From Natrarchaeobaculum sulfurireducens (GTDB lineage: Archaea; Halobacteriota; Halobacteria; Halobacteriales; Natrialbaceae): a stretch of DNA of 64,000 nt. The notes below the pieces were generated by a model. The model was not told where the DNA came from. It made no database searches and saw only the letters and a list, made by a program, of their open reading frames with translations. The stretch covers positions 1,178,001 through 1,242,000 of the forward strand of contig NZ_CP024047.1 in NCBI RefSeq assembly GCF_003430825.1, read 5' to 3'. The position numbers and the translations under genes are program-made. Positions 1-64,000 of the stretch are shown here, one piece after another (positions within the stretch are counted from its first letter, which is position 1; each line of letters opens with the position of its first letter).

Positions 1-166
1 AGACGGCGTCCGGCAGGTCTGTCTGCGCTGTTCTGACGTCGTCGGTCAGGAGGAAGTCGTCATCAAGCCATTTGAGGGTGTGTTAAGCGGTGCCCCGGGA
101 ATCAGCGGTGCGTCGGTACTCGGCGAGGGGGAAGTCGTGATGATCCTCGACGTCGATACGCTGTAA
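1..166 (+). CDS. cheA: Chemotaxis histidine kinase CheA, C-terminal end (partial)
   Basis: Only the last 54 codons are present; the gene enters from the left edge and stops at 164-166. The peptide reads DGVRQVCLRCSDVVGQEE followed by VVIKPFEGVLSG and ends ILDVDTL. This is the typical end of the CheW-like P5 domain of CheA, which docks the kinase to CheW and the receptors. CheA autophosphorylates and passes phosphate to CheY. cheF, cheY, cheC and cheR lie about 22-26 kb away in the same window, so the chemotaxis genes here are split rather than in one run. Assignment rests on this short conserved tail. CheW also has this fold, but the tail pattern is that of CheA. Confidence 0.85.
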   Translation, partial: DGVRQVCLRCSDVVGQEEVVIKPFEGVLSGAPGISGASVLGEGEVVMILDVDTL

Positions 167-338
167 ACGACCGCCGATCGGCAGTCAGTTCGTCGAGTGA
201 GGTTCGTCCTTGCTGTCTTCACGTCCTGTTGTCTTCACGTCTTTTGTTAGCGCTCGTCACAAACCAGTCACCAGGCGCTCGATTCCAAAGGAAGAACGTT
301 GACTCGAGTCAGGAGAGTATTGTCGGCTATTCGCTGTA

Positions 339-983
339 TTACGCTTCGTCCGCGGACTCGTCGTCGACGGAGTGATCGTCTCCAGGCCGATCGCTCTCCT
401 CGCTTTCGCTGGCGTTAGATCCGCTCTCGTCTTCCCCCGCCGCTGTCGACATGTCGGGACTGTCGCCGTCGTCAGGGCCATTCCCACGACTGACGTCGTC
501 CCGCTGAACGTCGCTTACGGGCCGACCGAAAACCGTTCGGTCTTGGTCCCGAGACGACGGGCGCGAATCGCTCTCACGATCGAGAAACGACGGTCTTCTG
601 ACCCGCTGGGTGCTGTCGGGCGGGAGCGAATCGATGTCGACCATTCCCAGGGCATCCGGAAGAGACGTGGCGTCGGATCCCCGCCGGTCACGGTCGTCGT
701 CCCGCTCGAGTGGGGTGATCGTCGTCTTCTCTTCGACGAGTTCCTCCCAGATCTGTCGGTCGTCGTCGACCGACGCTGCAGCCGCCTCGTCGCGTCCCTT
801 TCGGTAGGCCAGTTGAACGAAGCTACGGTCGTATGCCGTCTGTACCTGCGCCGCGAGTCGCTCGAGTTCGTCCGGCCACTCCTCGCCCAGTCGGACTGCC
901 ACCCCGAGTGCGTACGCCCGGAGGACGACTTCGTCGCGGTCGTCGATAGTCGCCCAGTCGGTGCCGAAAGACTCCCCGTACAT
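339..983 (-). CDS. Conserved haloarchaeal protein with acidic disordered tail, partner of the KaiC-like ATPase
   Basis: 214 residues starting MYGESFGTDW; the start was chosen because it lies 1 nt after the stop of the upstream KaiC-like gene and longer forms would run into that gene. Residues 1-70 are helical and look conserved (LRAYALGVAVRLG, YDRSFVQLAYRKGRDEA). The rest is low complexity, with many Arg/Asp and Ser/Asp runs, and ends in an acidic tail (DDHSVDDESADEA). No catalytic motif, membrane segment or metal site is seen. The 1-nt spacing suggests co-transcription and probably a shared role with the ATPase, next to the end of cheA. Function is unknown; an adaptor or regulator linked to taxis is an inference from position only. 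Confidence 0.75.
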   Translation of the reverse strand: MYGESFGTDWATIDDRDEVVLRAYALGVAVRLGEEWPDELERLAAQVQTAYDRSFVQLAYRKGRDEAAAASVDDDRQIWEELVEEKTTITPLERDDDRDRRGSDATSLPDALGMVDIDSLPPDSTQRVRRPSFLDRESDSRPSSRDQDRTVFGRPVSDVQRDDVSRGNGPDDGDSPDMSTAAGEDESGSNASESEESDRPGDDHSVDDESADEA

Positions 984-984
984 C

Positions 985-1695
985 TCAGACCTTGACCTTC
1001 TGATCGGGATGGACCGCGAGCCCGCGATCGGTGAACTCGATCTCGCGAATGTCACAGTCGATTTCGGTGCCGCGCATCTTGATGATCTGTATTCCACGGG
1101 TCATCCCGCCGGACTCGAGGTAGTTGTGCATGAAGATGACGCCGTGGGCGAGGTAGTGGCCGTCGGTGTAGGAGGTCGGGTCGGTCATCTCGGAGATCAA
1201 GAGGACGGTCGCATCGGCACGTTTGAGCTTCGTCAGGAACTTCACGAGGGCGTTCAGGTCATCGGAGAAATAATACTCGAGCAACATTGTCGAGTCGATC
1301 ACGAGGCGGTCGACGCCGCGGGACTCGATGAACGCGACGAGCTGATTCGCGAGGTTGTCGACGTTCGAGGGGAACTCGCCGCTCGAGCGCGAGGACGACG
1401 AGAGGAGCCGCTGGGCGTCGCTGTCGAAGACGTTGAGCACTTTCACGTGCCCGGAACTAACCGCCCGATCGAAACCGAACTCGTAGTTGGCCATATCGGA
1501 GACGATCTCCGCTTCTGACTCGTGTAAGGTCAGAAAGAGTGTCGTCTCGCCGTCGATCGCACCCTGGGTAACGAACTGAGAGCAAAACGTCGTCTTCCCG
1601 CTTCCTGGCGGGCCGCTGATGACGTAGAGCCGATCTTTCAAAATGCCGCCATCGACAAGCGCATCGAACCCCGGTACGCCCGTAGTAATTCGCAT
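985..1695 (-). CDS. KaiC/RAD55-like single-domain RecA-fold ATPase
   Basis: 236 residues. The N-terminus MRITTGVPGFDALVDGG and Walker A GPPGSGKTT (about residues 26-34) are those of KaiC/RAD55/GvpD-type ATPases, and a Walker B-like hydrophobic strand RLVIDS follows near residue 125. There is one RecA domain, unlike the two of cyanobacterial KaiC, and no autophosphorylation motif that I recognise. The start is supported by a TATA-like AT-rich stretch at about 1720-1730, some 30 bp upstream. Archaeal relatives act in signal transduction, and ArlH of the archaellum motor belongs to the same superfamily. The gene overlaps no neighbour, faces asd divergently and is followed 1 nt later by an acidic partner protein. 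A role in motility control is inferred from the adjacent cheA. Confidence 0.85.
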   Translation of the reverse strand: MRITTGVPGFDALVDGGILKDRLYVISGPPGSGKTTFCSQFVTQGAIDGETTLFLTLHESEAEIVSDMANYEFGFDRAVSSGHVKVLNVFDSDAQRLLSSSSRSSGEFPSNVDNLANQLVAFIESRGVDRLVIDSTMLLEYYFSDDLNALVKFLTKLKRADATVLLISEMTDPTSYTDGHYLAHGVIFMHNYLESGGMTRGIQIIKMRGTEIDCDIREIEFTDRGLAVHPDQKVKV

Positions 1696-1893
1696 TGTCG
1701 ACAACCATGACTGTCCCGGGTAAATATATTCTGGGCTCTCGCCGACACTTCTGTGAGTGGACGCCTCCTCTGTCAGCGAGACAGCGGCCCACCGTAGTCG
1801 GAGCTGAGGCCCGACCGTTTTCGAGGAGGGTGCTAGCTCTATGAAACCTGACCTTTCGTAACGGCCAAGCGGGTCCACGTCTTCTCTCACGCT

Positions 1894-2712
1894 ATGAACT
1901 TCGCGCCGGGAGCCTGGAAGTACGCTATCGTTCCGCTGCTCGCAGCGCCGTTTGCAGTCATCTACAGCGTCGCTGCGGGCCTCCTCTCGCTCGCACTCGG
2001 CGTCGGTGCGCTCGCGTTCTTTCGCGATCCAGAGCGGACGCCGCCGCCGACAGGCGTCGTCTCACCGGCTGACGGCACCGTTTCGGTGTTGCGTGAGGAA
2101 GGCGATCAGGTCCGACTCGGCGTGTTCATGAACGTCTGGCACGTCCACGTCGTCCGCGCGCCGTTCGATGCGACCGTCGTCGACGTCGAACACGTCTCGG
2201 GAGCCCACCGTCCCGCCTTCTCCAAGGAATCGGAGAAAAACGAGCGCGTCCACGTCAGCCTCGAGACTGACTCGTTGACATCCCAGTCGGCCGAGACGGC
2301 GCTCGAGGCGGACGGCGACACGGACGACGAGTTAGACGGCTCGAACGAGGACAGATTCGACGGTCCAAACGATGACGGGGCGATCGAACCTGCCGAAGTG
2401 ACGTTCATCGCGGGCGCGTTCGCCCGTCGGATCTTCCCCTACGTCGAGCCCGGCGACGAACTCGAGCGCGGTGACCGCATCGGTCACATCGCCTTCGGTA
2501 GCCGGGTCGATCTCTGCTTTCCGCCCTCGATCGATCGTGACGAGGTCGCCGTCGAGCCTGGCGAGTCGACGACCGCCGGGGAGACGGTCGTCCTCGAGAC
2601 ACCAGCGGACGTCGGGCCGTTCGACACGCCGATCGGCGGGTTCGACTTCGACACACAGTCGGACGGGTCGGGGGCGGACGAGACCGACGACCCGGCCTCG
2701 AGCCCGTCCTGA
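1894..2712 (+). CDS. asd: Archaetidylserine decarboxylase proenzyme (phosphatidylserine decarboxylase family)
   Basis: 272 residues. It decarboxylates archaetidylserine to archaetidylethanolamine in membrane lipid synthesis. N-terminal hydrophobic segments (about residues 9-43) are followed by FFRDPER and the conserved MNVWHVHVVRAP block. The self-cleavage site that yields the pyruvoyl group is the Gly202-Ser203 pair in HIAFGSRVDL; many relatives have GST at this point. Two features are unusual: an acidic low-complexity insert at about residues 125-165 (rich in Asp/Glu/Ser) and an acidic tail after about residue 250. Both look like haloadaptive linkers rather than catalytic parts. The gene stands alone, divergent from the KaiC-like gene and convergent with cdc48. 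Confidence 0.92.
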   Translation: MNFAPGAWKYAIVPLLAAPFAVIYSVAAGLLSLALGVGALAFFRDPERTPPPTGVVSPADGTVSVLREEGDQVRLGVFMNVWHVHVVRAPFDATVVDVEHVSGAHRPAFSKESEKNERVHVSLETDSLTSQSAETALEADGDTDDELDGSNEDRFDGPNDDGAIEPAEVTFIAGAFARRIFPYVEPGDELERGDRIGHIAFGSRVDLCFPPSIDRDEVAVEPGESTTAGETVVLETPADVGPFDTPIGGFDFDTQSDGSGADETDDPASSPS

Positions 2713-2754
2713 TCCAGCACCTGTCGAAACCCGTCGGTCGACGTCGTATCCGTT

Positions 2755-4962
2755 TCAGCCGTCGACGGAGTCACGAGCGGCCTCGAGATGCCGACGTTCG
2801 ATAACCACTTCGTCGGCTTTCTCGTTGGCCTCCTCGGGACCGTACTCGGTTGCGATCTCGCGGATCGCTTTCATCGAGGCGTCTCTGACGAGGGCGGCCA
2901 GGTCGGCCCCTGTGTAGCCTTCGAGGGCGGCCGAGACGTCGGCGACGTCCACGTCGTCGGATAGCGGCTTGCCACGGGTGTGGACCTCGAGGATCTTCTC
3001 GCGGGCCTCGGGATCGGGTTCGGGGACGAGGACGTGTGTGTCGAGTCGCCCCGGACGGAGCAGTGCGGGATCGATGTACTCCTTGCGGTTGGTTGCGGCC
3101 AGCACGACGAGGTTCGGGTTCTCGCTCATGCCGTCGAGTTCGGTCAAGAGTTGTGAGACGACCCGTTCGGTGACCTCGTGACTATCGCCGCGAGCGGCCG
3201 TGATAGCGTCGATTTCGTCGAAGAAGACGATCGACGGCGCGGACTGTCGAGCGCGTTCGAACACCTCGCGGATCGCCCGTTCGCTTTCGCCGACGTAGCG
3301 GTCGACGATCTCCGGGCCGTCGACCCGGACGAAGTTGACGTCCGTCTCGCCCGCCAGGGCACGCGCGAGCAGCGTCTTCCCGGTTCCGGGCGGTCCGTAC
3401 AGCAAGACGCCCGAGGGCGGGTCGGTATTCGTCTGCTCGAAGAGTCGGTCGTAGGTCAACGGCCACTCGACTGACTCGCGTAGAACCTGTTTTGCGTCCT
3501 CGAGGCCGCCGACGTCGCCGAAGTCGGTCGTCGGCGACTCGGCGACGTACTCGCGCATCGCGGAGGGTTCGACCGAGGCGAGCGCCTCGTCGAAGTGGTG
3601 TTTTTTGACGGTCGGATCGCGGTTCCACGTCTCCCGGTCGTCGGCGTCGGTGGGTCGATCACGGATGGCGGCCATCGCGGCCTCGCTCGCGACGGCGTCG
3701 AGGTCGGCACCGACGAACCCGTGGGTGCGGCGGGCGATGGCGTCGATGCTCACGTCGTCCGCAAGCGGCATTCCGCGGGTGTGGACCTCGAGGATCTCTT
3801 TGCGCCCTTCCACGTCCGGGACGCCGATCTGGATTTCGCGGTCGAATCGCCCGCCGCGACGGAGTGCGGGATCGATCGTGTCGACGCGGTTTGTCGCGCC
3901 GATGACGATCACCTCGCCGCGGGCGTCGAGCCCGTCCATCAGTGTCAACAGCTGGCCGACGATCCGATTTTCGGCATCACCATCGTCGTCGCGCTGGCCG
4001 GCGATCGAGTCGATCTCGTCGAAGAAGACGATTGTCGGGGCGTTCGCTTCGGCCCGGTCGAAGACCTCCCGGAGTCGCTCTTCGGACTCACCTTTGTACT
4101 TCGAGACGATCTCCGGACCCGAAATCGTCTCGAAGTTGGCGTCGACTTCGTTGGCAACCGCTCGGGCGATCAGGGTTTTGCCTGTCCCTGGCGGCCCGTA
4201 CAGCAACACGCCGGAGGGCGGCTCGACGCCGAGTCGCTGGAACAGTTCGGGCTCCGAGAGAGGGAGTTCGATCATCTCCCGGACGAGTTCGAGTTCGTCG
4301 TCTAGCCCGCCGATGTCCTCGTAGGTGACCCCCGAACTGGCCTCCAGGGTGGTGTCGAGCGCCGGTGAGTCCGTCCGGTGATCGGTACCCGACCCGGTCT
4401 CGTTCGCATCGTCACTCTGGACCGACCCCGACTGACTTTCTCTCGAGTCCGTCTCGACGACGCGAATCGTCGTCGAACTGGTGATCCGGACGTCACCGCG
4501 TGGGTCGGTGTCGATGACGCGGAAGGGATCGCCAGCGACGCCCTCGATTCGGATCTGCTCGCCGACGCGAACCGGTCGGTTGCGAAGCTTCTTCGTCGCC
4601 GTTCGAGTGCCGAGTCGTCCCTCGCCGTCGGAAAGCGACGCGGGTGCGGCGAGCGTCACTCGCGTGGCGTCCCGAATCGTCGAGGTGTCTTTCGACCTGA
4701 CGGTGACCGCATCCCCGACGTGAACCCCCGCGTTCGCCCGGGTGTCGGCGTCGATCTGGACGGCGTTGTCCGGTATCGAAGGATCTGCCGGCCACAGCTT
4801 CGCGACGGTCTGTTCTTCGCCCTCGATGACGACTGTATCGCCACTTAAGACGCTGAGTCGACGGCGGGCCGCTTCTGGAACCCGCGCGACACCGCGACCG
4901 GCGTCGCGCTTTTCTGCAGCCCGTACCGACAGCGTGACGCCGTCTGCGTCCGACTCGCTCAT
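2755..4962 (-). CDS. cdc48: Cdc48/p97-type AAA+ ATPase
   Basis: 735 residues, the usual size for archaeal Cdc48. It unfolds or segregates protein substrates using ATP, often feeding the proteasome. An N-domain (double-psi barrel plus second subdomain, about residues 8-172) is joined by an acidic Ser/Asp linker (172-210) to two AAA modules. D1 has Walker A GPPGTGKT at 256-263 and a FFDEIDS Walker B; D2 has the same Walker A at about 521-528 and again FFDEID. Both modules keep an arginine-rich second region of homology (RRGGRFDR and RPGRLD). Haloarchaea carry several cdc48 paralogs, so which one this is cannot be told. It is transcribed alone, convergent with asd. Confidence 0.95.
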
Positions 4963-5049
4963 ATTCGTTCCTTTCGCGGCCGTCGCCTTGAGAATTGTCC
5001 CACCAGTCGATCGGTGAGGAAGCTGCCCATGCTGCCTGTGGAAGCCTGA

Positions 5050-6777
5050 CTACGACGGTGGTTCGGCTCGGGGCAATCGTACCGTCACGATCGAGCCACG
5101 CGGCGCGTTCGCGTCAAATTCGAGTGCGCCGCCGACTTTCGTCACGACCCAGTTGACCATCCACAATCCCAGGCCGCTCGAGTGTTCGATCTGTGAGCGG
5201 TCGCGCTCGCCGGTGAGCACTTCGTACTCCGAGGGTGGAATGCCGGGGCCGTTGTCCGCAACGCGGATCGTAACGTGATCACCGCCCAGACTCTCGACGA
5301 GGGAGACTTCGACGCTCGGGTCGGCCGCATCGTTGTGCTCGGCCCCGTTTTCGACGACGTTCGCGATGGCGTTGTGCAACGAGTCGCCCCCGCGTAGCCA
5401 CAGCCGTTCCGGTGCCGAAAGCGAGAACGCACAGTCCGGATATCGCTCACCGACATCGGCAACGACGTCCTCGAGCAGCGCTGTTGCGTCGATCGGGCGG
5501 CGGTCGGCCTGTCCGGCGACGACCCGCTCGATGCTTCGGATGCGGTTGCTCATCGAAAGGAGATCGTCCGCAGCCTCGTCGATCAGATCGGCCATCTCCC
5601 GGCGTCTATCGGTGTCCACTCCGTCCGCGTCGCCGAGGCTGGTTGCACAGCCTTTCACGAGGTTCATCTGTGTCCGGATGTCGTGTCTGAGAACCCGCGA
5701 GAGGACTTGCAAGCGCTCCTGACGTTGTTTCTGGTCCGTGACGTCGATGTAGAAGGCGTACTCGAGGTTCTCGATGCCAGATCGGTCGACCGGCGCGGAG
5801 ACGCGGACGAACTCCCGACGACCGAACATCGTCTCGAGGGTGACCTCCGCTTCGATCAGTTTGCGGTTCGAGTCCTCGTTCAATTCGGCTAGCAACGAAC
5901 GGCCCTCGATCGGCGTCGGTTCCTCACCCGGTGGTCGAAGTGCCTCCTCGAACGATTCGTCGCCAGCGAGGTCGGCCGCGGTGTAACCGAACAGTTCCTC
6001 GAAGGCCTCGTTAACCGCTTCGACGCGCTCGCCGTCGCTGGTAAACCGAACGATGACGACGGGGCTCGGGACGTTCTCGAACAGCGCGGCGAACCGATCG
6101 CGCTCGGTCTCGATGGCGTCGAGACGCGACTGCATGTAGGTGTCGACGGCCACCTGGATGTCGAGGTTGAGGAGTTTAAAGAGCGAGTGAAGGTCGTCGA
6201 TGCCATCCTCGACGTCCTCGTAAATCCGGCGTGAAAGGCGCTGTGAGTCGATCTCGCCCGACTCTGTCGTTGAGTGTGCACGCTCGAGTTCGGCGTCGAC
6301 CGTCGCCGTGAGCTGTTCGTGCATCCGGTCGGTGACGAGCGAGAACAACAATCCGTAGTAGACGTTGTACTGCCCGAGATAGTGTTTGATCGGCATATCA
6401 ACCAGATCGTGGAGTTTGCCGATTCGAGCCCGGTTCCGGAAATACGATTCGTCGTACGTTCCGCCAGCGAGCGTCGTCAGATACGCTTTTTGGGTCCGTT
6501 TGAGTTCGTCGGTCGATTTCGGCGACCGATCGAAGACGTCAGCAGTCTCTTGATGACGTGTGAGATGGTCGTAGAAGCTGTCTGCAAACTCGTCTGCGTG
6601 CGCCTGGAAGATCTCGTCGAACGCCTCGAGACGCTCGCAGTCGGAGTCGTCGAAGCCGATAAATGACTTTCGCCAGTCGATCTCGTCTTCGTCGAGTCCG
6701 ATTCCCTCGACCAGCCTGTCGACGTCCACGTACTCGTTGAGTCCTCCTCGACCGAAGTGTCGTCCGTACTCCGTCAT
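5050..6777 (-). CDS. Globin-coupled sensor histidine kinase (protoglobin-PAS-HisKA-HATPase)
   Basis: 575 residues. Residues about 20-200 form a globin-coupled sensor domain: FYDHLTRH, then YFRNRARIGKLHDLVDMP with the candidate heme-proximal His near residue 122. A PAS domain follows (about 225-350: FENVPSPVVIV, FEELFGYTAADLAG). The HisKA segment carries RVLRHDIRTQ with the phospho-acceptor His near 364, and the C-terminal HATPase domain has the N, G1 and G2 boxes (VVENGAEHND, ADNGPGIP, GLGLWMV). It probably senses O2 or another heme ligand and phosphorylates an unidentified response regulator; none lies beside it. The sensor half closely resembles the HemAT encoded at 20595-22130. No membrane segments are seen, so it is likely cytoplasmic. 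Confidence 0.92.
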   Translation of the reverse strand: MTEYGRHFGRGGLNEYVDVDRLVEGIGLDEDEIDWRKSFIGFDDSDCERLEAFDEIFQAHADEFADSFYDHLTRHQETADVFDRSPKSTDELKRTQKAYLTTLAGGTYDESYFRNRARIGKLHDLVDMPIKHYLGQYNVYYGLLFSLVTDRMHEQLTATVDAELERAHSTTESGEIDSQRLSRRIYEDVEDGIDDLHSLFKLLNLDIQVAVDTYMQSRLDAIETERDRFAALFENVPSPVVIVRFTSDGERVEAVNEAFEELFGYTAADLAGDESFEEALRPPGEEPTPIEGRSLLAELNEDSNRKLIEAEVTLETMFGRREFVRVSAPVDRSGIENLEYAFYIDVTDQKQRQERLQVLSRVLRHDIRTQMNLVKGCATSLGDADGVDTDRRREMADLIDEAADDLLSMSNRIRSIERVVAGQADRRPIDATALLEDVVADVGERYPDCAFSLSAPERLWLRGGDSLHNAIANVVENGAEHNDAADPSVEVSLVESLGGDHVTIRVADNGPGIPPSEYEVLTGERDRSQIEHSSGLGLWMVNWVVTKVGGALEFDANAPRGSIVTVRLPRAEPPS

Positions 6778-6967
6778 CGTTCCAGTCTGTCGCCATCGCT
6801 GCTCGCCTTCGGTTCCCCAACCCAGACTGTCATACGTGGACGAACGAACAGGGGTCGGTTAAGTTTGGCGACCGTTGGTACGACGCCACCAGTCTGGTCG
6901 GCTCTATCGACCTGCTATCGTCGCGCTCCGGAATTACCCCTTCGTCCAGACTGCCCGACGACAGGAG

Positions 6968-7246
6968 CTACTCAAGTCGGCCCCGGTGTTCGGCCGCCAG
7001 TTCTCGAGCCTGCTCGAGAGTATGCGTCTCCGTCCAGCGAACGCGGTCGGCGTCACCGTAGGCGAGCGCGGTTTTGAGTTCGTCGCGCAGGACGCCGTGC
7101 TCGATCGACAGAACGGTCCCAGACCCGTCACCGAGTTCGTAGACGCCCGGTCGGTCGGGCGCTCGTGCGACGGTCTCGCGCTCGAGATCCTGCCAGGGTT
7201 TCTGCAGTGCCACGGGTTCAGCCCTCCGAAGCGGTCGTCGAATCAT
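6968..7246 (-). CDS. Small conserved haloarchaeal protein (possibly DUF7508-like)
   Basis: 92 residues starting MIRRPLRRAEPVALQKPW. The middle (APDRPGVYELGDGSGTVLSI, then LRDELKTALAYGD) looks like a compact alpha/beta fold. From memory this resembles a haloarchaeal family annotated DUF7508, but I hold that loosely. The first 29 nt overlap the end of the DUF5796 gene upstream in another frame. A start nine codons further upstream is also open, so the N-terminus is uncertain. The overlap suggests translational coupling with the DUF5796 gene. Function unknown. Confidence 0.7.
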   Translation of the reverse strand: MIRRPLRRAEPVALQKPWQDLERETVARAPDRPGVYELGDGSGTVLSIEHGVLRDELKTALAYGDADRVRWTETHTLEQARELAAEHRGRLE

Positions 7247-7703
7247 CACCCACGTCTCGTCGGGCCGACCCATCGTAGTCTGGACCGACCAGTTCGTAGG
7301 CGTGTTCGCTCATCTCGTCTTCCGCGAAGACGAACACACGGCCGTCGACGACCTCGAGGTCCGCTTCTACGCGGACCGAGTAAGCCTCGCTCGTCACCGT
7401 CACGCCCGGAAACAGTTCCTCCTCGTCGTCGGCCTCGAGCAACATCCGGCCGACGCCAGTCTTCTCGAGGATGCCGTCGTGGGTATCACGGTCGTTGACG
7501 TATGTCATGACGCCTTCGACGCCGTCGGAGTCGGTGACGAGGACGTGAACGTGTTTGCCCGGCGGCGTCCGAAGCGACTCCTCGACGGGTTTCGGCGGGC
7601 CGTGATAGAACGTCTCCCGTCCGTCCAGATACTGGACGACGACGCCCCCTTCGACGAAGTCGACGCCGAGCGTACTCGGTGCGACGTTACTGCGGATGCT
7701 CAT
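7218..7703 (-). CDS. DUF5796 family haloarchaeal protein
   Basis: 161 residues starting MSIRSNVAPSTLGVDFVEGG. The pattern (VVVQYLDGRETFYHG, then GVEGVMTYVNDRDTHDGIL, VGRMLLEADDEEELFPGV, DGRVFVFAEDEMSEHAYELV) matches the haloarchaeal family I know as DUF5796, a soluble beta-rich protein of unknown function. The longer open frame upstream overlaps aroK on the other strand and lacks haloarchaeal character, so the internal ATG at 7703 is used. The gene is divergent from aroK and overlaps the next small gene by 29 nt. Confidence 0.82.
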   Translation of the reverse strand: MSIRSNVAPSTLGVDFVEGGVVVQYLDGRETFYHGPPKPVEESLRTPPGKHVHVLVTDSDGVEGVMTYVNDRDTHDGILEKTGVGRMLLEADDEEELFPGVTVTSEAYSVRVEADLEVVDGRVFVFAEDEMSEHAYELVGPDYDGSARRDVGDDSTTASEG

Positions 7704-7860
7704 ACGTGATCGTTCGTCGGGATGCGGGAAAAGCGGTGTGTTCCGCCGTCCAGTTGCCATCCTCCTCTGCCTGAAGGCGGGAAGGATCCCACGGCACCGC
7801 ACCGATAAGCGGGTACACGAGACCGTCAGCCGTAAATAGGTTCTCTGAGAGAGTGCTCGT

Positions 7861-8742
7861 ATGGACGGCCGCGCCGTTGCCCCGGCAGCAGGGACGGTTC
7901 TCAACGCACTCGCGACCGGCGTTGGCTCCGCCTTCGCGATCGACCTCGAGACGACAGCCACCGTCGAACTCACCGACGACGGCGAGGTCACTGGCGAAGT
8001 CACAGGCCAGCCCGACGCCGACACGACCCTCGTCGAGCGCTGTGTGGAGTTCACGATCGACGAGTACGCCGAGCTAGCGGGGCTCGAGCCGGCGACAGTC
8101 GGTGCCCAGATACAAACCGAGAGCGAGGTCCCGATGGCCTCCGGATTGAAAAGCTCGAGTGCGGCGGCGAACGCGACGGTGCTCGCGACACTCGACGCGC
8201 TCGAAGTGGTCGATTCGGTCGATCGAATCGACGCCTGTCGACTCGGCGTCCGGGCGGCCCGCGACGCCGGTGTCACGGTGACGGGCGCGTTCGACGACGC
8301 CAGCGCGAGCATGCTCGGCGGGATCACCGTCACCGACAATGCGACCGACGAACTCCTCGCTCGTGACGAACGCGACTGGTATGCGCTCGTCTACACGCCG
8401 CCGGAACAGTCGTTCAGCGCCGACGCCGACGTCTCGGCGTGTGAACGGATTGCCCCGATGGCCGACCTCGTCGAAGAACTCGCTCTCGAGGGCCGGTACG
8501 GCGAGGCGATGACCGTCAACGGCTTCGCCTTCGCCGGCGCGCTCGGCTTCTCGACAGCGCCCATGCTCGAGGTCATGCCCGACGTCGAGGGCGTCTCGCT
8601 GTCGGGGACGGGCCCAAGCTATGTCGCCGTCGGCGAGGAGGAGACACTCGAGGCGGTCCGAAATCGATGGGCTGACCGCGACGGAACGACACGGTTACTG
8701 CGAACGCGAACGGACGGGACACGAACGACGAACACGCCATGA
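7861..8742 (+). CDS. aroK: Archaeal shikimate kinase (GHMP superfamily)
   Basis: 293 residues. It phosphorylates shikimate with ATP in aromatic amino acid synthesis. This is the archaeal GHMP-type enzyme, unrelated to bacterial AroK: a GHMP ATP loop VPMASGLKSSSAAANA starts near residue 91, and the N-terminal AVAPAAGTVLNALATG strand is typical. The C-terminus has the GHMP motif 3 (SLSGTGPSYVAVG). It starts at an ATG directly after a short upstream gap and its last codons overlap the chorismate mutase start (ATGA at 8739-8742), so the two are very likely one operon. Confidence 0.94.
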   Translation: MDGRAVAPAAGTVLNALATGVGSAFAIDLETTATVELTDDGEVTGEVTGQPDADTTLVERCVEFTIDEYAELAGLEPATVGAQIQTESEVPMASGLKSSSAAANATVLATLDALEVVDSVDRIDACRLGVRAARDAGVTVTGAFDDASASMLGGITVTDNATDELLARDERDWYALVYTPPEQSFSADADVSACERIAPMADLVEELALEGRYGEAMTVNGFAFAGALGFSTAPMLEVMPDVEGVSLSGTGPSYVAVGEEETLEAVRNRWADRDGTTRLLRTRTDGTRTTNTP

Positions 8743-9056
8743 CTCGAGAGACAGCCACAAGCGACATGGAGAATCGGACGCCTGAAGAGATGAGCCTGGA
8801 CGAACTGCGTGAGGAGATTCAGTCGATCGATCGCGAGATCGTCGAACTGATCGCCCAGCGAACGTATGTCGCCGATACGATCGCACAGGTCAAAGCCGAA
8901 GAGGAGCTGCCGACGACCGACGAACAACAGGAGCAGGCGGTGATGGATCGTGCGGGCGAGAACGCAGAACGGTTCGACGTGGACGCGAACCTCGTGAAAG
9001 CGATCTTCCGACTGTTGATCGAGTTGAACAAAGTAGAGCAGCGTGAAAATCGGTAG
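8739..9056 (+). CDS. Chorismate mutase (AroQ-type, monofunctional)
   Basis: 105 residues. It converts chorismate to prephenate for Phe/Tyr synthesis. The all-helical AroQ pattern is present: LDELREEIQSIDREIVELIA with the catalytic Arg and Glu-rich helix, RTYVADTIAQVKAEEELP, and a C-terminal helix VKAIFRLLIELNKVEQ. Translation is coupled to aroK through a 4-nt overlap. The first 15-17 residues look non-conserved, and an internal Met before ENRTPEEMSLDELREE could be the real start. No prephenate dehydratase or regulatory domain is fused. Confidence 0.93.
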   Translation: MTRETATSDMENRTPEEMSLDELREEIQSIDREIVELIAQRTYVADTIAQVKAEEELPTTDEQQEQAVMDRAGENAERFDVDANLVKAIFRLLIELNKVEQRENR

Positions 9057-9149
9057 CAAACAACACTAATTTCGCGGATCTACTACTGTTTCTCCTCGCG
9101 AATAGCTTCAGCGCTCGGACGCCGAGACACCTACAGTAACACGCAGTTG

Positions 9150-9345
9150 ACCTCCTCCCACGACTAATGTCGTGGGATTCCCCGAAGGGGAGTTCAAGAT
9201 TGTGCATTTCCTCGGTGGCGAAGTACGCTTTCGCGTCCCACGTCGGCGGTTGCCTCCCAACTATGACCAAGAGAGGTGGGTTGCAGCGCGTCTAGATTCA
9301 TCCCACGGCTACCGCCGTGGGGCTTCGCCTTTATCCTGTGTAACG
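9150..9345. mobile_element. Short palindromic element resembling the ends of IS200/IS605 (TnpB-type) elements
   Basis: A segment of about 190 bp has near-matching hairpins at each side: 9157-9176 (8-bp stem CCCACGAC with a TAAT loop) and 9302-9321 (8-bp stem CCCACGGC with a TACC loop). Hairpins of this CCCACG type next to GGATTCC and GTCAA-like ends are familiar from haloarchaeal IS200/IS605 elements and their MITE/PATE derivatives. No transposase frame lies between them. Read on the minus strand, the left hairpin continues into GGAGGAGGTCAAC, like the right end of such elements. The rest of the 9057-9511 gap holds no gene that I can support. I call it a non-autonomous relic, not an active element. 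Confidence 0.5.
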
Positions 9346-9511
9346 ACGGGCGGGAACACACCTCGTTACGGCTACGGAGCGTCGGTTCGCGTCCACCGCC
9401 CGACGGGGGACCGTACACGATTTTCTGTGAGTTATGCTCGACTCGAATCGCGTCCGTTACGGTCGATCAGTTCGTGGCGAACGCAGATTCTGTCGCGACG
9501 CTGTCTCTCAT

Positions 9512-11230
9512 TCAGGGATGTGCGAAGTACGTGAGGACCTCGTCGCCGTTCTCCCCATCGATTCGGACGAACCCGATACGTTCGAACTGGACCAGCTCGT
9601 CGGCCTCGAGGTCGCCGACGCCGGGTTCGGCGTGGCCGGTGACGTCGCCGTCCATCGTCCGCATCCGGACGGGGACGCTCTCCTCGGCGGGCGCCCAGTG
9701 GACGACGTCGACGTCGCCTTCCCGGACTACGTCGATGTCCTCGCCGGTGTACTGGAGGACGTCCCGGGTGTACTGGAAACAGCCGAGCCCCTTGAGCCAG
9801 ACGCGTTCTTCGCGACCCGGGAGGTCCTCGGACTCGAGGAAGACGGCGTCGCCGACGGGAATCTCGCGGACGCCCCGATCCTCGTGGTCGGGATGTAACG
9901 CGGGAGTTGCTTCGGCAGGAGGACTACCGCCCAGTGGGAGTTCAGTCCCCTCGCGGACGAAGAAGCGACGGTCGCTCTCATCGTCGATCAGGTCGCGGTT
10001 CTTGGCGTAGACGGTGCTCATTGCCAGGTCGACGTCGCTCGTCGACGTCCCCAGTCCGACCATCGCCTCGACGATGGCCTCACCCTGGATTCCCCGTCGA
10101 CGAAGACTCTGTAGCGTCGGTGCACGCGGATCATCCCAGCCGTCGAGTTCGCCGTCTGCGATCAGCTCGCCGATGGTCGAGGTGCTCATTTTCACGTCGT
10201 AGGCGTCGACCTGGACGTGTCCCCAGTGGACGACCTCGGGGTACTCCCAGCCGAAGTAGTCGTAGACGAACTGCTGGCGTTTCGCCGAATCCTGGAGGTC
10301 GATTCCGCGGATGATGTGTGTCATACCGATCAGGTGATCGTCGACCCCCGACTGGAAATCGAGCATCGGCCAGCAGCGGTACTCGCTGGCTTCCTCACGC
10401 GGGTGTGGCGTGTCGATCATCCGGAAGGAAACCCAGTCGCGCAAGGCGGGGTTCTTGTGCTCGATATCGGTTTTGACTCGCAGCACCATCTCGCCGCTGC
10501 TGTACTCGCCGTCGACCATCGCCTCGAACTCTTCGAGAACGGTCTCGGTGTCTTTGTCCCGGTGGGGACACGGTTCGCCGGCGTTTTTCAGCTCGCTAAA
10601 CTCGTCGCCAGAACAGGAACAGGTGTAGGCCCCACCCAACTCGATCAGCTCACGGGCGTGATCGTAGTAGGTCTCGAGACGGTCACTGGCCCGGTAGACT
10701 GCATCGGGCTCGAAGCCGAGATATGTGAGATCCTCGAGGATGTCATCGTAGGCCTCGAGGTCCGGCCGTTTCGTCTCGGGATCGGTGTCGTCGAAGCGCA
10801 CACAGAACCAGCCGTCGTAACGGTCGCGGTAGGTGCCGATGACCGCCGGCATGCGAGCGTGACCGACGTGCCACGGGCCGTTCGGGTTCGGTGCACACCG
10901 CATCCGAATCTCGTCGTAATCGTCTGCATTCGGGAGGTCGGGGAGGTCGTGATCGTTTCCGTCGTCTTCGGCCTCGATCTCGGCGAGTTCCTCGGGGGCG
11001 AGCTCCTCGAGCCGCTCACGCTTTGCTTCGTAGGAGAGATCGTTGACCTGCGAGACGACGCCGCCGGCGACACCCGGGATCTCGTCGCCATGGGGGCGGA
11101 AAGCAGGATTATCACCCATCAGTGGTCCCATGATGGCACCGACATCGGCGTCGCTTTCGTGTTTGACGGCGTTCAACAGCGCGTGTTTTTCAGCCTCGCG
11201 CTCTACGCGGTCGCGAAGTTCGTCGTCCAT
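9512..11230 (-). CDS. gltX: Glutamyl-tRNA synthetase (archaeal class I, GluRS)
   Basis: 572 residues. It charges tRNA-Glu (and probably tRNA-Gln in archaea) with glutamate. The class I signatures are PNPNGPWHVGHAR, the HIGH-type motif near residue 115, and VKMSTSTIG, the KMSKS-type motif near 347. The N-terminal helical extension (about 1-95) and the C-terminal all-beta anticodon-binding domain are those of the archaeal/eukaryotic type. CSCSGDEF and CPHR near residues 205-222 could form a zinc site. It follows idsA with a gap of about 120 nt and may be read through from the rnj-idsA unit. A tRNA-Glu(UUC) gene occurs at 58152-58226. Confidence 0.96.
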   Translation of the reverse strand: MDDELRDRVEREAEKHALLNAVKHESDADVGAIMGPLMGDNPAFRPHGDEIPGVAGGVVSQVNDLSYEAKRERLEELAPEELAEIEAEDDGNDHDLPDLPNADDYDEIRMRCAPNPNGPWHVGHARMPAVIGTYRDRYDGWFCVRFDDTDPETKRPDLEAYDDILEDLTYLGFEPDAVYRASDRLETYYDHARELIELGGAYTCSCSGDEFSELKNAGEPCPHRDKDTETVLEEFEAMVDGEYSSGEMVLRVKTDIEHKNPALRDWVSFRMIDTPHPREEASEYRCWPMLDFQSGVDDHLIGMTHIIRGIDLQDSAKRQQFVYDYFGWEYPEVVHWGHVQVDAYDVKMSTSTIGELIADGELDGWDDPRAPTLQSLRRRGIQGEAIVEAMVGLGTSTSDVDLAMSTVYAKNRDLIDDESDRRFFVREGTELPLGGSPPAEATPALHPDHEDRGVREIPVGDAVFLESEDLPGREERVWLKGLGCFQYTRDVLQYTGEDIDVVREGDVDVVHWAPAEESVPVRMRTMDGDVTGHAEPGVGDLEADELVQFERIGFVRIDGENGDEVLTYFAHP

Positions 11231-11352
11231 TGTCGAGCGATAGTCGTGCCCCTACCAAAACGTCCGCGATGTGACCTCGTTCTCCGAGGCCGTTGCTGAC
11301 GGATGGATCAGGATACCGGTAAAAACGCGTCGCGGTGAGACGAGCCGAGTCG

Positions 11353-12441
11353 TCAGTAGCTGCGTTCGATCAGGTAGTCGGCGAGTTCGGCCAGCAGTTC
11401 GTGCGCCTCGTTTTCGGGAAGTACCTCGAGTCGGTCTTTACCCTGTTCGACGAGGTCGCGGGCCATCTCGTTTGCGTACTCGATCGAGCCCGCCGCCTCG
11501 AGTTCGGCGACGGCCTCGTCGATCTCGGCTTCCGTCACGGCCTCGACGTCGTCCGTATCGACCAGCGACTCGACGTCGACACCCTGGTCACGGGCGTGGA
11601 CCGTGATGAGCGTCTGTTTGTTCTCGACGAGGTCACTCCCGCGTTGCTTGCCGAGTTTCTCGCTTGGAACGGTCAGGTCGAGCACGTCGTCGTGGATCTG
11701 GAAGGCACGGCCAATGTCGAGGCCGTAGCCGTACAGTGCGTCGACAGTTTCGTCGTCTGCGCCGAGCAAGATCGCGGGGAGGCAGGCAGCAGCGGCGTAC
11801 AGCACCGCCGTCTTTTGTTCGACCATCTCGAGGTACTCTTCGGGTGTGACGTCATCACGTTCCTCGAAGGTGACGTCGAGCGCCTGGCCTTCACAGATCT
11901 TCGTACAGGTCGTCGCGAGGACCTCGAGCGCCTCGACGGTCCGTGACGATGGGGCGCCCGTCTCGAGCATGATCTCGAACGCTTTCGAGTAGAGGGTATC
12001 GCCGGCGAGGATCGCCGTCTCGAGGTCGTAGGCTTTGTGGACGGCCGGCACTCCGCGACGGAGGTCGTCGTCGTCCATGATGTCGTCGTGGATCAGCGTA
12101 AACGACTGGATGACTTCGACGCTGACGGCGGCATCCATCACGTCGATCGTCTCGGGGACATGGGCCGTATCGTTCGTGCGTCCGTACCCGCGCTCCTCGA
12201 GCGTTGGGAACGCCCGGTACGGTTCACTCAGCGGCTCGACGTCGGCGAGCGCCTCCGCCGTCGTCAACAGGATGGTCGGTCGGAGACGCTTCCCACCCGC
12301 GTCGAGTAAGTATCGGGACGCCTCGTAGAGCCGCTCTGGCTTTTGAACCGGCAACTCCTCTGGAATGGCCTCGTTGACCACCTCGCGTCGCTCGCGGACG
12401 GCCGCGAGTACTGCCTTCTCTCGTGCCTCTGTACTGGTCAT
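11353..12441 (-). CDS. idsA: Geranylgeranyl (or geranylfarnesyl) diphosphate synthase
   Basis: 362 residues. It builds C20/C25 prenyl diphosphates for archaeal ether lipids. GGKRLRPTILL, the first Asp-rich motif (LIHDDIMDDDDLRRG, near residue 122) and the second (FQIHDDVLDL, near 250) are intact. The start ATG at 12441 was chosen because it sits 1 nt from the stop of rnj and upstream residues are not conserved. The operon rnj-idsA is tight. C20 versus C25 chain length cannot be decided from sequence. mvk and ipk of the same pathway lie about 6 kb away. Confidence 0.93.
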   Translation of the reverse strand: MTSTEAREKAVLAAVRERREVVNEAIPEELPVQKPERLYEASRYLLDAGGKRLRPTILLTTAEALADVEPLSEPYRAFPTLEERGYGRTNDTAHVPETIDVMDAAVSVEVIQSFTLIHDDIMDDDDLRRGVPAVHKAYDLETAILAGDTLYSKAFEIMLETGAPSSRTVEALEVLATTCTKICEGQALDVTFEERDDVTPEEYLEMVEQKTAVLYAAAACLPAILLGADDETVDALYGYGLDIGRAFQIHDDVLDLTVPSEKLGKQRGSDLVENKQTLITVHARDQGVDVESLVDTDDVEAVTEAEIDEAVAELEAAGSIEYANEMARDLVEQGKDRLEVLPENEAHELLAELADYLIERSY

Positions 12442-12442
12442 A

Positions 12443-13792
12443 TCAGTCGACGAGCTGGATGAGGTTCCCGTTGCGCGAAACGTGGACGTCCCGCCCCATC
12501 CTGTAGCCCTCGCTCTCACAGAGGTTGACGTAGCCCGACAGTCCCTTCAGGTCCTGGTGAGCCGGGATGATATGCTGTGGCTGAAGCGCATCGAGCATCG
12601 CGTAGTGGCCTTCCTGGTTGAGGTGGCCGGAGACGTGGATGTCGTCGTAGACACGAGCACCCTGCATCCCGAGCAGTTTCTCGGCCTGATAGCGCTGGCC
12701 CTCGTTGGTGGGCTCCGGAATAACGCGGGCGGAGAAGACGACCTTGTCGCCGTCGTCCAGTTCGTACGGCGTCTCGCCACGCGCCATGCGGGTGAGCATC
12801 GCACGGGGCTCTCCCTGGTGACCGGTGACGACGGGCAGGTAGTCTTCTTTGCCCTCGTTCATGATCCGCTTGAACGTACGATCGACCGACTTTCGGTGGC
12901 CGAACATCCCGAGATCCGAGGGGAAGTCGACGAAGTCGAGCCGTTCTGCGGTCCCCGAATACTTCTCCATCGACCGCCCGAGCAAGACAGGCTGGCGGCC
13001 GATGTCCTCGGCGAACTCGACGAGGCTCTTCACGCGAGCGATATGGCTCGAGAACGTCGTCGCGACGATGCCACCGTCGTAATCTTCCATGCTGTAGAGG
13101 ACGTCCCGGAGGTGTTCGCGCGCGACGCGCTCGCTCGGGGTACGGCCCTTCTTGTTCGCGTTGGTACAGTCTTCGATGTAACAGAGGACACCCTCACCCT
13201 CGCGACCGATTTCGCGGAAGCGCTTCATGTCGATCGGGTCTTCGAGGACGGGTGAGTGGTCCATCCGCTTGTCCAGCCCGTAGACGATGGCGCCCTCGGG
13301 CGTGTGGAGGACCGGGTTGATCGCGTCGATGATCGAGTGGGTGACGTTGACGAACTCGAGTTCGACGCCGTGGTCGCCGATGGTCATCGACTCGCCGGCC
13401 TCCATCTTGATGAGGTCGTTCTCGACGCCGAACTTCTGTTCGCCCTCGATCTGCTGTTTGACGAGTTCGATCGTAAACGGCGTCGCGACGATCGGTGCGT
13501 TGTATCGGTGAGCCAGTTTCGAGATGGCACCGATGTGGTCTAAGTGACCGTGAGTGGGGACGATCGCCTGGACGTCGCCCTCGAGGTCGGACATGACGCG
13601 GTCGTCGGGGATCGCGCCCATGTCGATCAGGTCGAGGCTGTGCATTCGCTCGGTTTCGACGTTGTCGTGGATCAGGACCTGCGAGAGGTTCAGACCCATA
13701 TCGAAGATGACCACGTCGCTACCGGCGCGGACAGCAGTCATTTGCCGCCCGACTTCTTCGTAGCCGCCAATTGTTGCGATTTCGATTTCCAT
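12443..13792 (-). CDS. rnj: Ribonuclease J (archaeal aRNase J, metallo-beta-lactamase fold)
   Basis: 449 residues. It is a 5'-3' exoribonuclease/endonuclease of the beta-CASP family. The N-terminal motif [13 protein letters not shown], the zinc-binding THGHLDHIG (near residues 80-88) and the downstream motifs [32 protein letters not shown] and [12 protein letters not shown] are all present, with C-terminal HVSGH and PAHQD. It is the first gene of rnj-idsA. In other haloarchaea rnj sits in the mevalonate/isoprenoid cluster, which fits idsA downstream. The start [10 protein letters not shown] is the family's usual start. Confidence 0.95.
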
Positions 13793-14322
13793 GATTCGTT
13801 GTACTGAAAGCCGTGGTGTAGACTCTCATCGAAACGGTCCGCGGACTCCCGGTCGTTCGGCCCCGGCGTCTTACAGCACGTCGGCCATCCCGCTATGCGT
13901 TCCCGGAGGAGAACTCCTCCAGACTGGCCGTAACACCCGTCACAGCCTCGAACGCACTTGCCCGCGGGTTTCGCTATCATCATCTACACGCCGGGGTGTT
14001 AAAAACACCGTGGGTTGGATCGCCCCCGATCGACACCTCCGAAAACAGTACCGAACCTATCGACACCGGGTTGGTAAATCGCCTCGGGGGCAAGCCTCGA
14101 GGCACTCGGCTTGCTCTGCCTGTAGACTGACCTACCGAGCCACAGTTCGACCCGATCGTCCGAGGCGATCACGACCTCGGTGCATTCGACAATCTTTCCA
14201 AATTGATCATTCGTAGCGTGACCGTGGCCGTTATGTACAATGATGTTATTTTGTTTGTGTAGTAATCACACCTGGTTCCGAAATGCGAAGGTTTCTTAGC
14301 TTCCGTTCGAAACGAGAAGTCG
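13793..14322. other. Gene-free stretch between divergent rnj and the APC transporter
   Basis: 530 nt without a gene I can support. It holds a 7-bp inverted repeat GCAAGCC/GGCTTGC at 14090-14096 and 14108-14114 with an 11-nt loop. An AT-rich stretch lies at about 14205-14275. A TATA-like TTCTTAG at 14292-14298 sits the right distance (about 26 bp) before the ATG at 14323 for a leaderless transporter mRNA. A minus-strand frame at 13738-13983 is rich in Cys, Lys and Ser and does not look haloarchaeal, so it is not called. Confidence 0.5.
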
Positions 14323-16623
14323 ATGGGAAAGGATCTCGAGCGCGATCTGGGGCTGTTCGCCGTAATCGCGATCAGTATGGGAGCGATGATCGGCAGTGGT
14401 ATCTTTATTCTCCCCGGGATCGCCATGGCAGAAGCAGGGCCAGCCGTAATCCTCGCGTTCGTGATTGCGGCAATCCTGGTCGTTCCGGCGGCGCTTTCCA
14501 TCGCCGAACTCGGCACGGCGATGCCCGAGGCGGGCGGTGATTACGTCTTCATCGAACGCGGCCTCGGGCCGTCGTTCGGAACGATCGCCGGACTTGGGAC
14601 CTGGTTGATGCTGATGCTCAAGGGATCGCTCGCACTTTACGGCGGTATGTTCTACATCAACTTCATCTACACCCTTCCGACGTGGGACCTGGCGATCCCT
14701 GGCCTCGGTGCGACGCTGGCGATCCCCGGCGTCCGCGCACTCGGGATCACGTTTGCAATCATCTTCATCGCGATCAATCTCATCGGCGTCAAACAGACCG
14801 GCGGTATCCAGCTGGTGATGGTGATCGTCATGCTCGTGATCCTCTCGGTGTTCGTCGCGGCGACGATTATCCAGGTCGACGGCGCGAACTACGATCCGTT
14901 CTTCAGCGAGGGACCCGACGGCGTGCTCACTGCGACGGCGCTCGTCCTCGTCTCCTATGCGGGGGTCACAAAAGTCGCTGCGGTCGCCGAAGAGATCGAG
15001 AATCCGGGCCGGAACCTCCCGCTCGGGTTGCTCGTCTCACTCGTCGTTACGGCGTTTCTCTACGCGCTGCTCGTGTTCGTGCTCGTCGGCGTGATGGAAG
15101 CCGAAGACCTGGCTGCCTCCGAAGAACCCATGGCACTGGCGACCGAGCTCCTGTTCGGTGAGTCGATCCTCTTCGGCATCCCCGTCGGGACACTTGCAGT
15201 CGTCGGCATTATCCTCGCAGCCGTACTCGCGCTCGTCAGCACCGCCAACGCTGGCATCCTGACTGCCTCCCGATACCCGCTCGCACTCAGCCGGGACGAC
15301 CTCTTCCTGAAGAAGTTCGAATACATCCACCCGCGATTCAACACGCCCACGGTCGCTATTCTTACGACCGGTGCGATCATCATCTTCATCGTCGCCACCC
15401 TCGAGGTCGACGAGATCGCGAAGATGGCCGGCGCGTTCCAGATCCTCGTCTACATCCTGGTCTGTGGCGCGCTGATCGCGTTCCGCGAACGCGACCTCGA
15501 GTGGTACGATCCGGACTTCTACACGCCCGGCTACCCCTGGGTACAACTGTTCGGGATCGTCTCGGGAGTGTTCATCATCACGCAGATGGAAACCCAGGAG
15601 ATCGTCGGCTCGATCGCGATCGTGATCTTCGGCTTCGTCTGGTTCAAGTGGTACGCCGAGGACAAGATCGAACGCGAGGGCGTTGCCAAAGGGCTCGCAC
15701 GGCGTCGGGCGGGCAAACAGTTCGTCGAGGACACCGAGGCCCAGCTCGAGCGCAGCGACGAGTACGAGGTGCTTATCCCGATTCGCCAGGACCTCACCCG
15801 TGAGCAAGAAGACGCCCTGCTCATGACGGCAGCGCCGATCGTCCAGCGACGGGGCGGACACATCCGCATCATCCGCTTCGACGAGGTGCCCGATCAGGTC
15901 CCACTGGACACTGCCGCTGAAGAGCTCACCGAGGCGGACGTCGAGTTCGAAAAGCGGACCGACGAACTGGTTCGCTACCTCGAGGTCCCCGTCGAAGTGG
16001 GCGAGATCGTCAGCCACGACACCCGCCACGCGGTCGTCAACTTCGCCGAGCGGTCGGGGGCAGACCTCGTTCTCGCTCGCCAGAAGGCGACGAGCCGCCT
16101 CGATACGCTGTTCGGTCGGGACGGCGACTGGATTCTAGAGCATGCCCCGTGTGACGTCGTTTTCGTCCAGAACGAACAGCGAACGACGGTCGACGAGATC
16201 GCGATCGTCACGGACCAGAGCCCGTTCAACGATCCGCTGAAGGTCGAACTCGCCGACGCGATGGCCGAGACGCTCGGGGCCCGTGTCAGGTTCCTCTATG
16301 CGATGTCGACGGACGCCCCCGACGAACTCGTCGAGACGATCGAGGAGTACCACGCCGAACTCGACGAGATCTGTACCGTCCCCGTCGAGTCCTCGATCGT
16401 CCGCACGAACGACGACGTCGAAGGGCTCTCTGCCGAACTCGAGTCGGCCGACCTCGTCATGTTGAGTACGGTGACCCACCACCGACTCCCCGACCTGGTC
16501 GTCGAACAACGCTCGGACCGTATCGCCGCGGCGATCGAACAGCCGGTGTTGCTGGTCCACTCGAAGCAGACACGACGGGGCTCGTTCCTCCGGCCGATTC
16601 TCGAGCGGGTTCTGTTCGACTGA
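14323..16623 (+). CDS. APC-family amino acid permease fused to two UspA-like domains
   Basis: 766 residues. Residues 1-450 form an APC permease: it begins LGLFAVIAISMGAMIGSGIF, the motif of substrate-binding helix 1, and has about 12 hydrophobic helices including VLVSYAGVTKVAAVAEEIEN. Residues about 480-620 and 625-755 are two cytoplasmic UspA-type modules (YEVLIPIRQDL, ADLVLARQKATSRLDTLFG, EIAIVTDQSPFNDP, ADLVMLSTVTHHRLPDLVV). It probably imports or exchanges a cationic or neutral amino acid, with the Usp tail as nucleotide-sensing control, as in other haloarchaeal fusions. The ATG lies about 26 bp after a TATA element, so the mRNA is likely leaderless. The gene separates the two isoprenoid blocks. 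Confidence 0.93.
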   Translation: MGKDLERDLGLFAVIAISMGAMIGSGIFILPGIAMAEAGPAVILAFVIAAILVVPAALSIAELGTAMPEAGGDYVFIERGLGPSFGTIAGLGTWLMLMLKGSLALYGGMFYINFIYTLPTWDLAIPGLGATLAIPGVRALGITFAIIFIAINLIGVKQTGGIQLVMVIVMLVILSVFVAATIIQVDGANYDPFFSEGPDGVLTATALVLVSYAGVTKVAAVAEEIENPGRNLPLGLLVSLVVTAFLYALLVFVLVGVMEAEDLAASEEPMALATELLFGESILFGIPVGTLAVVGIILAAVLALVSTANAGILTASRYPLALSRDDLFLKKFEYIHPRFNTPTVAILTTGAIIIFIVATLEVDEIAKMAGAFQILVYILVCGALIAFRERDLEWYDPDFYTPGYPWVQLFGIVSGVFIITQMETQEIVGSIAIVIFGFVWFKWYAEDKIEREGVAKGLARRRAGKQFVEDTEAQLERSDEYEVLIPIRQDLTREQEDALLMTAAPIVQRRGGHIRIIRFDEVPDQVPLDTAAEELTEADVEFEKRTDELVRYLEVPVEVGEIVSHDTRHAVVNFAERSGADLVLARQKATSRLDTLFGRDGDWILEHAPCDVVFVQNEQRTTVDEIAIVTDQSPFNDPLKVELADAMAETLGARVRFLYAMSTDAPDELVETIEEYHAELDEICTVPVESSIVRTNDDVEGLSAELESADLVMLSTVTHHRLPDLVVEQRSDRIAAAIEQPVLLVHSKQTRRGSFLRPILERVLFD

Positions 16624-16736
16624 CCGGCCGTCGTCACCGGTCGATACTGTTCGTTCGATTGTCGCCGCCACGGTCGCTGTCTGTTACTTGGGTACCGCCG
16701 TCACCGATTGGCCCCTGTCGGTCGCGCGTTCGTCGA

Positions 16737-17981
16737 CTACGCCTCGAGGTCGTCGTCCGGGTCGACGGTGAGTTCCCTCGAACCGACGAACTGGCCGAGA
16801 GTCACGTACGCACCGCTCTCGAGTTGGTACTCGAATCCAACCACGACGTCCCCAGGGAGACCGTGGACGTTGAACCGATCACCGGGCTCGAAACTCCCGT
16901 CTTCGAGCTGGAGTCCGTCACCCGTCTGGCCGTCGACCGTGATCGTGAGTTGTGATCGCTCGAGTGCGTCGCCGGCACGGTTCGTAACCGTCGCAGTCTG
17001 TTCATCTTCGTCGTACTCGAACGCCAGCGTCGTTCGTGGTGGGACGGCGGTCGAGATCTCTCCAATCGGTTCGTCTGTAACGGTGACGACCCCCTCGAGA
17101 CCCGAAGAGTCGGCGTAGACCGTCGCCTCGTCTCCCCAGGCGTCCTCGAGGTGGCTCGCGAAGGCGTCCTCGAGGTCGTCTCCTTCGCCGTCCATTGCGT
17201 GATCGTCCGGCAGCGTGACCGACGCCCGCCGGACGGCCTCCTCGTCGGTCGCGTCGAGGGACGATCCCCACGCTGAACCTTCTGGCATCCACTCCAGGGG
17301 CTCGAGGGGGACGGTCGTCCTGATGCCGCGACCGAGCCGTTCGGTCACTCGGTCGAACGCCGCTTCGGACTCGTGTCGTCGGTCACGCTCGCCAGCGTGG
17401 GCGTCCACCAGCGATCCGATCCGAACCCGACCGCGTTCGATCGACTCGTCGCTCGAATCCGCGAGTTCCGTCTGGACGACCCCCGAAGCGGTGACGCCGA
17501 CGAGCCGTGGCTGATCGCGACGGACGAACAGGTCCGCCGCCCCGTCCGATTCGAGCGGGTCGTACTCCGAGGCCTCGAGCCCGGATTCGGCCTCGGTGGC
17601 ATCGATCTCACCGATGTAGGCGATCGTCAGCGGCCCCCCACCGATCACGAGGAGCCCCTCGAGGTCGGCGAGATCGTGGCCGAACCAGTCGCCGAACGCC
17701 CAAAACTCGAAGAGGCTGCCAGCGAGTCCTGCTGACAGCGTGTCGCCGCGCTCGAGCGCACGGTCGACGTCGACGTATCGGATCGCAGCCGAACCGATGT
17801 CGTCCGGATCCTCAGCATCCGCAGACGCCGGCAGCCACGTTCTGTAGACCGGGTTGCCGGGGTTGGGAACCCCAATGTCCCCGAGCCGGCTCGTCGGCTC
17901 TGCTCGCGGCGCCGCACAGCCGGCGACGGTTGCGAGTCCCACCACTGTTCCCATCCGAAGTACCGCTCTCCTCGAGTGCAT
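16737..17981 (-). CDS. Tat-exported lipoprotein of unknown function
   Basis: 414 residues. The N-terminus MHSRRAVLRMGTVVGLATVAGC combines a twin-arginine signal with a lipobox (VAGC, Cys near residue 22), so the protein is probably anchored on the outer face of the membrane. The mature part is acidic. It holds a repeated alpha/beta pattern (AIRYVDVDRALERGD, GLLVIGGGPLTIAYIGEID, PRLVGVTASGVVQTELAD) and, near the C-terminus, a beta-rich part (TTLAFEYDEDEQTATVTNRAGD). I recognise no enzyme motif. It is transcribed toward the transporter and is divergent from nothing obvious; ipk lies about 100 nt upstream on the same strand, but an operon link is unproven. Confidence 0.85.
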   Translation of the reverse strand: MHSRRAVLRMGTVVGLATVAGCAAPRAEPTSRLGDIGVPNPGNPVYRTWLPASADAEDPDDIGSAAIRYVDVDRALERGDTLSAGLAGSLFEFWAFGDWFGHDLADLEGLLVIGGGPLTIAYIGEIDATEAESGLEASEYDPLESDGAADLFVRRDQPRLVGVTASGVVQTELADSSDESIERGRVRIGSLVDAHAGERDRRHESEAAFDRVTERLGRGIRTTVPLEPLEWMPEGSAWGSSLDATDEEAVRRASVTLPDDHAMDGEGDDLEDAFASHLEDAWGDEATVYADSSGLEGVVTVTDEPIGEISTAVPPRTTLAFEYDEDEQTATVTNRAGDALERSQLTITVDGQTGDGLQLEDGSFEPGDRFNVHGLPGDVVVGFEYQLESGAYVTLGQFVGSRELTVDPDDDLEA

Positions 17982-18078
17982 CTACGTCACCTTCTCAGGG
18001 ATCGATAAAACCGTTCTCGCTTCGTGCTCGGCGATGGCTGACACCGCCCAGTATCCGCATAGCTACGTGCAAGCGCCG

Positions 18079-18852
18079 CTACGACTCGCCGACGGTTCGA
18101 GATGCGATCGTCGTTCCCGGCTCGTCGCCAGCCAGGAACGCCCCGAGGTCCTCGAGGCCGAAGATCGACGCCTCACCCTCGAGGTCGAGGAGCGCGCGGA
18201 CCTTCGCGGCCATCCCGCCAGTGACGTCCGTCGCGTCGCTCTCGCCGAGGACCGCCGCGACATCCTCGTACGTCGTTATCTCGTCGATCACCTCGTCCGT
18301 CTCGTCGAGGACACCAGGGACCGTCGAACAGAGACCGATACGGTCGACGGCAAGGTCGCGGGCGAGCACCGCGACGAGTTCGTCGCCGCTGACGACCGTC
18401 GCACCCGCTCCGGCGTGAGCGACGAGATCGCCATGGAGGACAGGGACGAAGCCTTCCTCGACCAGGGTTTCGATCTGTCCAGTCGGGAGGTCGAGTCGGC
18501 CGTCGGCGTCGCGTGCGGCCGTCGAGAACGGGTGGACGGGGACCGCCTGGACATCGCGCTCGAGCAGCCGTTGGAGGACGAACCCGTTCAACGTCTTCAT
18601 CGCGCCGTGGACGTCGAGCGCCGCGCCCGCGTCGTGTGTCCCCTCAGTGGTCGTTACGCCGTGTTCGCTCGCGTTGTGGTGGCCGAAGCTTCCGCCGCCG
18701 TGGACGATCACAAGCCCGTCCGCGAGCGATCCGTCGGTGGCCTCGAGCGCCGCGGCGACGGCGTCAGTCGCTCGATCCAGCGCCTCGCCGTCGAGGGTTT
18801 CAGGACGGTCTTTCTCGGTGATAGCGCTGCCGCCGAGTTTGAGGACGATCAT
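18079..18852 (-). CDS. ipk: Isopentenyl phosphate kinase
   Basis: 257 residues of the amino-acid-kinase fold. It phosphorylates isopentenyl phosphate to IPP, the last step of the archaeal mevalonate route. The N-terminal VLKLGGSAITEKD, the glycine-rich HGGGSFGHH with its catalytic His (near 51-59), VPVLHGDLV and the late DVTGGMAAKV are the family signatures. Its start overlaps the stop of mvk by 4 nt (18849-18852), so it is translationally coupled to mevalonate kinase upstream. Length matches the family. Confidence 0.95.
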   Translation of the reverse strand: MIVLKLGGSAITEKDRPETLDGEALDRATDAVAAALEATDGSLADGLVIVHGGGSFGHHNASEHGVTTTEGTHDAGAALDVHGAMKTLNGFVLQRLLERDVQAVPVHPFSTAARDADGRLDLPTGQIETLVEEGFVPVLHGDLVAHAGAGATVVSGDELVAVLARDLAVDRIGLCSTVPGVLDETDEVIDEITTYEDVAAVLGESDATDVTGGMAAKVRALLDLEGEASIFGLEDLGAFLAGDEPGTTIASRTVGES

Positions 18853-19835
18853 TCGAGCTGTCGCACCCCCTCTTCGGCAAGTTCGGCGCGAAAGGCGTCC
18901 TCACAGCCCGGCGTGAACGACAGCGCGGTCTCGGTCTCCGGCGTCGGATCGAGGGCGACGATACAGCCGCCGCCGCCAGCGCCGGTCAGTTTCGCGCCGA
19001 GTGCACCCGCGTCACGGGCGGCCCAGACCATTCTGTCGAGCGACCGCGAGGAGACGCCGAGTGCCGAGAGCAGCCCGTGATTGAAGTCCATCAACTGGCC
19101 GAGTTCCTCCAGGTCGCCGTCTGCGAGGGCGTCTTCGCCGGCTCTGACGAGGTCGCCGACCGTCTCGACCGTGTCCTCGGCGAAGTCGTACTCCTCGCGC
19201 AACGTCCGAACACCCGCAACGAGCTGGCCGGTGTCGCCAGCTCCGCCGTCGAAGCCGATCACGAACGGCAGATCCGGCGCGTCGATCGAGCGGCAATCGT
19301 CACCCTCGACACGGACTGCACCGCCGGTCGCCGAACAGAAGGTGTCGGCCCTCGAGGCCTGTCCGTCCTGGACCTCGTACTCGGTTCGATAGGCACGCTC
19401 GGCGAGTTCGACGGGCTCGAGCGTCGTCCCGAGTTCTCGAGTGGCCGCGTCGATGGCGGCGACGACGACCGCTGCGGACGAGCCCAGCCCGGCCCCGAGC
19501 GGGATGTCGCTCTCGATGGTCACGTCGAAACCGACGTCGTCCTCGCCGGTGACCGCACGAACCTGTTCGATGGCCTCGTCGACGTACTCCGTCGCCGCGC
19601 TCAACAACGATTCGGAGACGTTGACGTCGGGTCGGTCGTCGGTCGTCCCGCTGTACTCGACCGTGAAGCCGTCCAGACTGAGGTCTTCGGCGTGGACCCG
19701 TAACTTTCCGTCGTCGCGGCGATTCACTTCGACTCGTGCTCGTAACTCGATCGCACACGGGACGGCTGGCTCGCCGTAGACGACCGCGTGCTCCCCGAAC
19801 AGATAGACTTTGCCGGGAGCGCTCGAGACAGTCAT
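18849..19835 (-). CDS. mvk: Mevalonate kinase
   Basis: 328 residues of the GHMP family. It phosphorylates mevalonate at the start of the kinase part of the isoprenoid pathway. It begins SSAPGKVYLFGEHAVVYGEP (motif 1), has the ATP loop PLGAGLGSSAAVVVA near residues 110-124 and the C-terminal KLTGAGGGGCIVAL (motif 3). It is the first gene of mvk-ipk with a 4-nt overlap. In many haloarchaea this pair runs straight into fni and rnj; here a transporter and a lipoprotein gene separate it from rnj-idsA, and no IPP isomerase gene is seen in the window. Confidence 0.95.
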   Translation of the reverse strand: MTVSSAPGKVYLFGEHAVVYGEPAVPCAIELRARVEVNRRDDGKLRVHAEDLSLDGFTVEYSGTTDDRPDVNVSESLLSAATEYVDEAIEQVRAVTGEDDVGFDVTIESDIPLGAGLGSSAAVVVAAIDAATRELGTTLEPVELAERAYRTEYEVQDGQASRADTFCSATGGAVRVEGDDCRSIDAPDLPFVIGFDGGAGDTGQLVAGVRTLREEYDFAEDTVETVGDLVRAGEDALADGDLEELGQLMDFNHGLLSALGVSSRSLDRMVWAARDAGALGAKLTGAGGGGCIVALDPTPETETALSFTPGCEDAFRAELAEEGVRQLE

Positions 19836-19960
19836 GCCCGGGCGTTCGTACGACGACGCTTAATAGCTATCTTCTCGCGATTTCGTCGTTTCACATGGAA
19901 TACAATGACTGCTACCGATGAGCGCATATCCCGTTACGGACGCTCATCGGAACGGACGCA

Positions 19961-20171
19961 ATGGAATCCGTATCAGTCAAGGGTCTCGTTGAAGTGGCGG
20001 AGTCGCCACTCGAGAAAAGAGTTCTCGATCCGTCTCGAGCAAATTCGTGTCGTCTCCGTCGACATATGGATTCACTCGGTGCTTGGAAGCCTCGACACGG
20101 AGAGGATGGAGGCGGTGGACAAAGCGCTGAAGCTGACTTTTGGGTTAGGCTGGGGTATCCGTTGGGAGTAG
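19961..20171 (+). pseudogene. Remnant of a PemK/MazF-type toxin, C-terminal part with a frameshift
   Basis: From 20037 one frame reads EQIRVVSVDIW...GSLDTERMEAVDKALKLTFGL and stops at 20171. This is the C-terminal signature of PemK/MazF toxins (EQIRT..., then GxLxxExMxxVDxAL). The preceding residues that fit the family (VEVAESPLEKR) are in a different frame, at about 19991-20020, so a one-base insertion near 20021 splits the gene. The N-terminal half, with the first beta strands, is missing or unrecognisable, and no antitoxin gene lies beside it. I see it as a decayed toxin-antitoxin locus. The assignment is from motif pattern alone. Confidence 0.45.
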
Positions 20172-20225
20172 TATAGATCACCTGGTCTCCGAAAGTAATA
20201 TTAGTTGACATCTGGGACAGAGAAT

Positions 20226-20393
20226 ATGGAGAGCATCGTTACTGTGGTTCGATTTCTGATGGCAGGTGTTGTTTTCTTCGCACTCATTGGTATCGCCTCG
20301 TTTGTCGGTACAACGCTGGCTCTCCGATCATATCATGAAGATGAGCAACCAAGCATGTCTGTAGTTGTTGCGGTTCTTCGTGGGCTCGGGTGA
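20226..20393 (+). CDS. Possible small single-span membrane protein
   Basis: 55 residues starting MESIVTVVRFLMAGVVFFA. It has one hydrophobic helix (about residues 6-32) and a short charged tail (SYHEDEQPSM). Base composition is lower in G+C than in neighbouring genes. It lies in the gene-poor stretch between mvk and hemAT beside a toxin remnant. I do not recognise a family. The membrane-like pattern is the only support, and it may be non-coding or part of a decayed insertion. Confidence 0.3.
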   Translation: MESIVTVVRFLMAGVVFFALIGIASFVGTTLALRSYHEDEQPSMSVVVAVLRGLG

Positions 20394-20534
20394 GTGGGAA
20401 ACGCCTGTGTGAGCTTGAAGCTCACCGCGATGATTCCGTTGTCGCCGTTGTCTGTGCCGCTTCAGACATGCGTCTGTATTCTCACCTCGTTACTGACTCG
20501 AGACGAATCGACGAGTGGCATAGTATATCCTTTC

Positions 20535-20570
20535 TGGCCCAAGGCCCGAACGGGCCACCAGGTATTTAAT
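20535..20570 (+). promoter_or_regulatory. hemAT promoter with adjacent inverted repeat
   Basis: A TATA-like TATTTAAT at 20563-20570 is centred about 28 bp before the hemAT ATG at 20595, as expected for a leaderless haloarchaeal mRNA. Just upstream is a 6-bp inverted repeat TGGCCC/GGGCCA (20535-20540 and 20552-20557), placed where a BRE or regulator site would be. Whether the repeat binds a regulator is an inference. Confidence 0.45.
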
Positions 20571-20594
20571 AAAAACCCTGCAATCGTAGGTTTA

Positions 20595-22130
20595 ATGGAC
20601 CACACGCTGCCTGGATATAACATCACGGACGCGGACAGACGCGAGATAGACGGTCGGTCGCTCACTGATGCGCTCGGGATCGACCGGCGAGAAGTCGAGA
20701 ATCGAAAGGCGTACACTCGTTTCGACGAGGCTGACGTCGACCGCCTCGAGTCGATGGAGCCGCTGTTCGAACGGATCGCCAGCGACCTCGTCGACGACTT
20801 CTACGACCATCTGCTGTCGTTTCCCGAAGTAACGTCGATCCTCGAGTCTTCGCCGGAGCAGGTGGAGAACCTGAAACGAGCCCAACGGCAGTACCTCCTG
20901 GAGCTTGGCAGTGGCGAGTACGATCGGGCGTACTTCGATCGACGCGCTCGGGTCGGTAAGGTACACGACATGATCGACGTGGGACCGAAACACTACCTCG
21001 GGAGCTACGTCGTCTACTACGATGGGGTCCTCTCTGCGGTCGCTGACGACGCCACGGACGATCTGGCAGCGTCGGCTGACCGGCCGGACGCAGCGTCGAC
21101 CGACGACGAGCCGATGGTCTCGCTTTCGGCGGCTCGAGAGGCCATCGACGAGACCGTCGAAAGATCGCTGTCGGTGCTCAAACTGTTGACCCTCGACCAA
21201 CAGGTGGCGATAGAGACATATATCGACTCCTACGCAGACGTCGAGGCCGAACTCGAGCGCCGAAACGAGGTTGCGGGAAACGTCGCCGACTCGCTCACCG
21301 ACCTCAGAGCACAATCGACGGCCGTCGAGGATCGGTCGGCCGACATCAGCGACCTCGCCGACGAACAGTCCGATGCGATGGGCGAGGTGGCGACGGAGGT
21401 CTCGAGCCTTTCGGCGACGGTCGAAGAGATCGCATCGAACGCCGAGGAGGTGAGCGCGACCAGCGAAGCGGCCGAAGCAGTCGCAGCCGACACGACGGAG
21501 ACGGCGGAGGCGGCGATCGATAAGATGCAACGTGTCGACGCGGCGGCAGATGACGTAACGGCTGACGTCGAAGCGCTTCAGGACGGCGTCAAACGGATCG
21601 ACGAAGTCGTCGAGGTGATAAACGACATCGCCGATCAGACGAATCTGCTCGCGCTCAACGCCTCGATCGAGGCTGCTACCGCCGGTGAGGCAGGCGACGG
21701 TTTCGCCGTCGTCGCAAACGAGGTCAAATCACTCGCCGAAAAATCACAGGAGGAAGCCACAACGATCGAACGGATGGTCTCTGAGATCCAGGCCGACAGC
21801 CAGGAGACCGTCGAGAGCCTCGAAACTGCTAACGCAGAGATCACCGACGGTGTCGAGTTGGTCGAGGAGACGGTCACGAACCTCGAACACATCGAATCAA
21901 CGATCGCGGAGGCAAACGTCGGCATCCAGGAGGTCGCGACCGCGACCGACGACCAGGCCGCGAGCACCGAAGAAGTCGCGATGATGACAGACCGGACAAT
22001 GGAGCAGTTCGAGGAGGTCGCATCGGAGGTGACGGCCGTCGCCGAGGCCAACGAGCGCTTGCGTGGCTCGATCGACGAGATCGACGCCGAGATGACACGG
22101 CTGGCCGATCACGGAGACAGTTCGGACTGA
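20595..22130 (+). CDS. hemAT: HemAT globin-coupled aerotaxis transducer
   Basis: 511 residues, soluble. An N-terminal globin-coupled sensor domain (about 20-200) contains [10 protein letters not shown] and [21 protein letters not shown], with the likely heme-proximal His near residue 124. A coiled-coil MCP signalling domain follows with the hairpin tip [41 protein letters not shown] at about 340-382. There are no membrane spans. In Halobacterium HemAT mediates an aerophobic response through CheA. The ATG at 20595 was chosen over upstream frames because conserved sequence begins there and a TATA element is correctly spaced. cheF, cheY and cheC follow on the same strand. Confidence 0.95.
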
Positions 22131-22201
22131 TATTGGCAAAGGATTGCGTTCGTTCGACGACGGGCCGATCTCGTTTCTCGCGTGACGGTGTTGATAAAGA
22201 G

Positions 22202-22209
22202 ATATATAC
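22202..22209 (+). promoter_or_regulatory. TATA element likely driving cheF
   Basis: The sequence GATATATAC stands out about 75 bp before the cheF start codon. If the usual 25-28 bp spacing holds, transcription would begin near 22232, leaving a leader of about 50 nt, unlike the leaderless neighbours hemAT and cheY. Confidence 0.45.
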
Positions 22210-22280
22210 GTTGACTGCCCATTCAACGGTAAACGGTGCACGTTGCTCGCCGCCCGTCGCACCACCCTCTACAGACGAGC

Positions 22281-23159
22281 ATGACCGAAGACATCGTCGC
22301 AGATTTTACCGGCCGGTTTTTCCTCAGCACCAGTTCCGATACTAGCGAGACACCCGAGAAAGGTCGGATCATCATGACGAGACGCCGGCTAGTGCTTGCG
22401 ACCACGGACGACAAGACGACTGTTCCCCTCTCGAACGTCGTCGACGTCAACGTCGGAACCGTCCCAAAGCACGTCAAGCGCTTTTTCGACGACACGCTTA
22501 CGATCGGGTACGAGGGTCCAACCGGCATCCAGAGTGCGGTCATCGAGAGCGAGGGAGACAAACTCGAGACGTTCGTCGCCATCCTCTTTCGGTGCCTGTT
22601 GAACGGCCGCACGGTCGCCGTCAAACACCCTGCCCGCGTCGGTGGACGGGTGAAAAACTCCCCCGTCCGCAAGGGCAAACTCCGGATCAAGAAGCGCTCG
22701 ATCGTCATCAAGACCAAACAGGAGTCGATCAGTATCGACATCGAGAACGTGATGAACATCGGTCGCGGGAACAAACTCGGCGACCGCGCAGATCGCGTCA
22801 CGCTGATCGTCAAATCGATCGACGACTCGGGACTGACAGAGACGACGCTGATCGCTCCCGCGAAGAGTCAGTACGTGAACTTACTCGGCAGATTCCTCCG
22901 CCTCGAGTTCGACGAGCTGCGCGAGGAAGTCAACGAGATCGAGTTGACGAACCCCGAAAAGCGGGTGCTCGTCGGCGTTCACGCGACCGGCGGCGACATC
23001 GACTTCACGAACATGCTCGACGGCGACCCCGCCTACGTGACGAACGTCTTGAACTCAGTCAAGAACAAAGACCTCATCCTCGAGAACGGCAACGGCATCT
23101 CGTTAACGCCGAAAGGACGGATCGTCGTCACCCAACAGATCGAAGACGTCAACGTCTGA
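22281..23159 (+). CDS. cheF: Chemotaxis protein CheF (CheY-archaellum adaptor)
   Basis: 292 residues. CheF proteins are archaea-specific and connect phosphorylated CheY to the archaellum motor switch. The start MTEDIVADFTGRFFL, the block KGRIIMTRRRLVLAT, VKHPARVGGRVKNSPVRKG and the C-terminal winged-helix-like segment (LTNPEKRVLVGVHATGGDIDF, GISLTPKGRIVV) fit the family. The ATG at 22281 is taken because upstream codons are not conserved. It is placed between hemAT and cheY in one direction, which supports a chemotaxis role. No archaellum genes (arl) lie in the window. Confidence 0.92.
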   Translation: MTEDIVADFTGRFFLSTSSDTSETPEKGRIIMTRRRLVLATTDDKTTVPLSNVVDVNVGTVPKHVKRFFDDTLTIGYEGPTGIQSAVIESEGDKLETFVAILFRCLLNGRTVAVKHPARVGGRVKNSPVRKGKLRIKKRSIVIKTKQESISIDIENVMNIGRGNKLGDRADRVTLIVKSIDDSGLTETTLIAPAKSQYVNLLGRFLRLEFDELREEVNEIELTNPEKRVLVGVHATGGDIDFTNMLDGDPAYVTNVLNSVKNKDLILENGNGISLTPKGRIVVTQQIEDVNV

Positions 23160-23290
23160 GACGGTCGTCTGACTCGTTACGACGCCGGTGTTCGACGGAC
23201 ACGGCTCGGTTTCGACCCGATGAGATACCGGTGGTGATTGCCCTTTCCTCGCATCGTGGTGTGTGAGTGTCGTCGCGTAATCGGTCAACA

Positions 23291-23298
23291 TCATTAAG
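23291..23298 (+). promoter_or_regulatory. TATA element for a leaderless cheY mRNA
   Basis: TCATTAAG is centred about 28 bp before the cheY ATG at 23323, so the start codon would be at or within one or two bases of the mRNA 5' end. This indicates that cheY can be transcribed separately from cheF. Confidence 0.45.
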
Positions 23299-23322
23299 TC
23301 ATCCCGGTGTATTCTCCCGTTT

Positions 23323-23679
23323 ATGGACGTGTTGATCACGGACGACTCTGGATTTATGCGTGATCTCCTGCGGGAAATTCTCGAGGAGGAACACAACGTC
23401 GTGGGAGAGGCAGAAAACGGTGTCGAAGCGGTCGAACTCTATCAGGAGAAAGACCCCGACATCGTGTTTATGGACATCGTGATGCCGATCAAAGACGGTA
23501 TCGAGGCGACTGGTGAGATCACTGACATGGATCCCAGTGCGACGGTCGTGATGTGTACGAGTGTCGAGCAGGCCGAGCAGATGAAAGAGTCGATCAAAGC
23601 CGGAGCCGAGGGGTACATCACGAAGCCGTTCCAGAAAGAGAGCGTCCTCGAAGAGATAAACAGCATCGCAGCCGAGTAG
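23323..23679 (+). CDS. cheY: Chemotaxis response regulator CheY
   Basis: 118 residues, a stand-alone receiver domain. The acidic pair Asp7-Asp8 (LITDDSGFMRDLL), the phosphorylation site Asp51 (VFMDIVMP), the switch Thr79 (VVMCTS) and Lys101 (YITKPFQ) are all in place. It is phosphorylated by CheA and acts on the archaellum motor through CheF. The gene is followed 8 nt later by cheC, its likely phosphatase, so the two are probably co-transcribed. Confidence 0.96.
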   Translation: MDVLITDDSGFMRDLLREILEEEHNVVGEAENGVEAVELYQEKDPDIVFMDIVMPIKDGIEATGEITDMDPSATVVMCTSVEQAEQMKESIKAGAEGYITKPFQKESVLEEINSIAAE

Positions 23680-23687
23680 ATCTTTCC

Positions 23688-24896
23688 ATGGAAATCGACA
23701 TCCGCGAGTTGGAAACCTACCAGAAGCTCGCTCACGACGGCGCGCAATCGGCGGCCCAATCTCTTTCACAGCTGACTGGAATCGATACGCACGTTCAGGT
23801 GACCGACGTCTCGTTGATGTCTCCATCGAGCCTGAGCTATGAGTTCATCGGCGACGAGTTCGCCGGAGTCAACATCCACCTCAGCGGCGAGATCGCCGGT
23901 GAGATCGTCCTCGCGTTCGACGAACACGGACGCGAGGCCATCACGGAGACACTCGTCCCCGCTGACGATCCGGAAAAGCAGAAGTCGAGCATCAAGGAAG
24001 TCGGCAACATCATGACGAGCGGTTTCGTCGACGGCTGGGCGAACTACCTCGAGGCGAAGATCAAGAGTTCGCCGCCGACGTACATCCAGGGAACGGGCGA
24101 CGACATCATCCCGACCGCCGCAAGCGAAAGCGACACCCACCTGTTCGTCTTTCGCAGCCGTGTCGAAGCCTCGAAAGCGGCCGTCAGCGAACCGATCGAC
24201 TTCCGCATCCTGCTCGTTCCGGACGCCGATTCGCTGGAGCGTGCCCTCAAGCCCGATACGGGGAACATCGTTTCGCTCGAAAAACTCGAGGTCTTCAACG
24301 AGATGACCAAAGAGGGCGCCGAAAAGTCGGCGATGAATATCTCCTCGATGACGGGGATCGATACGACCGTCAACGTCAGTCGACTGAGTCTGATCCCGAT
24401 CGAAGACATCCCCAAGGAGGTGGGGAACAAACGGTACGTCGGCACCGTCATGGAGTTTAGAGGGAAGATCGGTGGCTACCTGGTGATCCTCTTCGACCAG
24501 CCCTCCGGTCGGGCCGTCGTCGACGCGCTCGTTCCGATGGAAACCGACGAGGAGTGGGGTGAAACCGAACAGGGTGCTCTGCGCGAACTCGGCAATATCA
24601 TGACCAGCGGCTTCGTCGACGGCTGGGCGAACGTGTTGAACGCCGAGATCAAACACTCTCCACCGGAGTTCGTCGCCGACACTGGTGCCTCGATCCTGCG
24701 CCCGATCACGTCTCAGATCGCCGAGACCGAAGATCACGCGTTCATGCTCGACTCGAACGTTCAGACGAACTCGGATCAGGTGTTCACCTGCCAGATGCTG
24801 GCGCTCCCACGCCGTGGCGAACTCGAGGCGGCACTCGATGATCTCCTCCTCGAAAACGCCGAGAACACGCGCATCGATCCCGACGACCTCTTCTAA
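23688..24896 (+). CDS. cheC: CheC-type CheY-P phosphatase with two tandem CheC domains
   Basis: 402 residues made of two homologous halves (about 1-195 and 200-402). Each keeps the phosphatase signature ExxN followed about 22 residues later by Pro: KEVGNIMTSGFVDGWAN...KSSPP in the first half and RELGNIMTSGFVDGWAN...KHSPP in the second. So both halves look catalytically competent. CheC removes phosphate from CheY-P and helps adaptation together with CheD; cheD is not in the window. The ATG at 23688 lies 8 nt after the cheY stop, and the upstream frame is a shadow of cheY. It converges with a flagella-cluster gene. Confidence 0.93.
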   Translation: MEIDIRELETYQKLAHDGAQSAAQSLSQLTGIDTHVQVTDVSLMSPSSLSYEFIGDEFAGVNIHLSGEIAGEIVLAFDEHGREAITETLVPADDPEKQKSSIKEVGNIMTSGFVDGWANYLEAKIKSSPPTYIQGTGDDIIPTAASESDTHLFVFRSRVEASKAAVSEPIDFRILLVPDADSLERALKPDTGNIVSLEKLEVFNEMTKEGAEKSAMNISSMTGIDTTVNVSRLSLIPIEDIPKEVGNKRYVGTVMEFRGKIGGYLVILFDQPSGRAVVDALVPMETDEEWGETEQGALRELGNIMTSGFVDGWANVLNAEIKHSPPEFVADTGASILRPITSQIAETEDHAFMLDSNVQTNSDQVFTCQMLALPRRGELEAALDDLLLENAENTRIDPDDLF

Positions 24897-24932
24897 CGGT
24901 CTAACAGTCTGACCCGTATTTTCGGCTCCCAA

Positions 24933-25163
24933 TCAGTGTCGAAAGACGACGACGTCGTCCGCTCGCCTGACGAGACAGAACCGATTGCCGTCGGTCGGCG
25001 GAAAACTGATCGTCGGCGTTTCGACGATCATCAGTCGAACGAACGGCGTCGAGCAGGCGGGACAGGTGAGGTCGTCCCGGTTCTCGAACACGGCCGTCTC
25101 ACCGCTGTCGCGAAGCTGTTTGAGCTGGTGTCGGTGATCGTGAACGTCGAACTCGGGGTCCAT
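24933..25163 (-). CDS. Flagella cluster protein (haloarchaeal DUF7385-like)
   Basis: 76 residues starting MDPEFDVHDHRHQLKQLRDSG. The pattern HDHRHxLKxLRDSG, then FENRDDLTCPACSTPF and a closing LVRRADDVVVF, matches small haloarchaeal proteins annotated as flagella cluster protein (DUF7385 in recent annotation, from memory). CPAC may be half of a metal site. It lies between cheC and cheR, which agrees with a taxis or archaellum role, but no biochemical function is known to me. Confidence 0.8.
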   Translation of the reverse strand: MDPEFDVHDHRHQLKQLRDSGETAVFENRDDLTCPACSTPFVRLMIVETPTISFPPTDGNRFCLVRRADDVVVFRH

Positions 25164-25209
25164 ACAGACGCCTTCGGCCGGTCGACGCTGAACGTTTCGG
25201 CCAGCTAGC

Positions 25210-26016
25210 CTAGATACGCCGATAGATGCGATTTCTGTTGTCGACGGCTTCGAAGGTGGATTTGAGTTCTGGCGGGATCGTCTCGCTTTTCCCGATGACG
25301 AGGTAGCCGTCGTCTCGGAGCGAGCGGGCGATCGTCTCGAGCATCGTCCGTTTGGCGTCGGATTCGATGTAGATGAACAGGTTTCGGCAGGTGACGAGGT
25401 CGAAGCCGGATTTGGGTCGGTCGTTGATCAGGTCGTGGCGCTCGAACGTGACGGGGCGTTTGACCGCATTCTGGACGCGAAACGTTCCGTCGTCAGCGTC
25501 GTACTCGACGAACTCCTCGTATGAAGAGAGATGCGAGAGCTGGTCGTCGATGTCCGTGGTCCGTGACTCCTGATAGACGCCCTCACGGGCCGTCTCGAGG
25601 GCGGGCTCGCTGATATCGGTGGCGAGAATACTGAGTCGGGATTCGTCGATCTGTCGATCGTCGTGTGCGAGCATCGACAGCGAGTAGGGTTCCCGGCCGT
25701 CAGCACAGGCGGCCGACCAGACCTCGACTCGGCGCTGCTCGTCGGACAGCGTTCGGAGGACGTCTCTGATGCCGTCCCAGACCGACGGATTGCGGAAGAA
25801 GCCGGTGACGTTAATACTCAACGAGTCGAGCAGGGCTTCCTGTTCGTCCGGATCACTCTGGACGAGGTCGTAGTACTCGTCGTAGTCCTCGGAGTCGGTT
25901 CGACGCATCCGGGCCGTAATTCGACGATCAAGATAGCTCTCGTTGTAGTGGCTGGTTGCGAAATTTAACTGTCGTTCCATATACTCGAGAAGGGCGGCGA
26001 AAGAGTCGGCTCCCAC
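25210..26016 (-). CDS. cheR: Chemotaxis protein methyltransferase CheR
   Basis: 268 residues. It methylates glutamates on chemoreceptors using S-adenosylmethionine. The N-terminal helical domain (TSHYNESYLDRRITARMRR) is followed by the methyltransferase core: SINVTGFFRNPSVWD, the SAM loop EVWSAACADGREPYSLSML, the ILATDISEPAL strand and LVTCRNLFIYI. The start is GTG at 26016; an internal Met (MERQLNF) is possible, but family alignment favours the longer form. It is transcribed with the flagella-cluster gene, convergent with cheY-cheC. Confidence 0.94.
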   Translation of the reverse strand: MGADSFAALLEYMERQLNFATSHYNESYLDRRITARMRRTDSEDYDEYYDLVQSDPDEQEALLDSLSINVTGFFRNPSVWDGIRDVLRTLSDEQRRVEVWSAACADGREPYSLSMLAHDDRQIDESRLSILATDISEPALETAREGVYQESRTTDIDDQLSHLSSYEEFVEYDADDGTFRVQNAVKRPVTFERHDLINDRPKSGFDLVTCRNLFIYIESDAKRTMLETIARSLRDDGYLVIGKSETIPPELKSTFEAVDNRNRIYRRI

Positions 26017-26196
26017 GTGTTATCACTCAGTACGACACTCGGGAATGCGGAGGAATAAACGTGCCGTCAATTCCCGACGGGTGTAAGGTTTTTTTGAGTG
26101 GCGCGCTCACGCCCTGTGACGAGAGAAATTGGACCGGGGGAATCGACCGAGGGCGCCCGGACCATCGGTGTGTCCGGTCGGCCGATTGGGGGGCAA

Positions 26197-26991
26197 TTAG
26201 AACGGGAACAGGGAGTCGGCCTCGGGGTCGCGCTCCAGCAGTTCGATCTCGTGACTACCGGGGGTTTTCGTGAACGCGTACATGTCGTCGTTGCTCTCGG
26301 GGTCGCGGTAGTCGGGAGCCTCGCGCTCGATGAGCGTCTCCCAGTCCTCACTAAGGTCGTCGACGCGGATACAGAGGTGTCCCCAGGCGTCACCCTGCTC
26401 GTAGCTGCGTCCGTCGTAGTTGTAGGTCAACTCGAGTGACATCGCTTCGGCGGCGGCGTCGCGGGGTTCGACGAAGTAGTTCGCGAACGTGTCGGCCTCC
26501 CACCGACCGACCTCGTCGTACTCGAACTTGCGGGTCCAGAAGCCAAGGGCCTCGTCGGCGTCCTCGACGCGGATCATGGTGTGATCGAGCGACCAGAGCG
26601 CGCCCTCCTCGGGGTCACGCTGGACGATCTCGATCTCGTGGCCGTCCGGGTCTTTGACGAACGCGTAGCGGCCGCCACAGGACTCCGGATCCCGATACTC
26701 TTCGACGCCCCCGTCCATCAGCTGCTGGTAGTGTTCCTCGAGTTCACCCTCAGGGACCCGGACCGCAATGTGGCCCCAGGCGTCACCCACTTCTGGCTGC
26801 TCGCCCTCGTTGTGGGTGAGCTCGAGCAGTGCTCCGTCCTCGTGTACGTCTTCTGGTCCGAGGTAGACGATAGTGAACCCGTCGCCCTCGTAGCGGTCTT
26901 TCTCTTCGTACTCGAGGTGCGTCTGGTACCAGTCGAGTGACTCCTCGAGGTCCGCGACGCGAATCATCGTGTGGTCGAGCGTTCCGTCCAT
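26197..26991 (-). CDS. Two-domain VOC/glyoxalase-like protein
   Basis: 264 residues built of two vicinal-oxygen-chelate domains (about 1-128 and 134-264). Each starts LDHTMIRVxD with the first metal-ligand His and ends with HEIE, the last Glu ligand; both contain WGHxxxRV with a further His. The arrangement is that of lactoylglutathione-lyase (glyoxalase I) relatives, though some annotate such proteins as ring-cleavage dioxygenases. Metal ligands look intact in both halves. Because haloarchaea generally use gamma-glutamylcysteine rather than glutathione, the true thiol substrate is open. The start ATG at 26991 precedes the first conserved strand. Confidence 0.88.
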   Translation of the reverse strand: MDGTLDHTMIRVADLEESLDWYQTHLEYEEKDRYEGDGFTIVYLGPEDVHEDGALLELTHNEGEQPEVGDAWGHIAVRVPEGELEEHYQQLMDGGVEEYRDPESCGGRYAFVKDPDGHEIEIVQRDPEEGALWSLDHTMIRVEDADEALGFWTRKFEYDEVGRWEADTFANYFVEPRDAAAEAMSLELTYNYDGRSYEQGDAWGHLCIRVDDLSEDWETLIEREAPDYRDPESNDDMYAFTKTPGSHEIELLERDPEADSLFPF

Positions 26992-27093
26992 ACGCGGGGA
27001 CACGGTGGGTTCGTCAAAAAACGTGGCGGAACCGGCGGTCGCCCAGCTCGGTCGACTGCTCACATCGCTTGCAGCCGCGATTATAAAGACGTG

Positions 27094-28806
27094 TCACTCG
27101 TCGCGCCCGTCGGGTCGGTCAGCGTTCGATGACGGCCGACCCTCACCGTCCCCGATCGGGACCTCGGCGGCGGGAAGCCGAGGCTCGAGTCCCTTGCGGC
27201 TGGCGTCGAGTTCGGAAAGCCCGTAGACGAGGCCGACGAGTAAGACGACTCCGAGCGGGAGGAAGACGACCGGGCCGACGCCGAGGAAGCCGAAGAGGAC
27301 ATAACAGAGGACGACGACGAGCATCACCGTCCCCGCGTAGTAGAGCTGTGTCCTGACGTGGTCGATGAGATCTGCCCCGGTAAACGTCGAAGAGAGCACC
27401 GACGTATCGGAGATCGGCGAGGCGTGGTCACCAAATATCGCTCCGGAGAAGACGGCACCGACCATGACCGGCATGAGTTCGAACGTCCCGGTGAGTTCGT
27501 AGGCGACGGGCAACGCGATCGGCGTGACGATCCCCATCGTCGCCCACGACGATCCCATGGTGAACGCGACGAAGGCGGCGACGAGGAGGACGACGATCGG
27601 GAGGATGGCCGGCGAGACGACGTCTTCTGCGACACCCGCGATGTACGCGCCGGTTCCGAGATCGTCGGCGACGGCGCTGATCCCCCAGGCGAGCACCAGA
27701 ATCGTCACAGCGGTAGTCATCAGCCTGAACCCATCGAGGATCGCCTCAACGCTCTTGGCGAGTCCGAACAGGCCGTAGCCGAGGCCGATGACGATCGCCG
27801 TCAGGACCATCGCGAACGAGCCCCAGACGAGCGCCGCTGCGAAGTCGCCCGCACCGACGACGTCGACCAGCACCTGAAGCGTGCCCGCTTCGGCCATCGC
27901 CGCCTCGAGTGCGGTCGGTGCGCCGGCTTCGGCTTGTTCTTCGAGCCAGCCTTCGTAGCCGGTCCAGAACGCGCCCGCGAGCGTCACGACGATTAGGACG
28001 ACGACCGGCGCGAAGAAGGTCCGCAACATCGGCCGGTCGTCGATGGGTGCACCGAGGTCCTTCTCGACTTCCTGGAGTGGCTGGGCGTCTTCGCGGTTGA
28101 CCAGCCCGGTCTCTCTGGCTCGGTGTTCGGCGTCCAGCATCTCGCCGTAGTCCCGTCGCGAGATGACGACGATAGCGACCATCACGATCGCCAACAGCGC
28201 GTAGGTGTTGTACGGAATCGAGCTAACGAACGTCTCGAACAGTCCGGGCGTGTCGACACCGTGGTCTTCTTCGATGACGCCGTACCCTTCGCCGATCATC
28301 GACAGCTGGAACGCCACCCAGCTCGAGAGCCCGATCGTCGCTACGGGCGCGGCCGTCGAATCGACGATGTAGGATAGCTTCTCGCGGGAGATGCGCAGCC
28401 GGTCCGAGATCTCGCGCATCGTACTGCCGACGATGGCCGTATTGGCGTAATCGTCGAAGAACATGACGAGCCCCAGAGTCCACGTTGCTACGCCGACGGT
28501 TCGCTGGGTCTCGAGACGATCGATCGCCCAGTTTCGGATCGCGATTGCTCCGCCGAGTCGCCAGATGAGCGCGACGCCGGACCCGAGCAGGAGGGTAAAC
28601 AGCAGGATCTGGGCGTGGAATCCGTCGTCGGCGATGATCGCCTCGACGAGCCAGTCGAACGTCTGTCCGATACCAAGCCCGCCAGTGGCGATGACGCCAC
28701 CCGACCAGATTCCCAGAAACAGCGAGAGAATCGGCCGTCGCGTCACGATCGCTAACACGATCGCGAGCAACGGCGGGACGAGCGAAAGTGCCCCTAGCTC
28801 GGACAT
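27094..28806 (-). CDS. nhaC: NhaC-family Na+/H+ antiporter
   Basis: 570 residues with about 12 hydrophobic helices. Signatures are PPLLAIVLAIVTRRPILSL, FFDDYANTAIVGSTMR (acidic residues in a helix typical of NhaC), and VAFTMGSSWATMGIV with FGDHASPISDTSVLSS near the C-terminal half. It exchanges Na+ for H+ at the cytoplasmic membrane, a core function in a salt-loving cell. The start at MSELGALSLV is preferred; an ATG 15 codons upstream is also open. The C-terminal tail after about residue 530 is polar and may be regulatory. Confidence 0.92.
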   Translation of the reverse strand: MSELGALSLVPPLLAIVLAIVTRRPILSLFLGIWSGGVIATGGLGIGQTFDWLVEAIIADDGFHAQILLFTLLLGSGVALIWRLGGAIAIRNWAIDRLETQRTVGVATWTLGLVMFFDDYANTAIVGSTMREISDRLRISREKLSYIVDSTAAPVATIGLSSWVAFQLSMIGEGYGVIEEDHGVDTPGLFETFVSSIPYNTYALLAIVMVAIVVISRRDYGEMLDAEHRARETGLVNREDAQPLQEVEKDLGAPIDDRPMLRTFFAPVVVLIVVTLAGAFWTGYEGWLEEQAEAGAPTALEAAMAEAGTLQVLVDVVGAGDFAAALVWGSFAMVLTAIVIGLGYGLFGLAKSVEAILDGFRLMTTAVTILVLAWGISAVADDLGTGAYIAGVAEDVVSPAILPIVVLLVAAFVAFTMGSSWATMGIVTPIALPVAYELTGTFELMPVMVGAVFSGAIFGDHASPISDTSVLSSTFTGADLIDHVRTQLYYAGTVMLVVVLCYVLFGFLGVGPVVFLPLGVVLLVGLVYGLSELDASRKGLEPRLPAAEVPIGDGEGRPSSNADRPDGRDE

Positions 28807-28940
28807 ACTCGTATTTACGCTGGACTCGGAGATAATGGTGTTCGTTAACATACGCCTTGGAGACAGTCACGCTCGTCGACCTGACACGCGAGGATCGACC
28901 TCACGGCTCGAGTTGCCGGAAGCAGTAGACGAACGCGACG

Positions 28941-30050
28941 TTATCGCCGGAGGATGAGTTTGAGCACGTCTTCGTCCTCGAGAACGTGATCGGTCCCGAC
29001 TTGCTGTTCGTCGTGGGTGGCACTGGGGCCGCTGACGCGAGCGAAGCGGAACCGCTCTTCCATCTCGCCGCCGAGTTTCTCGATGGCTTCGCCGACGGTC
29101 GTTCCCGCCTCGATAACGAGCGGTTCCTCCCAGTCGATGCCGCGGCCGGGTTTGTTCATGTAGACGCGGATGAGTCCGAGGTTGTCCCAGATTCGGTCTT
29201 TGAGCGCCTCGAGGCCTTTCTCCTTCGCGGCGCTGATGAACGTCACCGCCTCGGGATCGAGGTCGCGTTCGCGGAGCTGTTCGTCGACCGTCTCCTTGTA
29301 GGAGGGGTCGATGAGGTCGACCTTGTTGACGCAGGTGATCGAAGGGATGTACTCCCGGTTTTCCATCAGCCCGTCGACCAGCCGGTCGATGCTGACGTTC
29401 TCCTGGAGGTTGAGGTCGGCGTTGACGTAGCCGTGTTCGCGCAGGACGTCCGAGATCGTCTTCTCGTCCAGATCCTGCTCGGTGCTCGAGGTGATTTTGA
29501 TGCCGTCTTTGATCTTCGGACGGACCGTCACCCGCGGTGGCTCCTGGTCGACACGGATGTTGATGTCGTAGAGCTCTTCGTGAAGCCGGTCGTACTGCTC
29601 GATCTCGAACACCGAGAGGACGAAGACGATGAGGTCGGCGTTGCGGACGACGGCGAGGACCTGCTGGCCGTCACCACGGCCCGTTGCAGCACCCTCGATC
29701 AACCCGGGAACGTCCAGCATCTGGATGTTCGCCCCGCGGTGTTTGAGCATCCCGGGGTTGACGTCCAGCGTCGTGAACTCGTAGGAACCCGTCTCGCTTT
29801 CCGCGTTCGTCAGCGAGTTCAACAGCGAGGACTTGCCGACGCTTGGAAATCCGACCAGTGCCACCGTCGCGTCACCGTGTTTCTCGACGGAGTAGCCGGT
29901 GCCACCGCCCGCCGAACTCTGATTCTGGAGTTTCTCTTTTTTCTCCGCAAGTTTCGACTTCAGCCGGCCGATGTGGGCCTCTGTCGACTTGTTGTAGGGC
30001 GTGTTGGCGATTTCGTCTTCGATCTTTTCGATCTCCTCCTCGAGCCCCAT
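28941..30050 (-). CDS. drg: Drg-family GTP-binding protein
   Basis: 369 residues of the OBG-like Drg family, ribosome-associated GTPases conserved in archaea and eukaryotes. A helical N-terminus (LKSKLAEKKEKLQ) precedes the G domain: G1 GFPSVGKSSLLN near residue 66, G2 EFTTLDVNPG, G3 DVPGLIEGAATGRGDG and G4 CVNKVDLIDP. A TGS domain closes the protein (YMNKPGRGIDWEEPLVIE, VLEDEDVLKLILRR). It stands next to nhaC on the same strand with a gap of about 130 nt. Its upstream region (30051-31104) is gene-free and holds IS-related debris. Confidence 0.95.
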   Translation of the reverse strand: MGLEEEIEKIEDEIANTPYNKSTEAHIGRLKSKLAEKKEKLQNQSSAGGGTGYSVEKHGDATVALVGFPSVGKSSLLNSLTNAESETGSYEFTTLDVNPGMLKHRGANIQMLDVPGLIEGAATGRGDGQQVLAVVRNADLIVFVLSVFEIEQYDRLHEELYDINIRVDQEPPRVTVRPKIKDGIKITSSTEQDLDEKTISDVLREHGYVNADLNLQENVSIDRLVDGLMENREYIPSITCVNKVDLIDPSYKETVDEQLRERDLDPEAVTFISAAKEKGLEALKDRIWDNLGLIRVYMNKPGRGIDWEEPLVIEAGTTVGEAIEKLGGEMEERFRFARVSGPSATHDEQQVGTDHVLEDEDVLKLILRR

Positions 30051-30299
30051 TTGTCTAGTCTCAACCGGTCGCGCGGAAAAACCCTTTCGAGAACGTCACG
30101 CGGGAGACCATCGAGCCCGGCGGCCATACGCCACCCTCGGCGGACGGATTCGCTCGAGAGACGGACTTATACCCGGAGCAGGCACAATCCCACGTCGTTC
30201 ACGGTGTGGATACGCGCCGTCACAGCGGGAATTCCCGTACGTTTTTGTTTCACACTGACGTATGTATGCGTGTCGGCACATTGGCTATGACCCCAATGT

Positions 30300-30917
30300 A
30301 GCCGAGCGCCCGAAACTGGCGGTTCGAGTGTCCGCCCACGTTGGAAACAGAGTGTGCCCCACGCGGGAATCAAATAACGAGCACCGGGCGACCCGACCGA
30401 AGAAGTAACTCCGAGTCCGTTACCGTTGATTCGCCCCCGCCGGGCACAAACAACCACGAGGGTCGAACCCAACCGAGGATAGGAGTACCGGGGGCTTGGC
30501 ACTCCCAGGAGACTGCCCACAGACCGGCCACTCACCGATTCTGACGGTACGTTGGCTTGGTGATCTGCGAACCTGAAATTCCCAACTCAACGGTTCGGTG
30601 CCGTGGGATTCCTCCCGCGTTCACGCGGAGGAGGATGTCAATCGACCCGAGCTGTCCGCTGGCCGAACACAGCAGTTGAGCATATATGACATAGCAGTAC
30701 TCTCGCGGGTTCAATTGGATAACCAGTAAAGGGAACTCGCCTGCGGAGCCTGGAACCGTCCTCAGAACTCAGAGCGTTCTGTGGGCCGCACGAGAACTCC
30801 GTTCTCGTGAACGCTGTAGGAGCTGTTCCTTCACGTTCCGACACAGAAACAGGAAGCTCCGTCCTTAACAAGCGAGGGTCGGGTAGGCCCGAGCGCGGCA
30901 GGGCGGAGTAGTTCACA
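30300..30917 (+). mobile_element. Decayed IS200/IS605 (TnpB-type) element remnant
   Basis: There is no intact transposase, but the 30300-30544 stretch has an open plus frame whose Pro/Thr/Arg-rich end resembles the variable C-terminal tail of haloarchaeal TnpB proteins. It is followed by a hairpin at 30615-30628 (CCGCG-TTCA-CGCGG) and GGAGGATGTCAAT, a typical right-end pattern of these elements. A second block (30720-30917) with repeated GAACTCCGTTCTCGTGAACG-type palindromes and GGGCGGAGTAGTTCAC also recalls TnpB-associated ends. The TnpB zinc finger and RuvC motifs are absent. The gap 30051-30299 upstream shows nothing I can name. Recognition is from memory of haloarchaeal elements. Confidence 0.4.
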
Positions 30918-31022
30918 AGGACTCCGTTCGAGTACGCACTCTTCGGCGTCACACTCGTCATCATCTTCGGCTCCCTCGTATCGGTAGCTCTGGCACACCT
31001 CGAGGCGTTGGACAGCCGCTGA
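30912..31022 (+). pseudogene. Truncated small membrane protein next to the IS remnant
   Basis: Directly after the IS-type end, one frame reads TPFEYALFGVTLVIIFGSLV and on to AHLEALDSR, stopping at 31020-31022. It has a clear hydrophobic helix and a charged end, as in many small haloarchaeal membrane proteins. There is no start codon: the frame runs back into a TAG at 30909-30911 inside the IS-related block. The simplest reading is that the element replaced the 5' end of a small membrane-protein gene. I do not know the family. Confidence 0.3.
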
Positions 31023-31104
31023 GACGAGTTACTGCCGTCGGCCAACAGACCAGTACACTCGTCGGCCGAAAGGGAGGGCCGTCGACCAGTGACATAGGAA
31101 CCAT

Positions 31105-32484
31105 CTATCGCTCCGGGTGAACCGGCGCGTCGAACCCACCTCGAACGAGCGGCTTCGCGACGTGCCGGCGCGCACACGGTGGGACCTCATACCAGCCGCC
31201 CTCGAGGTCCCGCTCGATGGGCACCGACTCCTTCGATGGGGCGTTCGTTCCGCAGTCCCGACACCGGTACCCCTGGTCGCGACCGGCGCTCTTCATCGTT
31301 CGCTCACAGTCGGGGCAGGTAGGCGTCACCCGTTCGGTCCGGACGAGGTCACGGACGGCGAACTTCTCGAGTTTGAGCGTGCCCGCCGAGACCTCGCCGC
31401 AGGCGGTGAGCCGATCGCCGACGCGTAGCGCCCGGACCCGGTCCCGGAACCGTTTGGTCGGTTCGAAGGCGGCACACTCGAGGTGTGGCCGCTTCGCACC
31501 GTCGTCGATTGGTGGGTCGTCGTCGGCCGCCGCGGCCGCCAACTCGAAAAAGACGTGGCCGCCGCGTCGCGTTTCGGGCTCGCTGGCGACGCGACCCTCG
31601 AGACGGTAGGCCCGACCCTCGCGAGCGGTCTCGATGGTTCCCTCCCGCAGGTGGGCGTCGGTCCCCTGATTGGTGACGAACAACTGGCTCGAGGCGACGG
31701 GTTCGCTCTCGATTCGCTCGGCGACCGCACGGGCGACGGTCGGGTCGTCCCCGCGGATGCCGTGGAGGATCGGGCCGGGCGTGTGTGGCACGCAGACGGG
31801 CTCGCCCTCGCCGCGGTCGACCGTATCCCAGACGTCGGGGTAGCCCCACTCCGCCGCGGCGAAGACGCTCTCGCGGTCGACCTGCCGTGGGGTCCCCCAG
31901 CGGTCGGGCTCACGATACGATATGAGCTCGTAGGTCCACTCCTCGAGTGCGCGCCAGGCCCCGATAGCAGCGAGGGCACCGATCCGACCGCGGCCGTTAC
32001 CGGCGTGCCAGCTCCGGTAGCCGTGGCGCTCACAGCAGGCCGTCGCGTCTTCGATCTCGAGGTGGTCCCTGACAGCTCGTTCGGCGAATCCGGCGACGTC
32101 GTCGGGAATCGCCGCCCGGTGGACGTCGTGGTCGGCGACGACCAGCCCCGGATTCGTCCGCTCGTCGGCGGTCTCTGCGAGCGAGGCGAGCGTCTCGCGG
32201 GCGACGGCGAACGCCAGGTCGGGATCACAGTCGACGTGGATCGCCAGGGCGGCGTTCCCGCGGGTTTTGTACTCGACGGCGGGGTTGAGCCTGACCAGGA
32301 GCAGTCGAGCGATGGGGGCAGAGGGGGCGTCGCTCGAGTCGTTCGCTGCCGGGCTGCTCGAGGCGGCCGACTGCCCGTCCAAGCGACACGTTCGGCGCAG
32401 TCGCTCGGCGATCCGCATGGCGACGTAGGTCGTACACATCCCGCGCTCACGGGAGTCCGTATCGTCGATCCCGACGATCGTCAT
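31105..32484 (-). CDS. tiaS: tRNA(Ile2) 2-agmatinylcytidine synthetase TiaS
   Basis: 459 residues. TiaS attaches agmatine to C34 of tRNA-Ile(CAU) so that it reads AUA; it is archaea-specific. The start MTIVGIDDTDSRERGMCTTY is the family's signature kinase-like N-terminus. The middle (CERHGYRSWHAGNGRGRIGALAAIGAW), the OB-fold part near residues 320-390 and the C-terminal zinc ribbon (CPDCERTMKSAG and CRDCG) are all seen. A Ser/Ala-rich insert near residues 40-55 looks like a haloadaptive loop. A long upstream open stretch was rejected because it is not conserved. It is divergent from the HTH gene at 32734. Confidence 0.94.
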   Translation of the reverse strand: MTIVGIDDTDSRERGMCTTYVAMRIAERLRRTCRLDGQSAASSSPAANDSSDAPSAPIARLLLVRLNPAVEYKTRGNAALAIHVDCDPDLAFAVARETLASLAETADERTNPGLVVADHDVHRAAIPDDVAGFAERAVRDHLEIEDATACCERHGYRSWHAGNGRGRIGALAAIGAWRALEEWTYELISYREPDRWGTPRQVDRESVFAAAEWGYPDVWDTVDRGEGEPVCVPHTPGPILHGIRGDDPTVARAVAERIESEPVASSQLFVTNQGTDAHLREGTIETAREGRAYRLEGRVASEPETRRGGHVFFELAAAAADDDPPIDDGAKRPHLECAAFEPTKRFRDRVRALRVGDRLTACGEVSAGTLKLEKFAVRDLVRTERVTPTCPDCERTMKSAGRDQGYRCRDCGTNAPSKESVPIERDLEGGWYEVPPCARRHVAKPLVRGGFDAPVHPER

Positions 32485-32703
32485 CGGCGGGACGTTGGCG
32501 GCCGAGCGGGTAACGACTTTCGGCCTGCGTGGATCGGACCCGACGCGGGCTGCATTCGGCGGGATGGGCCACAGTCTAGACCGACGATCCGTCGGCGCTC
32601 GAGTCGACACCTCGTCGAGGTCGGAGACAGCATCCCCTATATAATTGTTGAGCCAGTTTGAGGGCGAACCGCAACACGGCACCGGGGTCCCCGGGGGAAA
32701 ACG

Positions 32704-32710
32704 TCTTATA
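32704..32710 (+). promoter_or_regulatory. TATA element for the HTH regulator gene
   Basis: CTTATA is centred about 26 bp before the ATG at 32734, implying a leaderless mRNA. A second AT-rich box (CTATATAATT, about 32637-32646) lies further upstream and could serve tiaS on the opposite strand, giving it a leader of more than 100 nt. Confidence 0.4.
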
Positions 32711-32733
32711 GGAGGAATAGCCTAGTTCGTTCT

Positions 32734-33705
32734 ATGTCCCGCTCCGCACTGGTCGGCAACGTGACCGCGATGTTAGAGGACGCGGGATTCGTTGTGAGCG
32801 ATCGGTGTGCGATCCGACCGAAGAGCTTCGACGTCGCCGCACGCCGCGGCCAGGACCTGTTGCTCGTGAAGATCCTCGGTAACATCGACGCGTTCAACGA
32901 AGCCACCGGCCACGAGATGCGCCGCCTTGGGACGTATCTTGGGGCAACCCCGCTCGTGATCGGGCTTCGAAGCCGCGACGAGGACCTCAAACCCGATGTC
33001 GTCTACTTTAGACACGGCGTCCCGGTTTTCAGTCCCGATACGGCGTACAACCTCTTCATCGAGAGCGTCCCGCCGCTGATCTATGCGGCACCGGGCGGCC
33101 TGTACGTCAACATTGACGGCGACCTGCTCGCTGACGAGCGTGAGGGCCGAGACTGGAGTCTCGGCCGCCTTGCGAGCGAACTCGGCGTCTCCCGACGGAC
33201 CGTCTCGAAGTACGAAGACGGGATGAACGCTTCCGTCGAGGTCGCGATGGCGCTCGAGGAGTTGTTCGACGCGCCGCTGACCAGCCCCGTCGACGTCCTC
33301 GAGGGCGCAGATGACGTTCACGAATCCGAGTCGACACCTGACGATCCCGCGGCTGATCCCGACGACGAACAGGTCGTCGCCGTCCTCACGCGTGCGGGCT
33401 ACCGGGTTCACCCGACGGTTCGATCGCCGTTCAAGGCCGTCAGCCGTGACGCGGAAGACGACGACAAGGAAGTCGTCCTCACCGGCCACTCCGAGTTCAC
33501 GAAAGCCGCCGAGAAGCGCGCCCGGATCATGAGTTCTATCAGCCGAGTGACCAGAACGCATTCGGTGTACGTCGTCGACCGCGCCACGCAAGACGCCGTC
33601 GACGGGACCGCACTCGTCGAACGCGACGAACTCTCGGACCTCCGAAACGCCGACGACCTCAAAGCCGTTATTCGCGAACGATCGGAACGAGAAGAAGCGG
33701 CCTGA
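32734..33705 (+). CDS. Archaeal HTH-type transcriptional regulator (XRE-like helix-turn-helix)
   Basis: 323 residues of an archaea-wide family annotated as putative HTH-type transcriptional regulatory protein. An N-terminal alpha/beta domain ([31 protein letters not shown]) precedes a cro/C1-type HTH at about residues 147-175 ([21 protein letters not shown]). An acidic linker leads to a second alpha/beta domain ([28 protein letters not shown]). The target genes are unknown. It is divergent from tiaS and has its own correctly spaced TATA element. Confidence 0.9.
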
Positions 33706-33835
33706 TCGGGGGCCGTTCGCGACTGCTTTTTGTTCGCGTTCGATCGACTCCCTCTCAGACAGCCTGTAGTCTCGAGTGATCGCCACGCCCACTGGAGAGA
33801 TCGTTTCCGTGGGTATCGACTGATGACGGCCCGTC

Positions 33836-34081
33836 TCAGGCGTACGTTTCCTCGAGATATTCGACGATGTCGGCGCTTTCGGCCATTCCGTCGACCCCGG
33901 TCGCCTCGTCGGTGATAACGGGGACGCCGGTCTGGCCGCTGACTGCCTCGACCTGAGTCCGGTCGGCGTGTGAGCGTGGAACTTCGATCACGTCGTACTC
34001 GAGTCCGAGTTCGTCGAGTTTCGAGCGGACCCGCGCACAGAACGGACAGCCAGGGAGGTCGTACAGCGTGATGTCTGCCAT
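33836..34081 (-). CDS. Glutaredoxin-like protein
   Basis: 81 residues. The thioredoxin fold begins ITLYDLPGCPFCARVRSKL with a CPFC redox motif (Cys11 and Cys14), followed by TGVPVITDE, the cis-Pro loop. It ends soon after EYLEETYA, so it is a single-domain glutaredoxin or the N-terminal domain of a GST. In haloarchaea the thiol partner is probably gamma-glutamylcysteine. It lies alone between the HTH regulator and the permease gene. Confidence 0.88.
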   Translation of the reverse strand: MADITLYDLPGCPFCARVRSKLDELGLEYDVIEVPRSHADRTQVEAVSGQTGVPVITDEATGVDGMAESADIVEYLEETYA

Positions 34082-34167
34082 GGCTCTTCGTTGCGGGCTG
34101 ATGCCTAAGAGAACACCGGTTAGCGAAGGTGAAGATCGAAACCGTCGAATCGACGGTTAGACGCCGG

Positions 34168-35616
34168 TTAGAACGCGATCTCGCCGGCTTCGACGGCGAA
34201 GTAGACCACGAAGTAGAGGAGGAACACGACCGCGAGCGTCCACTGGCCGAGCGAGACGTCACGGCGTTCGCCCATCGCGGCTTTCACGAGCGGATAGCTC
34301 ATGATTCCGGCGGCGAGTCCGTTCGCGATCGAGGCCGTCAACGGCATGACAGTGATCGTGAGTCCGCCGGCGATCGCCCACGCGGGGTCTTGCCAGTCGA
34401 TGTCGGCGACGCCCTGGAGCATGATAATCCCGACGACGACCAATGCGAGGTAGCTCGCGTAGGCCGGGATTGCGGTGATGATTGGCACGAACGCGAGCGC
34501 GACCAGGAAACAGAGCCCGACGACGAGGGCGGTGAAACCGGTTCGGCCGCCCTCTTCGACACCGGTCGAGGACTCGATGAACGTCGTGACGGTCGACGTC
34601 CCGATCATGGCCCCGAACGTCGTCCCGACGGCGTCGGCCATCAGCGGTTTTTCGACCTCCGGGAGGTCACCGCTCTCATCCAGGAAGCCAGCGATCTGGG
34701 AGACGCCGATGAGCGTCCCCGCGGTGTCGAAGAAGTCCACGAAGAAGAATGTGAAGACGACCAGCGCGAAGACAAGCGGCTCTTCGGCGATCATCCCGAG
34801 GCCGTCGACGAAGCCCCAGAACAGCGGCGTAAAGTCGTACTGAGCACCACCCATTCCCTGCTCTGGCGTGATCGTTCCCGGTTCGACCAGTCCCGCAAGC
34901 GTGACGGTCCACGCCGCGATTGCAGTCCCCAGGATGCCGATCACGATCGACCCGCGGACGCCACGGGCGTACAGCAGGAGGGTGAACACCAGCCCAGCAA
35001 GTGAGAAGGCGGCGACGGGGCTCTCGAGGACGTTCCCGAGGGTGACGAGCGTCGCGTCGTAGGCGACGACGAGTTGCATCTCTTGTAGGCCGAGAAAGAG
35101 CAAGAAGACACCGATACCGGCACCAACGGCGAACTTGACGGGTTCGGGGAACAGTTCGATGATGTATTTGCGTGCACCAACGACAGTGAGTGCGATGAAG
35201 AGTAGCCCTTCGACGAAGACGGCAGCGAGTGCGAGTTGCCACGGGACGCCGAGGATCAGCACCACTGTAAAGGTGAAAAAGGCGTTGAGTCCCATCCCCG
35301 GTGCCAGTCCGAACGGTCGCTTGGCGTAAAACGCCATCACGACGATCGCGACGATCGACGCGAGGATCGTGACGACGGCGAGCATCTGCTGAACCTCGAC
35401 GAGCGTGAACGTCTCGCCTCCGAGCGTGGTCGTCGAGTCGGCAGAGAGCTCTCCGGGCGGCTGTTCGAAGATTGCTGGTGCGAGGATCTCCGGGTTGACT
35501 ACGATAATGTACGCCATCGCGAGGAACGTCGTCACGCCCGCGATGGCCTCGGTTCTAAAGTTCGTTCCGTGCTCGTCGAACTCGAAGAAGTCCGCGAGTG
35601 TATCGGCTGCCCCCAT
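34168..35616 (-). CDS. NCS2/AzgA-type purine permease
   Basis: 482 residues with about 12-14 membrane helices. It begins FFEFDEHGTNFRTEAIAGVTTFLAMAYIIVVNPEIL and has APGMGLNAFFTFTVV, FFFVDFFDTAGTLIGVS and GTSTVTTFIESSTGVEEGGRTG, which are the AzgA-like (adenine/guanine/hypoxanthine) signatures. It probably imports a purine base with protons or Na+. The ATG at 35616 is favoured because the upstream extension is basic and unlike the family. A Thr/Gly-rich loop near residues 55-70 is a short insertion. It is divergent from the TrkA-N gene. Confidence 0.92.
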   Translation of the reverse strand: MGAADTLADFFEFDEHGTNFRTEAIAGVTTFLAMAYIIVVNPEILAPAIFEQPPGELSADSTTTLGGETFTLVEVQQMLAVVTILASIVAIVVMAFYAKRPFGLAPGMGLNAFFTFTVVLILGVPWQLALAAVFVEGLLFIALTVVGARKYIIELFPEPVKFAVGAGIGVFLLFLGLQEMQLVVAYDATLVTLGNVLESPVAAFSLAGLVFTLLLYARGVRGSIVIGILGTAIAAWTVTLAGLVEPGTITPEQGMGGAQYDFTPLFWGFVDGLGMIAEEPLVFALVVFTFFFVDFFDTAGTLIGVSQIAGFLDESGDLPEVEKPLMADAVGTTFGAMIGTSTVTTFIESSTGVEEGGRTGFTALVVGLCFLVALAFVPIITAIPAYASYLALVVVGIIMLQGVADIDWQDPAWAIAGGLTITVMPLTASIANGLAAGIMSYPLVKAAMGERRDVSLGQWTLAVVFLLYFVVYFAVEAGEIAF

Positions 35617-35797
35617 GTTGGACGTTCGAGCATAGATACAGGGATGAGTTAAAGTTTCTTGTCTCAGACGCCGGTCGAATATCCATACTCGTGCATACCT
35701 CTTGGAACACAGCAAGGATCAGTCCGGGTCCGACGCGAGGACACCGGTGACTCGAGCCGGAGCCAACTATTTGTCCCTCAATGTCGTGTCCCTACTC

Positions 35798-36460
35798 ATG
35801 AAGTTTGTTATCGTAGGGTATGGTCGCGTCGGCTCGCGAACCGCCCGAATCCTGACCGAAGAGGGGCATGGGGTGACCGTTGTCGACGACGATCCGGATC
35901 GGATCGACCGGGCAGCGCAGAACGGACGCTCCGTCGTCCACGGTGACGGGTCCGACGAGTCGGTCCTGATCGACGCCGGTATCGAGGTGGCCGACGCCGT
36001 CGGCGCCTTCACACCCGACCTCAACGCGAACTTCGCGGCCTGTATGGTCGGCAACCATCACGGCTGTCGGACCGTCCTTCGGATCGACGAGGACTATCGC
36101 GAGGAGATCTACGAGAAGTACGCCGCAGAGGTCGACGAGATCGTCTACCCCGAGCGCCTGGGTGCCGCGGGTGCGAAAACCGCCATCCTCGGCGGTGACT
36201 TTAACGTCGTCGCAGACCTCGCAGCGAACCTCCAGTTGACCGTCCTCGAGATCAGTGAGGGCTCGCCGGCCGTCGGCAAGCGAATGAGCGAACTCGAGTT
36301 GCCCGACTGTGCTCGAATCTACGCTCACGGTCGCGCTCGTGAACCGTTGACGATCCCGCTTCCGGGGACCGAACTCGAGGCCGGCGACGAGGTCGCGATC
36401 ATCACCGAAACTGACCGTGCCGACGAGGTTCGATCGGCGCTGTTGCCGGCGAACGCGTAA
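35798..36460 (+). CDS. TrkA-N/TrkA-C potassium transport regulatory protein
   Basis: 220 residues. An N-terminal Rossmann domain (MKFVIVGYGRVGSRTARIL with the NAD-binding GxGxxG, then VTVVDDDPDRID and HGDGSDESVL) is followed by a TrkA-C domain (LTVLEISEGSPAVGKRMSEL, PLPGTELEAGDEVAIIT). Such proteins gate K+ uptake by binding NAD(H) or ATP. No Trk/Ktr membrane subunit is adjacent, so its partner is elsewhere. Upstream in-frame codons are not conserved, hence the ATG at 35798. Confidence 0.9.
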   Translation: MKFVIVGYGRVGSRTARILTEEGHGVTVVDDDPDRIDRAAQNGRSVVHGDGSDESVLIDAGIEVADAVGAFTPDLNANFAACMVGNHHGCRTVLRIDEDYREEIYEKYAAEVDEIVYPERLGAAGAKTAILGGDFNVVADLAANLQLTVLEISEGSPAVGKRMSELELPDCARIYAHGRAREPLTIPLPGTELEAGDEVAIITETDRADEVRSALLPANA

Positions 36461-36702
36461 GCGCCGCTCGAGGGAAGCGACCAGTGTAATCGACGAGGGA
36501 AAGAAACCGGATCCGAAACCGATCGGCCGTGCGTGGCCGTTCGACGTCTCGATCACCGCACAGCGGGAGACGGGAGCGGCGGCAATCGGCGCGCCGACGG
36601 GGTGGATGGGGGGTTGATTGCCGATCGTGCGCGCCGCTGGAAACGTTTGTGTGGACGAACATAAAACCGCGTCAGACAGCCGAATGACGGCAGTCAGACG
36701 GC

Positions 36703-37776
36703 CTACGCCTCGGTCTCGAGGCGGAACACGAGCACGTTCTGGTGGACCATCGAAGGGACGAACGAGAACGGGTAGCCGTAGACGTGGAGGTCTTTCGTGG
36801 GGTCGTACCAGATCAGGTTCGCGGCCAGCGTCAGGGGTGCGGTCGACTCGATCGCCCGTGCGAGGTCACCCGAGAGAAACTCGTAGGACTGCTCACGGTA
36901 CATATCGCCGATGAAGACAACGACGTGGCCCTCGGGGGTGACCGCGTCCGCGAACCGATCGAACTTCTCGGCCATGTCTGAAAGCCACTCGTCTTTCGTC
37001 CCCGTCGTCGGTTCGTCGGCGGACTCGAGGGCGGCCCCGTCGGCCGACTCGGCTCCGTCCGCCACGTCCTCTCTATCCGCATCGAACGCGCCGAGTTTGC
37101 TCTCTCGAGTCGCGCGTTCGTTACGCGTCTGCTCGAGTTCGTCCATGTTCCAGTAAGGGACGTCGGTCAACAGAAGTTCGACCGAGTGGTCGGGGACGTC
37201 CTCGATCAGGTCGGCGCAGTCGCCGTGGCGCAGTTCCTGGGCGGTTAGCGGGGGTTCGCCGCGGTCTGCTCGGGCCGCGTTCTCACGCTCGAGGACGGTC
37301 TCATAGATCTCGATCCACCGATCGTTCCGCTCGAAACCGATGGCCTCGCGCAGGCCGGTTCCTTCGTGTTCACAGAAACTCGCACCGAGGAGCGTACCGC
37401 CAACGCCTGCGAACGGATCGAGGACGGTATCGCCGGCTTTGCTGAACCGACCGATGAGTTCGGCACAGAGCCGCGGTGGTTTCTGACCGCCGTGTTCGCT
37501 GCGCAGCTCGTGTTGAACGTCCGGCGGATAGCTCTCGGCGATGACTGACTTGGTGGCGTACTTCCACTCTTTGCCGGTGAGGTCGTTGACCCGATTGCGC
37601 TCGTCGTAGATGCCCCGTCCCTCGACGTAGCGCTGATGATCGGCGAGGTCGCTGGTGTCGATCACCTCCCCGTCTTCGACCGGAAGGGACTCTTCGCGTG
37701 CGCGATCGACGTCGAACCCGCCGTCCTCGTCGGTGAACAATCGACCCTGACGGTGGCCGTCCCCATCGTCTGCCAT
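36703..37776 (-). CDS. Orphan N4/N6-type DNA methyltransferase-like protein
   Basis: 357 residues of the class I SAM-dependent methylase fold. Motif I is VLDPFAGVGGTLLGA and a motif IV-like TDVPYWNMDEL follows, where most DNA amino-methylases have DPPYW or NPPY. Between motif IV and the C-terminal strands is an acidic insert (about residues 230-275, rich in Ala/Asp/Glu). The C-terminal VVVFIGDMYRE and the end LVFRLETEA complete the fold. No restriction endonuclease or specificity gene is beside it. It could methylate DNA or RNA; the variant Asp-Val-Pro-Tyr motif leaves the activity open. The start MADDGDGHRQ was chosen over an upstream alternative. Confidence 0.8.
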   Translation of the reverse strand: MADDGDGHRQGRLFTDEDGGFDVDRAREESLPVEDGEVIDTSDLADHQRYVEGRGIYDERNRVNDLTGKEWKYATKSVIAESYPPDVQHELRSEHGGQKPPRLCAELIGRFSKAGDTVLDPFAGVGGTLLGASFCEHEGTGLREAIGFERNDRWIEIYETVLERENAARADRGEPPLTAQELRHGDCADLIEDVPDHSVELLLTDVPYWNMDELEQTRNERATRESKLGAFDADREDVADGAESADGAALESADEPTTGTKDEWLSDMAEKFDRFADAVTPEGHVVVFIGDMYREQSYEFLSGDLARAIESTAPLTLAANLIWYDPTKDLHVYGYPFSFVPSMVHQNVLVFRLETEA

Positions 37777-37895
37777 ACTATCTGGTGGGTGCTCACGCCG
37801 GTCGCTTAAACCTACAGCTCCCGGCGCGATCCGATCCACCCCCGGTAACCCCGGTGTTAGCGAGCCGCTTTGACGCTCGAGGGACTATTCCGTCC

Positions 37896-38903
37896 ATGAA
37901 CATGCTCGTAGATGGGGAGTGGCGAACGGACGCGTTCGAGACGACCGACGAGTCGGGTTCGTTCGAACGCCAGGAGACGACGTTTCGCGACTGGATTCGC
38001 GACGAGCCGGATGCGACCTATCAGCCGGAGGCGGGACGATACCACCTCTACGTCTCTTATGCGTGTCCGTGGGCTCACCGGACGCTCGTGGTTCGAGCGC
38101 TGAAGGGACTCGAGGATGTCATCCCGGTATCGGTCGTCGATCCCTACCGCGGGGAGGACGGCTGGCAGTTTACGCCGGCGAAAGACGGCTGTACACACGA
38201 CCGAGTGCACGACGCCGACTTCCTGCGAGAGCTGTATGTGAAGGCCGACCCGGACGCGACCTGTCGCGTGACGGTCCCGGTCCTCTGGGACACGCACGAA
38301 GACACCATCGTCAACAACGAGTCTCGAGAGATCATGCGGATGCTCGACACCGAGTTCGACGCGTACGCGACCCGGACCGTCGACCTCTACCCGAAGGGCT
38401 ACCGCGAGGACGTCGACCGGATCATCGAAGAAATCTACGAACCGATCAACAACGGCGTCTACCGGGCCGGCTTCGCGACGAAACAGGAGCCCTACGACGA
38501 GGCTATCGACGAGCTGTTTTCGGCGCTTGGACACTGGGACGACGTCCTCAGCGAGCAGCGATACCTCGCGGGCGACCGGCTTACGGAAGCTGACGTCGCG
38601 ATGTTTACGACCCTGGTCCGGTTTGATCAGGTCTACCACACGCACTTCATGTGTAACGTTCAGTATGTCCGGGAGTACGACTCTCTCTGGCCGTACCTTC
38701 GGGATCTGTATCAGACGCCGGGAGTCGCAAAAACGGTCGATCAGCGCCACATAAAAGAACATTACTACACGACGCACCCGGAGGTCAACCCGCATCGAAT
38801 CGTCGCCCGAGGGCCCGACCTCGGGTTCGATGCCCCACACGACCGAGACGATCTGCCTGGTGGCCCGCCGTCGGCACTCGCCGGCGCTGAGGCTGACGAC
38901 TGA
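37896..38903 (+). CDS. Xi-class glutathione S-transferase / glutathionyl-hydroquinone reductase-like
   Basis: 335 residues. The thioredoxin-fold N-terminal part carries YVSYACPWAHRT with catalytic Cys57, and the C-terminal helical domain has NNGVYRAGFATKQEPYD and LTEADVAMFTTLVRFD, all typical of the YqjG/ECM4 family. These enzymes reduce S-conjugated hydroquinones. As haloarchaea generally lack glutathione, gamma-glutamylcysteine may replace it. The Pro-rich acidic tail after about residue 305 is extra. The ATG at 37896 fits the family start better than the GTG 111 nt upstream. Confidence 0.92.
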   Translation: MNMLVDGEWRTDAFETTDESGSFERQETTFRDWIRDEPDATYQPEAGRYHLYVSYACPWAHRTLVVRALKGLEDVIPVSVVDPYRGEDGWQFTPAKDGCTHDRVHDADFLRELYVKADPDATCRVTVPVLWDTHEDTIVNNESREIMRMLDTEFDAYATRTVDLYPKGYREDVDRIIEEIYEPINNGVYRAGFATKQEPYDEAIDELFSALGHWDDVLSEQRYLAGDRLTEADVAMFTTLVRFDQVYHTHFMCNVQYVREYDSLWPYLRDLYQTPGVAKTVDQRHIKEHYYTTHPEVNPHRIVARGPDLGFDAPHDRDDLPGGPPSALAGAEADD

Positions 38904-39017
38904 CTGTCAGGAGAAGATCCTCGACTCGAATATAGTTCGTGCGAACGCCGATCCGCCAGTTTCAGCCTGACCGCGACCTCGGGTGGTCTGGTCGGAAACT
39001 CAATACAGGAGCCCGTC

Positions 39018-39299
39018 TCAGGCTTCGGCCTCCGCTTCGGCCTCTTCCTCTGCATCGTCTTCGGGCTCCGGTTCTGTCGGTGCCTGAGGCCGCGGCCGAT
39101 CGGGATCGTTCCGCCACGCCTCATATCGCGGCTCGATCGACTCCTCCGTCACGAACACTCGCCAGAGAATCCACGCGAGCACGAGGATCGGGAGAAGGGG
39201 CAACACGACGATCACCATGAGCGCCGCCATCGCGTACCCGAACGCAGACATCTGCAAGTTCGGGCCATAACCCGTCGATTCGGCCACCTTGGTGGACAT
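39018..39299 (-). CDS. Small haloarchaeal membrane protein (DUF7535-like)
   Basis: 93 residues. An N-terminal soluble part is followed by one strong hydrophobic segment (about residues 22-48: YAMAALMVIVVLPLLPILV) and then EPRYEAWRNDPDR and a highly acidic Ala/Glu tail. This matches small membrane proteins that I know as DUF7535 in haloarchaea. The acidic tail probably faces the cytoplasm. It stands alone; function unknown. Confidence 0.75.
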   Translation of the reverse strand: MSTKVAESTGYGPNLQMSAFGYAMAALMVIVVLPLLPILVLAWILWRVFVTEESIEPRYEAWRNDPDRPRPQAPTEPEPEDDAEEEAEAEAEA

Positions 39300-39506
39300 A
39301 CGTCAGCGTTGGTGGGTTCCGCTATTCGGTCTTTCGATACGAACCGTCTCGTGGGCACACGGAAGTCGGACAGGAGGACTCGATTCGAACCCGTCGACGC
39401 TCGATCGCCCAGCTCACTCTCACCTCAGCTCACGAGCGTCGCGCGACCGCCAGGTGGGCGGAGACGAGGGCCTCGGTGGATCGAGTCCGGGATCGGTTCG
39501 ACCGGA

Positions 39507-40313
39507 TCATCCCGTCTGGAGACCGCCGCGACCCTCGTCTCCGTCGTCGAGGACGGCCTGGGCGTCGTCTTCGGGTCGGTAACCCAGCTCGAGCATCGTC
39601 TCCGAGAGCGAGAGGAACCGTTCGGTGTTCGCGGAGATGCCGTGGGCGACCGTCGGGGTGGTTCGGAGAGCTGTCATCGTGACGGCATCGATCAGCCGCC
39701 TGCAGTCGTCGGGGCTGAGCCACATCGCACGCGCGTACCGCTCGCCGGCGGCGTCGCGCTCGGCACACTCCTCACGGAGTTGGTCACGGCTGAGCAGCCA
39801 GCCGATCCGCACGTTGACCACGTCGAGGCCGTGGCGTTTCGCGTAGTAGTCCCCCATCGCCTCGCCGACGACCTTCGTCACGCCGTAGTAAGTATCCGGG
39901 TCCGGTCGGTCCTCCGGCCGGATCACGGTCGGCTGACCCGTCGTCGACTCCGGGCGGCTTGCCGAGACGACGTTTTCCATGTTGACCGCGTGGTTCGAAC
40001 TCGCGAAGACGACCCGCTCGAGATCGTTTCCAACGGCCGCTTCGTAGGCGTTGTAGACACCGTCGACGTTCGGTCCCGAAAGCGCATCCCACTCAGCGCG
40101 TGGATCGGGATTCGCCGCGAGGTGGACCAGTACGTCCTGGCCCGACAGCGCATCGACGAATTCGTCACGGTTCGCAATCTCGAGCGTCGTGGTGTCGAGG
40201 TCGTCCGTCTCGCTGTGTGAAAAGAGGGTCAGCTCCACGTCCCGGTCCGAGAACGCTTCGATGGCTTCCCGTCCGACGGAGCCAGAGGCACCAGTTATCG
40301 CCACGTTCGTCAT
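39507..40313 (-). CDS. NAD-dependent SDR-type dehydrogenase similar to Azf (glucose-6-phosphate/uronate dehydrogenase family)
   Basis: 268 residues of the extended SDR fold. The NAD-binding ITGASGSVGREA, the VHLAANPDPRAEWDAL loop, FASSNHAVNMENV with the active-site Ser, and YYGVTKVVGEAM (the Tyr and Lys of the catalytic triad) are intact. FASSNHAV, VNVRIGWLL and RAMWLSPDDCRRL are very like haloarchaeal Azf, the NAD-dependent glucose-6-phosphate dehydrogenase, and uronate dehydrogenases. Paralogs are common, so the substrate is uncertain. Its start overlaps the end of the small upstream frame by 4 nt. Confidence 0.88.
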   Translation of the reverse strand: MTNVAITGASGSVGREAIEAFSDRDVELTLFSHSETDDLDTTTLEIANRDEFVDALSGQDVLVHLAANPDPRAEWDALSGPNVDGVYNAYEAAVGNDLERVVFASSNHAVNMENVVSASRPESTTGQPTVIRPEDRPDPDTYYGVTKVVGEAMGDYYAKRHGLDVVNVRIGWLLSRDQLREECAERDAAGERYARAMWLSPDDCRRLIDAVTMTALRTTPTVAHGISANTERFLSLSETMLELGYRPEDDAQAVLDDGDEGRGGLQTG

Positions 40314-40618
40314 ACGGAATCGACGCGAGGGGGTCGGAAATAGGTCGGGCCAGCGTCTTCTTGCTCAGCCTCGAGCCCCTCGAAGACGGGCGGCGAACGC
40401 GGCTTCTCCACCGGGAGACGTTTCGCGGCGCTCTCGTCCCGGTGCTGTTCGACCACACTCGCGTCGAACGCAGTTTCGAAGCGATGAACGACGCGATCAA
40501 AGACCGTGCCGAACGTCGGGCCACCGTCTCGAGTCGGCCGTGATCGAAAGTCGGCTGGTGACCGGCAAACCGGACATATGACGGGTGTTAACCGCAGCCC
40601 TAACTTGGTAGGTACCAC
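40310..40618 (-). CDS. Possible small hypothetical protein coupled to the Azf-like gene
   Basis: 102 residues. It begins with a basic stretch holding ICPVCRSPAD, a lone CxxC, then FGTVFDRVVHRFETAFDASV and a polar C-terminus. Codon third positions are G/C-rich, as in real haloarchaeal genes, and its stop overlaps the next start (40310-40313). However, composition is less acidic than usual and I do not recognise a family. It could be a real small protein, a fragment of a longer ancestor, or a chance frame. Confidence 0.4.
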   Translation of the reverse strand: MVPTKLGLRLTPVICPVCRSPADFRSRPTRDGGPTFGTVFDRVVHRFETAFDASVVEQHRDESAAKRLPVEKPRSPPVFEGLEAEQEDAGPTYFRPPRVDSV

Positions 40619-40651
40619 AGGGATTGATATTCAGAAGCACAATTGGGACAT

Positions 40652-41356
40652 ATGGAACGCCGAACATTTTTGATGGCGACTGGGGGGACGGTCACCATCG
40701 CTGGCTGTATGACGGGGGAGAACACGGAAGACGAGAACGCAGATGTCGAGGACAACGAGGACGTAGACGACCGAGAGGCGTCGATCGAGATCGTCGATTC
40801 GACGGTGATCGACGACTCGTCCGACGGTAGTGCGGCGGATCCCTGGGTGCAGGTCGACGTCGAGAACGGGACCGACGTTCCCCACGGCGGGATCAGGATC
40901 GTGTCGGAGGTCCTCGACGACGAGGACACGGTCCTGGCGTCCGAAACACACACCACGAGCTATCTGCCACCGGAGACGACGCTGCGATACTTTCACGAGG
41001 GAAGCTTCGAGATGGACGAGTTCGACTCACTCGAACACGACATCGAGGTCGAACACGCTCAGGTTCGGAGTACGGAACTCGAGGACGTCACCGTAACGGA
41101 CACCAGCCTCTCCGTCGGCGGCGACCTCATCAACGTGGTGGGTGACCTCGAGTTAGCTGACCCCGATCACGACAGGGTCGTCGTCGTCGCGCCGATCTGG
41201 GACGAGGCCGGACGGCTCCGCGGAACGGGAACCTACATCGAAAACAGCCCAACCGAATCGTTCGAGTTTAGCGCCGATTCGTCCGGTTTCCGGGCCCCCG
41301 GTGGCGCCGAACCGATCGACTCCTACGACGTGTACGTCTTCGACGATCTTCCCTGA
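40652..41356 (+). CDS. Tat-exported lipoprotein of unknown function (FxLYD-like)
   Basis: 234 residues. MERRTFLMATGGTVTIAGC gives a twin-arginine signal and lipobox (Cys near residue 19). An acidic Asp/Glu/Asn linker follows, then a beta-sandwich-like region with VQVDVENGTDVPHGGIRIVS and a second VVGDLELADPDHDRVVVVAPIWDEAG, a repeat pattern seen in FxLYD domains. The protein probably sits on the outside of the membrane. A start three codons upstream is possible. Function is unknown. Confidence 0.82.
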   Translation: MERRTFLMATGGTVTIAGCMTGENTEDENADVEDNEDVDDREASIEIVDSTVIDDSSDGSAADPWVQVDVENGTDVPHGGIRIVSEVLDDEDTVLASETHTTSYLPPETTLRYFHEGSFEMDEFDSLEHDIEVEHAQVRSTELEDVTVTDTSLSVGGDLINVVGDLELADPDHDRVVVVAPIWDEAGRLRGTGTYIENSPTESFEFSADSSGFRAPGGAEPIDSYDVYVFDDLP

Positions 41357-41516
41357 GCCGGATCACGGAACCGATCACCCAGGACGGCCGCAGAATCAAC
41401 CGTGATCAGCAGGGAACGACCGCCCGTAGCTTCAGCTCGGCCGCTCGAGGAGTGATGGTGGGTCCCCCTCTCCCGACGGTCGGTCACCGGTCTGGCGAGC
41501 GAGACGGATTCACCGC

Positions 41517-42170
41517 TCAGAGAAGCTCCGGCACGGCCTCGAGCGATTCGATCTCGTAGGTCGGATCGTTCGAGAGCGCGTAGTCGAGTCGGTGATCACG
41601 TCGCACGAACGCGGCGTCGATTCCGAGGGCGTTCGCCGCCTCGACGTCGACCTGGCTGTCGCCGACGTACAGCGGCTTCGAGGCGTCGAGTTCGGCGATC
41701 GCTTGCTCGAGGTAGTACGGCCGTGGCTTCTTCCGTTCGATACCTCGGAGCGTCGGCTCTCGGCCGTACCAGACGTCGAACCCGCCGACGTCGGTGTACT
41801 CGAGGATGTTCTCGATCGTCTCGTGCTGGTTGTTGCTGACGATCCCGGTCGGTGTCTCGATGGCCGCGAGCGCACTGGCGTCCGGGTAGGGACGTTTCTG
41901 TCCGCTCTTGAGTTGCTCGAGCTGGGCGTCGATTGCGGCTCGCTCGCGCTCACGCCAGAGCCGTTCCGGCTCGAGGCCGTGGTCGGTTGCGATCTGTCGG
42001 AGCGACGAGACGGTCGGACGGACGAGCGTCTGGACGTGGTCGTCCGTCGGTTCGGAGATGCCGACGGCTCGGAAGGCCTCACGCATCGCGTCGACCAAGA
42101 CGGTACGGTCCGTCGGCGTGGTCAACACGCCGTCGTTGTCGAACAGAACTGCGTCGTATGCCGTTCCCAT
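41517..42170 (-). CDS. HAD-superfamily hydrolase (phosphoglycolate phosphatase-like)
   Basis: 217 residues. The nucleophile motif is VLFDNDGVLTT (Asp11 and Asp13), motif II Ser/Thr lies in GIVSNNQHET, the Lys in IERKKPRPYY and the acidic motif in YVGDSQVDVEAANALGIDA. A helical cap domain (about 20-85) gives the C1-cap architecture of phosphoglycolate phosphatases and beta-phosphoglucomutases. The substrate is unknown. The gene is divergent from the DUF6735 gene. Confidence 0.9.
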   Translation of the reverse strand: MGTAYDAVLFDNDGVLTTPTDRTVLVDAMREAFRAVGISEPTDDHVQTLVRPTVSSLRQIATDHGLEPERLWRERERAAIDAQLEQLKSGQKRPYPDASALAAIETPTGIVSNNQHETIENILEYTDVGGFDVWYGREPTLRGIERKKPRPYYLEQAIAELDASKPLYVGDSQVDVEAANALGIDAAFVRRDHRLDYALSNDPTYEIESLEAVPELL

Positions 42171-42339
42171 CGGCTCGAGTCGGGCTACGGTCCGAAGGAT
42201 ATTCGGCGTTTTGCCGACCGAGGGTCGCCGCCGTCCGGAGGTTCAAGTACGGACGGGCGACCAGTGCCAGCGATGTCCGTCCGTACCGACGTTCCTCATC
42301 GCCCGCCGATCGACGACACACGACAGCGTGGAGGGGCCG

Positions 42340-42846
42340 ATGGGCCATAGAGCCCTCGTCGCCTATCAGCGCCCGGATCGACTGTACGACCTCCGATACA
42401 GCCACTGGGGCGGTGAGGACCTCTCGCTGATCGACGCGATCGGCCCGGCGTCGCCGCTGGCGAACGGAGCCGTCGACGCTGGCCTGTTCGCGGATTCAGT
42501 CGCTCGAGATCGTATCCTCTCGGATTTCCTCGATCCCTGTATCTACGAGGCGCTCTATCTCGTCTCGCCCGACTCCGGGTACGCGGTCGACGCCTTTCGC
42601 GTCTGTTGGCTCGAGTGGGGCGACGGACGCGATGAGGGCCGCGGCGCGATCCTCGAGAGTCGCCCCGAAGACGATCGGGCTATCAAAACGTGGTTTCGCG
42701 CGACGAAGACGACGATCGGAGACGTCGTCGAAATGGGTTCCCTCACGCGTCGGGCGGCACGGTCCTACCTCGAATCACGGCTGTGTGAGAAACGGGGTGC
42801 CGTCGTCTACTCGTATCGGGGGGTGGACAGTCCGGATGCAGACTAA
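42340..42846 (+). CDS. DUF6735 family haloarchaeal protein
   Basis: 168 residues starting MGHRALVAYQRPDRLYDLRYSHWGG, the distinctive start of the haloarchaeal DUF6735 family, followed by LSLIDAIGPASPLANG and YLVSPDSGYAVDAFRVCWLEW. It appears soluble with no known catalytic motif. It is short, acidic and alone, upstream of an interrupted coding frame. Function unknown. Confidence 0.82.
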   Translation: MGHRALVAYQRPDRLYDLRYSHWGGEDLSLIDAIGPASPLANGAVDAGLFADSVARDRILSDFLDPCIYEALYLVSPDSGYAVDAFRVCWLEWGDGRDEGRGAILESRPEDDRAIKTWFRATKTTIGDVVEMGSLTRRAARSYLESRLCEKRGAVVYSYRGVDSPDAD

Positions 42847-43007
42847 CACGGCTGTCGTCCGCACGGGACGGGCGTGGACGGACTGGCTGGTTGGGGCATC
42901 GACCCGGCGCGTTGTCGGGATCCTCGACGCGGCGAGCCCGACTCACTGGTGACGCCGTCGAAATCGAGATCGAGCGATGATCAGTATAGGTTCCGTGCCA
43001 GCGGAAA

Positions 43008-43418
43008 ATGACAGGCAGCCACGAATACTCGGCGAACGACCACGGGCGTCGTCCAACGCGTGGCATCGACCGACCCCCACACGATGAGGCGGCCGACTCG
43101 TGGCCGCTCGAGTCGGGCTTAGGTGATCTGATGAATCACGGCTTCGTCGGCCGATTCCCGACCCAGGGAAATGCGGCCAACCCGCTGCTCTGACAGCGCG
43201 CCGTCGACCCCGACCCCGACGAGGCGCGCGAAGCGCTCGAGCGAACGGCCGAAGTCGGCGGCATCACCGCACTGTGTGCCGTCAGACTCGAGGACGACTC
43301 CGCGGAGAACGTCGAGGAGACGATGGATGACCTCGCCGACCACGTGGCAAACGGCGACCTCGAGCTCGTCACGCCGGCTGAGTTAGACGAGTACGTCTAC
43401 GAAGAGGAAGACGAGTGA
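43008..43418 (+). pseudogene. Coding frame interrupted by an in-frame TGA; unidentified, possibly a polysaccharide-deacetylase C-terminus
   Basis: One frame with G/C-rich third positions runs from ATG 43008 to TGA 43191-43193 and continues without a frame change to a second TGA at 43416-43418. After the first stop it reads AVDPDPDEAREALERTAEVG, then CAVRLEDDSAENVEETMDDL and ANGDLELVTPAELDEYV. The last part resembles the closing helix and strand of NodB-type deacetylases, but this is weak. The smooth coding character on both sides suggests a single gene broken by a nonsense change, or a sequencing error. It lies 8 nt before the convergent mutS-like gene. Confidence 0.45.
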
Positions 43419-43425
43419 CGGACGG

Positions 43426-45210
43426 TCACTCGCTCGAGGGTGGCTCGTTCCAGCGGGCATCGGCGAGCGTTCGCTGGACGACATCGTGGCCGACCGACTC
43501 GGCGAGCGTCTCGAAGCCAGCCCGTTCGCGTCGGTCGCTCGCGTTGGCGACGAGGCGCGAGACGATGAACTCCGGCGTCGACCGGCCGACCGTGTCGAAC
43601 CGTGGCTGATAGTCGACGAGCAACTCGAGGTCCGGGCTGAGGCCCTCGGCGAAGATTCCGTCGACACGCGCTTCCGGCGGCAGTGGCTCCAGGTCGTCCG
43701 CCAGATGGGTGACGAACACCCCGAGTGCGTCGCGGTCGACCGACAGCGTCACGAGTCCATGCAGCAGGTCGGCAGCGCTGCCAGGTTCGGTGATCGCCTC
43801 GAACTCGTCGACCAGCATCAGCGTCCGGCCACCAGCCGAAAGCGGTGGCACGATCGAACGGAGGGTCGACTCGAGGACGCCAGCGTTGAAACTGGCGTGG
43901 CGGCGATGAAAGACCAGCGAGTCGACGGGCGTCACCTCGGCGCGCTCGGCCGGGACGGGCAGTCCCATCATCGCCAACAGGACGATCTGACAGCAGGTCT
44001 CGAGGAGCGTCGTCTTCCCGCCGCTGTTAGCCCCCGTGAGCACGGCGATGCGTTCGTGTCCCGGAGGTGTCTCGACGTCTGTCGGGACGTCGGTCACCGC
44101 GTGGTCACCGAGGGCGTACGTGACGGGCTGGACCGGCCCGTCGTGCTGGGCAGCGAGCGTGAGGTTTCGCGCTTCGACGATCGACACCGCGGCGTCGTCC
44201 CCACCGACAAACGTCGGTCGCGTACAGTCATAGGCGAGTGCAAAGCGAGCCAGCGAGAGGTGTAACGCGATGTCGTCGACCGCTTCGACCGCCCGGTCGA
44301 CGGCCGTCCGGCGCTCCTCGAGCGTCGCCTCGAGGTCGCTCGCGACGGCCGTTTCACGCTCGTCGATGGCCTCGGTGAGGTCCTGTCTGAGCGTTCGTAC
44401 GGTTCCGGCGACGAAGTCCGTCGCGTCGGTCGCATCGGTCGGCATCGCCTCCCGAACTCCCTCGATCGTGACAGCCGTCTCGCTGACGAGGCGGTCCTCG
44501 AAGGCATCACGGAAGCCAGCCACGTCGCGGACGCCGTCGGCGCGCAACTCCTCGATCACCTCGAGCGCGTTCGCGTCGAGGTCCTCGACGGTTCCCAGGC
44601 CGGTTCGAAGCCGGTCGAGTTCGTCGTCCGCACCCTCCCTGACGCGGCCGTCGTCGAGTGCTGCGAGGGCGTCGGCTGCCTCGACGAGCCCGTCGCGCTC
44701 TAGCTCAGCAATGGTTGCGAACGGCCCCGAGTCCACACCAGCCTCGAGGAGGGCGAGTGCGGCCTCGACGGCGGCGTGTTCGCTCTCGTCACGCTCGTCG
44801 TAGCGCTCGTATGCCTCGAGGACGGTTTCGCGGTCGGCTTCGGGAAGGTCGGCCCAGGCGTTCCGGGCCGCGAGGACATCGTCGAGGCGGTCCTCCATCG
44901 CGTCGCGGTCGGAAAGCGGCGTGAGCACTCGGATTCGGTCGGCCGCCCGATCCGTCACGGCGCGTTCGACCGCCAGATCGAGCAGGTCCTTGTACGCGGC
45001 GCGCGCGTCGCTCGTTGCCAGTACCTCCATCCCGTCGCCGCCGGTCGCTCGACGCAGGATTCGCGTGGCTCGCCCCCGGGCGAGACCGGCCTCCGAGAGC
45101 GCTCGCACGTCGCCGCCCTCGATCGCCCGGATCGCTCGCTCTCGACCTAACTGCTCGACGAGCAGCGCCCGCGTCTTCGGCCCGACGCCCCAGTACTCCT
45201 CGAGTCGCAT
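43426..45210 (-). CDS. MutS-family ATPase with N-terminal helix-hairpin-helix (MutS5-like)
   Basis: 594 residues. A helix-hairpin-helix-like start (YWGVGPKTRALLVEQLG) leads into a long helical lever region and a C-terminal MutS ATPase: Walker A VLTGANSGGKTTLLE near residue 395, Walker B TLMLVDEFEAIT, and GVFVTHLADDL. The mismatch-recognition domain I of MutS1 is absent and there is no Smr nuclease domain as in MutS2. Such haloarchaeal MutS5-type proteins may bind branched DNA; the exact role is unknown. It stands alone on the minus strand downstream of the RND exporter gene. Confidence 0.88.
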   Translation of the reverse strand: MRLEEYWGVGPKTRALLVEQLGRERAIRAIEGGDVRALSEAGLARGRATRILRRATGGDGMEVLATSDARAAYKDLLDLAVERAVTDRAADRIRVLTPLSDRDAMEDRLDDVLAARNAWADLPEADRETVLEAYERYDERDESEHAAVEAALALLEAGVDSGPFATIAELERDGLVEAADALAALDDGRVREGADDELDRLRTGLGTVEDLDANALEVIEELRADGVRDVAGFRDAFEDRLVSETAVTIEGVREAMPTDATDATDFVAGTVRTLRQDLTEAIDERETAVASDLEATLEERRTAVDRAVEAVDDIALHLSLARFALAYDCTRPTFVGGDDAAVSIVEARNLTLAAQHDGPVQPVTYALGDHAVTDVPTDVETPPGHERIAVLTGANSGGKTTLLETCCQIVLLAMMGLPVPAERAEVTPVDSLVFHRRHASFNAGVLESTLRSIVPPLSAGGRTLMLVDEFEAITEPGSAADLLHGLVTLSVDRDALGVFVTHLADDLEPLPPEARVDGIFAEGLSPDLELLVDYQPRFDTVGRSTPEFIVSRLVANASDRRERAGFETLAESVGHDVVQRTLADARWNEPPSSE

Positions 45211-45268
45211 ACCCGTGGGTTCGAGTCAACGGTCTTGAAGGTGTGCCATTTCGGCGTCGCCTCCGGCG

Positions 45269-47866
45269 TTATCGCGAGAAGCGGCCATCGATCGGGAGCC
45301 AGCTTCGGGGGTCGAACCCGGCGGTGCCAAAGCGTTCTTCGAGTCGCTGCCAGACGACGATCGTCGAGGGGACGACCAGTAGCGAGGTGAGCCAGGCGTA
45401 GAAAACGCCGAGGGCGAGCAGCAGGCCGAACTCCATGATTAGCGGGATGAGCGCGAGATAGAGGACGCCCAGCCCGGTGACGGTGGTGAGCATGCTCCCG
45501 GTCAGGGCGCCGCCGGTCCCGCGAACGGTGACGAGCAGGGCCTCGTGGACGTCCTTGCCGCCCTCGAACTCGTCGACGAACCGGTGCATGAAGTGGACCG
45601 TGTAGTCGACGCCGAGGCCGATCGACACCGACAGGATCGGCGCGTTGATCGGCGTCAGCGGAACGTCGAAGTACCGCATCGAGCCCGCGAGCAACGCGAC
45701 GGTCACCAGCACCGGCACGACGTTGATCACGCCGTATATCGCCCGTCCTTCGAGCCACCAGTAAGAAAGCACGAGGAAGACGGTCGTGAGGACGAACGCG
45801 ACGATCAGGCTGTTGATCGACGACTCGAGGGTGTCGTCGATGACGGACTCGAAGATGACGAGTTGGCCGGTGGCGGTCGCGTCGAGGTCCATCCGATCCG
45901 CGTACTCCCGGGCGGCGAGGACGGCCTCGTCCTGTTCGGCGTCGACGTCGACGGTGACGTCGATCCGGGTCGCACTGCGGTCGGTGGTGAGTTTGTCCGC
46001 AGCCTGGTCGCTCGCCGCCGAGTCGAACAGTTCGTCGTAGACGTGATCGACCTCCCGGTCCGGGACGCCGTCGCCGCTCGAGTCGTAGCGTTCGACGGTC
46101 CGTCCGAACTCGGGATCCGATTCGGCCCCGTCGTCGATGACGTCCAGAATCGTGTCCGCGTCGGCTCGCCGGTCCTCGCTCTCGAACGCGTCGTCCGGGT
46201 CCTTGAGCGACCGATCGATCTCCGTCAGGGCTCGATCCGACCGCAGGTCTCTGTCCTCGACGTAGATCGTTACTGAGCTATCGAATCCTTCCTCGAAGTC
46301 CTCCTCGAGGTAGTCGAGGAACGTGATGAAGGTATAGTCGCCCGGGGCGAACGGACCGGGGAGATGCTGGTACTGGTCGATTCGGTCCTGATCGGGGAAG
46401 AAGGCTTCTTGATCGAATTCGGTGTCGACACCGGTACCGTACGCTGCCGCGCCCAGGCTGCCGACGAGGATCGTCACGAGGAACAGAGCAGGGGCAACCT
46501 GTGCGATTTTCACGCCGACGGGGAGGATTCGCCCCAGCACCGACTCCTCGCTGCCGAGCGGAGTGGTTCCGAAACTGGGGAATCGCGTCCCCTCGCGGAG
46601 TTGGTCGAGACCGACCTTGCCGGCAGGGAGGAAGACGCCGAAAATGAGAAACGTAAAGATCATTCCGAACGCGGCGACGATGCCGAAGTGACGGAGTCCT
46701 TCCATCGAACTGACGAGGTTCGCCGCGAAACTGAACACCGTCGTCAACGTGACGATCAGAAACGCCGTAGTGAGTTGTCTCGTCGTGATCCCCATCGCGT
46801 CGCCGATGGCGGCCCCCGCAGCGCGTTCCTCGCGATAGCGGTTGATGATGTGGATACCGAAGTCGATCCCAACTGCGAGCAACAGCGGGAAGACGGTGAT
46901 CAACGCGTCGGAAAAGGGGATGTTCGCGAATCCCATGAAGCCGAACGTCCAGATCAGCGTCATCACGAGTGCAGCCAGTCCTAACCCGAGGTCGAGCGGG
47001 TCGCGGTAGGCCACCAGCAGGAAAAAGAGGATCAACAGCAGTGCGGCCGGAAAGACGACGATCGCCGTATCGCCGAGCAACTGGACCGTCTCTTCGCTCA
47101 GGATCGCATCGCCGAAGACGACGACGTTGTCGCTCGTATCGAAGCCGTCGATCTCGTTTGCGATCGCTGCGGTTTCGTACTGAAGCGGCGCGTGTGTCTC
47201 ATCGCCAGCCGACACGGGCGTATCGTAGGTGATCGCAATCTGTGCAACGCTAGCCGAGGCGGCCTCCCGGTTGAAGTCGGTACTCACCGGCAGGCCCGCC
47301 GACTCGTCGGCGTCGGCGATCGCCGCCTCGAGTTGTCGCTGAGAGGCGCGTTCGACCTCGCGGTGTTGGCGTTCGGCCGTCGTCGCGTTCTCGTCGAGTT
47401 CTTGGCCCACGAGCGACGCCGGACTCGTCGTCGATTCGACTCGAAGGCTCTCGGTCGTCTCGACGCGGTCCTGGAACTCGAGCATCCGCAGCAGACTCGA
47501 TCGTGAGAGGACGTTTCGGTCGTCCTCGACGACGAGCTGGGCGCTCGTCCCACCGCTGGCTCGGTCGCCACGTTCGAAGTTCTCCTGGATGTCGTCGAAC
47601 GCTTCCTGCTCGGGCGAGTCGTCGGTGAACTGATCCGCACCCGCCTCCTGGTCGCCGCCACCCGCGAGGGCACCGCCGAGAAAGAGCGCCGTCACCAGAA
47701 AGAACACGACAACGATCGTCCACGGCCGCGTCCTGATCAGGGGATTGATCCGGCGAGTGAACGGATCGTCGCCATCGGTTGGCGTTGCCGCCTGCTCGTG
47801 ATCGAGCTCACCGCTCGAGTCGGAGCCTGCGGAATCGTCGGCCGCGAACCGATCAGGATCAGTCAT
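45269..47866 (-). CDS. RND-superfamily exporter (MMPL/sterol-sensing-domain type)
   Basis: 865 residues. A first membrane helix (about residues 46-70), a large acidic outer loop, then a six-helix bundle (AALLLILFFLLVAYRDPLDLG, FPLLLAVGIDFGIHIINRYREE, VFSFAANLVSSMEGLRHFG), a second outer loop, and a final bundle (PVLVTVALLAGSMRY, SIGLGVDYTVHFMHRFVDE) give the RND two-repeat layout. GIDFGIHIINRY and GVDYTVHFMHRF are the acidic motifs that carry protons. It probably exports lipids or hydrophobic compounds. It follows the CARDB protein gene by 9 nt, so they form an operon likely controlled by the divergent TetR. Confidence 0.92.
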   Translation of the reverse strand: MTDPDRFAADDSAGSDSSGELDHEQAATPTDGDDPFTRRINPLIRTRPWTIVVVFFLVTALFLGGALAGGGDQEAGADQFTDDSPEQEAFDDIQENFERGDRASGGTSAQLVVEDDRNVLSRSSLLRMLEFQDRVETTESLRVESTTSPASLVGQELDENATTAERQHREVERASQRQLEAAIADADESAGLPVSTDFNREAASASVAQIAITYDTPVSAGDETHAPLQYETAAIANEIDGFDTSDNVVVFGDAILSEETVQLLGDTAIVVFPAALLLILFFLLVAYRDPLDLGLGLAALVMTLIWTFGFMGFANIPFSDALITVFPLLLAVGIDFGIHIINRYREERAAGAAIGDAMGITTRQLTTAFLIVTLTTVFSFAANLVSSMEGLRHFGIVAAFGMIFTFLIFGVFLPAGKVGLDQLREGTRFPSFGTTPLGSEESVLGRILPVGVKIAQVAPALFLVTILVGSLGAAAYGTGVDTEFDQEAFFPDQDRIDQYQHLPGPFAPGDYTFITFLDYLEEDFEEGFDSSVTIYVEDRDLRSDRALTEIDRSLKDPDDAFESEDRRADADTILDVIDDGAESDPEFGRTVERYDSSGDGVPDREVDHVYDELFDSAASDQAADKLTTDRSATRIDVTVDVDAEQDEAVLAAREYADRMDLDATATGQLVIFESVIDDTLESSINSLIVAFVLTTVFLVLSYWWLEGRAIYGVINVVPVLVTVALLAGSMRYFDVPLTPINAPILSVSIGLGVDYTVHFMHRFVDEFEGGKDVHEALLVTVRGTGGALTGSMLTTVTGLGVLYLALIPLIMEFGLLLALGVFYAWLTSLLVVPSTIVVWQRLEERFGTAGFDPRSWLPIDGRFSR

Positions 47867-47875
47867 GCGTCGTCG

Positions 47876-49597
47876 TCACCGCAGCCGCCACCAGAGGGTC
47901 GCACCGAGACCCAGTGCCGTGAGAACTGCCCCTACTCGAACGAGGATCCCGACGATGCTGAGGCCACCGTCGTCGCCGCCGGACTCGACCTCGATCGGGT
48001 GCGTGTAGGTGTCCGAGAGGACCTCGTCACCTCGCTCGTTTTCGTACTCGAAGTCGAGTTCGACCGGATGGGTCTCGGTCGTCGCATCCTGGTCGGCCCA
48101 GACGTCGAAGGTGATCTCGGCCGACTCGTTCGGCTCGAGTTCGGAGACGAACGCTTCGTCGTTGTCCGTATCGAGCGGGCTGTCGGCATAGAGGCGGGCG
48201 TCGATGTTCGAGAGCGTCTCCGAGCGCTCGTTGGTAATCTCGAGGGTAAACTCGGTCAGGTCGCCCTGGGCGACGCGGATCTCATCGGCGGTGATCGAGA
48301 ACTCGTCGGCTCGGTCGTCGATCACGACCCGTTCGGAGATGGGGCCGTCTTCGAGCGTCGACCGGTCACCAGCGCCGTACTCGACGGTAAACCGGAGCTG
48401 TCGCGGCCCGGCGTCAGCTTGGCCGCTGACGTCGGTGGGGAACCGGAACTCCGTCGTTTCGCCGGGGCTCAACTCCGGAAGCGCATAGCGGGTATCCTCG
48501 ACGAACAGCGAGTCAGTCGTGGGTTCGACGATCAGGACGCCATCGTCGACCGTCCGCGGCCCGTCGTTTTCGATCTCGCCGGTGACGACGCCGTCGTAGC
48601 CGACCGCGAGGGTGTCCTGGAGGTTCGAGATGGAGAACGTCTGTTCCGGCGCGGGCGCGAGACTCGCCACCTCTTCCTGTGCGGGTTCATCCGGACTGCC
48701 GACCTGAACGCCTGCCTCGTCATCGTACCTAAAGGCGATCTCGAGGGGCTTTTCGCCCTGACTCGTCGTCTCCGCGATATCGACGTCCACCGTGACCGCC
48801 GTCGAGTCGCCGGGCTCGAGGTCACCGAGGACCTCCTCGGCCGTCTCGCCGTCGACGGTGACACCGCCGCCGCCAGTGATCGTCGCGCGGGTCTGACTCG
48901 CGGCTTCGGAGCCGACGTTCTCGATCTCGAGGGTCGCCGGGCCGTCGCCGCCGGGTTCGACATCTGTGACGACGTCGCTAATCTCGAACCGGGGCTCGTC
49001 GGGCACCTCGAGGGTCAGATCGATCGTCTCGCTGCCAGTCCGTTCCGTCGTCACGCGACTGTTATCCGACACCTGGTAGGTATAGGAGTAACTGACCTCG
49101 ACCGTGATGTCGTGTTCACCGGGCTCGAGGTCCTCCGGTGCTTTGATCCGTTGGTCGACCGAGGCCGTCTGTTGTTCGTCGAGCGTGCCGAGTGACGTGG
49201 TGCCGGAGGTGACGTCGAACGGCCCTTCGTCTACGACTTCGACGGTCACGCCGCGTGCAGGCGTGACACGGTCGCGCTGTGTTCCGAGTCGGATATTGCC
49301 CTCGTTTTGCACCTGAATTTCGACGTTCTGTTCTGAGCCAGCGGTAATCTCGGCTTGTGGAACAGTCGCGTCGACGGCAGGCTCACCACGGGTCAGTTCG
49401 CCGGAACTCCCCGAGCCACTTGACTGTAGCTCTTCACCGACGTCTACATCATCGTCGTCAGCGAGAGCGACCGGTGCACCCATAACAACGGTGACTGCGA
49501 CGGCGACGACCACTCCTAGCAGTAGCAGTCGGCGGTCAACGCCCACAGTCGCCACCTCTGCCCGTGTTCCGACGATACCGCTCGAGTCCGGTAACAC
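47876..49597 (-). CDS. Exported CARDB/COG1361-like surface protein, partner of the RND exporter
   Basis: 573 residues. An N-terminal hydrophobic helix (RRLLLLGVVVAVAVTVVMG) is a signal peptide or anchor. It is followed by several immunoglobulin-like CARDB/NEW3 repeats with the pattern LEPGEHDITVEVSYSY, VEPGGDGPATLEIENVG, LSPGETTEFRFP and LEPNESAEITFD. A single helix near the end (SIVGILVRVGAVLTALGLG) anchors the C-terminus before basic WWRLR. It likely stands outside the cell and may feed substrate to the exporter. The start is GTG at 49597; other GTG codons within the next 20 are possible. It is the first gene of the operon with the exporter. Confidence 0.87.
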   Translation of the reverse strand: MLPDSSGIVGTRAEVATVGVDRRLLLLGVVVAVAVTVVMGAPVALADDDDVDVGEELQSSGSGSSGELTRGEPAVDATVPQAEITAGSEQNVEIQVQNEGNIRLGTQRDRVTPARGVTVEVVDEGPFDVTSGTTSLGTLDEQQTASVDQRIKAPEDLEPGEHDITVEVSYSYTYQVSDNSRVTTERTGSETIDLTLEVPDEPRFEISDVVTDVEPGGDGPATLEIENVGSEAASQTRATITGGGGVTVDGETAEEVLGDLEPGDSTAVTVDVDIAETTSQGEKPLEIAFRYDDEAGVQVGSPDEPAQEEVASLAPAPEQTFSISNLQDTLAVGYDGVVTGEIENDGPRTVDDGVLIVEPTTDSLFVEDTRYALPELSPGETTEFRFPTDVSGQADAGPRQLRFTVEYGAGDRSTLEDGPISERVVIDDRADEFSITADEIRVAQGDLTEFTLEITNERSETLSNIDARLYADSPLDTDNDEAFVSELEPNESAEITFDVWADQDATTETHPVELDFEYENERGDEVLSDTYTHPIEVESGGDDGGLSIVGILVRVGAVLTALGLGATLWWRLR

Positions 49598-49685
49598 GCG
49601 ATTGCCCTAAAGAACAGCGTCGGGCAAACATATCACGAGAGAACTCGTTCATTGTCGGTTACTGTGTCGAACGCGCTATAGCTTT

Positions 49686-49707
49686 TGTGATTGAACGTTC
49701 AATCACA
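49686..49707. promoter_or_regulatory. Perfect 22-bp palindrome, probable TetR operator
   Basis: The half-site TGTGATTGAAC is followed immediately by its exact reverse complement, giving 22 bp of perfect two-fold symmetry. It lies between the divergent tetR and CARDB-RND operon and ends 3 bp before the TATA element of tetR (49711-49717). This is the usual place for a TetR dimer to block transcription in both directions. Binding is inferred, not shown. Confidence 0.7.
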
Positions 49708-49710
49708 TCG

Positions 49711-49717
49711 CTTATAC
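49711..49717 (+). promoter_or_regulatory. TATA element of the tetR transcript
   Basis: CTTATAC is centred 26-27 bp before an ATG at 49741, so transcription should start at or next to that codon. The operator palindrome abuts it upstream. Confidence 0.5.
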
Positions 49718-49740
49718 GGAGGTGCCTCGTGACGACCAGT

Positions 49741-49836
49741 ATGCCATGGGTGTACAACGGTGGGTTCTTCGTCGGAAACAGACCGGCGGATGGAACGAAC
49801 CCGAATAGAGCCAGCGAGGGACTCTCCGATGGGTGA
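49741..49836 (+). CDS. Candidate 31-codon leader ORF overlapping the tetR start
   Basis: Starting at the predicted mRNA 5' end, a frame reads MPWVYNGGFFVGNRPADG and on for 31 codons to TGA at 49834-49836. The tetR ATG at 49829 lies inside its last codons, so ribosomes finishing the leader would end 5-8 nt past the tetR start. This layout suggests a leader peptide coupled to tetR translation. It could be a chance frame; the fit with the TATA spacing is the main support. Confidence 0.35.
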   Translation: MPWVYNGGFFVGNRPADGTNPNRASEGLSDG

Positions 49837-50437
49837 CGACTTTTTCGTCGACCCCGAGGACACCCGCGAGCAGATTCTCGCGGCGACCTACCGAACGCTG
49901 TGTGAGCGTGGCTATGCCAATCTGACGATCAGTGCCATCGGCGAGGAGTTCGAGAAAAGTCCCTCGCTCGTCTACCGCCACTACGACAGTAAAGACGACC
50001 TCGTCCTCGCGTGTCTGCGCTACATGCTCGAAGACTTCGAAACCCAGCTCACCGAGGCTGACTTCGAAGATCCTCGTGGCCGACTCGAGGAGTTCGTCGG
50101 CTGGGGGCTCGGCGACGTCCCGTCCGAACAGCGTCGATTCGTTTCGACGCTGGTCGAACTTCGCTCACAGGCGGTCCACGACGAAGCCTACCGCGCACAC
50201 TTCACCCGAAGCGACGAAGTGTTCGTCGGCTACGCTGCCGACGTGATCCGTGCAGGAATCGACCGCGGGACGTTCCGCGAGTGTGACCCCGAACGCGTGG
50301 CCGAAACGCTGGTAACGACGATGTCCGGTGCCATGCTTCGCCGGTCGACCTGTGAATCAACGGTGTGTCTCGAGGGCGTTCGGAATGGGCTCGAGGGGCT
50401 ACTCGAGTCCCAGGTATACAAACCCAACACCGCATAG
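49829..50437 (+). CDS. TetR/AcrR-family transcriptional regulator
   Basis: 202 residues. The N-terminal HTH reads DTREQILAATYRTLCERGYANLTISAIGEEFEKSPSLVYRHYDSKDDL, the canonical TetR DNA-binding domain, and the rest is an all-helical ligand-binding domain without a motif I recognise. It probably represses itself and the divergent CARDB-RND operon through the palindrome at 49686-49707, with release by an exported compound. The ATG at 49829 has a GAGG 9 nt upstream; an in-frame GTG at 49760 would add 23 residues. Confidence 0.93.
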   Translation: MGDDFFVDPEDTREQILAATYRTLCERGYANLTISAIGEEFEKSPSLVYRHYDSKDDLVLACLRYMLEDFETQLTEADFEDPRGRLEEFVGWGLGDVPSEQRRFVSTLVELRSQAVHDEAYRAHFTRSDEVFVGYAADVIRAGIDRGTFRECDPERVAETLVTTMSGAMLRRSTCESTVCLEGVRNGLEGLLESQVYKPNTA

Positions 50438-50947
50438 TCGTCGGGGCAGACTGCCGGACAGCACGAGTATGAGAATTCGCTGTACCCGTCCGGCGAATGC
50501 GCTTCAGTGACTTCTGGAAGGTAGTATCCGTTGTTGTGCAGGCCAGATCGACCAGCGGCGCTACTGCTCGGTATCGAGCGAGCACGGCGAGACAGGCCCT
50601 GTTAGCCAACAGTCTAATATATGAAGACACTATAGTTTCCCAACTAGTATGGTTTGAATATATATGGGTAGGGGTTGTTGGGGCACTCGAGTAAAATTAG
50701 GTTATCGGCTTTAGGATCGGTATAGGTTTTCTAGCCTCCGACTAGTACTAGAGCAAGCGTGGGTTACAAACCATATTCAGATTGGTAGGAATAACAGAAA
50801 GCTTATACCGAGTTCAGGCCAACGGAGGGATACCCCTACCCGGAAGACCGACGCTGGTCCCCACGACGAGTTCGTCGGTCTGTAAGCTGGGATTACCCCA
50901 GCGTACAGTGCGCCAACCAATCGAAACACGAACCTAACACACAACAC
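50438..50947 (+). promoter_or_regulatory. Long S-layer promoter and structured 5' leader region
   Basis: 510 nt without a gene. 50610-50680 is unusually AT-rich with several TATA-like strings, and a 10-bp palindrome CTAGTACTAG lies at 50742-50751. A TATA element CTTATAC at 50802-50808 predicts a start near 50831 and thus a leader of about 117 nt. The leader holds two hairpins: AGACCGACG (50845-50853) pairing with CGTCGGTCT (50873-50881), and GCTGGG (50886-50891) pairing with CCCAGC (50897-50902). Long leaders are known, from memory, for haloarchaeal S-layer mRNAs, whereas most mRNAs are leaderless. The hairpins may affect stability or translation. Confidence 0.55.
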
Positions 50948-53653
50948 ATGACAAGCGAACCAACGATCCGCGAAAAGGGACGCGCCGTGTTCCTGGCCGC
51001 GATTATGGTCCTCTCTGTCGTCGCGATGTCCGCAGCGTTTGCGGGCTCGGCGGCAGCAGACACCCAACCATACGACGATGATGACCTGCAGTACGTCAAT
51101 GTGGATAACGAGAGCGTGAGCGTTGTCTTCCAGGGACAGGACGTTTACGTTGTCGGTGACCTCATTGACGAAGATAACGACTACCAACTTCGATCCGTCG
51201 ACTCCTTCGATAGTGGTCAAGTCGACAGTAGTAGCTTCGAAGAGGAGCTCGATGTCGAAGATCACACGATCGATGGAGAGTCAGTGAGCGCCGTTGAGAT
51301 CGAAACAGGCGATCTCGACGCCGGTGACTTCTTCATCCGTGGCGGCGACCTCGAGTCTTCGCCCGCTGAAGAAGACACGTTCGAGGTGACCATCCAGGAC
51401 CTCGACGTCGCCTTCGACGACGACGAAGTGACCGACGACGGTCCTGACGCCACGACCGACCTCGACATCGACTCCGACCGTGGCACCTACTCGCTCAACG
51501 TGAGTGCCCAGGGCGACCTCGATGAAGAAGAACTCCTGAGCATCCTTATCAACAACGAGACGCTCGAAGAGATCCACCTCGACGATGACGTCCGAGACAA
51601 CGTCACGTTCGGCGCTGACGACAACCCCATTGTCGACGATGACATCGTCGGAGCCATCGCTGATGCCGACGAAGACGGCGTCTTCGGTGTCGATAGCAAT
51701 GATGATCTTGATGATGTTCTCGACGCGCTCGAGGCCGAGAACCAGTTCCTCGCTTTCGCATTCGCAGAGGACGAGGACGATGCTGATGAACAGGTCGTAC
51801 TCGTCGGTATCAACGACCGCGAAGAGGAAGTCGACTTTACCGACATCGACGACGGTGACTACACGTTCGACTTCGAAGTGACTGACACCGAAGCGGCGGT
51901 CAGCCAGGACATCACCGTCACTGACTCCGACGCCTCGGTTAACTTCGACCAGAGCGTCTACACGCAGACTGCCGGTGACCTCGTCGAGTTCACGGTCGAA
52001 CTCGAGGACACCGACAGCGCGTACGTCCAGTTCGGTGACGAAGACGCCGGTTTCGTCGACATCTTCTACGTCGAAGATGACGGCGGCACGGACGACGAAG
52101 TCACCTTCTGGCTGAACACCCGAACCATCGGCACCGAAAACGCATCCAACGACGAAGTCGTCTACTCCGAGGACGACATCGTCGAGAGCTTCATCCACAG
52201 CGACTACGAGTTCGACGATGCCGACGACCAGCCACGCTTCTTCGACGACAGCGACCTTGAGGAAAACGATGAGTTCGAGGATGGCTTCATCGGCTACCTC
52301 GACGAACTCGATCTGATCGACTCGAGCGACGACGAGACGCCGTTCGACCAGCTCGTCCGCCCGCTCCAGCCCGCTGACTACGACCTCGTGGTCGACGAGA
52401 ACGGCTACTTCATCGCCGAGGACGGCGAGTCCGACGTCGACGACGAGATCGGCTACGCCACCCTCGACCTGATCGAGCCCGGTCTGGGCGAGGTCACCAC
52501 GTGGGTCGGCCCAAGCGAGGACGCTGACGAATACGACGAGATCGCCGAACTCGCCGAGCAACTGACCGAGCGCGAGAACGTCGCGATCGACGACCAGCTT
52601 GTCATCGAAGCCGAGATGTCCGGTATCTACGGCATGATGACCTACCTCGAGGGGAGCTTCGACCCCATCGTTGACGACGACGGATTCGACTCCGCGACGC
52701 TCTACGAACTGACCGAACTCGAGGGTGAAGGTGTCACGCTCGAGGTCGAGGCAGACGATGCCGTTGGCAACCAGGACGCCAACGAACTCGACCTCGAAGG
52801 CGCTGACGACGACGAAGTCTACGTCCTCGTCGACAACGACGAAGGCATGCTCTACGTCATCGTCGACACCGACGACGAGCCGTTCGACCGCTCGCTCGAC
52901 GATGGCGACGACTTCACTGTCGACATCGAGTACGAGACGGACAGCGACGACCGCTTCAACTTCGCCGACATCGACGACGACGAGAACCGTGACGTCTTCG
53001 GTGGCGCTGACGGTGACACTGGCGACGCAGCCTTCCCGTACTTCCAGGCTGACTCGACCCAGAGCATTTCCACGACGTTCACCTTCGAGGACCCCGAGGT
53101 CCACTTCGACAACCTCGACGCGGACGACAACGTCCAGCTCGAGACCGCCGAAGACGCTGTCGTGACCGGTGAGACGAACGTCGCCCCCGGCTCGGACGCT
53201 GACCTCCGCATCACCAACGCTGGCGATACGGACAGCTTCCTGTCCACTGAAGACGCCGAAATCCACTCTGACGGGGCCTTCGAGTCCGAACACTTCGACT
53301 TCGGTGACCGCTCCGAAGACGATGAAGCAGCGATCGACTTCCGCGTCGGTGGCAGCTCCATCGGTGACGCCGACGGCATCTTCGTCGAATCGGTCGACGA
53401 CGAAGCGCCCGAAGAGGACGACGAGGCTGACGACGACGAGGCAGACGATGACGCAGCTGACGACGACGAAGCAGACGACGACGAAGCAGACGATGACGCC
53501 GCTGACGACGACGCCACCGACGACGACGTTGTCGACGAAGATGACGACGACGAACCCGAGACCGAGGACGACGGCGTCCCCGGCTTCGGCATCGCCGTTG
53601 CGCTCTTCGCGCTGATCGCCGCCGGTATGCTGGCACTCCGCCGCCAGAACTAA
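50948..53653 (+). CDS. csg: S-layer glycoprotein with PGF-CTERM anchor
   Basis: 901 residues. The start IREKGRAVFLAAIMVLSVVA is the S-layer signal peptide, cleaved after about AGSAAA near residue 37. The mature part is extremely acidic, beta-rich (YSLNVSAQGDLDEEELL, VEFTVELEDTDSAYVQFGD) and contains N-glycosylation sequons such as NES, NVS, NET and NVT. A stalk of repeated ADDDE/ADDDA units near residues 820-860 replaces the usual Thr-rich spacer. The protein ends GVPGFGIAVALFALIAAGMLALRRQN, the PGF-CTERM signal removed by archaeosortase A for lipid attachment. It forms the cell's surface lattice. Third codon positions are strongly C-biased, as expected for a highly expressed gene. Confidence 0.93.
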   Translation: MTSEPTIREKGRAVFLAAIMVLSVVAMSAAFAGSAAADTQPYDDDDLQYVNVDNESVSVVFQGQDVYVVGDLIDEDNDYQLRSVDSFDSGQVDSSSFEEELDVEDHTIDGESVSAVEIETGDLDAGDFFIRGGDLESSPAEEDTFEVTIQDLDVAFDDDEVTDDGPDATTDLDIDSDRGTYSLNVSAQGDLDEEELLSILINNETLEEIHLDDDVRDNVTFGADDNPIVDDDIVGAIADADEDGVFGVDSNDDLDDVLDALEAENQFLAFAFAEDEDDADEQVVLVGINDREEEVDFTDIDDGDYTFDFEVTDTEAAVSQDITVTDSDASVNFDQSVYTQTAGDLVEFTVELEDTDSAYVQFGDEDAGFVDIFYVEDDGGTDDEVTFWLNTRTIGTENASNDEVVYSEDDIVESFIHSDYEFDDADDQPRFFDDSDLEENDEFEDGFIGYLDELDLIDSSDDETPFDQLVRPLQPADYDLVVDENGYFIAEDGESDVDDEIGYATLDLIEPGLGEVTTWVGPSEDADEYDEIAELAEQLTERENVAIDDQLVIEAEMSGIYGMMTYLEGSFDPIVDDDGFDSATLYELTELEGEGVTLEVEADDAVGNQDANELDLEGADDDEVYVLVDNDEGMLYVIVDTDDEPFDRSLDDGDDFTVDIEYETDSDDRFNFADIDDDENRDVFGGADGDTGDAAFPYFQADSTQSISTTFTFEDPEVHFDNLDADDNVQLETAEDAVVTGETNVAPGSDADLRITNAGDTDSFLSTEDAEIHSDGAFESEHFDFGDRSEDDEAAIDFRVGGSSIGDADGIFVESVDDEAPEEDDEADDDEADDDAADDDEADDDEADDDAADDDATDDDVVDEDDDDEPETEDDGVPGFGIAVALFALIAAGMLALRRQN

Positions 53654-53655
53654 GC

Positions 53656-53697
53656 TGCCGGATAGATCCGGCTTTCGACAACACGGATTTTCTTTTG
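53656..53697 (+). terminator. Hairpin and T-rich tract after the S-layer gene
   Basis: Two bases after the stop, GCCGGAT (53656-53662) pairs with ATCCGGC (53665-53671), and 16 nt later there is a T-rich tract (53687-53695, TTTTCTTTT). Archaeal termination needs only the T tract; the hairpin may also protect the 3' end of this abundant mRNA. Confidence 0.5.
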
Positions 53698-53789
53698 GTC
53701 GATTCATCCCGGTAGGAAGCGATAGTGCTCGAGCGTTTCCCACACACAACTCGTGATCGATAGCTACCGGCGATCGTCACAAAACTCCC

Positions 53790-53808
53790 AAATAGTTGTA
53801 AACTATTT
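53790..53808. promoter_or_regulatory. 8-bp perfect inverted repeat upstream of the SGF-CTERM protein gene
   Basis: AAATAGTT and its exact complement AACTATTT are separated by GTA, in an AT-rich stretch about 45 bp before a TATA element. The position suits a regulator site for the gene at 53876, but it could also be a terminator-like hairpin for upstream transcription. Confidence 0.35.
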
Positions 53809-53846
53809 AGAACCATAAATAATCCATCAGCACTATGCGGAAATCT

Positions 53847-53854
53847 ATTTATAC
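53847..53854 (+). promoter_or_regulatory. TATA element of the SGF-CTERM protein gene
   Basis: ATTTATAC is centred about 25 bp before the ATG at 53876, so the mRNA should be leaderless. This contrasts with the long leader of the adjacent S-layer gene. Confidence 0.5.
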
Positions 53855-53875
53855 ACACCACTAGATGATTCCTAC

Positions 53876-54763
53876 ATGAATAATTGGCGAGGATGTGCCG
53901 CGCTCGTAGCTGTACTCTTGGTCACAGGGCTGCTCGGGCTTGCACCGGCAACGGCAGCTGCAGAGGAATTCGACGAAACTGTCGTCGAAGACGTCAACGA
54001 CGAACGGATCGAGGCCGTTAACGCTGATATCGAGACGATCAACGAGCGAATCGAAAACGCCGACGATCTCGAGTTGGTGGATGAGGTCGACGCGACCGAT
54101 TGGGACGAAGCGGAGGTCGAAGCCGACCGGCTCAGAGAGACACCGGCAGCGCTCGAGGCAGCGATGTTCGACGCGGTTGTCGACGAGATCAACGCCCGGG
54201 CACAGGAGACGCCCCTCGGTAAGATTGCAAACGACGTCTCGAGCCCGGACGAGGCTCGTGCGGAAGCTGATCGGCTCCGTGACGACTACGGAACCCTCGG
54301 CGGTGAGGACATCGAAGAGGCGGCGCAGTCACTCGAAACGGCTGCTGACCTGAGCCAGTCGTTCGAGGAGAAGCTCTTGACTGGTGCTGGCGAACTCACA
54401 CCACCAGAGACGGGAACGCTCGAGGGAACGGTCACTGACGACGATGGCGACCCCCTTGCTGGAATCGACGTCGACATCGTGGGCTCGTCCGCGGCGACTA
54501 CCACCGGCGACGACGGCCAGTTCGAACTCGAGACACCAGCTGGTGAACAGTCGATCCACGTCGAAGCTGACGGCTACGAGCCAAGTGACGAGACTGTTGA
54601 TATCGCGACTGACGAGGCAGCGTCGGTCGAGATGACACTCTCTGAAGCCGACGATGACAGCGTAGAGACGACAGATGGGGACAGTATCTCTGGGTTCGGT
54701 CTGGCCGTCACTGTCGGTACGATACTCGCGGTTGTCGGACTCGGACTTCGCCGTCGGCACTGA
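53876..54763 (+). CDS. Exported helical/beta protein with carboxypeptidase-regulatory-like domain and SGF-CTERM-like anchor
   Basis: 295 residues. A signal peptide (about 1-29, LVAVLLVTGLLGLAPATAAA) is followed by an acidic, strongly helical region (about 30-175) that is probably coiled-coil. Next comes a beta-sandwich of the carboxypeptidase-regulatory type (LEGTVTDDDGDPLAGIDVDI, TTTGDDGQFELETPAGEQSI, EADGYEPSDETV). The C-terminus SGFGLAVTVGTILAVVGLGLRRRH has the layout of PGF-CTERM but with Ser in place of Pro, so archaeosortase processing is likely but not certain. Placement next to the S-layer gene suggests a cell-surface role. Confidence 0.85.
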   Translation: MNNWRGCAALVAVLLVTGLLGLAPATAAAEEFDETVVEDVNDERIEAVNADIETINERIENADDLELVDEVDATDWDEAEVEADRLRETPAALEAAMFDAVVDEINARAQETPLGKIANDVSSPDEARAEADRLRDDYGTLGGEDIEEAAQSLETAADLSQSFEEKLLTGAGELTPPETGTLEGTVTDDDGDPLAGIDVDIVGSSAATTTGDDGQFELETPAGEQSIHVEADGYEPSDETVDIATDEAASVEMTLSEADDDSVETTDGDSISGFGLAVTVGTILAVVGLGLRRRH

Positions 54764-55035
54764 TGGAAAAGAGGGGTGGCTCCTCGAGCGCGATCTAGTT
54801 GGGATGCCGGATGGAAAAACGCCGGGAGAGAAACTTTGGCCCTACCCGAAAGTTCGGCCCGGCGCGTCACATGACAAGCGTTCGCGAATGGAACGCCACG
54901 TGGGACTGCCCCACACGTCAACCTTACATTCCACTCAAGTTAGTATTTCGGTCGAGACTGTCACGTGTACCGACCAGTACAGTCGACAACCTCACTCGAG
55001 AGGTGATCCCGGACGAAAGCGAGCCCTCGAGATAC

Positions 55036-56412
55036 TCAGTCGTCTGCCGCCGTCGCCTCGGTCTCGCCAGTCGCCGACGCGCGCTCGAGATCCTCGAGAT
55101 ACTCGTCAACGTCTAACGCCGCCTTCGAGCCCATGCCAGCGGCCGTCACGGCTTGCTGGTAGTGGAAGTCGACGACGTCGCCTGCGCCGAAGATGCCGGG
55201 GACGTCAGTCTCGGTCTGGCCCCCACCGTCGCCGCCCTGGGTCCGCAGGTAGCCCTCGTCGTCCATCTCGACACCGGTGCTCTCTAGGTAGTCGGTGTTA
55301 GGCGTGTGACCGATGGCAAGGAACACCGCGCCGACGTCGAACTCGAACTCGTTGGTTTCGGGGTCCTCGAGACGGTCCGTCGGGTGGCCCTTGTCGTTTT
55401 CGACGAGGGTGACGTAGTCGACGCCTTCCTCCTGGGAGCCGTGGACCTCGAGCAGTTCGGTGTTTTTCAGGATCTCGATTTCGCCGTCTTCGACCTTCTC
55501 GTTGACGCGGTTGACCCAGTACTGCTCGGCGCGGAACTCCTCGCGACGGTGGGCGATGTAGACGGTGTCGGCGAACTTCGTCAAAAAGGTCGCCTCCTCC
55601 ATGGCAGCGTCGCCGCCGCCGACGACGAGCATGTCCTCGCCGCGGAAGAACGCTCCGTCACAGGTCGCACACGTCGAGAGCCCGTAGCCCATCAGTTCGT
55701 CCTCACCGGGGATGCCGAGCGTGCGCGCGCTCGCACCCGAGGCGGCGATGATCGCGTCGGTGGTGTAGACATCGCCGTTGGTCAACTCGACGCGGAACGG
55801 CCGCTGGTCGGCGTCGACCGAGTCGATGATGCCGTTTTTCAGCTCGGCGCCGAACTGCCTGGCCTGTTCTTTCATGTTGTTAACCAACTCGGGGCCGCTG
55901 ATCCCCTCCGGGAAGCCAGGGTAGTTCGCGACGTCAGTCGTCAGCGTCAGCTGCCCGCCGGGTTCATCACCCTCGATGACCAGCGGCTCGTTGTCGCCAC
56001 GGCCGGCGTAGATCGCGGCTGTCAGGCCCGCGATCCCGGTCCCGGCGATAATCAGTTTTCGGTGTTCGACGATCTCGTCTCCGCCGTCGGTCACCAGGCC
56101 GAGTTTCTCGTCGAGTTCGCCCGACTCCTCGAGCGCGCTGGTGTCGTCCCAGCCGCCGACGAGGTCGCCGTCGACGAACACTTCGGGGGCGGTTTTCCGA
56201 CCCTCTGCTCGGTCGACCATCTCGGCGAACAGGTCGTCGTCGCCGTCTTCTCGCGGGCTTTGCCCGCTCGAATGGTTCGGGGAACTTCGTTCCCCGGTAG
56301 TGACGTTGTACTCGACGTACTCGACGCCCTTGCTGTCGAAGAGGTCCTTGGCCTTCTCGCAGTAGGGGCAGTTCTCCTTGGTATAGATCTCGACGCGTGG
56401 CTCGTCGGTCAT
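55036..56412 (-). CDS. Glutaredoxin-thioredoxin reductase fusion
   Basis: 458 residues. Residues 1-95 are a glutaredoxin-like domain with YTKENCPYCEKA (CPYC redox site) and KTAPEVFVDGDLVGGW (cis-Pro loop). The remainder is a low-molecular-weight thioredoxin-reductase module: FAD-binding IIAGTGIAGLTAAIYAGRG, the redox-active STCATCDGAFF (CATC), the NADPH-binding MLVVGGGDAAMEEATFL and the C-terminal GIFGAGDVVD. It would pass electrons from NAD(P)H through FAD to its own glutaredoxin domain. A segment of about 20 residues (GERSSPNHSSGQSPREDGDD) interrupts the glutaredoxin domain and is encoded by two hairpins. The ATG at 56412 was chosen; a GTG two codons upstream is also open. Confidence 0.92.
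   Translation of the reverse strand: MTDEPRVEIYTKENCPYCEKAKDLFDSKGVEYVEYNVTTGERSSPNHSSGQSPREDGDDDLFAEMVDRAEGRKTAPEVFVDGDLVGGWDDTSALEESGELDEKLGLVTDGGDEIVEHRKLIIAGTGIAGLTAAIYAGRGDNEPLVIEGDEPGGQLTLTTDVANYPGFPEGISGPELVNNMKEQARQFGAELKNGIIDSVDADQRPFRVELTNGDVYTTDAIIAASGASARTLGIPGEDELMGYGLSTCATCDGAFFRGEDMLVVGGGDAAMEEATFLTKFADTVYIAHRREEFRAEQYWVNRVNEKVEDGEIEILKNTELLEVHGSQEEGVDYVTLVENDKGHPTDRLEDPETNEFEFDVGAVFLAIGHTPNTDYLESTGVEMDDEGYLRTQGGDGGGQTETDVPGIFGAGDVVDFHYQQAVTAAGMGSKAALDVDEYLEDLERASATGETEATAADD
56253..56296. repeat. Double-hairpin insertion inside a coding sequence
   Basis: GCGGGC-TTT-GCCCGC (56253-56267) is followed after 10 nt by CGGGGAAC-TTC-GTTCCCCG (56278-56296). Together they encode Ser/Pro/Gly/Asn-rich residues that break the normal run of a glutaredoxin domain between its second strand and the next helix. 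Length is compatible with keeping the frame. Palindromes of this kind are common between haloarchaeal genes, so insertion of a small palindromic element into the gene is the likely origin. Confidence 0.6.
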
Positions 56413-56594
56413 GTCCACGCATACGGAGACGGGCTGTATACGACTTGCGTTCCCTGCAGAGTTATCGACAGTTCGTCACGTTTTTTCATAGTTGCCGTCC
56501 TGTTCGGTCCTGTCCCACCCGATCAGCATCGTTCCGACCGGTGCGACCTGCCCGCTGGCGACGGGTTTACGGCCGACGGCGACGAGGGGCCGAT

Positions 56595-56882
56595 ATGGCT
56601 GCGGATCTCGAGGAGAAGACGGACCGATACGGAGACCTACTCGCGGAGGCGCTCGAGGAGGCGACGGTCGCCCCGCGAGCAGATACTCCGCTGGCCGACG
56701 CCGCGGCGGAGTGTTACGAGATGGCCGAATCGTATCTCGAGGACGGCCGGCACTTCCGCGAGAACGACGACCCGGTCAACGCGCTGGCGGCGTTCTCGTA
56801 CGGCCACGCCTGGCTCGACGCGGGCGCGCGCGTCGGACTGTTCGACGTACCGACGGAGGGGCACCTGTTCACGGTCGAGTGA
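56595..56882 (+). CDS. DUF357 family protein
   Basis: 95 residues, all helical. The pattern LEEKTDRYGDLLAEALEEATVAPRADTPLADAAAECYEMAESYLEDGRHF, then DPVNALAAFSYGHAWLDAG, is that of archaeal DUF357, a small HEPN-like or TPR-like helical bundle. Function unknown. It is convergent with nothing nearby and lies about 180 nt from the divergent reductase fusion gene. Confidence 0.88.
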   Translation: MAADLEEKTDRYGDLLAEALEEATVAPRADTPLADAAAECYEMAESYLEDGRHFRENDDPVNALAAFSYGHAWLDAGARVGLFDVPTEGHLFTVE

Positions 56883-57141
56883 ATTTCTGTTCACACTCGA
56901 GCGAGGTCCTGTCGAGATCGAGTGGGGGCCGTCCGCACCGACTCGACCACCCCACCGCCCTCCAGCAACCCCACCCAACCACCGCCGGGCGGGAATGAAA
57001 GGGGCGAGTGGCCTCGAGGTGCGAGGCGACGCAAGCACCGCAACGGAGTGAGGAGCACAGCGAGCCGCAGCCCTCGAGGGCGCTCGGGGCTTTCACCGTG
57101 GTCTCACTGAGAGAGCCATCACCAAGTTCTCGATCGACGGG

Positions 57142-57879
57142 CTACGGGATTCGGACGGTGTGCTCGAGCGTGCCGACGCCTTCGACCTCGATCTCGACGG
57201 TGTCGCCGTCGGACAGCGGACCGACGCCCTCGGGGGTGCCGGTGGCGATGACGTCGCCGCGCTCGAGGGTCATGTAGGTCGTAATCTCGGCGATCAGCTC
57301 GGGGATAGGGAAGATCAGCTGCTCGCGGGAGCCGTCCTGTTTGCGCTCGCCGTTGACGCGGGACTGGACCGAGGCGTCCGCGGGGACTTCGTCGGGCGTC
57401 GCCAGCACGGGGCCGAGCGGGGCTGCACCATCGAAGGCCTTCCCGCGGATCCAGTTCTGTTCTTGGCGCTGGTCGTCGCGGTTCGAGATGTCGTTTACGC
57501 ACGTGAAGCCCTCAACGACCTCCATCGCTCGGTCTTCGGGGACGTGACGGCACTGCTCGCCGATCACGACGCCGAGTTCGGCCTCGTAGTCGATGCGGTC
57601 TTTCCCCGCGGGGACGGTGACGGTGTCACCGTGGCTCGCGACCGCGTTGGGCCCCTTCAAAAAGACCAGCGGACGATCCGGGACATCCGACCCCATCTCG
57701 TCGGCGTGGTCGGCGTAGTTACGCCCGATACAGACGATTTTCGAGGGGTCACACGGCGCGAGGACGTCGATCGCGTCGTCCTCGAGATCGTAGCTCTCAT
57801 TCGCGAAGTGGACGGTACCGGTTTCGTACTCGCCGCGACGGACGGCACCGGCTGGGTCTCGGAAACGGACGTATTTCAT
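57142..57879 (-). CDS. Fumarylacetoacetate-hydrolase-family protein
   Basis: 245 residues. The FAH fold is marked by SKIVCIGRNYADHADEM, PLVFLKGPNAVASHGD, IDYEAELGVVIGEQ (acidic metal ligands), GFTCVNDISNRD and VIATGTPEGVGPLSDGD. Such enzymes are metal-dependent hydrolases, isomerases or decarboxylases of diketo acids in aromatic degradation; acylpyruvate hydrolase or oxaloacetate-type activities are possible. The ATG at 57879 gives the family's start MKYVRFRD; upstream codons lack conservation. It is alone. Confidence 0.92.
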   Translation of the reverse strand: MKYVRFRDPAGAVRRGEYETGTVHFANESYDLEDDAIDVLAPCDPSKIVCIGRNYADHADEMGSDVPDRPLVFLKGPNAVASHGDTVTVPAGKDRIDYEAELGVVIGEQCRHVPEDRAMEVVEGFTCVNDISNRDDQRQEQNWIRGKAFDGAAPLGPVLATPDEVPADASVQSRVNGERKQDGSREQLIFPIPELIAEITTYMTLERGDVIATGTPEGVGPLSDGDTVEIEVEGVGTLEHTVRIP

Positions 57880-58062
57880 GGCCGACCGGTCGTACCCCGG
57901 GGAGAAAAACGTTGAGATGGCGGGTGATCGAGCTTCGGACTCGCTGTCGATCGTGTCGGATGAACGAACCGAGTCTGGGTACGTGAGCACGTCCCACTAC
58001 GGACTCGGAACGGAACGTTTTTTACTAGGCCACGGCAACGACTGAGTACGCCCTGACGGTGA

Positions 58063-58161
58063 GACGGACGCGGTCCGTCGTGAAGGGTATGTACGCTCCG
58101 TTGGGGAGACGGATGGGATCCGTCGACGCTCGGTGCGTGAACGAAGTGAACGCTCCGTTGG
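58063..58161 (+). repeat. Duplicated hairpin plus tRNA 5'-end unit before tRNA-Glu
   Basis: Two units each carry a 7-bp hairpin followed by ACGCTCCGTTGG. Hairpin 1 is GACGGAC-GCG-GTCCGTC (58063-58079) and hairpin 2 is GACGGAT-GGG-ATCCGTC (58108-58124); the C/G pair in one is T/A in the other, so pairing is kept. The 12-nt ending occurs at 58093-58104 and again at 58150-58161, where it is the first ten bases of the tRNA plus two. The layout indicates a tandem duplication that copied the tRNA 5' end. Confidence 0.6.
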
Positions 58162-58226
58162 TGTAGTCCGGCCAATCATTTCGGCCTTTCGAGCCGATGA
58201 CCTGGGTTCAAATCCCAGACGGAGCA
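58152..58226 (+). tRNA. tRNA-Glu (anticodon UUC)
   Basis: A 75-nt cloverleaf: acceptor GCTCCGT (58152-58158) pairs with ACGGAGC (58219-58225) and the discriminator is A. The anticodon stem TCGGC/GCCGA holds the loop CTTTCGA with anticodon TTC. The T arm is CTGGG-TTCAAAT-CCCAG. No CCA is encoded and no intron is seen. A TATA-like TTTTTTACTA at about 58018-58027 lies far upstream, which would give a precursor with a leader of about 100 nt containing the duplicated hairpins. Confidence 0.92.
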
Positions 58227-58607
58227 TTTCTGTGTCGAACAAATTCGTGAACCACAGTAATCCCATTCTGGATTTGAAGCACGGAACGCCGAGCGATAGC
58301 GAGGCGTTGCATCGGGTTCACTCCCAGACGAGCACTTTTCGAGCGGTTTACGACCAATGAGCGACGGCAGCACTCGATGCAATCTTCGAGCACGAAGACG
58401 GCCACGTTACGGGACAGAGAGTTCGTAATACGCTGTGTAGTTCACCAGATCGCAGCCCTGAAACCCGTCGATGACCGCCCCATCGACCGACGCGTTGGTC
58501 GCGCCTGCAAGTGAGGGAAACCTGATCGTTGTGGGCTTTGCCAGCTTATGATGACCGCGCCCACGAGCTGGGAAACGCTTAGGCGGCTGCAACCCCGAAT
58601 CCGTCGT
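58227..58607. other. Gene-free stretch downstream of tRNA-Glu with a partial tRNA 3'-end copy
   Basis: 381 nt without a supported gene. At 58314-58334 the sequence GGGTTCACTCCCAGACGAGCA repeats the T-loop to 3' end of the tRNA (58204-58226) with one base changed and small gaps, as expected of an old attachment-site or duplication scar. A minus-strand frame at 58407-58631 (74 codons) has a partly coding-like end but no known family, so it is not called. A CTTAGG box near 58579 may be the TATA element of the DUF5795 gene. Confidence 0.45.
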
Positions 58608-58835
58608 GTGAGCGAAAATCGCGTGGTTCAAGGTCGCATGGTCACCGCCGACTCCCTCGCAGCACGCATCGAGGGCGAGCCCGTTATGGAGGCCGACACA
58701 ATCGAGGACGCCGACCGGGCGTGTCCGGATTGTGGGGGCGACGTCCTGACAGTCGGTTACATGCCGTCAGTTACTGCGTTCGTCACCGGCTGGAAGTGCC
58801 AGGATTGCGACTGGAGTGAGACCGACAGGGACTGA
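58608..58835 (+). CDS. DUF5795 family zinc-ribbon-like protein
   Basis: 75 residues starting at GTG: VSENRVVQGRMVTADSLAAR, the typical DUF5795 start. Two Cys pairs, CPDCGG and CQDC, frame VGYMPSVTAFVTGWK and should bind zinc. A TATA-like CTTAGG about 28 bp upstream of the GTG suggests a leaderless mRNA; the longer frame from 58548 lacks conservation. Function unknown, widespread in haloarchaea. Confidence 0.85.
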   Translation: MSENRVVQGRMVTADSLAARIEGEPVMEADTIEDADRACPDCGGDVLTVGYMPSVTAFVTGWKCQDCDWSETDRD

Positions 58836-58928
58836 TCGACGGGCGGAAAGTGCGCCCCGACCGCGGAGGCTGATCGACCCGACGACAAACGCAGGCCCCG
58901 GAGTTGCCGCAGTCGCGAGCTGGACCGC

Positions 58929-59801
58929 TCACCAGACGAGCCACTCGAGGCCGAGGACGACCGCGGCGAGAAAGACGTGTTCGCCGTCGACGACGAACCC
59001 GTAGAACAGCGGTCCACGATCCGGGTCGGCGAACGGGATGTACGCGGCCACGTAGCCGTTCATCGCGAGCACGGCGAGAACCGTGCCAGAGACGGCATCG
59101 ACGGCGACGAGGCCCACGACGACCGCGGCGATCAACACGTTCGCGGCCTGCGAGACGAGCCGAGTCCGTCGCGGACCGACGACGGTCGGCACCGTCGCGA
59201 TCCCTTCCGCACGGTCGCCCTCGATGTCCTTGATATCGAAGATCACCGCCGCGACCGTGATCATCGCCGCAACGTAGCCGGCCAGAAAGAGGATCTCGAC
59301 GCTCCAGAGCACGCTGTAATAGTAGCCGACCCCGAGCGGAAGGAGACCCCAGGCAGCGCCGACGAAGCCGTTTTTTACGAGGAAGATGCGCTTGATTCCG
59401 ATGACGGAGTAGAGGACGGCCGCGACGAGGGGCAACAATAGGTAGACGGCCCCTTGGACTCCAGCGACGATTGCGAGCCCGATCGCCAGCAAGTAGAGAC
59501 CGACACCGAAGGCGAGCCAGCGGCGGCCGTAACGCTTCGTAAACGCCGCTCGCCGCGGAACGTTCCGTTCGTCCTCCGCGAGGTCCGTGACTCGGTTGCT
59601 CGAGTAGACGAACATCGTCGCTGCAAAGACGACGAACAGTGGGAAGAACTCGAGCGAGAGTTCCGCAAGGACTAGTGTCGTCACGGCGACGCTCACTGTC
59701 GACAGCGAGATGAAGAGGTTGCTGTGAACCAGCAGTCGAAGCCCACGCTCGAGGCTCGAGACGAGGCCCCCCGCGTCCCGACACGTGATCGAGAACCTCA
59801 C
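58929..59801 (-). CDS. UbiA-family prenyltransferase
   Basis: 290 residues with about eight hydrophobic helices. The two Asp-rich prenyl-diphosphate motifs are FVYSSNRVTDLAEDE and VIFDIKDIEGDRAEG. Between them lie VLYSVIGIKRIFLVKN and AAWGLLPLGVGYYYS. The family attaches prenyl chains to lipid heads, quinone rings or carotenoids (archaetidyl-type lipid, menaquinone, lycopene elongase); which one is not decided here. The GTG at 59801 is the best start before the first conserved helix; the region further upstream is basic and not conserved. Confidence 0.87.
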   Translation of the reverse strand: MRFSITCRDAGGLVSSLERGLRLLVHSNLFISLSTVSVAVTTLVLAELSLEFFPLFVVFAATMFVYSSNRVTDLAEDERNVPRRAAFTKRYGRRWLAFGVGLYLLAIGLAIVAGVQGAVYLLLPLVAAVLYSVIGIKRIFLVKNGFVGAAWGLLPLGVGYYYSVLWSVEILFLAGYVAAMITVAAVIFDIKDIEGDRAEGIATVPTVVGPRRTRLVSQAANVLIAAVVVGLVAVDAVSGTVLAVLAMNGYVAAYIPFADPDRGPLFYGFVVDGEHVFLAAVVLGLEWLVW

Positions 59802-60067
59802 CTCAGGTCGGCCTCCGGGAGTCGAACGGCTCGCTCGGTTCGTCGGTCGATCCGACCCGGACCAGAAAACGAGAGGCGTCGATAAGCGAGTTCGTATCCG
59901 GAACCGGGGCTCGACGTCGGACGATTGGCCGTCCGAAGCGATCGAATACGAGTTTCTCGAGGGCGACGCGATAGGGCATCCGCGATACCGACGGTAGCGG
60001 TCGAATCGACTTGGGCGTTGTGGACACCCGTCATCCTGTGACGTCGAGCGGCGTAGCAACAACGGAT

Positions 60068-60075
60068 GGTATAAA
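60068..60075 (+). promoter_or_regulatory. TATA element that decides the HTH protein start
   Basis: GTATAAAG is centred 27-28 bp before ATG 60100. Because transcription should start within a base or two of that ATG, the ATG rather than the in-frame GTG at 60076 is the probable start of the gene. Confidence 0.5.
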
Positions 60076-60099
60076 GTGGCGACGACCCTCACGGACGAT

Positions 60100-60609
60100 A
60101 TGGGACGGATCGAGCTGACCAGTAGCCAACATCGGATACTGACAGTCCTCATTAATCGCTATCAGGCAGCAGACTCGCCGATTCCGGCAAAAGAGATCGC
60201 AGCTGAGATCGACCGCGAGCCCCGCACCGTCAGAAATCAGATGTCGAGTCTCAACGATCTCGGGCTTGTCGAAGGAATTCCGGGTCCCTCCGGGGGATAC
60301 AGGCCGACGAATGCCGCGTTCGATATTCTCGACCGCGAGAACATCGACGACCCCGAGACGGTGGTGCTGGCTCGTGATTTCGATCGCGTCGACGCGATCG
60401 TCGACGAGATCAGCTTCCCGAACGTCCACCACCCGACGACCTGTCGGGCACGGATTCGCTTCCAGCAGTCGGTCCAAGAGTTCGACGAGGGCGACGCGAT
60501 CGCTATCGGTGCGATGCCGAATTCTGAACTGCTTCTCGCCGGTGAAATCGAGGCAATCGAGACGACGCGCAACCAGATCATCCTGAACGTCGTACGCGTC
60601 GAAGCCTGA
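60100..60609 (+). CDS. Winged-HTH protein with C-terminal effector-like domain
   Basis: 169 residues. The first 75 form a winged helix-turn-helix (LTSSQHRILTVLINRYQ, IPAKEIAAEIDREPRTVRNQMSSLNDLGLVEGIPGPSGGYRPT). The remainder is a small alpha/beta domain (VHHPTTCRARIRFQQSVQEF, DAIAIGAMPNSELLLAGEIEAIE) found in haloarchaeal regulators of unknown ligand. Predicted to be a DNA-binding regulator; targets unknown. The ATG is leaderless by TATA spacing. Confidence 0.85.
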   Translation: MGRIELTSSQHRILTVLINRYQAADSPIPAKEIAAEIDREPRTVRNQMSSLNDLGLVEGIPGPSGGYRPTNAAFDILDRENIDDPETVVLARDFDRVDAIVDEISFPNVHHPTTCRARIRFQQSVQEFDEGDAIAIGAMPNSELLLAGEIEAIETTRNQIILNVVRVEA

Positions 60610-60653
60610 CGAAACGCGTTGGCAGGCGTCTGACGAAACGCATTGACAGACGT
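60606..60653 (+). repeat. 24-bp tandem repeat at the 3' end of the HTH gene
   Basis: Two adjoining 24-nt units start CTGACGAAACGC and end with GCGT or ACGT. They differ at three positions, each G in the first unit and A in the second. The first unit contains the HTH gene stop codon. It looks like a recent tandem duplication with later transitions. Confidence 0.6.
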
Positions 60654-60843
60654 ACCGGGCGAACGACGAGTCCGATATCGAGATCACTTCGAACCCCGTC
60701 GGTTTTCGAACGGCTGGCCGATCGAGCAGCGCAGCGTCCGCTTCGCAGTAGCATTGGATCGGCGGTAAGGCGGTTCTGTGAGCGCTGAGGGGGCGAAAGT
60801 GAGTGCTAGCTGTCGGGTTAGATAGCGAGCGGAAACTGGCAGG

Positions 60844-60850
60844 ATTTAAG
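60844..60850 (+). promoter_or_regulatory. TATA element of sucCD
   Basis: ATTTAAG is centred 26 bp before ATG 60873 and 32 bp before ATG 60879. The mRNA is thus leaderless or has a leader of about 6 nt, depending on which ATG is used. Confidence 0.5.
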
Positions 60851-60878
60851 CAAGGTCGGAACGGCCGTTTGAATGGCT

Positions 60879-62030
60879 ATGAAACTGCACGAGTACCAGG
60901 CGAAGGGTGTCTTCGCCGACGCCGGGATCCCGACGCCGGACTCTCAACTGGCGTCCGACGTCGACGGCGCTGTCGCCGCGGCCGAGGAAATCGGGTATCC
61001 AGTAGCGATCAAAGCGCAGGTACAGGTCGGCGGCCGCGGCAAGGCTGGCGGAATCAAACTCGTCGACGACGAGGACGAAGCCCGCGAGGCGGCGGACTCG
61101 ATTCTCGGGATGGACCTCAAGGGCTACCACGTCGACAGCGTCCTCGTCGAGGGGGCCGTCGACTTCACCGACGAACTCTACGTCGGGATCACGATGGACC
61201 GCGGCGAAGGCAAGCCGGTCGCGATGGTCTCGACCAAAGGCGGCGTCGACATCGAAGAGGTCGCCGAGGAAGACCCCGATGCGATCGCCAAAGAGCACAT
61301 CGACCCCTCCTTCGGGATGCACCCCTACCAGGCCCGCAAGGCCGTCTACGACGCTGGTGTCGATCCGGCCGTCGCCCGTGACGTCTCGAACGTGCTTATG
61401 ACGCTCTATGACCTCTGGGAGCAAAAGGACGGCTCCGACGCCGAGATCAACCCGCTGATGGTCACGGCAGACGACGAGGTCATCGCGGCCGACGCCGTGA
61501 TGAACGTCGACGAAGACGCACTGTTCCGCCAGCCAGAACTCGCCGAGATGGAAGCCGAAGCCGCGAGTACCGGCGACGACCTCGAGCAAAAGGCAGACGA
61601 GTACGGCTTCGACTACGTTCGCCTCGAGGGGAACACGGGGATCATCGGCAACGGTGCCGGCCTCGTCATGACGACGCTCGACCTCGTCGACTACTACGGC
61701 GGCGAACCGGCGAACTTCCTCGACGTCGGTGGCGGTGCGAAAGCCGACCGAATCGCGAACGCACTCGATATGGTATTCTCGGACGACAACGTCGAAAGCG
61801 TCGTCTTCAACATCTTCGGCGGCATCACTCGCGGTGACGAGGTCGCCAAAGGGATCAACGAGGCGCTCGAGCAGTTCGACGAGATTCCCAAGCCGGTCGT
61901 CGTCCGACTGGCCGGCACCAACTGGGAGGAAGGGATGGAGATTCTGAACGAAGACCTCGTGACGGTCGAACAGACCCTCGAGGATGCGGTCCAGCGTGCC
62001 GTCGAGTACGCTGAGGAGGTGAGCGAATAA
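60879..62030 (+). CDS. sucC: Succinyl-CoA ligase (ADP-forming), beta subunit
   Basis: 383 residues. With SucD it interconverts succinyl-CoA and succinate with ATP formation in the TCA cycle. The ATP-grasp start [20 protein letters not shown], the [19 protein letters not shown] lysine loop, EINPLMV and [37 protein letters not shown] are the family motifs. The ATG at 60879 matches the usual start; an ATG two codons upstream fits leaderless spacing equally well. The stop overlaps the sucD start by one base (TAATG). Confidence 0.96.
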
Positions 62031-62902
62031 TGAGCGTTCTAGTCGACGACGACACGCGCGTCGTGGTACAGGGCATCACCGGCGGGGAAGGCAAATTCCA
62101 CGCCGAACAGATGATGGAGTACGGAACCAACGTCGTCGCTGGCGCGGTCCCTGGCAAAGGTGGCCAGGAAGCCGCCGGTGTCCCCGTCTACGACACCGTC
62201 CAGCAGGCCGTCGAGGAAGAAGACGCCGATACGTCGGTCATCTTCGTCCCGCCAGCGTTCGCTGGCGACGCCGTCTTCGAGGCACTCGACGCCGACCTGG
62301 ACCTCGCGGTCGCCATCACGGAGGGCATCCCGACCCAGGACATGGCTCGAGTCAACAAGCGTCTCTCCGAAACCGATACTCGGCTCATCGGCCCGAACTG
62401 TCCCGGCCTCATCACGCCCGGTGAAGCCAAACTCGGTATCCTCCCCGGAAACATCTTCTCGGAAGGGAACGTCGGCCTCGTCTCCCGCTCGGGGACGCTG
62501 ACCTACCAGGTCGTCGACAATCTCACCAACCGCGGTATCGGCCAGACTACTGCGATCGGCATCGGTGGCGACCCGATCATCGGAACGAGCTTCATCGACG
62601 CCCTCGAGCTGTTCGAGAACGACGACGACACCGACGCCATCGTCATGTGCGGTGAGATCGGTGGCGAGGACGAAGAGCAGGCCGCCGCCTATATCGACGA
62701 GCACGTCGACACGCCCGTCGCTGGCTTCATCGCCGGCCGCACGGCTCCGCCGGGCAAGCGCATGGGTCACGCCGGCGCGATCGTCTCCGGCTCTGGAACG
62801 GGTACTGCAGAGAGCAAGATCAACGCGCTGAACGACGCCGGTGTCCCCGTTGGCGACACGCCCGAAGAGGTCGCCGACCACATCGAAGAGTTCCTCGGCT
62901 AG
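62030..62902 (+). CDS. sucD: Succinyl-CoA ligase (ADP-forming), alpha subunit
   Basis: 290 residues. The CoA-binding domain has [34 protein letters not shown], and the catalytic His lies in the C-terminal [16 protein letters not shown] motif. [21 protein letters not shown] and [15 protein letters not shown] are further signatures. It overlaps sucC by one base and is translationally coupled. Length is normal for the family. Confidence 0.96.
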
Positions 62903-63033
62903 CTCCCGGTCGCGACGACCTGGGCAGTACCACCTATCCGTATCGTTTTGTGACCGATTCGCACACGAGTGAATTCCACGACGAACGTTCGATCAGCCAC
63001 AAACGATTCGTTACCCCGCTCGCATTCTCCAGT

Positions 63034-63477
63034 ATGTACGACACTGTGTTGGCACCGACCGACGGTTCGGACGGCTCGCACGCGGCTCTGAAACACGCGC
63101 TCGACCTGGCGAGTACGTACGACGCGACGTTACACACGCAGTATGTCGTCGAGTCCTCACCCGCGTTCGCCGCCGACCTCGACGACGCGACTGAGGAGGA
63201 AGTCTACGGCTCGCTGTACGATGCCGGCCGCCGCACCGTCGAGGAAGTCACAGCCCGCGCCGACGCAGCAGGTATCGACGACGTCGAAACGAGCGTCGAC
63301 CGCGGCGTTCCACACGAGGAGATCCTCGCGTACGTCGACGAACACGACGTCGATCTGGTCGTGATGGCGACCGCCGGTAGAACGGGGAGCTCTCGAGAAC
63401 TCATCGGGAGCGTCGCCGAACGTGTCGTCCGTGCCTCGCCAGCGCCCGTCGTCACCGTCAACGCCCACGGCGATTGA
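63034..63477 (+). CDS. UspA-family universal stress protein
   Basis: 147 residues, a single UspA domain. MYDTVLAPTDGSDGSHAALKHALDLA begins it, and VDLVVMATAGRTGSSRELIGSVAERVVRASPAPVVTV contains the ATP-binding G-2x-G-9x-G(S/T)-like loop, so it probably binds ATP. It stands after sucCD in the same direction with its own upstream region. Haloarchaea have many paralogs; the specific role is unknown. Confidence 0.92.
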   Translation: MYDTVLAPTDGSDGSHAALKHALDLASTYDATLHTQYVVESSPAFAADLDDATEEEVYGSLYDAGRRTVEEVTARADAAGIDDVETSVDRGVPHEEILAYVDEHDVDLVVMATAGRTGSSRELIGSVAERVVRASPAPVVTVNAHGD

Positions 63478-63729
63478 TCGACACCTGGAACGGGTAGAGA
63501 ACCGTTCACCCTGGTGGCACCCGTCGATCGACTATGTCCGCGTGGCTCGAGTGCGACCAGTCTGAACACGATCACGGGAGACGCGACCGACCGTTCGAGT
63601 CCGGGTTCGGAACGACTTATCAAGCGTTTAACCATCGCTCCCCTATCGGTCGTCACGAAGGACTCGAGTGACACCCGGATCGACGGGCTCGGCGGCGCGA
63701 TAGATCAGCCGAGAGAACAGCCGGCCCGA

Positions 63730-64000
63730 TCAGAAGGGATTGAGCGCAGAGAGCAGCCGTCGGATGAGACCGCGAGAATCGTCGGTTTCGGTAGATGCTG
63801 CAGGCTCGTCGGCGGTTTCTTTGGATTCAACAGCAGCTTCTGTGGATTCGCCGTTGGTTTCTGCGGGTTCGTCGGTCGCGTCGATGGATTCGTCATCATC
63901 CTCGAGGCCGCCAGCCTCGAGGGACTCCGACTCTTCCGATTCCATAGGCGCTGGTTCCGTCGATTCGAGGGGCCCTGTGTCGTCGTCGTCCGTCTCGGAT
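63730..64000 (-). CDS. Acidic protein, C-terminal part (partial)
   Basis: The minus-strand frame is open to the right edge, so the start is outside the window. An ATG at 63945 exists but the frame continues upstream with the same composition (TDDDDTGPLESTEPAP). The visible part is a low-complexity Glu/Ser/Thr/Ala run that ends DSRGLIRRLLSALNPF, a short amphipathic basic helix. It resembles acidic linkers with a membrane-contacting or docking end. No family can be named from this tail. Confidence 0.55.
   Translation of the reverse strand, partial: SETDDDDTGPLESTEPAPMESEESESLEAGGLEDDDESIDATDEPAETNGESTEAAVESKETADEPAASTETDDSRGLIRRLLSALNPF

Follow-up and report, generated by a model that had tools for sequence, protein, structure and literature searches.

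Repeats around a haloarchaeal tRNA-Glu(UUC) gene belong to two families of hairpin-forming units at tRNA gene ends

Integron attC sites are short, imperfectly palindromic sequences; folded as single strands, they imitate a double-stranded core site, and they are strand specific and occur in tandem arrays. In the pdif (Xer) system, a short module lies between inversely oriented recombinase core sites, and REP and REPIN sequences are short non-autonomous hairpins that act as single strands. Tyrosine recombinases target the T-loop and 3′ end of tRNA genes, and the pTN3-like ones target the 5′ half (PMC8371274). Haloquadratum carries short mobile repeats without a transposase (PATEs, SMRs, and MITEs); PATEs contain palindromes, and SMR-A is ~110 bp long, its mobilization being unexplained (PMC3119063).

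We find that the repeats around the tRNA-Glu(UUC) gene of the source genome (G000) belong to two hairpin-forming families without annotation, which occupy the two ends of haloarchaeal tRNA genes. The 5′ unit measures ~57 nt and the 3′ unit ~110 nt (about 100 to 150 nt). Both families are built on one plan: read outward from the tRNA, hairpin A comes first, then the tRNA end as an inverted copy (B′), next a cassette that forms an inner hairpin, and finally the tRNA end as a direct copy (B). The order of parts in the 5′ unit thus mirrors that in the 3′ unit, although hairpin A is sense oriented in both. Hairpin A is a variable stem around GAAC..GTGA with a GA..GA loop able to form tandem G-A pairs, and the pair next to GA..GA covaries (AC..GT, GC..GC). 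The 3′ unit is bounded by copies of tRNA nt 54-73, and its inner cassette sits between inverted T-arm copies (CTGGGATTTGAA ... TTCAAATCCCAG). Copies of tRNA nt 1-9 bound the 5′ unit, with nt 10 being T as often as G. Among 84 distinct 3′ copies, identity ranges from 0.90 to 0.99 between nt 54 and the last base preceding the discriminator and is 0.80 at the discriminator itself, compared with 0.17-0.25 at 3-4 nt upstream and ~0.5 directly past the tRNA end. The identity block of nt 54-73 is thus sharp edged at both junctions, as for a tRNA-integrating element, and a 7-nt TTCAAAT is common to both junctions of the 3′ unit.

The resemblance to integron attC sites is a formal one, in that short imperfect palindromes, a single-strand core mimic, strand specificity, and tandem arrays recur here; unlike attC sites, the units target tRNA genes, have target-specific ends and the tRNA T-arm as their core, and contain no cassette genes. 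As in pdif, a short module lies between inverted cores, but the core is the tRNA T-arm and the module is non-coding and ~30-60 nt long. REPs and REPINs are likewise short, non-autonomous, single-strand hairpins, yet REPs lack tRNA-end copies, whereas the units described here stand at tRNA ends. With the tRNA elements of tyrosine recombinases the units share apparent insertion at tRNA genes, restoration of the tRNA by an identical end, 3′ identity that starts at the 7-nt T-loop, and the use of 3′ and 5′ targets, both known in archaea (PMC8371274). In contrast to those elements, they are 57-150 nt long, have no integrase gene (at 57-180 nt they are too short to encode one), contain an inverted second core copy and a structured interior, adjoin roughly half of one genome's tRNA genes, and form tandem repeats. 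PATEs, SMRs, and MITEs are similar in being short haloarchaeal repeats without a transposase, with palindromes or a length of ~110 bp, but none of them is described as tRNA-end specific (PMC3119063). PATEs and SMRs also lack target duplication, and SMR-A targets PATEs or IS605 elements (PMC3119063), whereas every unit counted here is bounded by tRNA-end copies, which distinguishes the units from IS200/IS605-type PATEs.

The window, that is, the whole 64,000-nt stretch of DNA analyzed, contains units at both ends of its tRNA-Glu(UUC) gene (58152..58226, plus strand; ARAGORN; Rfam RF00005, 59.4 bits), and all features given below lie on the same strand. A promoter-like TTTTTTACTAGG of the archaeal TATA-box type (58018..58029) is kept 5′ of tRNA-Glu in Natrialbaceae relatives, among which its distance to the gene differs, and would serve as the promoter of this gene. 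Two 5′ units stand head-to-tail between this box and the tRNA. The proximal one is intact (57 nt, 58095..58151), as judged by covariation and by its match to R2, a covariance model of the 5′ unit (G000:C3:1236095-1236161; E=8e-16, with the sequence itself in the R2 training set). It comprises a copy of tRNA nt 1-10 (58095-58104), the inner hairpin (58108-58124), the inverted end B′ CGGTGC (58131-58136), and hairpin A (58135-58153), which also covers the first 2 nt of the tRNA. The distal unit (58050..58094), recognized by folding and by alignment with the 5′ units of relatives, is decayed and shortened; it retains a degraded copy of tRNA nt 1-10 at 58050-58059 (GCCCTGACGG) and an inner hairpin at 58063-58079 with closing pairs CCCT/AGGG. 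Downstream of the tRNA lies a degenerate 3′ unit (58227..58334) that has kin stretches at other tRNAs and matches R1, a covariance model of the 3′ unit, from outside the training set (G000:C3:1236228-1236334; E=0.003). Hairpin A (58230-58257) and the inverted end B′ CTGGATTTGAA (58268-58278) are followed by the inner cassette (58279-58316) and by a degraded copy of tRNA nt 54-73, from the T-loop to the discriminator base (TTCACTCCCAGACGAGCA, 58317..58334). This copy, usually an exact 20-nt copy in relatives, has a local alignment score of 12.5, compared with ≤10.0 for all control tRNA ends aligned to that flank. The same-genus relative G003 carries other units at the same tRNA (L245).

A sequence-only reading of this locus had drawn attention to a 12-nt block repeated 57 bp apart at the tRNA. 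Indeed, ACGCTCCGTTGG occurs exactly at 58093-58104 and 58150-58161, with a spacing of 57 bp, and no third site turns up in the 64 kb even when one mismatch is allowed. Because shuffled sequence contains a mean of 0.71 such sites, and at least two in 14/100 shuffles, the repeat by itself carries little weight, and what matters is that it lies at the tRNA. A chance repeat was considered, since the 12-mer alone is only mildly unusual, and was rejected on the comparative data. The one-pair difference reported between the two hairpins is correct: 58063-58079 (GACGGAC/GTCCGTC) and 58108-58124 (GACGGAT/ATCCGTC) differ by a paired C-G to T-A change, which is a small instance of family-wide covariation. 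The degraded T-loop/3′-end copy noticed downstream is also real. The order proposed for the 5′ side, with each copy following a hairpin, has to be reversed; the unit runs from copy to hairpin and on to the tRNA, and each copy precedes its own hairpin.

Folding of the single sequence is unremarkable at this locus (RNA z of -1.2 to -2.3), and the evidence for structure is comparative. In 19 aligned 3′ units, 94% of cells are paired in the drawn structure, and changes on both sides of a pair number 42, compared with 13.2 in shuffled alignments (0/500 as high) and 0-7 in slid controls. In 17 aligned 5′ units, 12 pairs have both-side changes (4.6 shuffled, 0/500; slid, ≤5), as do 26 cells (6.4 shuffled, 0/500; slid, ≤6); the effect of phylogeny is removed by the slid controls and not by the shuffles. 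These values bear out the suggestion that the hairpin is kept as a structure. Rather than being unpaired or lost in relatives, the hairpins and the 3′ copy both persist across the Halobacteriales. The B′-B stem is 97.1% paired in A1, and this pairing would allow a folded single strand to recreate a double-stranded core, as in attC sites. The hairpin motif with G-A pairs has 176 matches on the sense strand and 25 on the other, and G-T pairs exceed A-C mismatches in the aligned stems of the two families (29:4 and 18:8). The folded sense strand therefore appears to be selected, with RNA and single-stranded DNA both fitting. A looser, unaligned count had given no such bias (14:16 and 64:55); the conclusion drawn from it, that absence of a G-U bias pointed to DNA, was withdrawn because that count mixes in spurious stems and the aligned stems are biased.

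The copies match their own tRNAs. In 28 of 28 5′ units, covering seven variants, the copy fits the neighboring tRNA uniquely, and even nt 7, which is unpaired with B′, tracks the tRNA; B′ is complementary to tRNA nt 1-6 at 6/6 positions in 18 of these units and at 5/6 in 10. The copy of the 3′ unit follows variant tRNA ends in L253, L254, L257, and L267, and the B′ of 3′ units is clearly tRNA specific for Ile, Met, Ala, Val, and Arg, several others being indistinguishable.

E-values of R1 and R2 are rough, and some matches are training sequences. In the source genome, R1 gives 22 full-length matches at E<0.1, each of which lies at the 3′ end of a tRNA or at a 3′-half copy of tRNA-Glu(CUC), with tandem 3′ units at His, Leu, and Gly tRNAs; away from tRNA 3′ ends it gives one partial match (E 0.07) and one weak match (E 0.7). 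Among 197 genomes of the phylum, R1 matches at E<0.001 occur in 30 of the 33 sampled Halobacteriales genomes and in 0 of 164 others. In 29 of 29 genomes, the best R1 locus either abuts the 3′ end of a tRNA or stands one to two units away from it; many isoacceptors are involved. R2 has matches in 65 of 146 Halobacteriales genomes, and each of the 30 loci retrieved stands upstream of tRNA-Glu or tRNA-Gly, either directly or at a distance of one unit. Without either model, ~21 of the 45 tRNA genes of the source genome (a count at one scoring threshold) have their own 3′ end repeated 70-180 nt downstream, with scores up to 22/22; on these flanks, lower scores are usual for the ends of other tRNAs. 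When GTDB genomes were scanned by pattern for exact Glu/Gly 3′-end pairs, 28 loci emerged, all in Halobacteria. In total we collected 110 units, a set that contains close relatives. Rfam 15 returned tRNA matches alone in the window and in six unit-bearing loci, with no known RNA family above gathering score, and we found no earlier description of the units in Rfam or the open-access literature searched.

Some related arrangements were seen in passing. The hairpin core CGAACGNAGTGAG occurs 18 times in the source genome, ~7 of them in tRNA units and the rest elsewhere, and the same string read backward occurs 0 times. Three equal-scoring R1 matches with 122-nt spacing lie beside tRNA-Pro and tRNA-Phe at G184:C1:63203-63566 and probably arose when a single 3′ unit was recently amplified in tandem. 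At G000:C3:2866975-2867188, tRNA-Gly(CCC) has a 5′ unit and precedes a degenerate tRNA-Gly that bears TTCATCGGAAG in place of its 5′ part; ARAGORN calls the latter "Glu(ctc)," and, as it is no unit copy, it was excluded from the count.

Close relatives differ in the presence of the 5′ unit. Filled and empty 5′ sites were found in four genera (L029/L009, L021/L007, L247/L018, and L243 and L231/L008), and likewise in Natrinema (L107/L105); a common upstream sequence enters the tRNA either directly or via a 51-58-nt 5′ unit, and gain or loss fits equally. Pairs of 3′ units from different genera share 97-99% of their sequence within flanks that are unalignable or ~76% identical (L229/L231, L087/L229), with L229/L231 reaching 99.1% between unalignable flanks. 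Inner cassettes are common to Glu and Gly units, and hairpin A is swapped against a constant cassette in L105/L107 and L088/L093. A 57-nt cassette of L261 sits in reverse orientation between inverted T-arm copies and is 96.5% identical to the inverse of the L008 cassette; L021 holds a second inverted cassette. In a Haloarcula plasmid tRNA-Cys gene, ~70 nt including the same cassette lie between nt 53 and 54, and the split tRNA is still recognized by Rfam.

That tRNA-Cys gene (L270 2416-2558, with the ~70 nt inside the T-loop) is part of a 22-tRNA array at 340-3490 of L270 (Haloarcula halophila plasmid NZ_CP119561.1, 237657-242703, reversed), which adjoins a gene for a TROVE-domain protein; at ~2820-2935 there seems to be at least one more tRNA-like stretch with T-loop hairpins. 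On the Natrinema thermotolerans plasmid CP031304.1 (L271 2300-2390), a tRNA-Glu-like gene not called by ARAGORN has a hairpin of ~35-40 nt inserted into the 5′ side of its anticodon stem and is followed by a 3′ unit. A blastn search of plasmid records gave three matches, each of them adjoining or inside a tRNA gene, and no free units, and one of phage records gave no unit. IMG/VR contained no exact tandem 3′ ends, tRNA-Glu 3′ end, or cassette 1; a loose hairpin pattern matched viral contigs, and the stem extended by ≥5 further pairs in none of those tested.

On balance, we favor the view that these are two related families of non-autonomous, non-coding mini-elements that insert at tRNA gene ends. 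Insertion would leave the tRNA intact, as the unit would carry or generate a copy of the tRNA end. The folded sense strand is probably the functional form, in which inverted and direct end copies would pair into a double-stranded mimic of the tRNA end, beside hairpins in which G-A pairs stand in tandem. Strand exchange at the T-arm (nt 54), presumably by a recombinase supplied in trans, would leave an abrupt start at the T-loop, a TTCAAAT common to both junctions, a second core in inverted form, and inverted cassettes, all as observed here. Such movement would formally resemble that of integron attC sites or of T-loop-type tRNA integrases; an equivalent step for the 5′ unit would be a guess. 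An integron-like variation on this theme is suggested by the additional inverted copy, with a folded single strand displaying a double-stranded copy of the target. It is a tentative extension that the units are order-wide minimal mobile elements of haloarchaea, folded single strands moving into tRNA genes in an integron-like manner without cassette genes and with tRNA genes as attachment sites; the double-stranded mimic would then be of the T-arm on the 3′ side and of the acceptor stem on the 5′ side. Against the mobile reading, no mobilizing enzyme, circle, or excision product was seen, and the filled and empty pairs are equally readable as deletion between direct repeats.

The sense-strand bias and the G-T excess also count against mobility, as both are expected from selection at the RNA level. 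They bring in the main rival, which is that leader and trailer hairpins mimic the tRNA's own acceptor stem (5′) or T-arm (3′) and benefit the host by steering pre-tRNA folding or processing by RNase P or tRNase Z. Such a role, which we regard as rather unlikely, would also fit the sense orientation of the hairpins, the strong covariation in both families, and the tRNA specificity of copy and inverted copy. It sits poorly with the more than half of tRNA genes in the source genome that have no detectable 3′ copy and with orthologous genes in one genus that lack units or have unrelated ones; nor does it account for inner cassettes that invert or for nt 7, which follows the tRNA despite being left unpaired by B′.

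The sequence-only reading had proposed that the copies are scars of a departed element. DNA targeted to tRNA genes is upheld, and scars of departed islands are not, since the copies are the ends of small units still in place that recur at more than 15 tRNA isoacceptors, also in tandem. Islands do use the same tRNAs, as with the tRNA-Glu(CUC) 3′-half copy 38 kb downstream in the source genome and the putative integrase-type elements seen by eye after tRNA-Glu in L030 and L242. For each copy to be an attR left by excision or decay of a large integrative element is nevertheless improbable, because independent decay would not leave the same interior sequence, whereas the spacing is near constant (~85-150 nt) and the interiors at many tRNAs are homologous members of a single structured family. 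Local duplication of tRNA ends by slippage or template switching, with hairpins perfected by quasi-palindrome correction and no dedicated mobility, would typically produce direct repeats, inverted repeats, and tandem units; we consider it very improbable, as local events would not make the shared interiors of families that span the order or place the same cassettes at different tRNAs and in different genera, with 97-99% identity inside unrelated flanks.

Two observations concern the islands themselves. A possible 38-kb island extends from tRNA-Glu(CUC) to its 3′-half copy outside the window (G000:C3:1121182-1159881), and a 3′ unit lies past its distal end, as though tRNA and unit had been parted by the island. 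In L030 and L242, a near-identical reading frame (MGKTDTIKDRRVDVYLDSL...) from ~50 nt past tRNA-Glu is probably part of an integrated element.

Units of these families stand beside tRNA genes in nearly every sampled haloarchaeal genome, and we found no name or annotation for them. If mobile, the units would rank with the smallest mobile DNA known and might reveal how a tRNA gene turns into a landing site; should they act as RNA, tRNA processing would gain a new layer. Either reading predicts exact junctions and matched tRNA-end copies.
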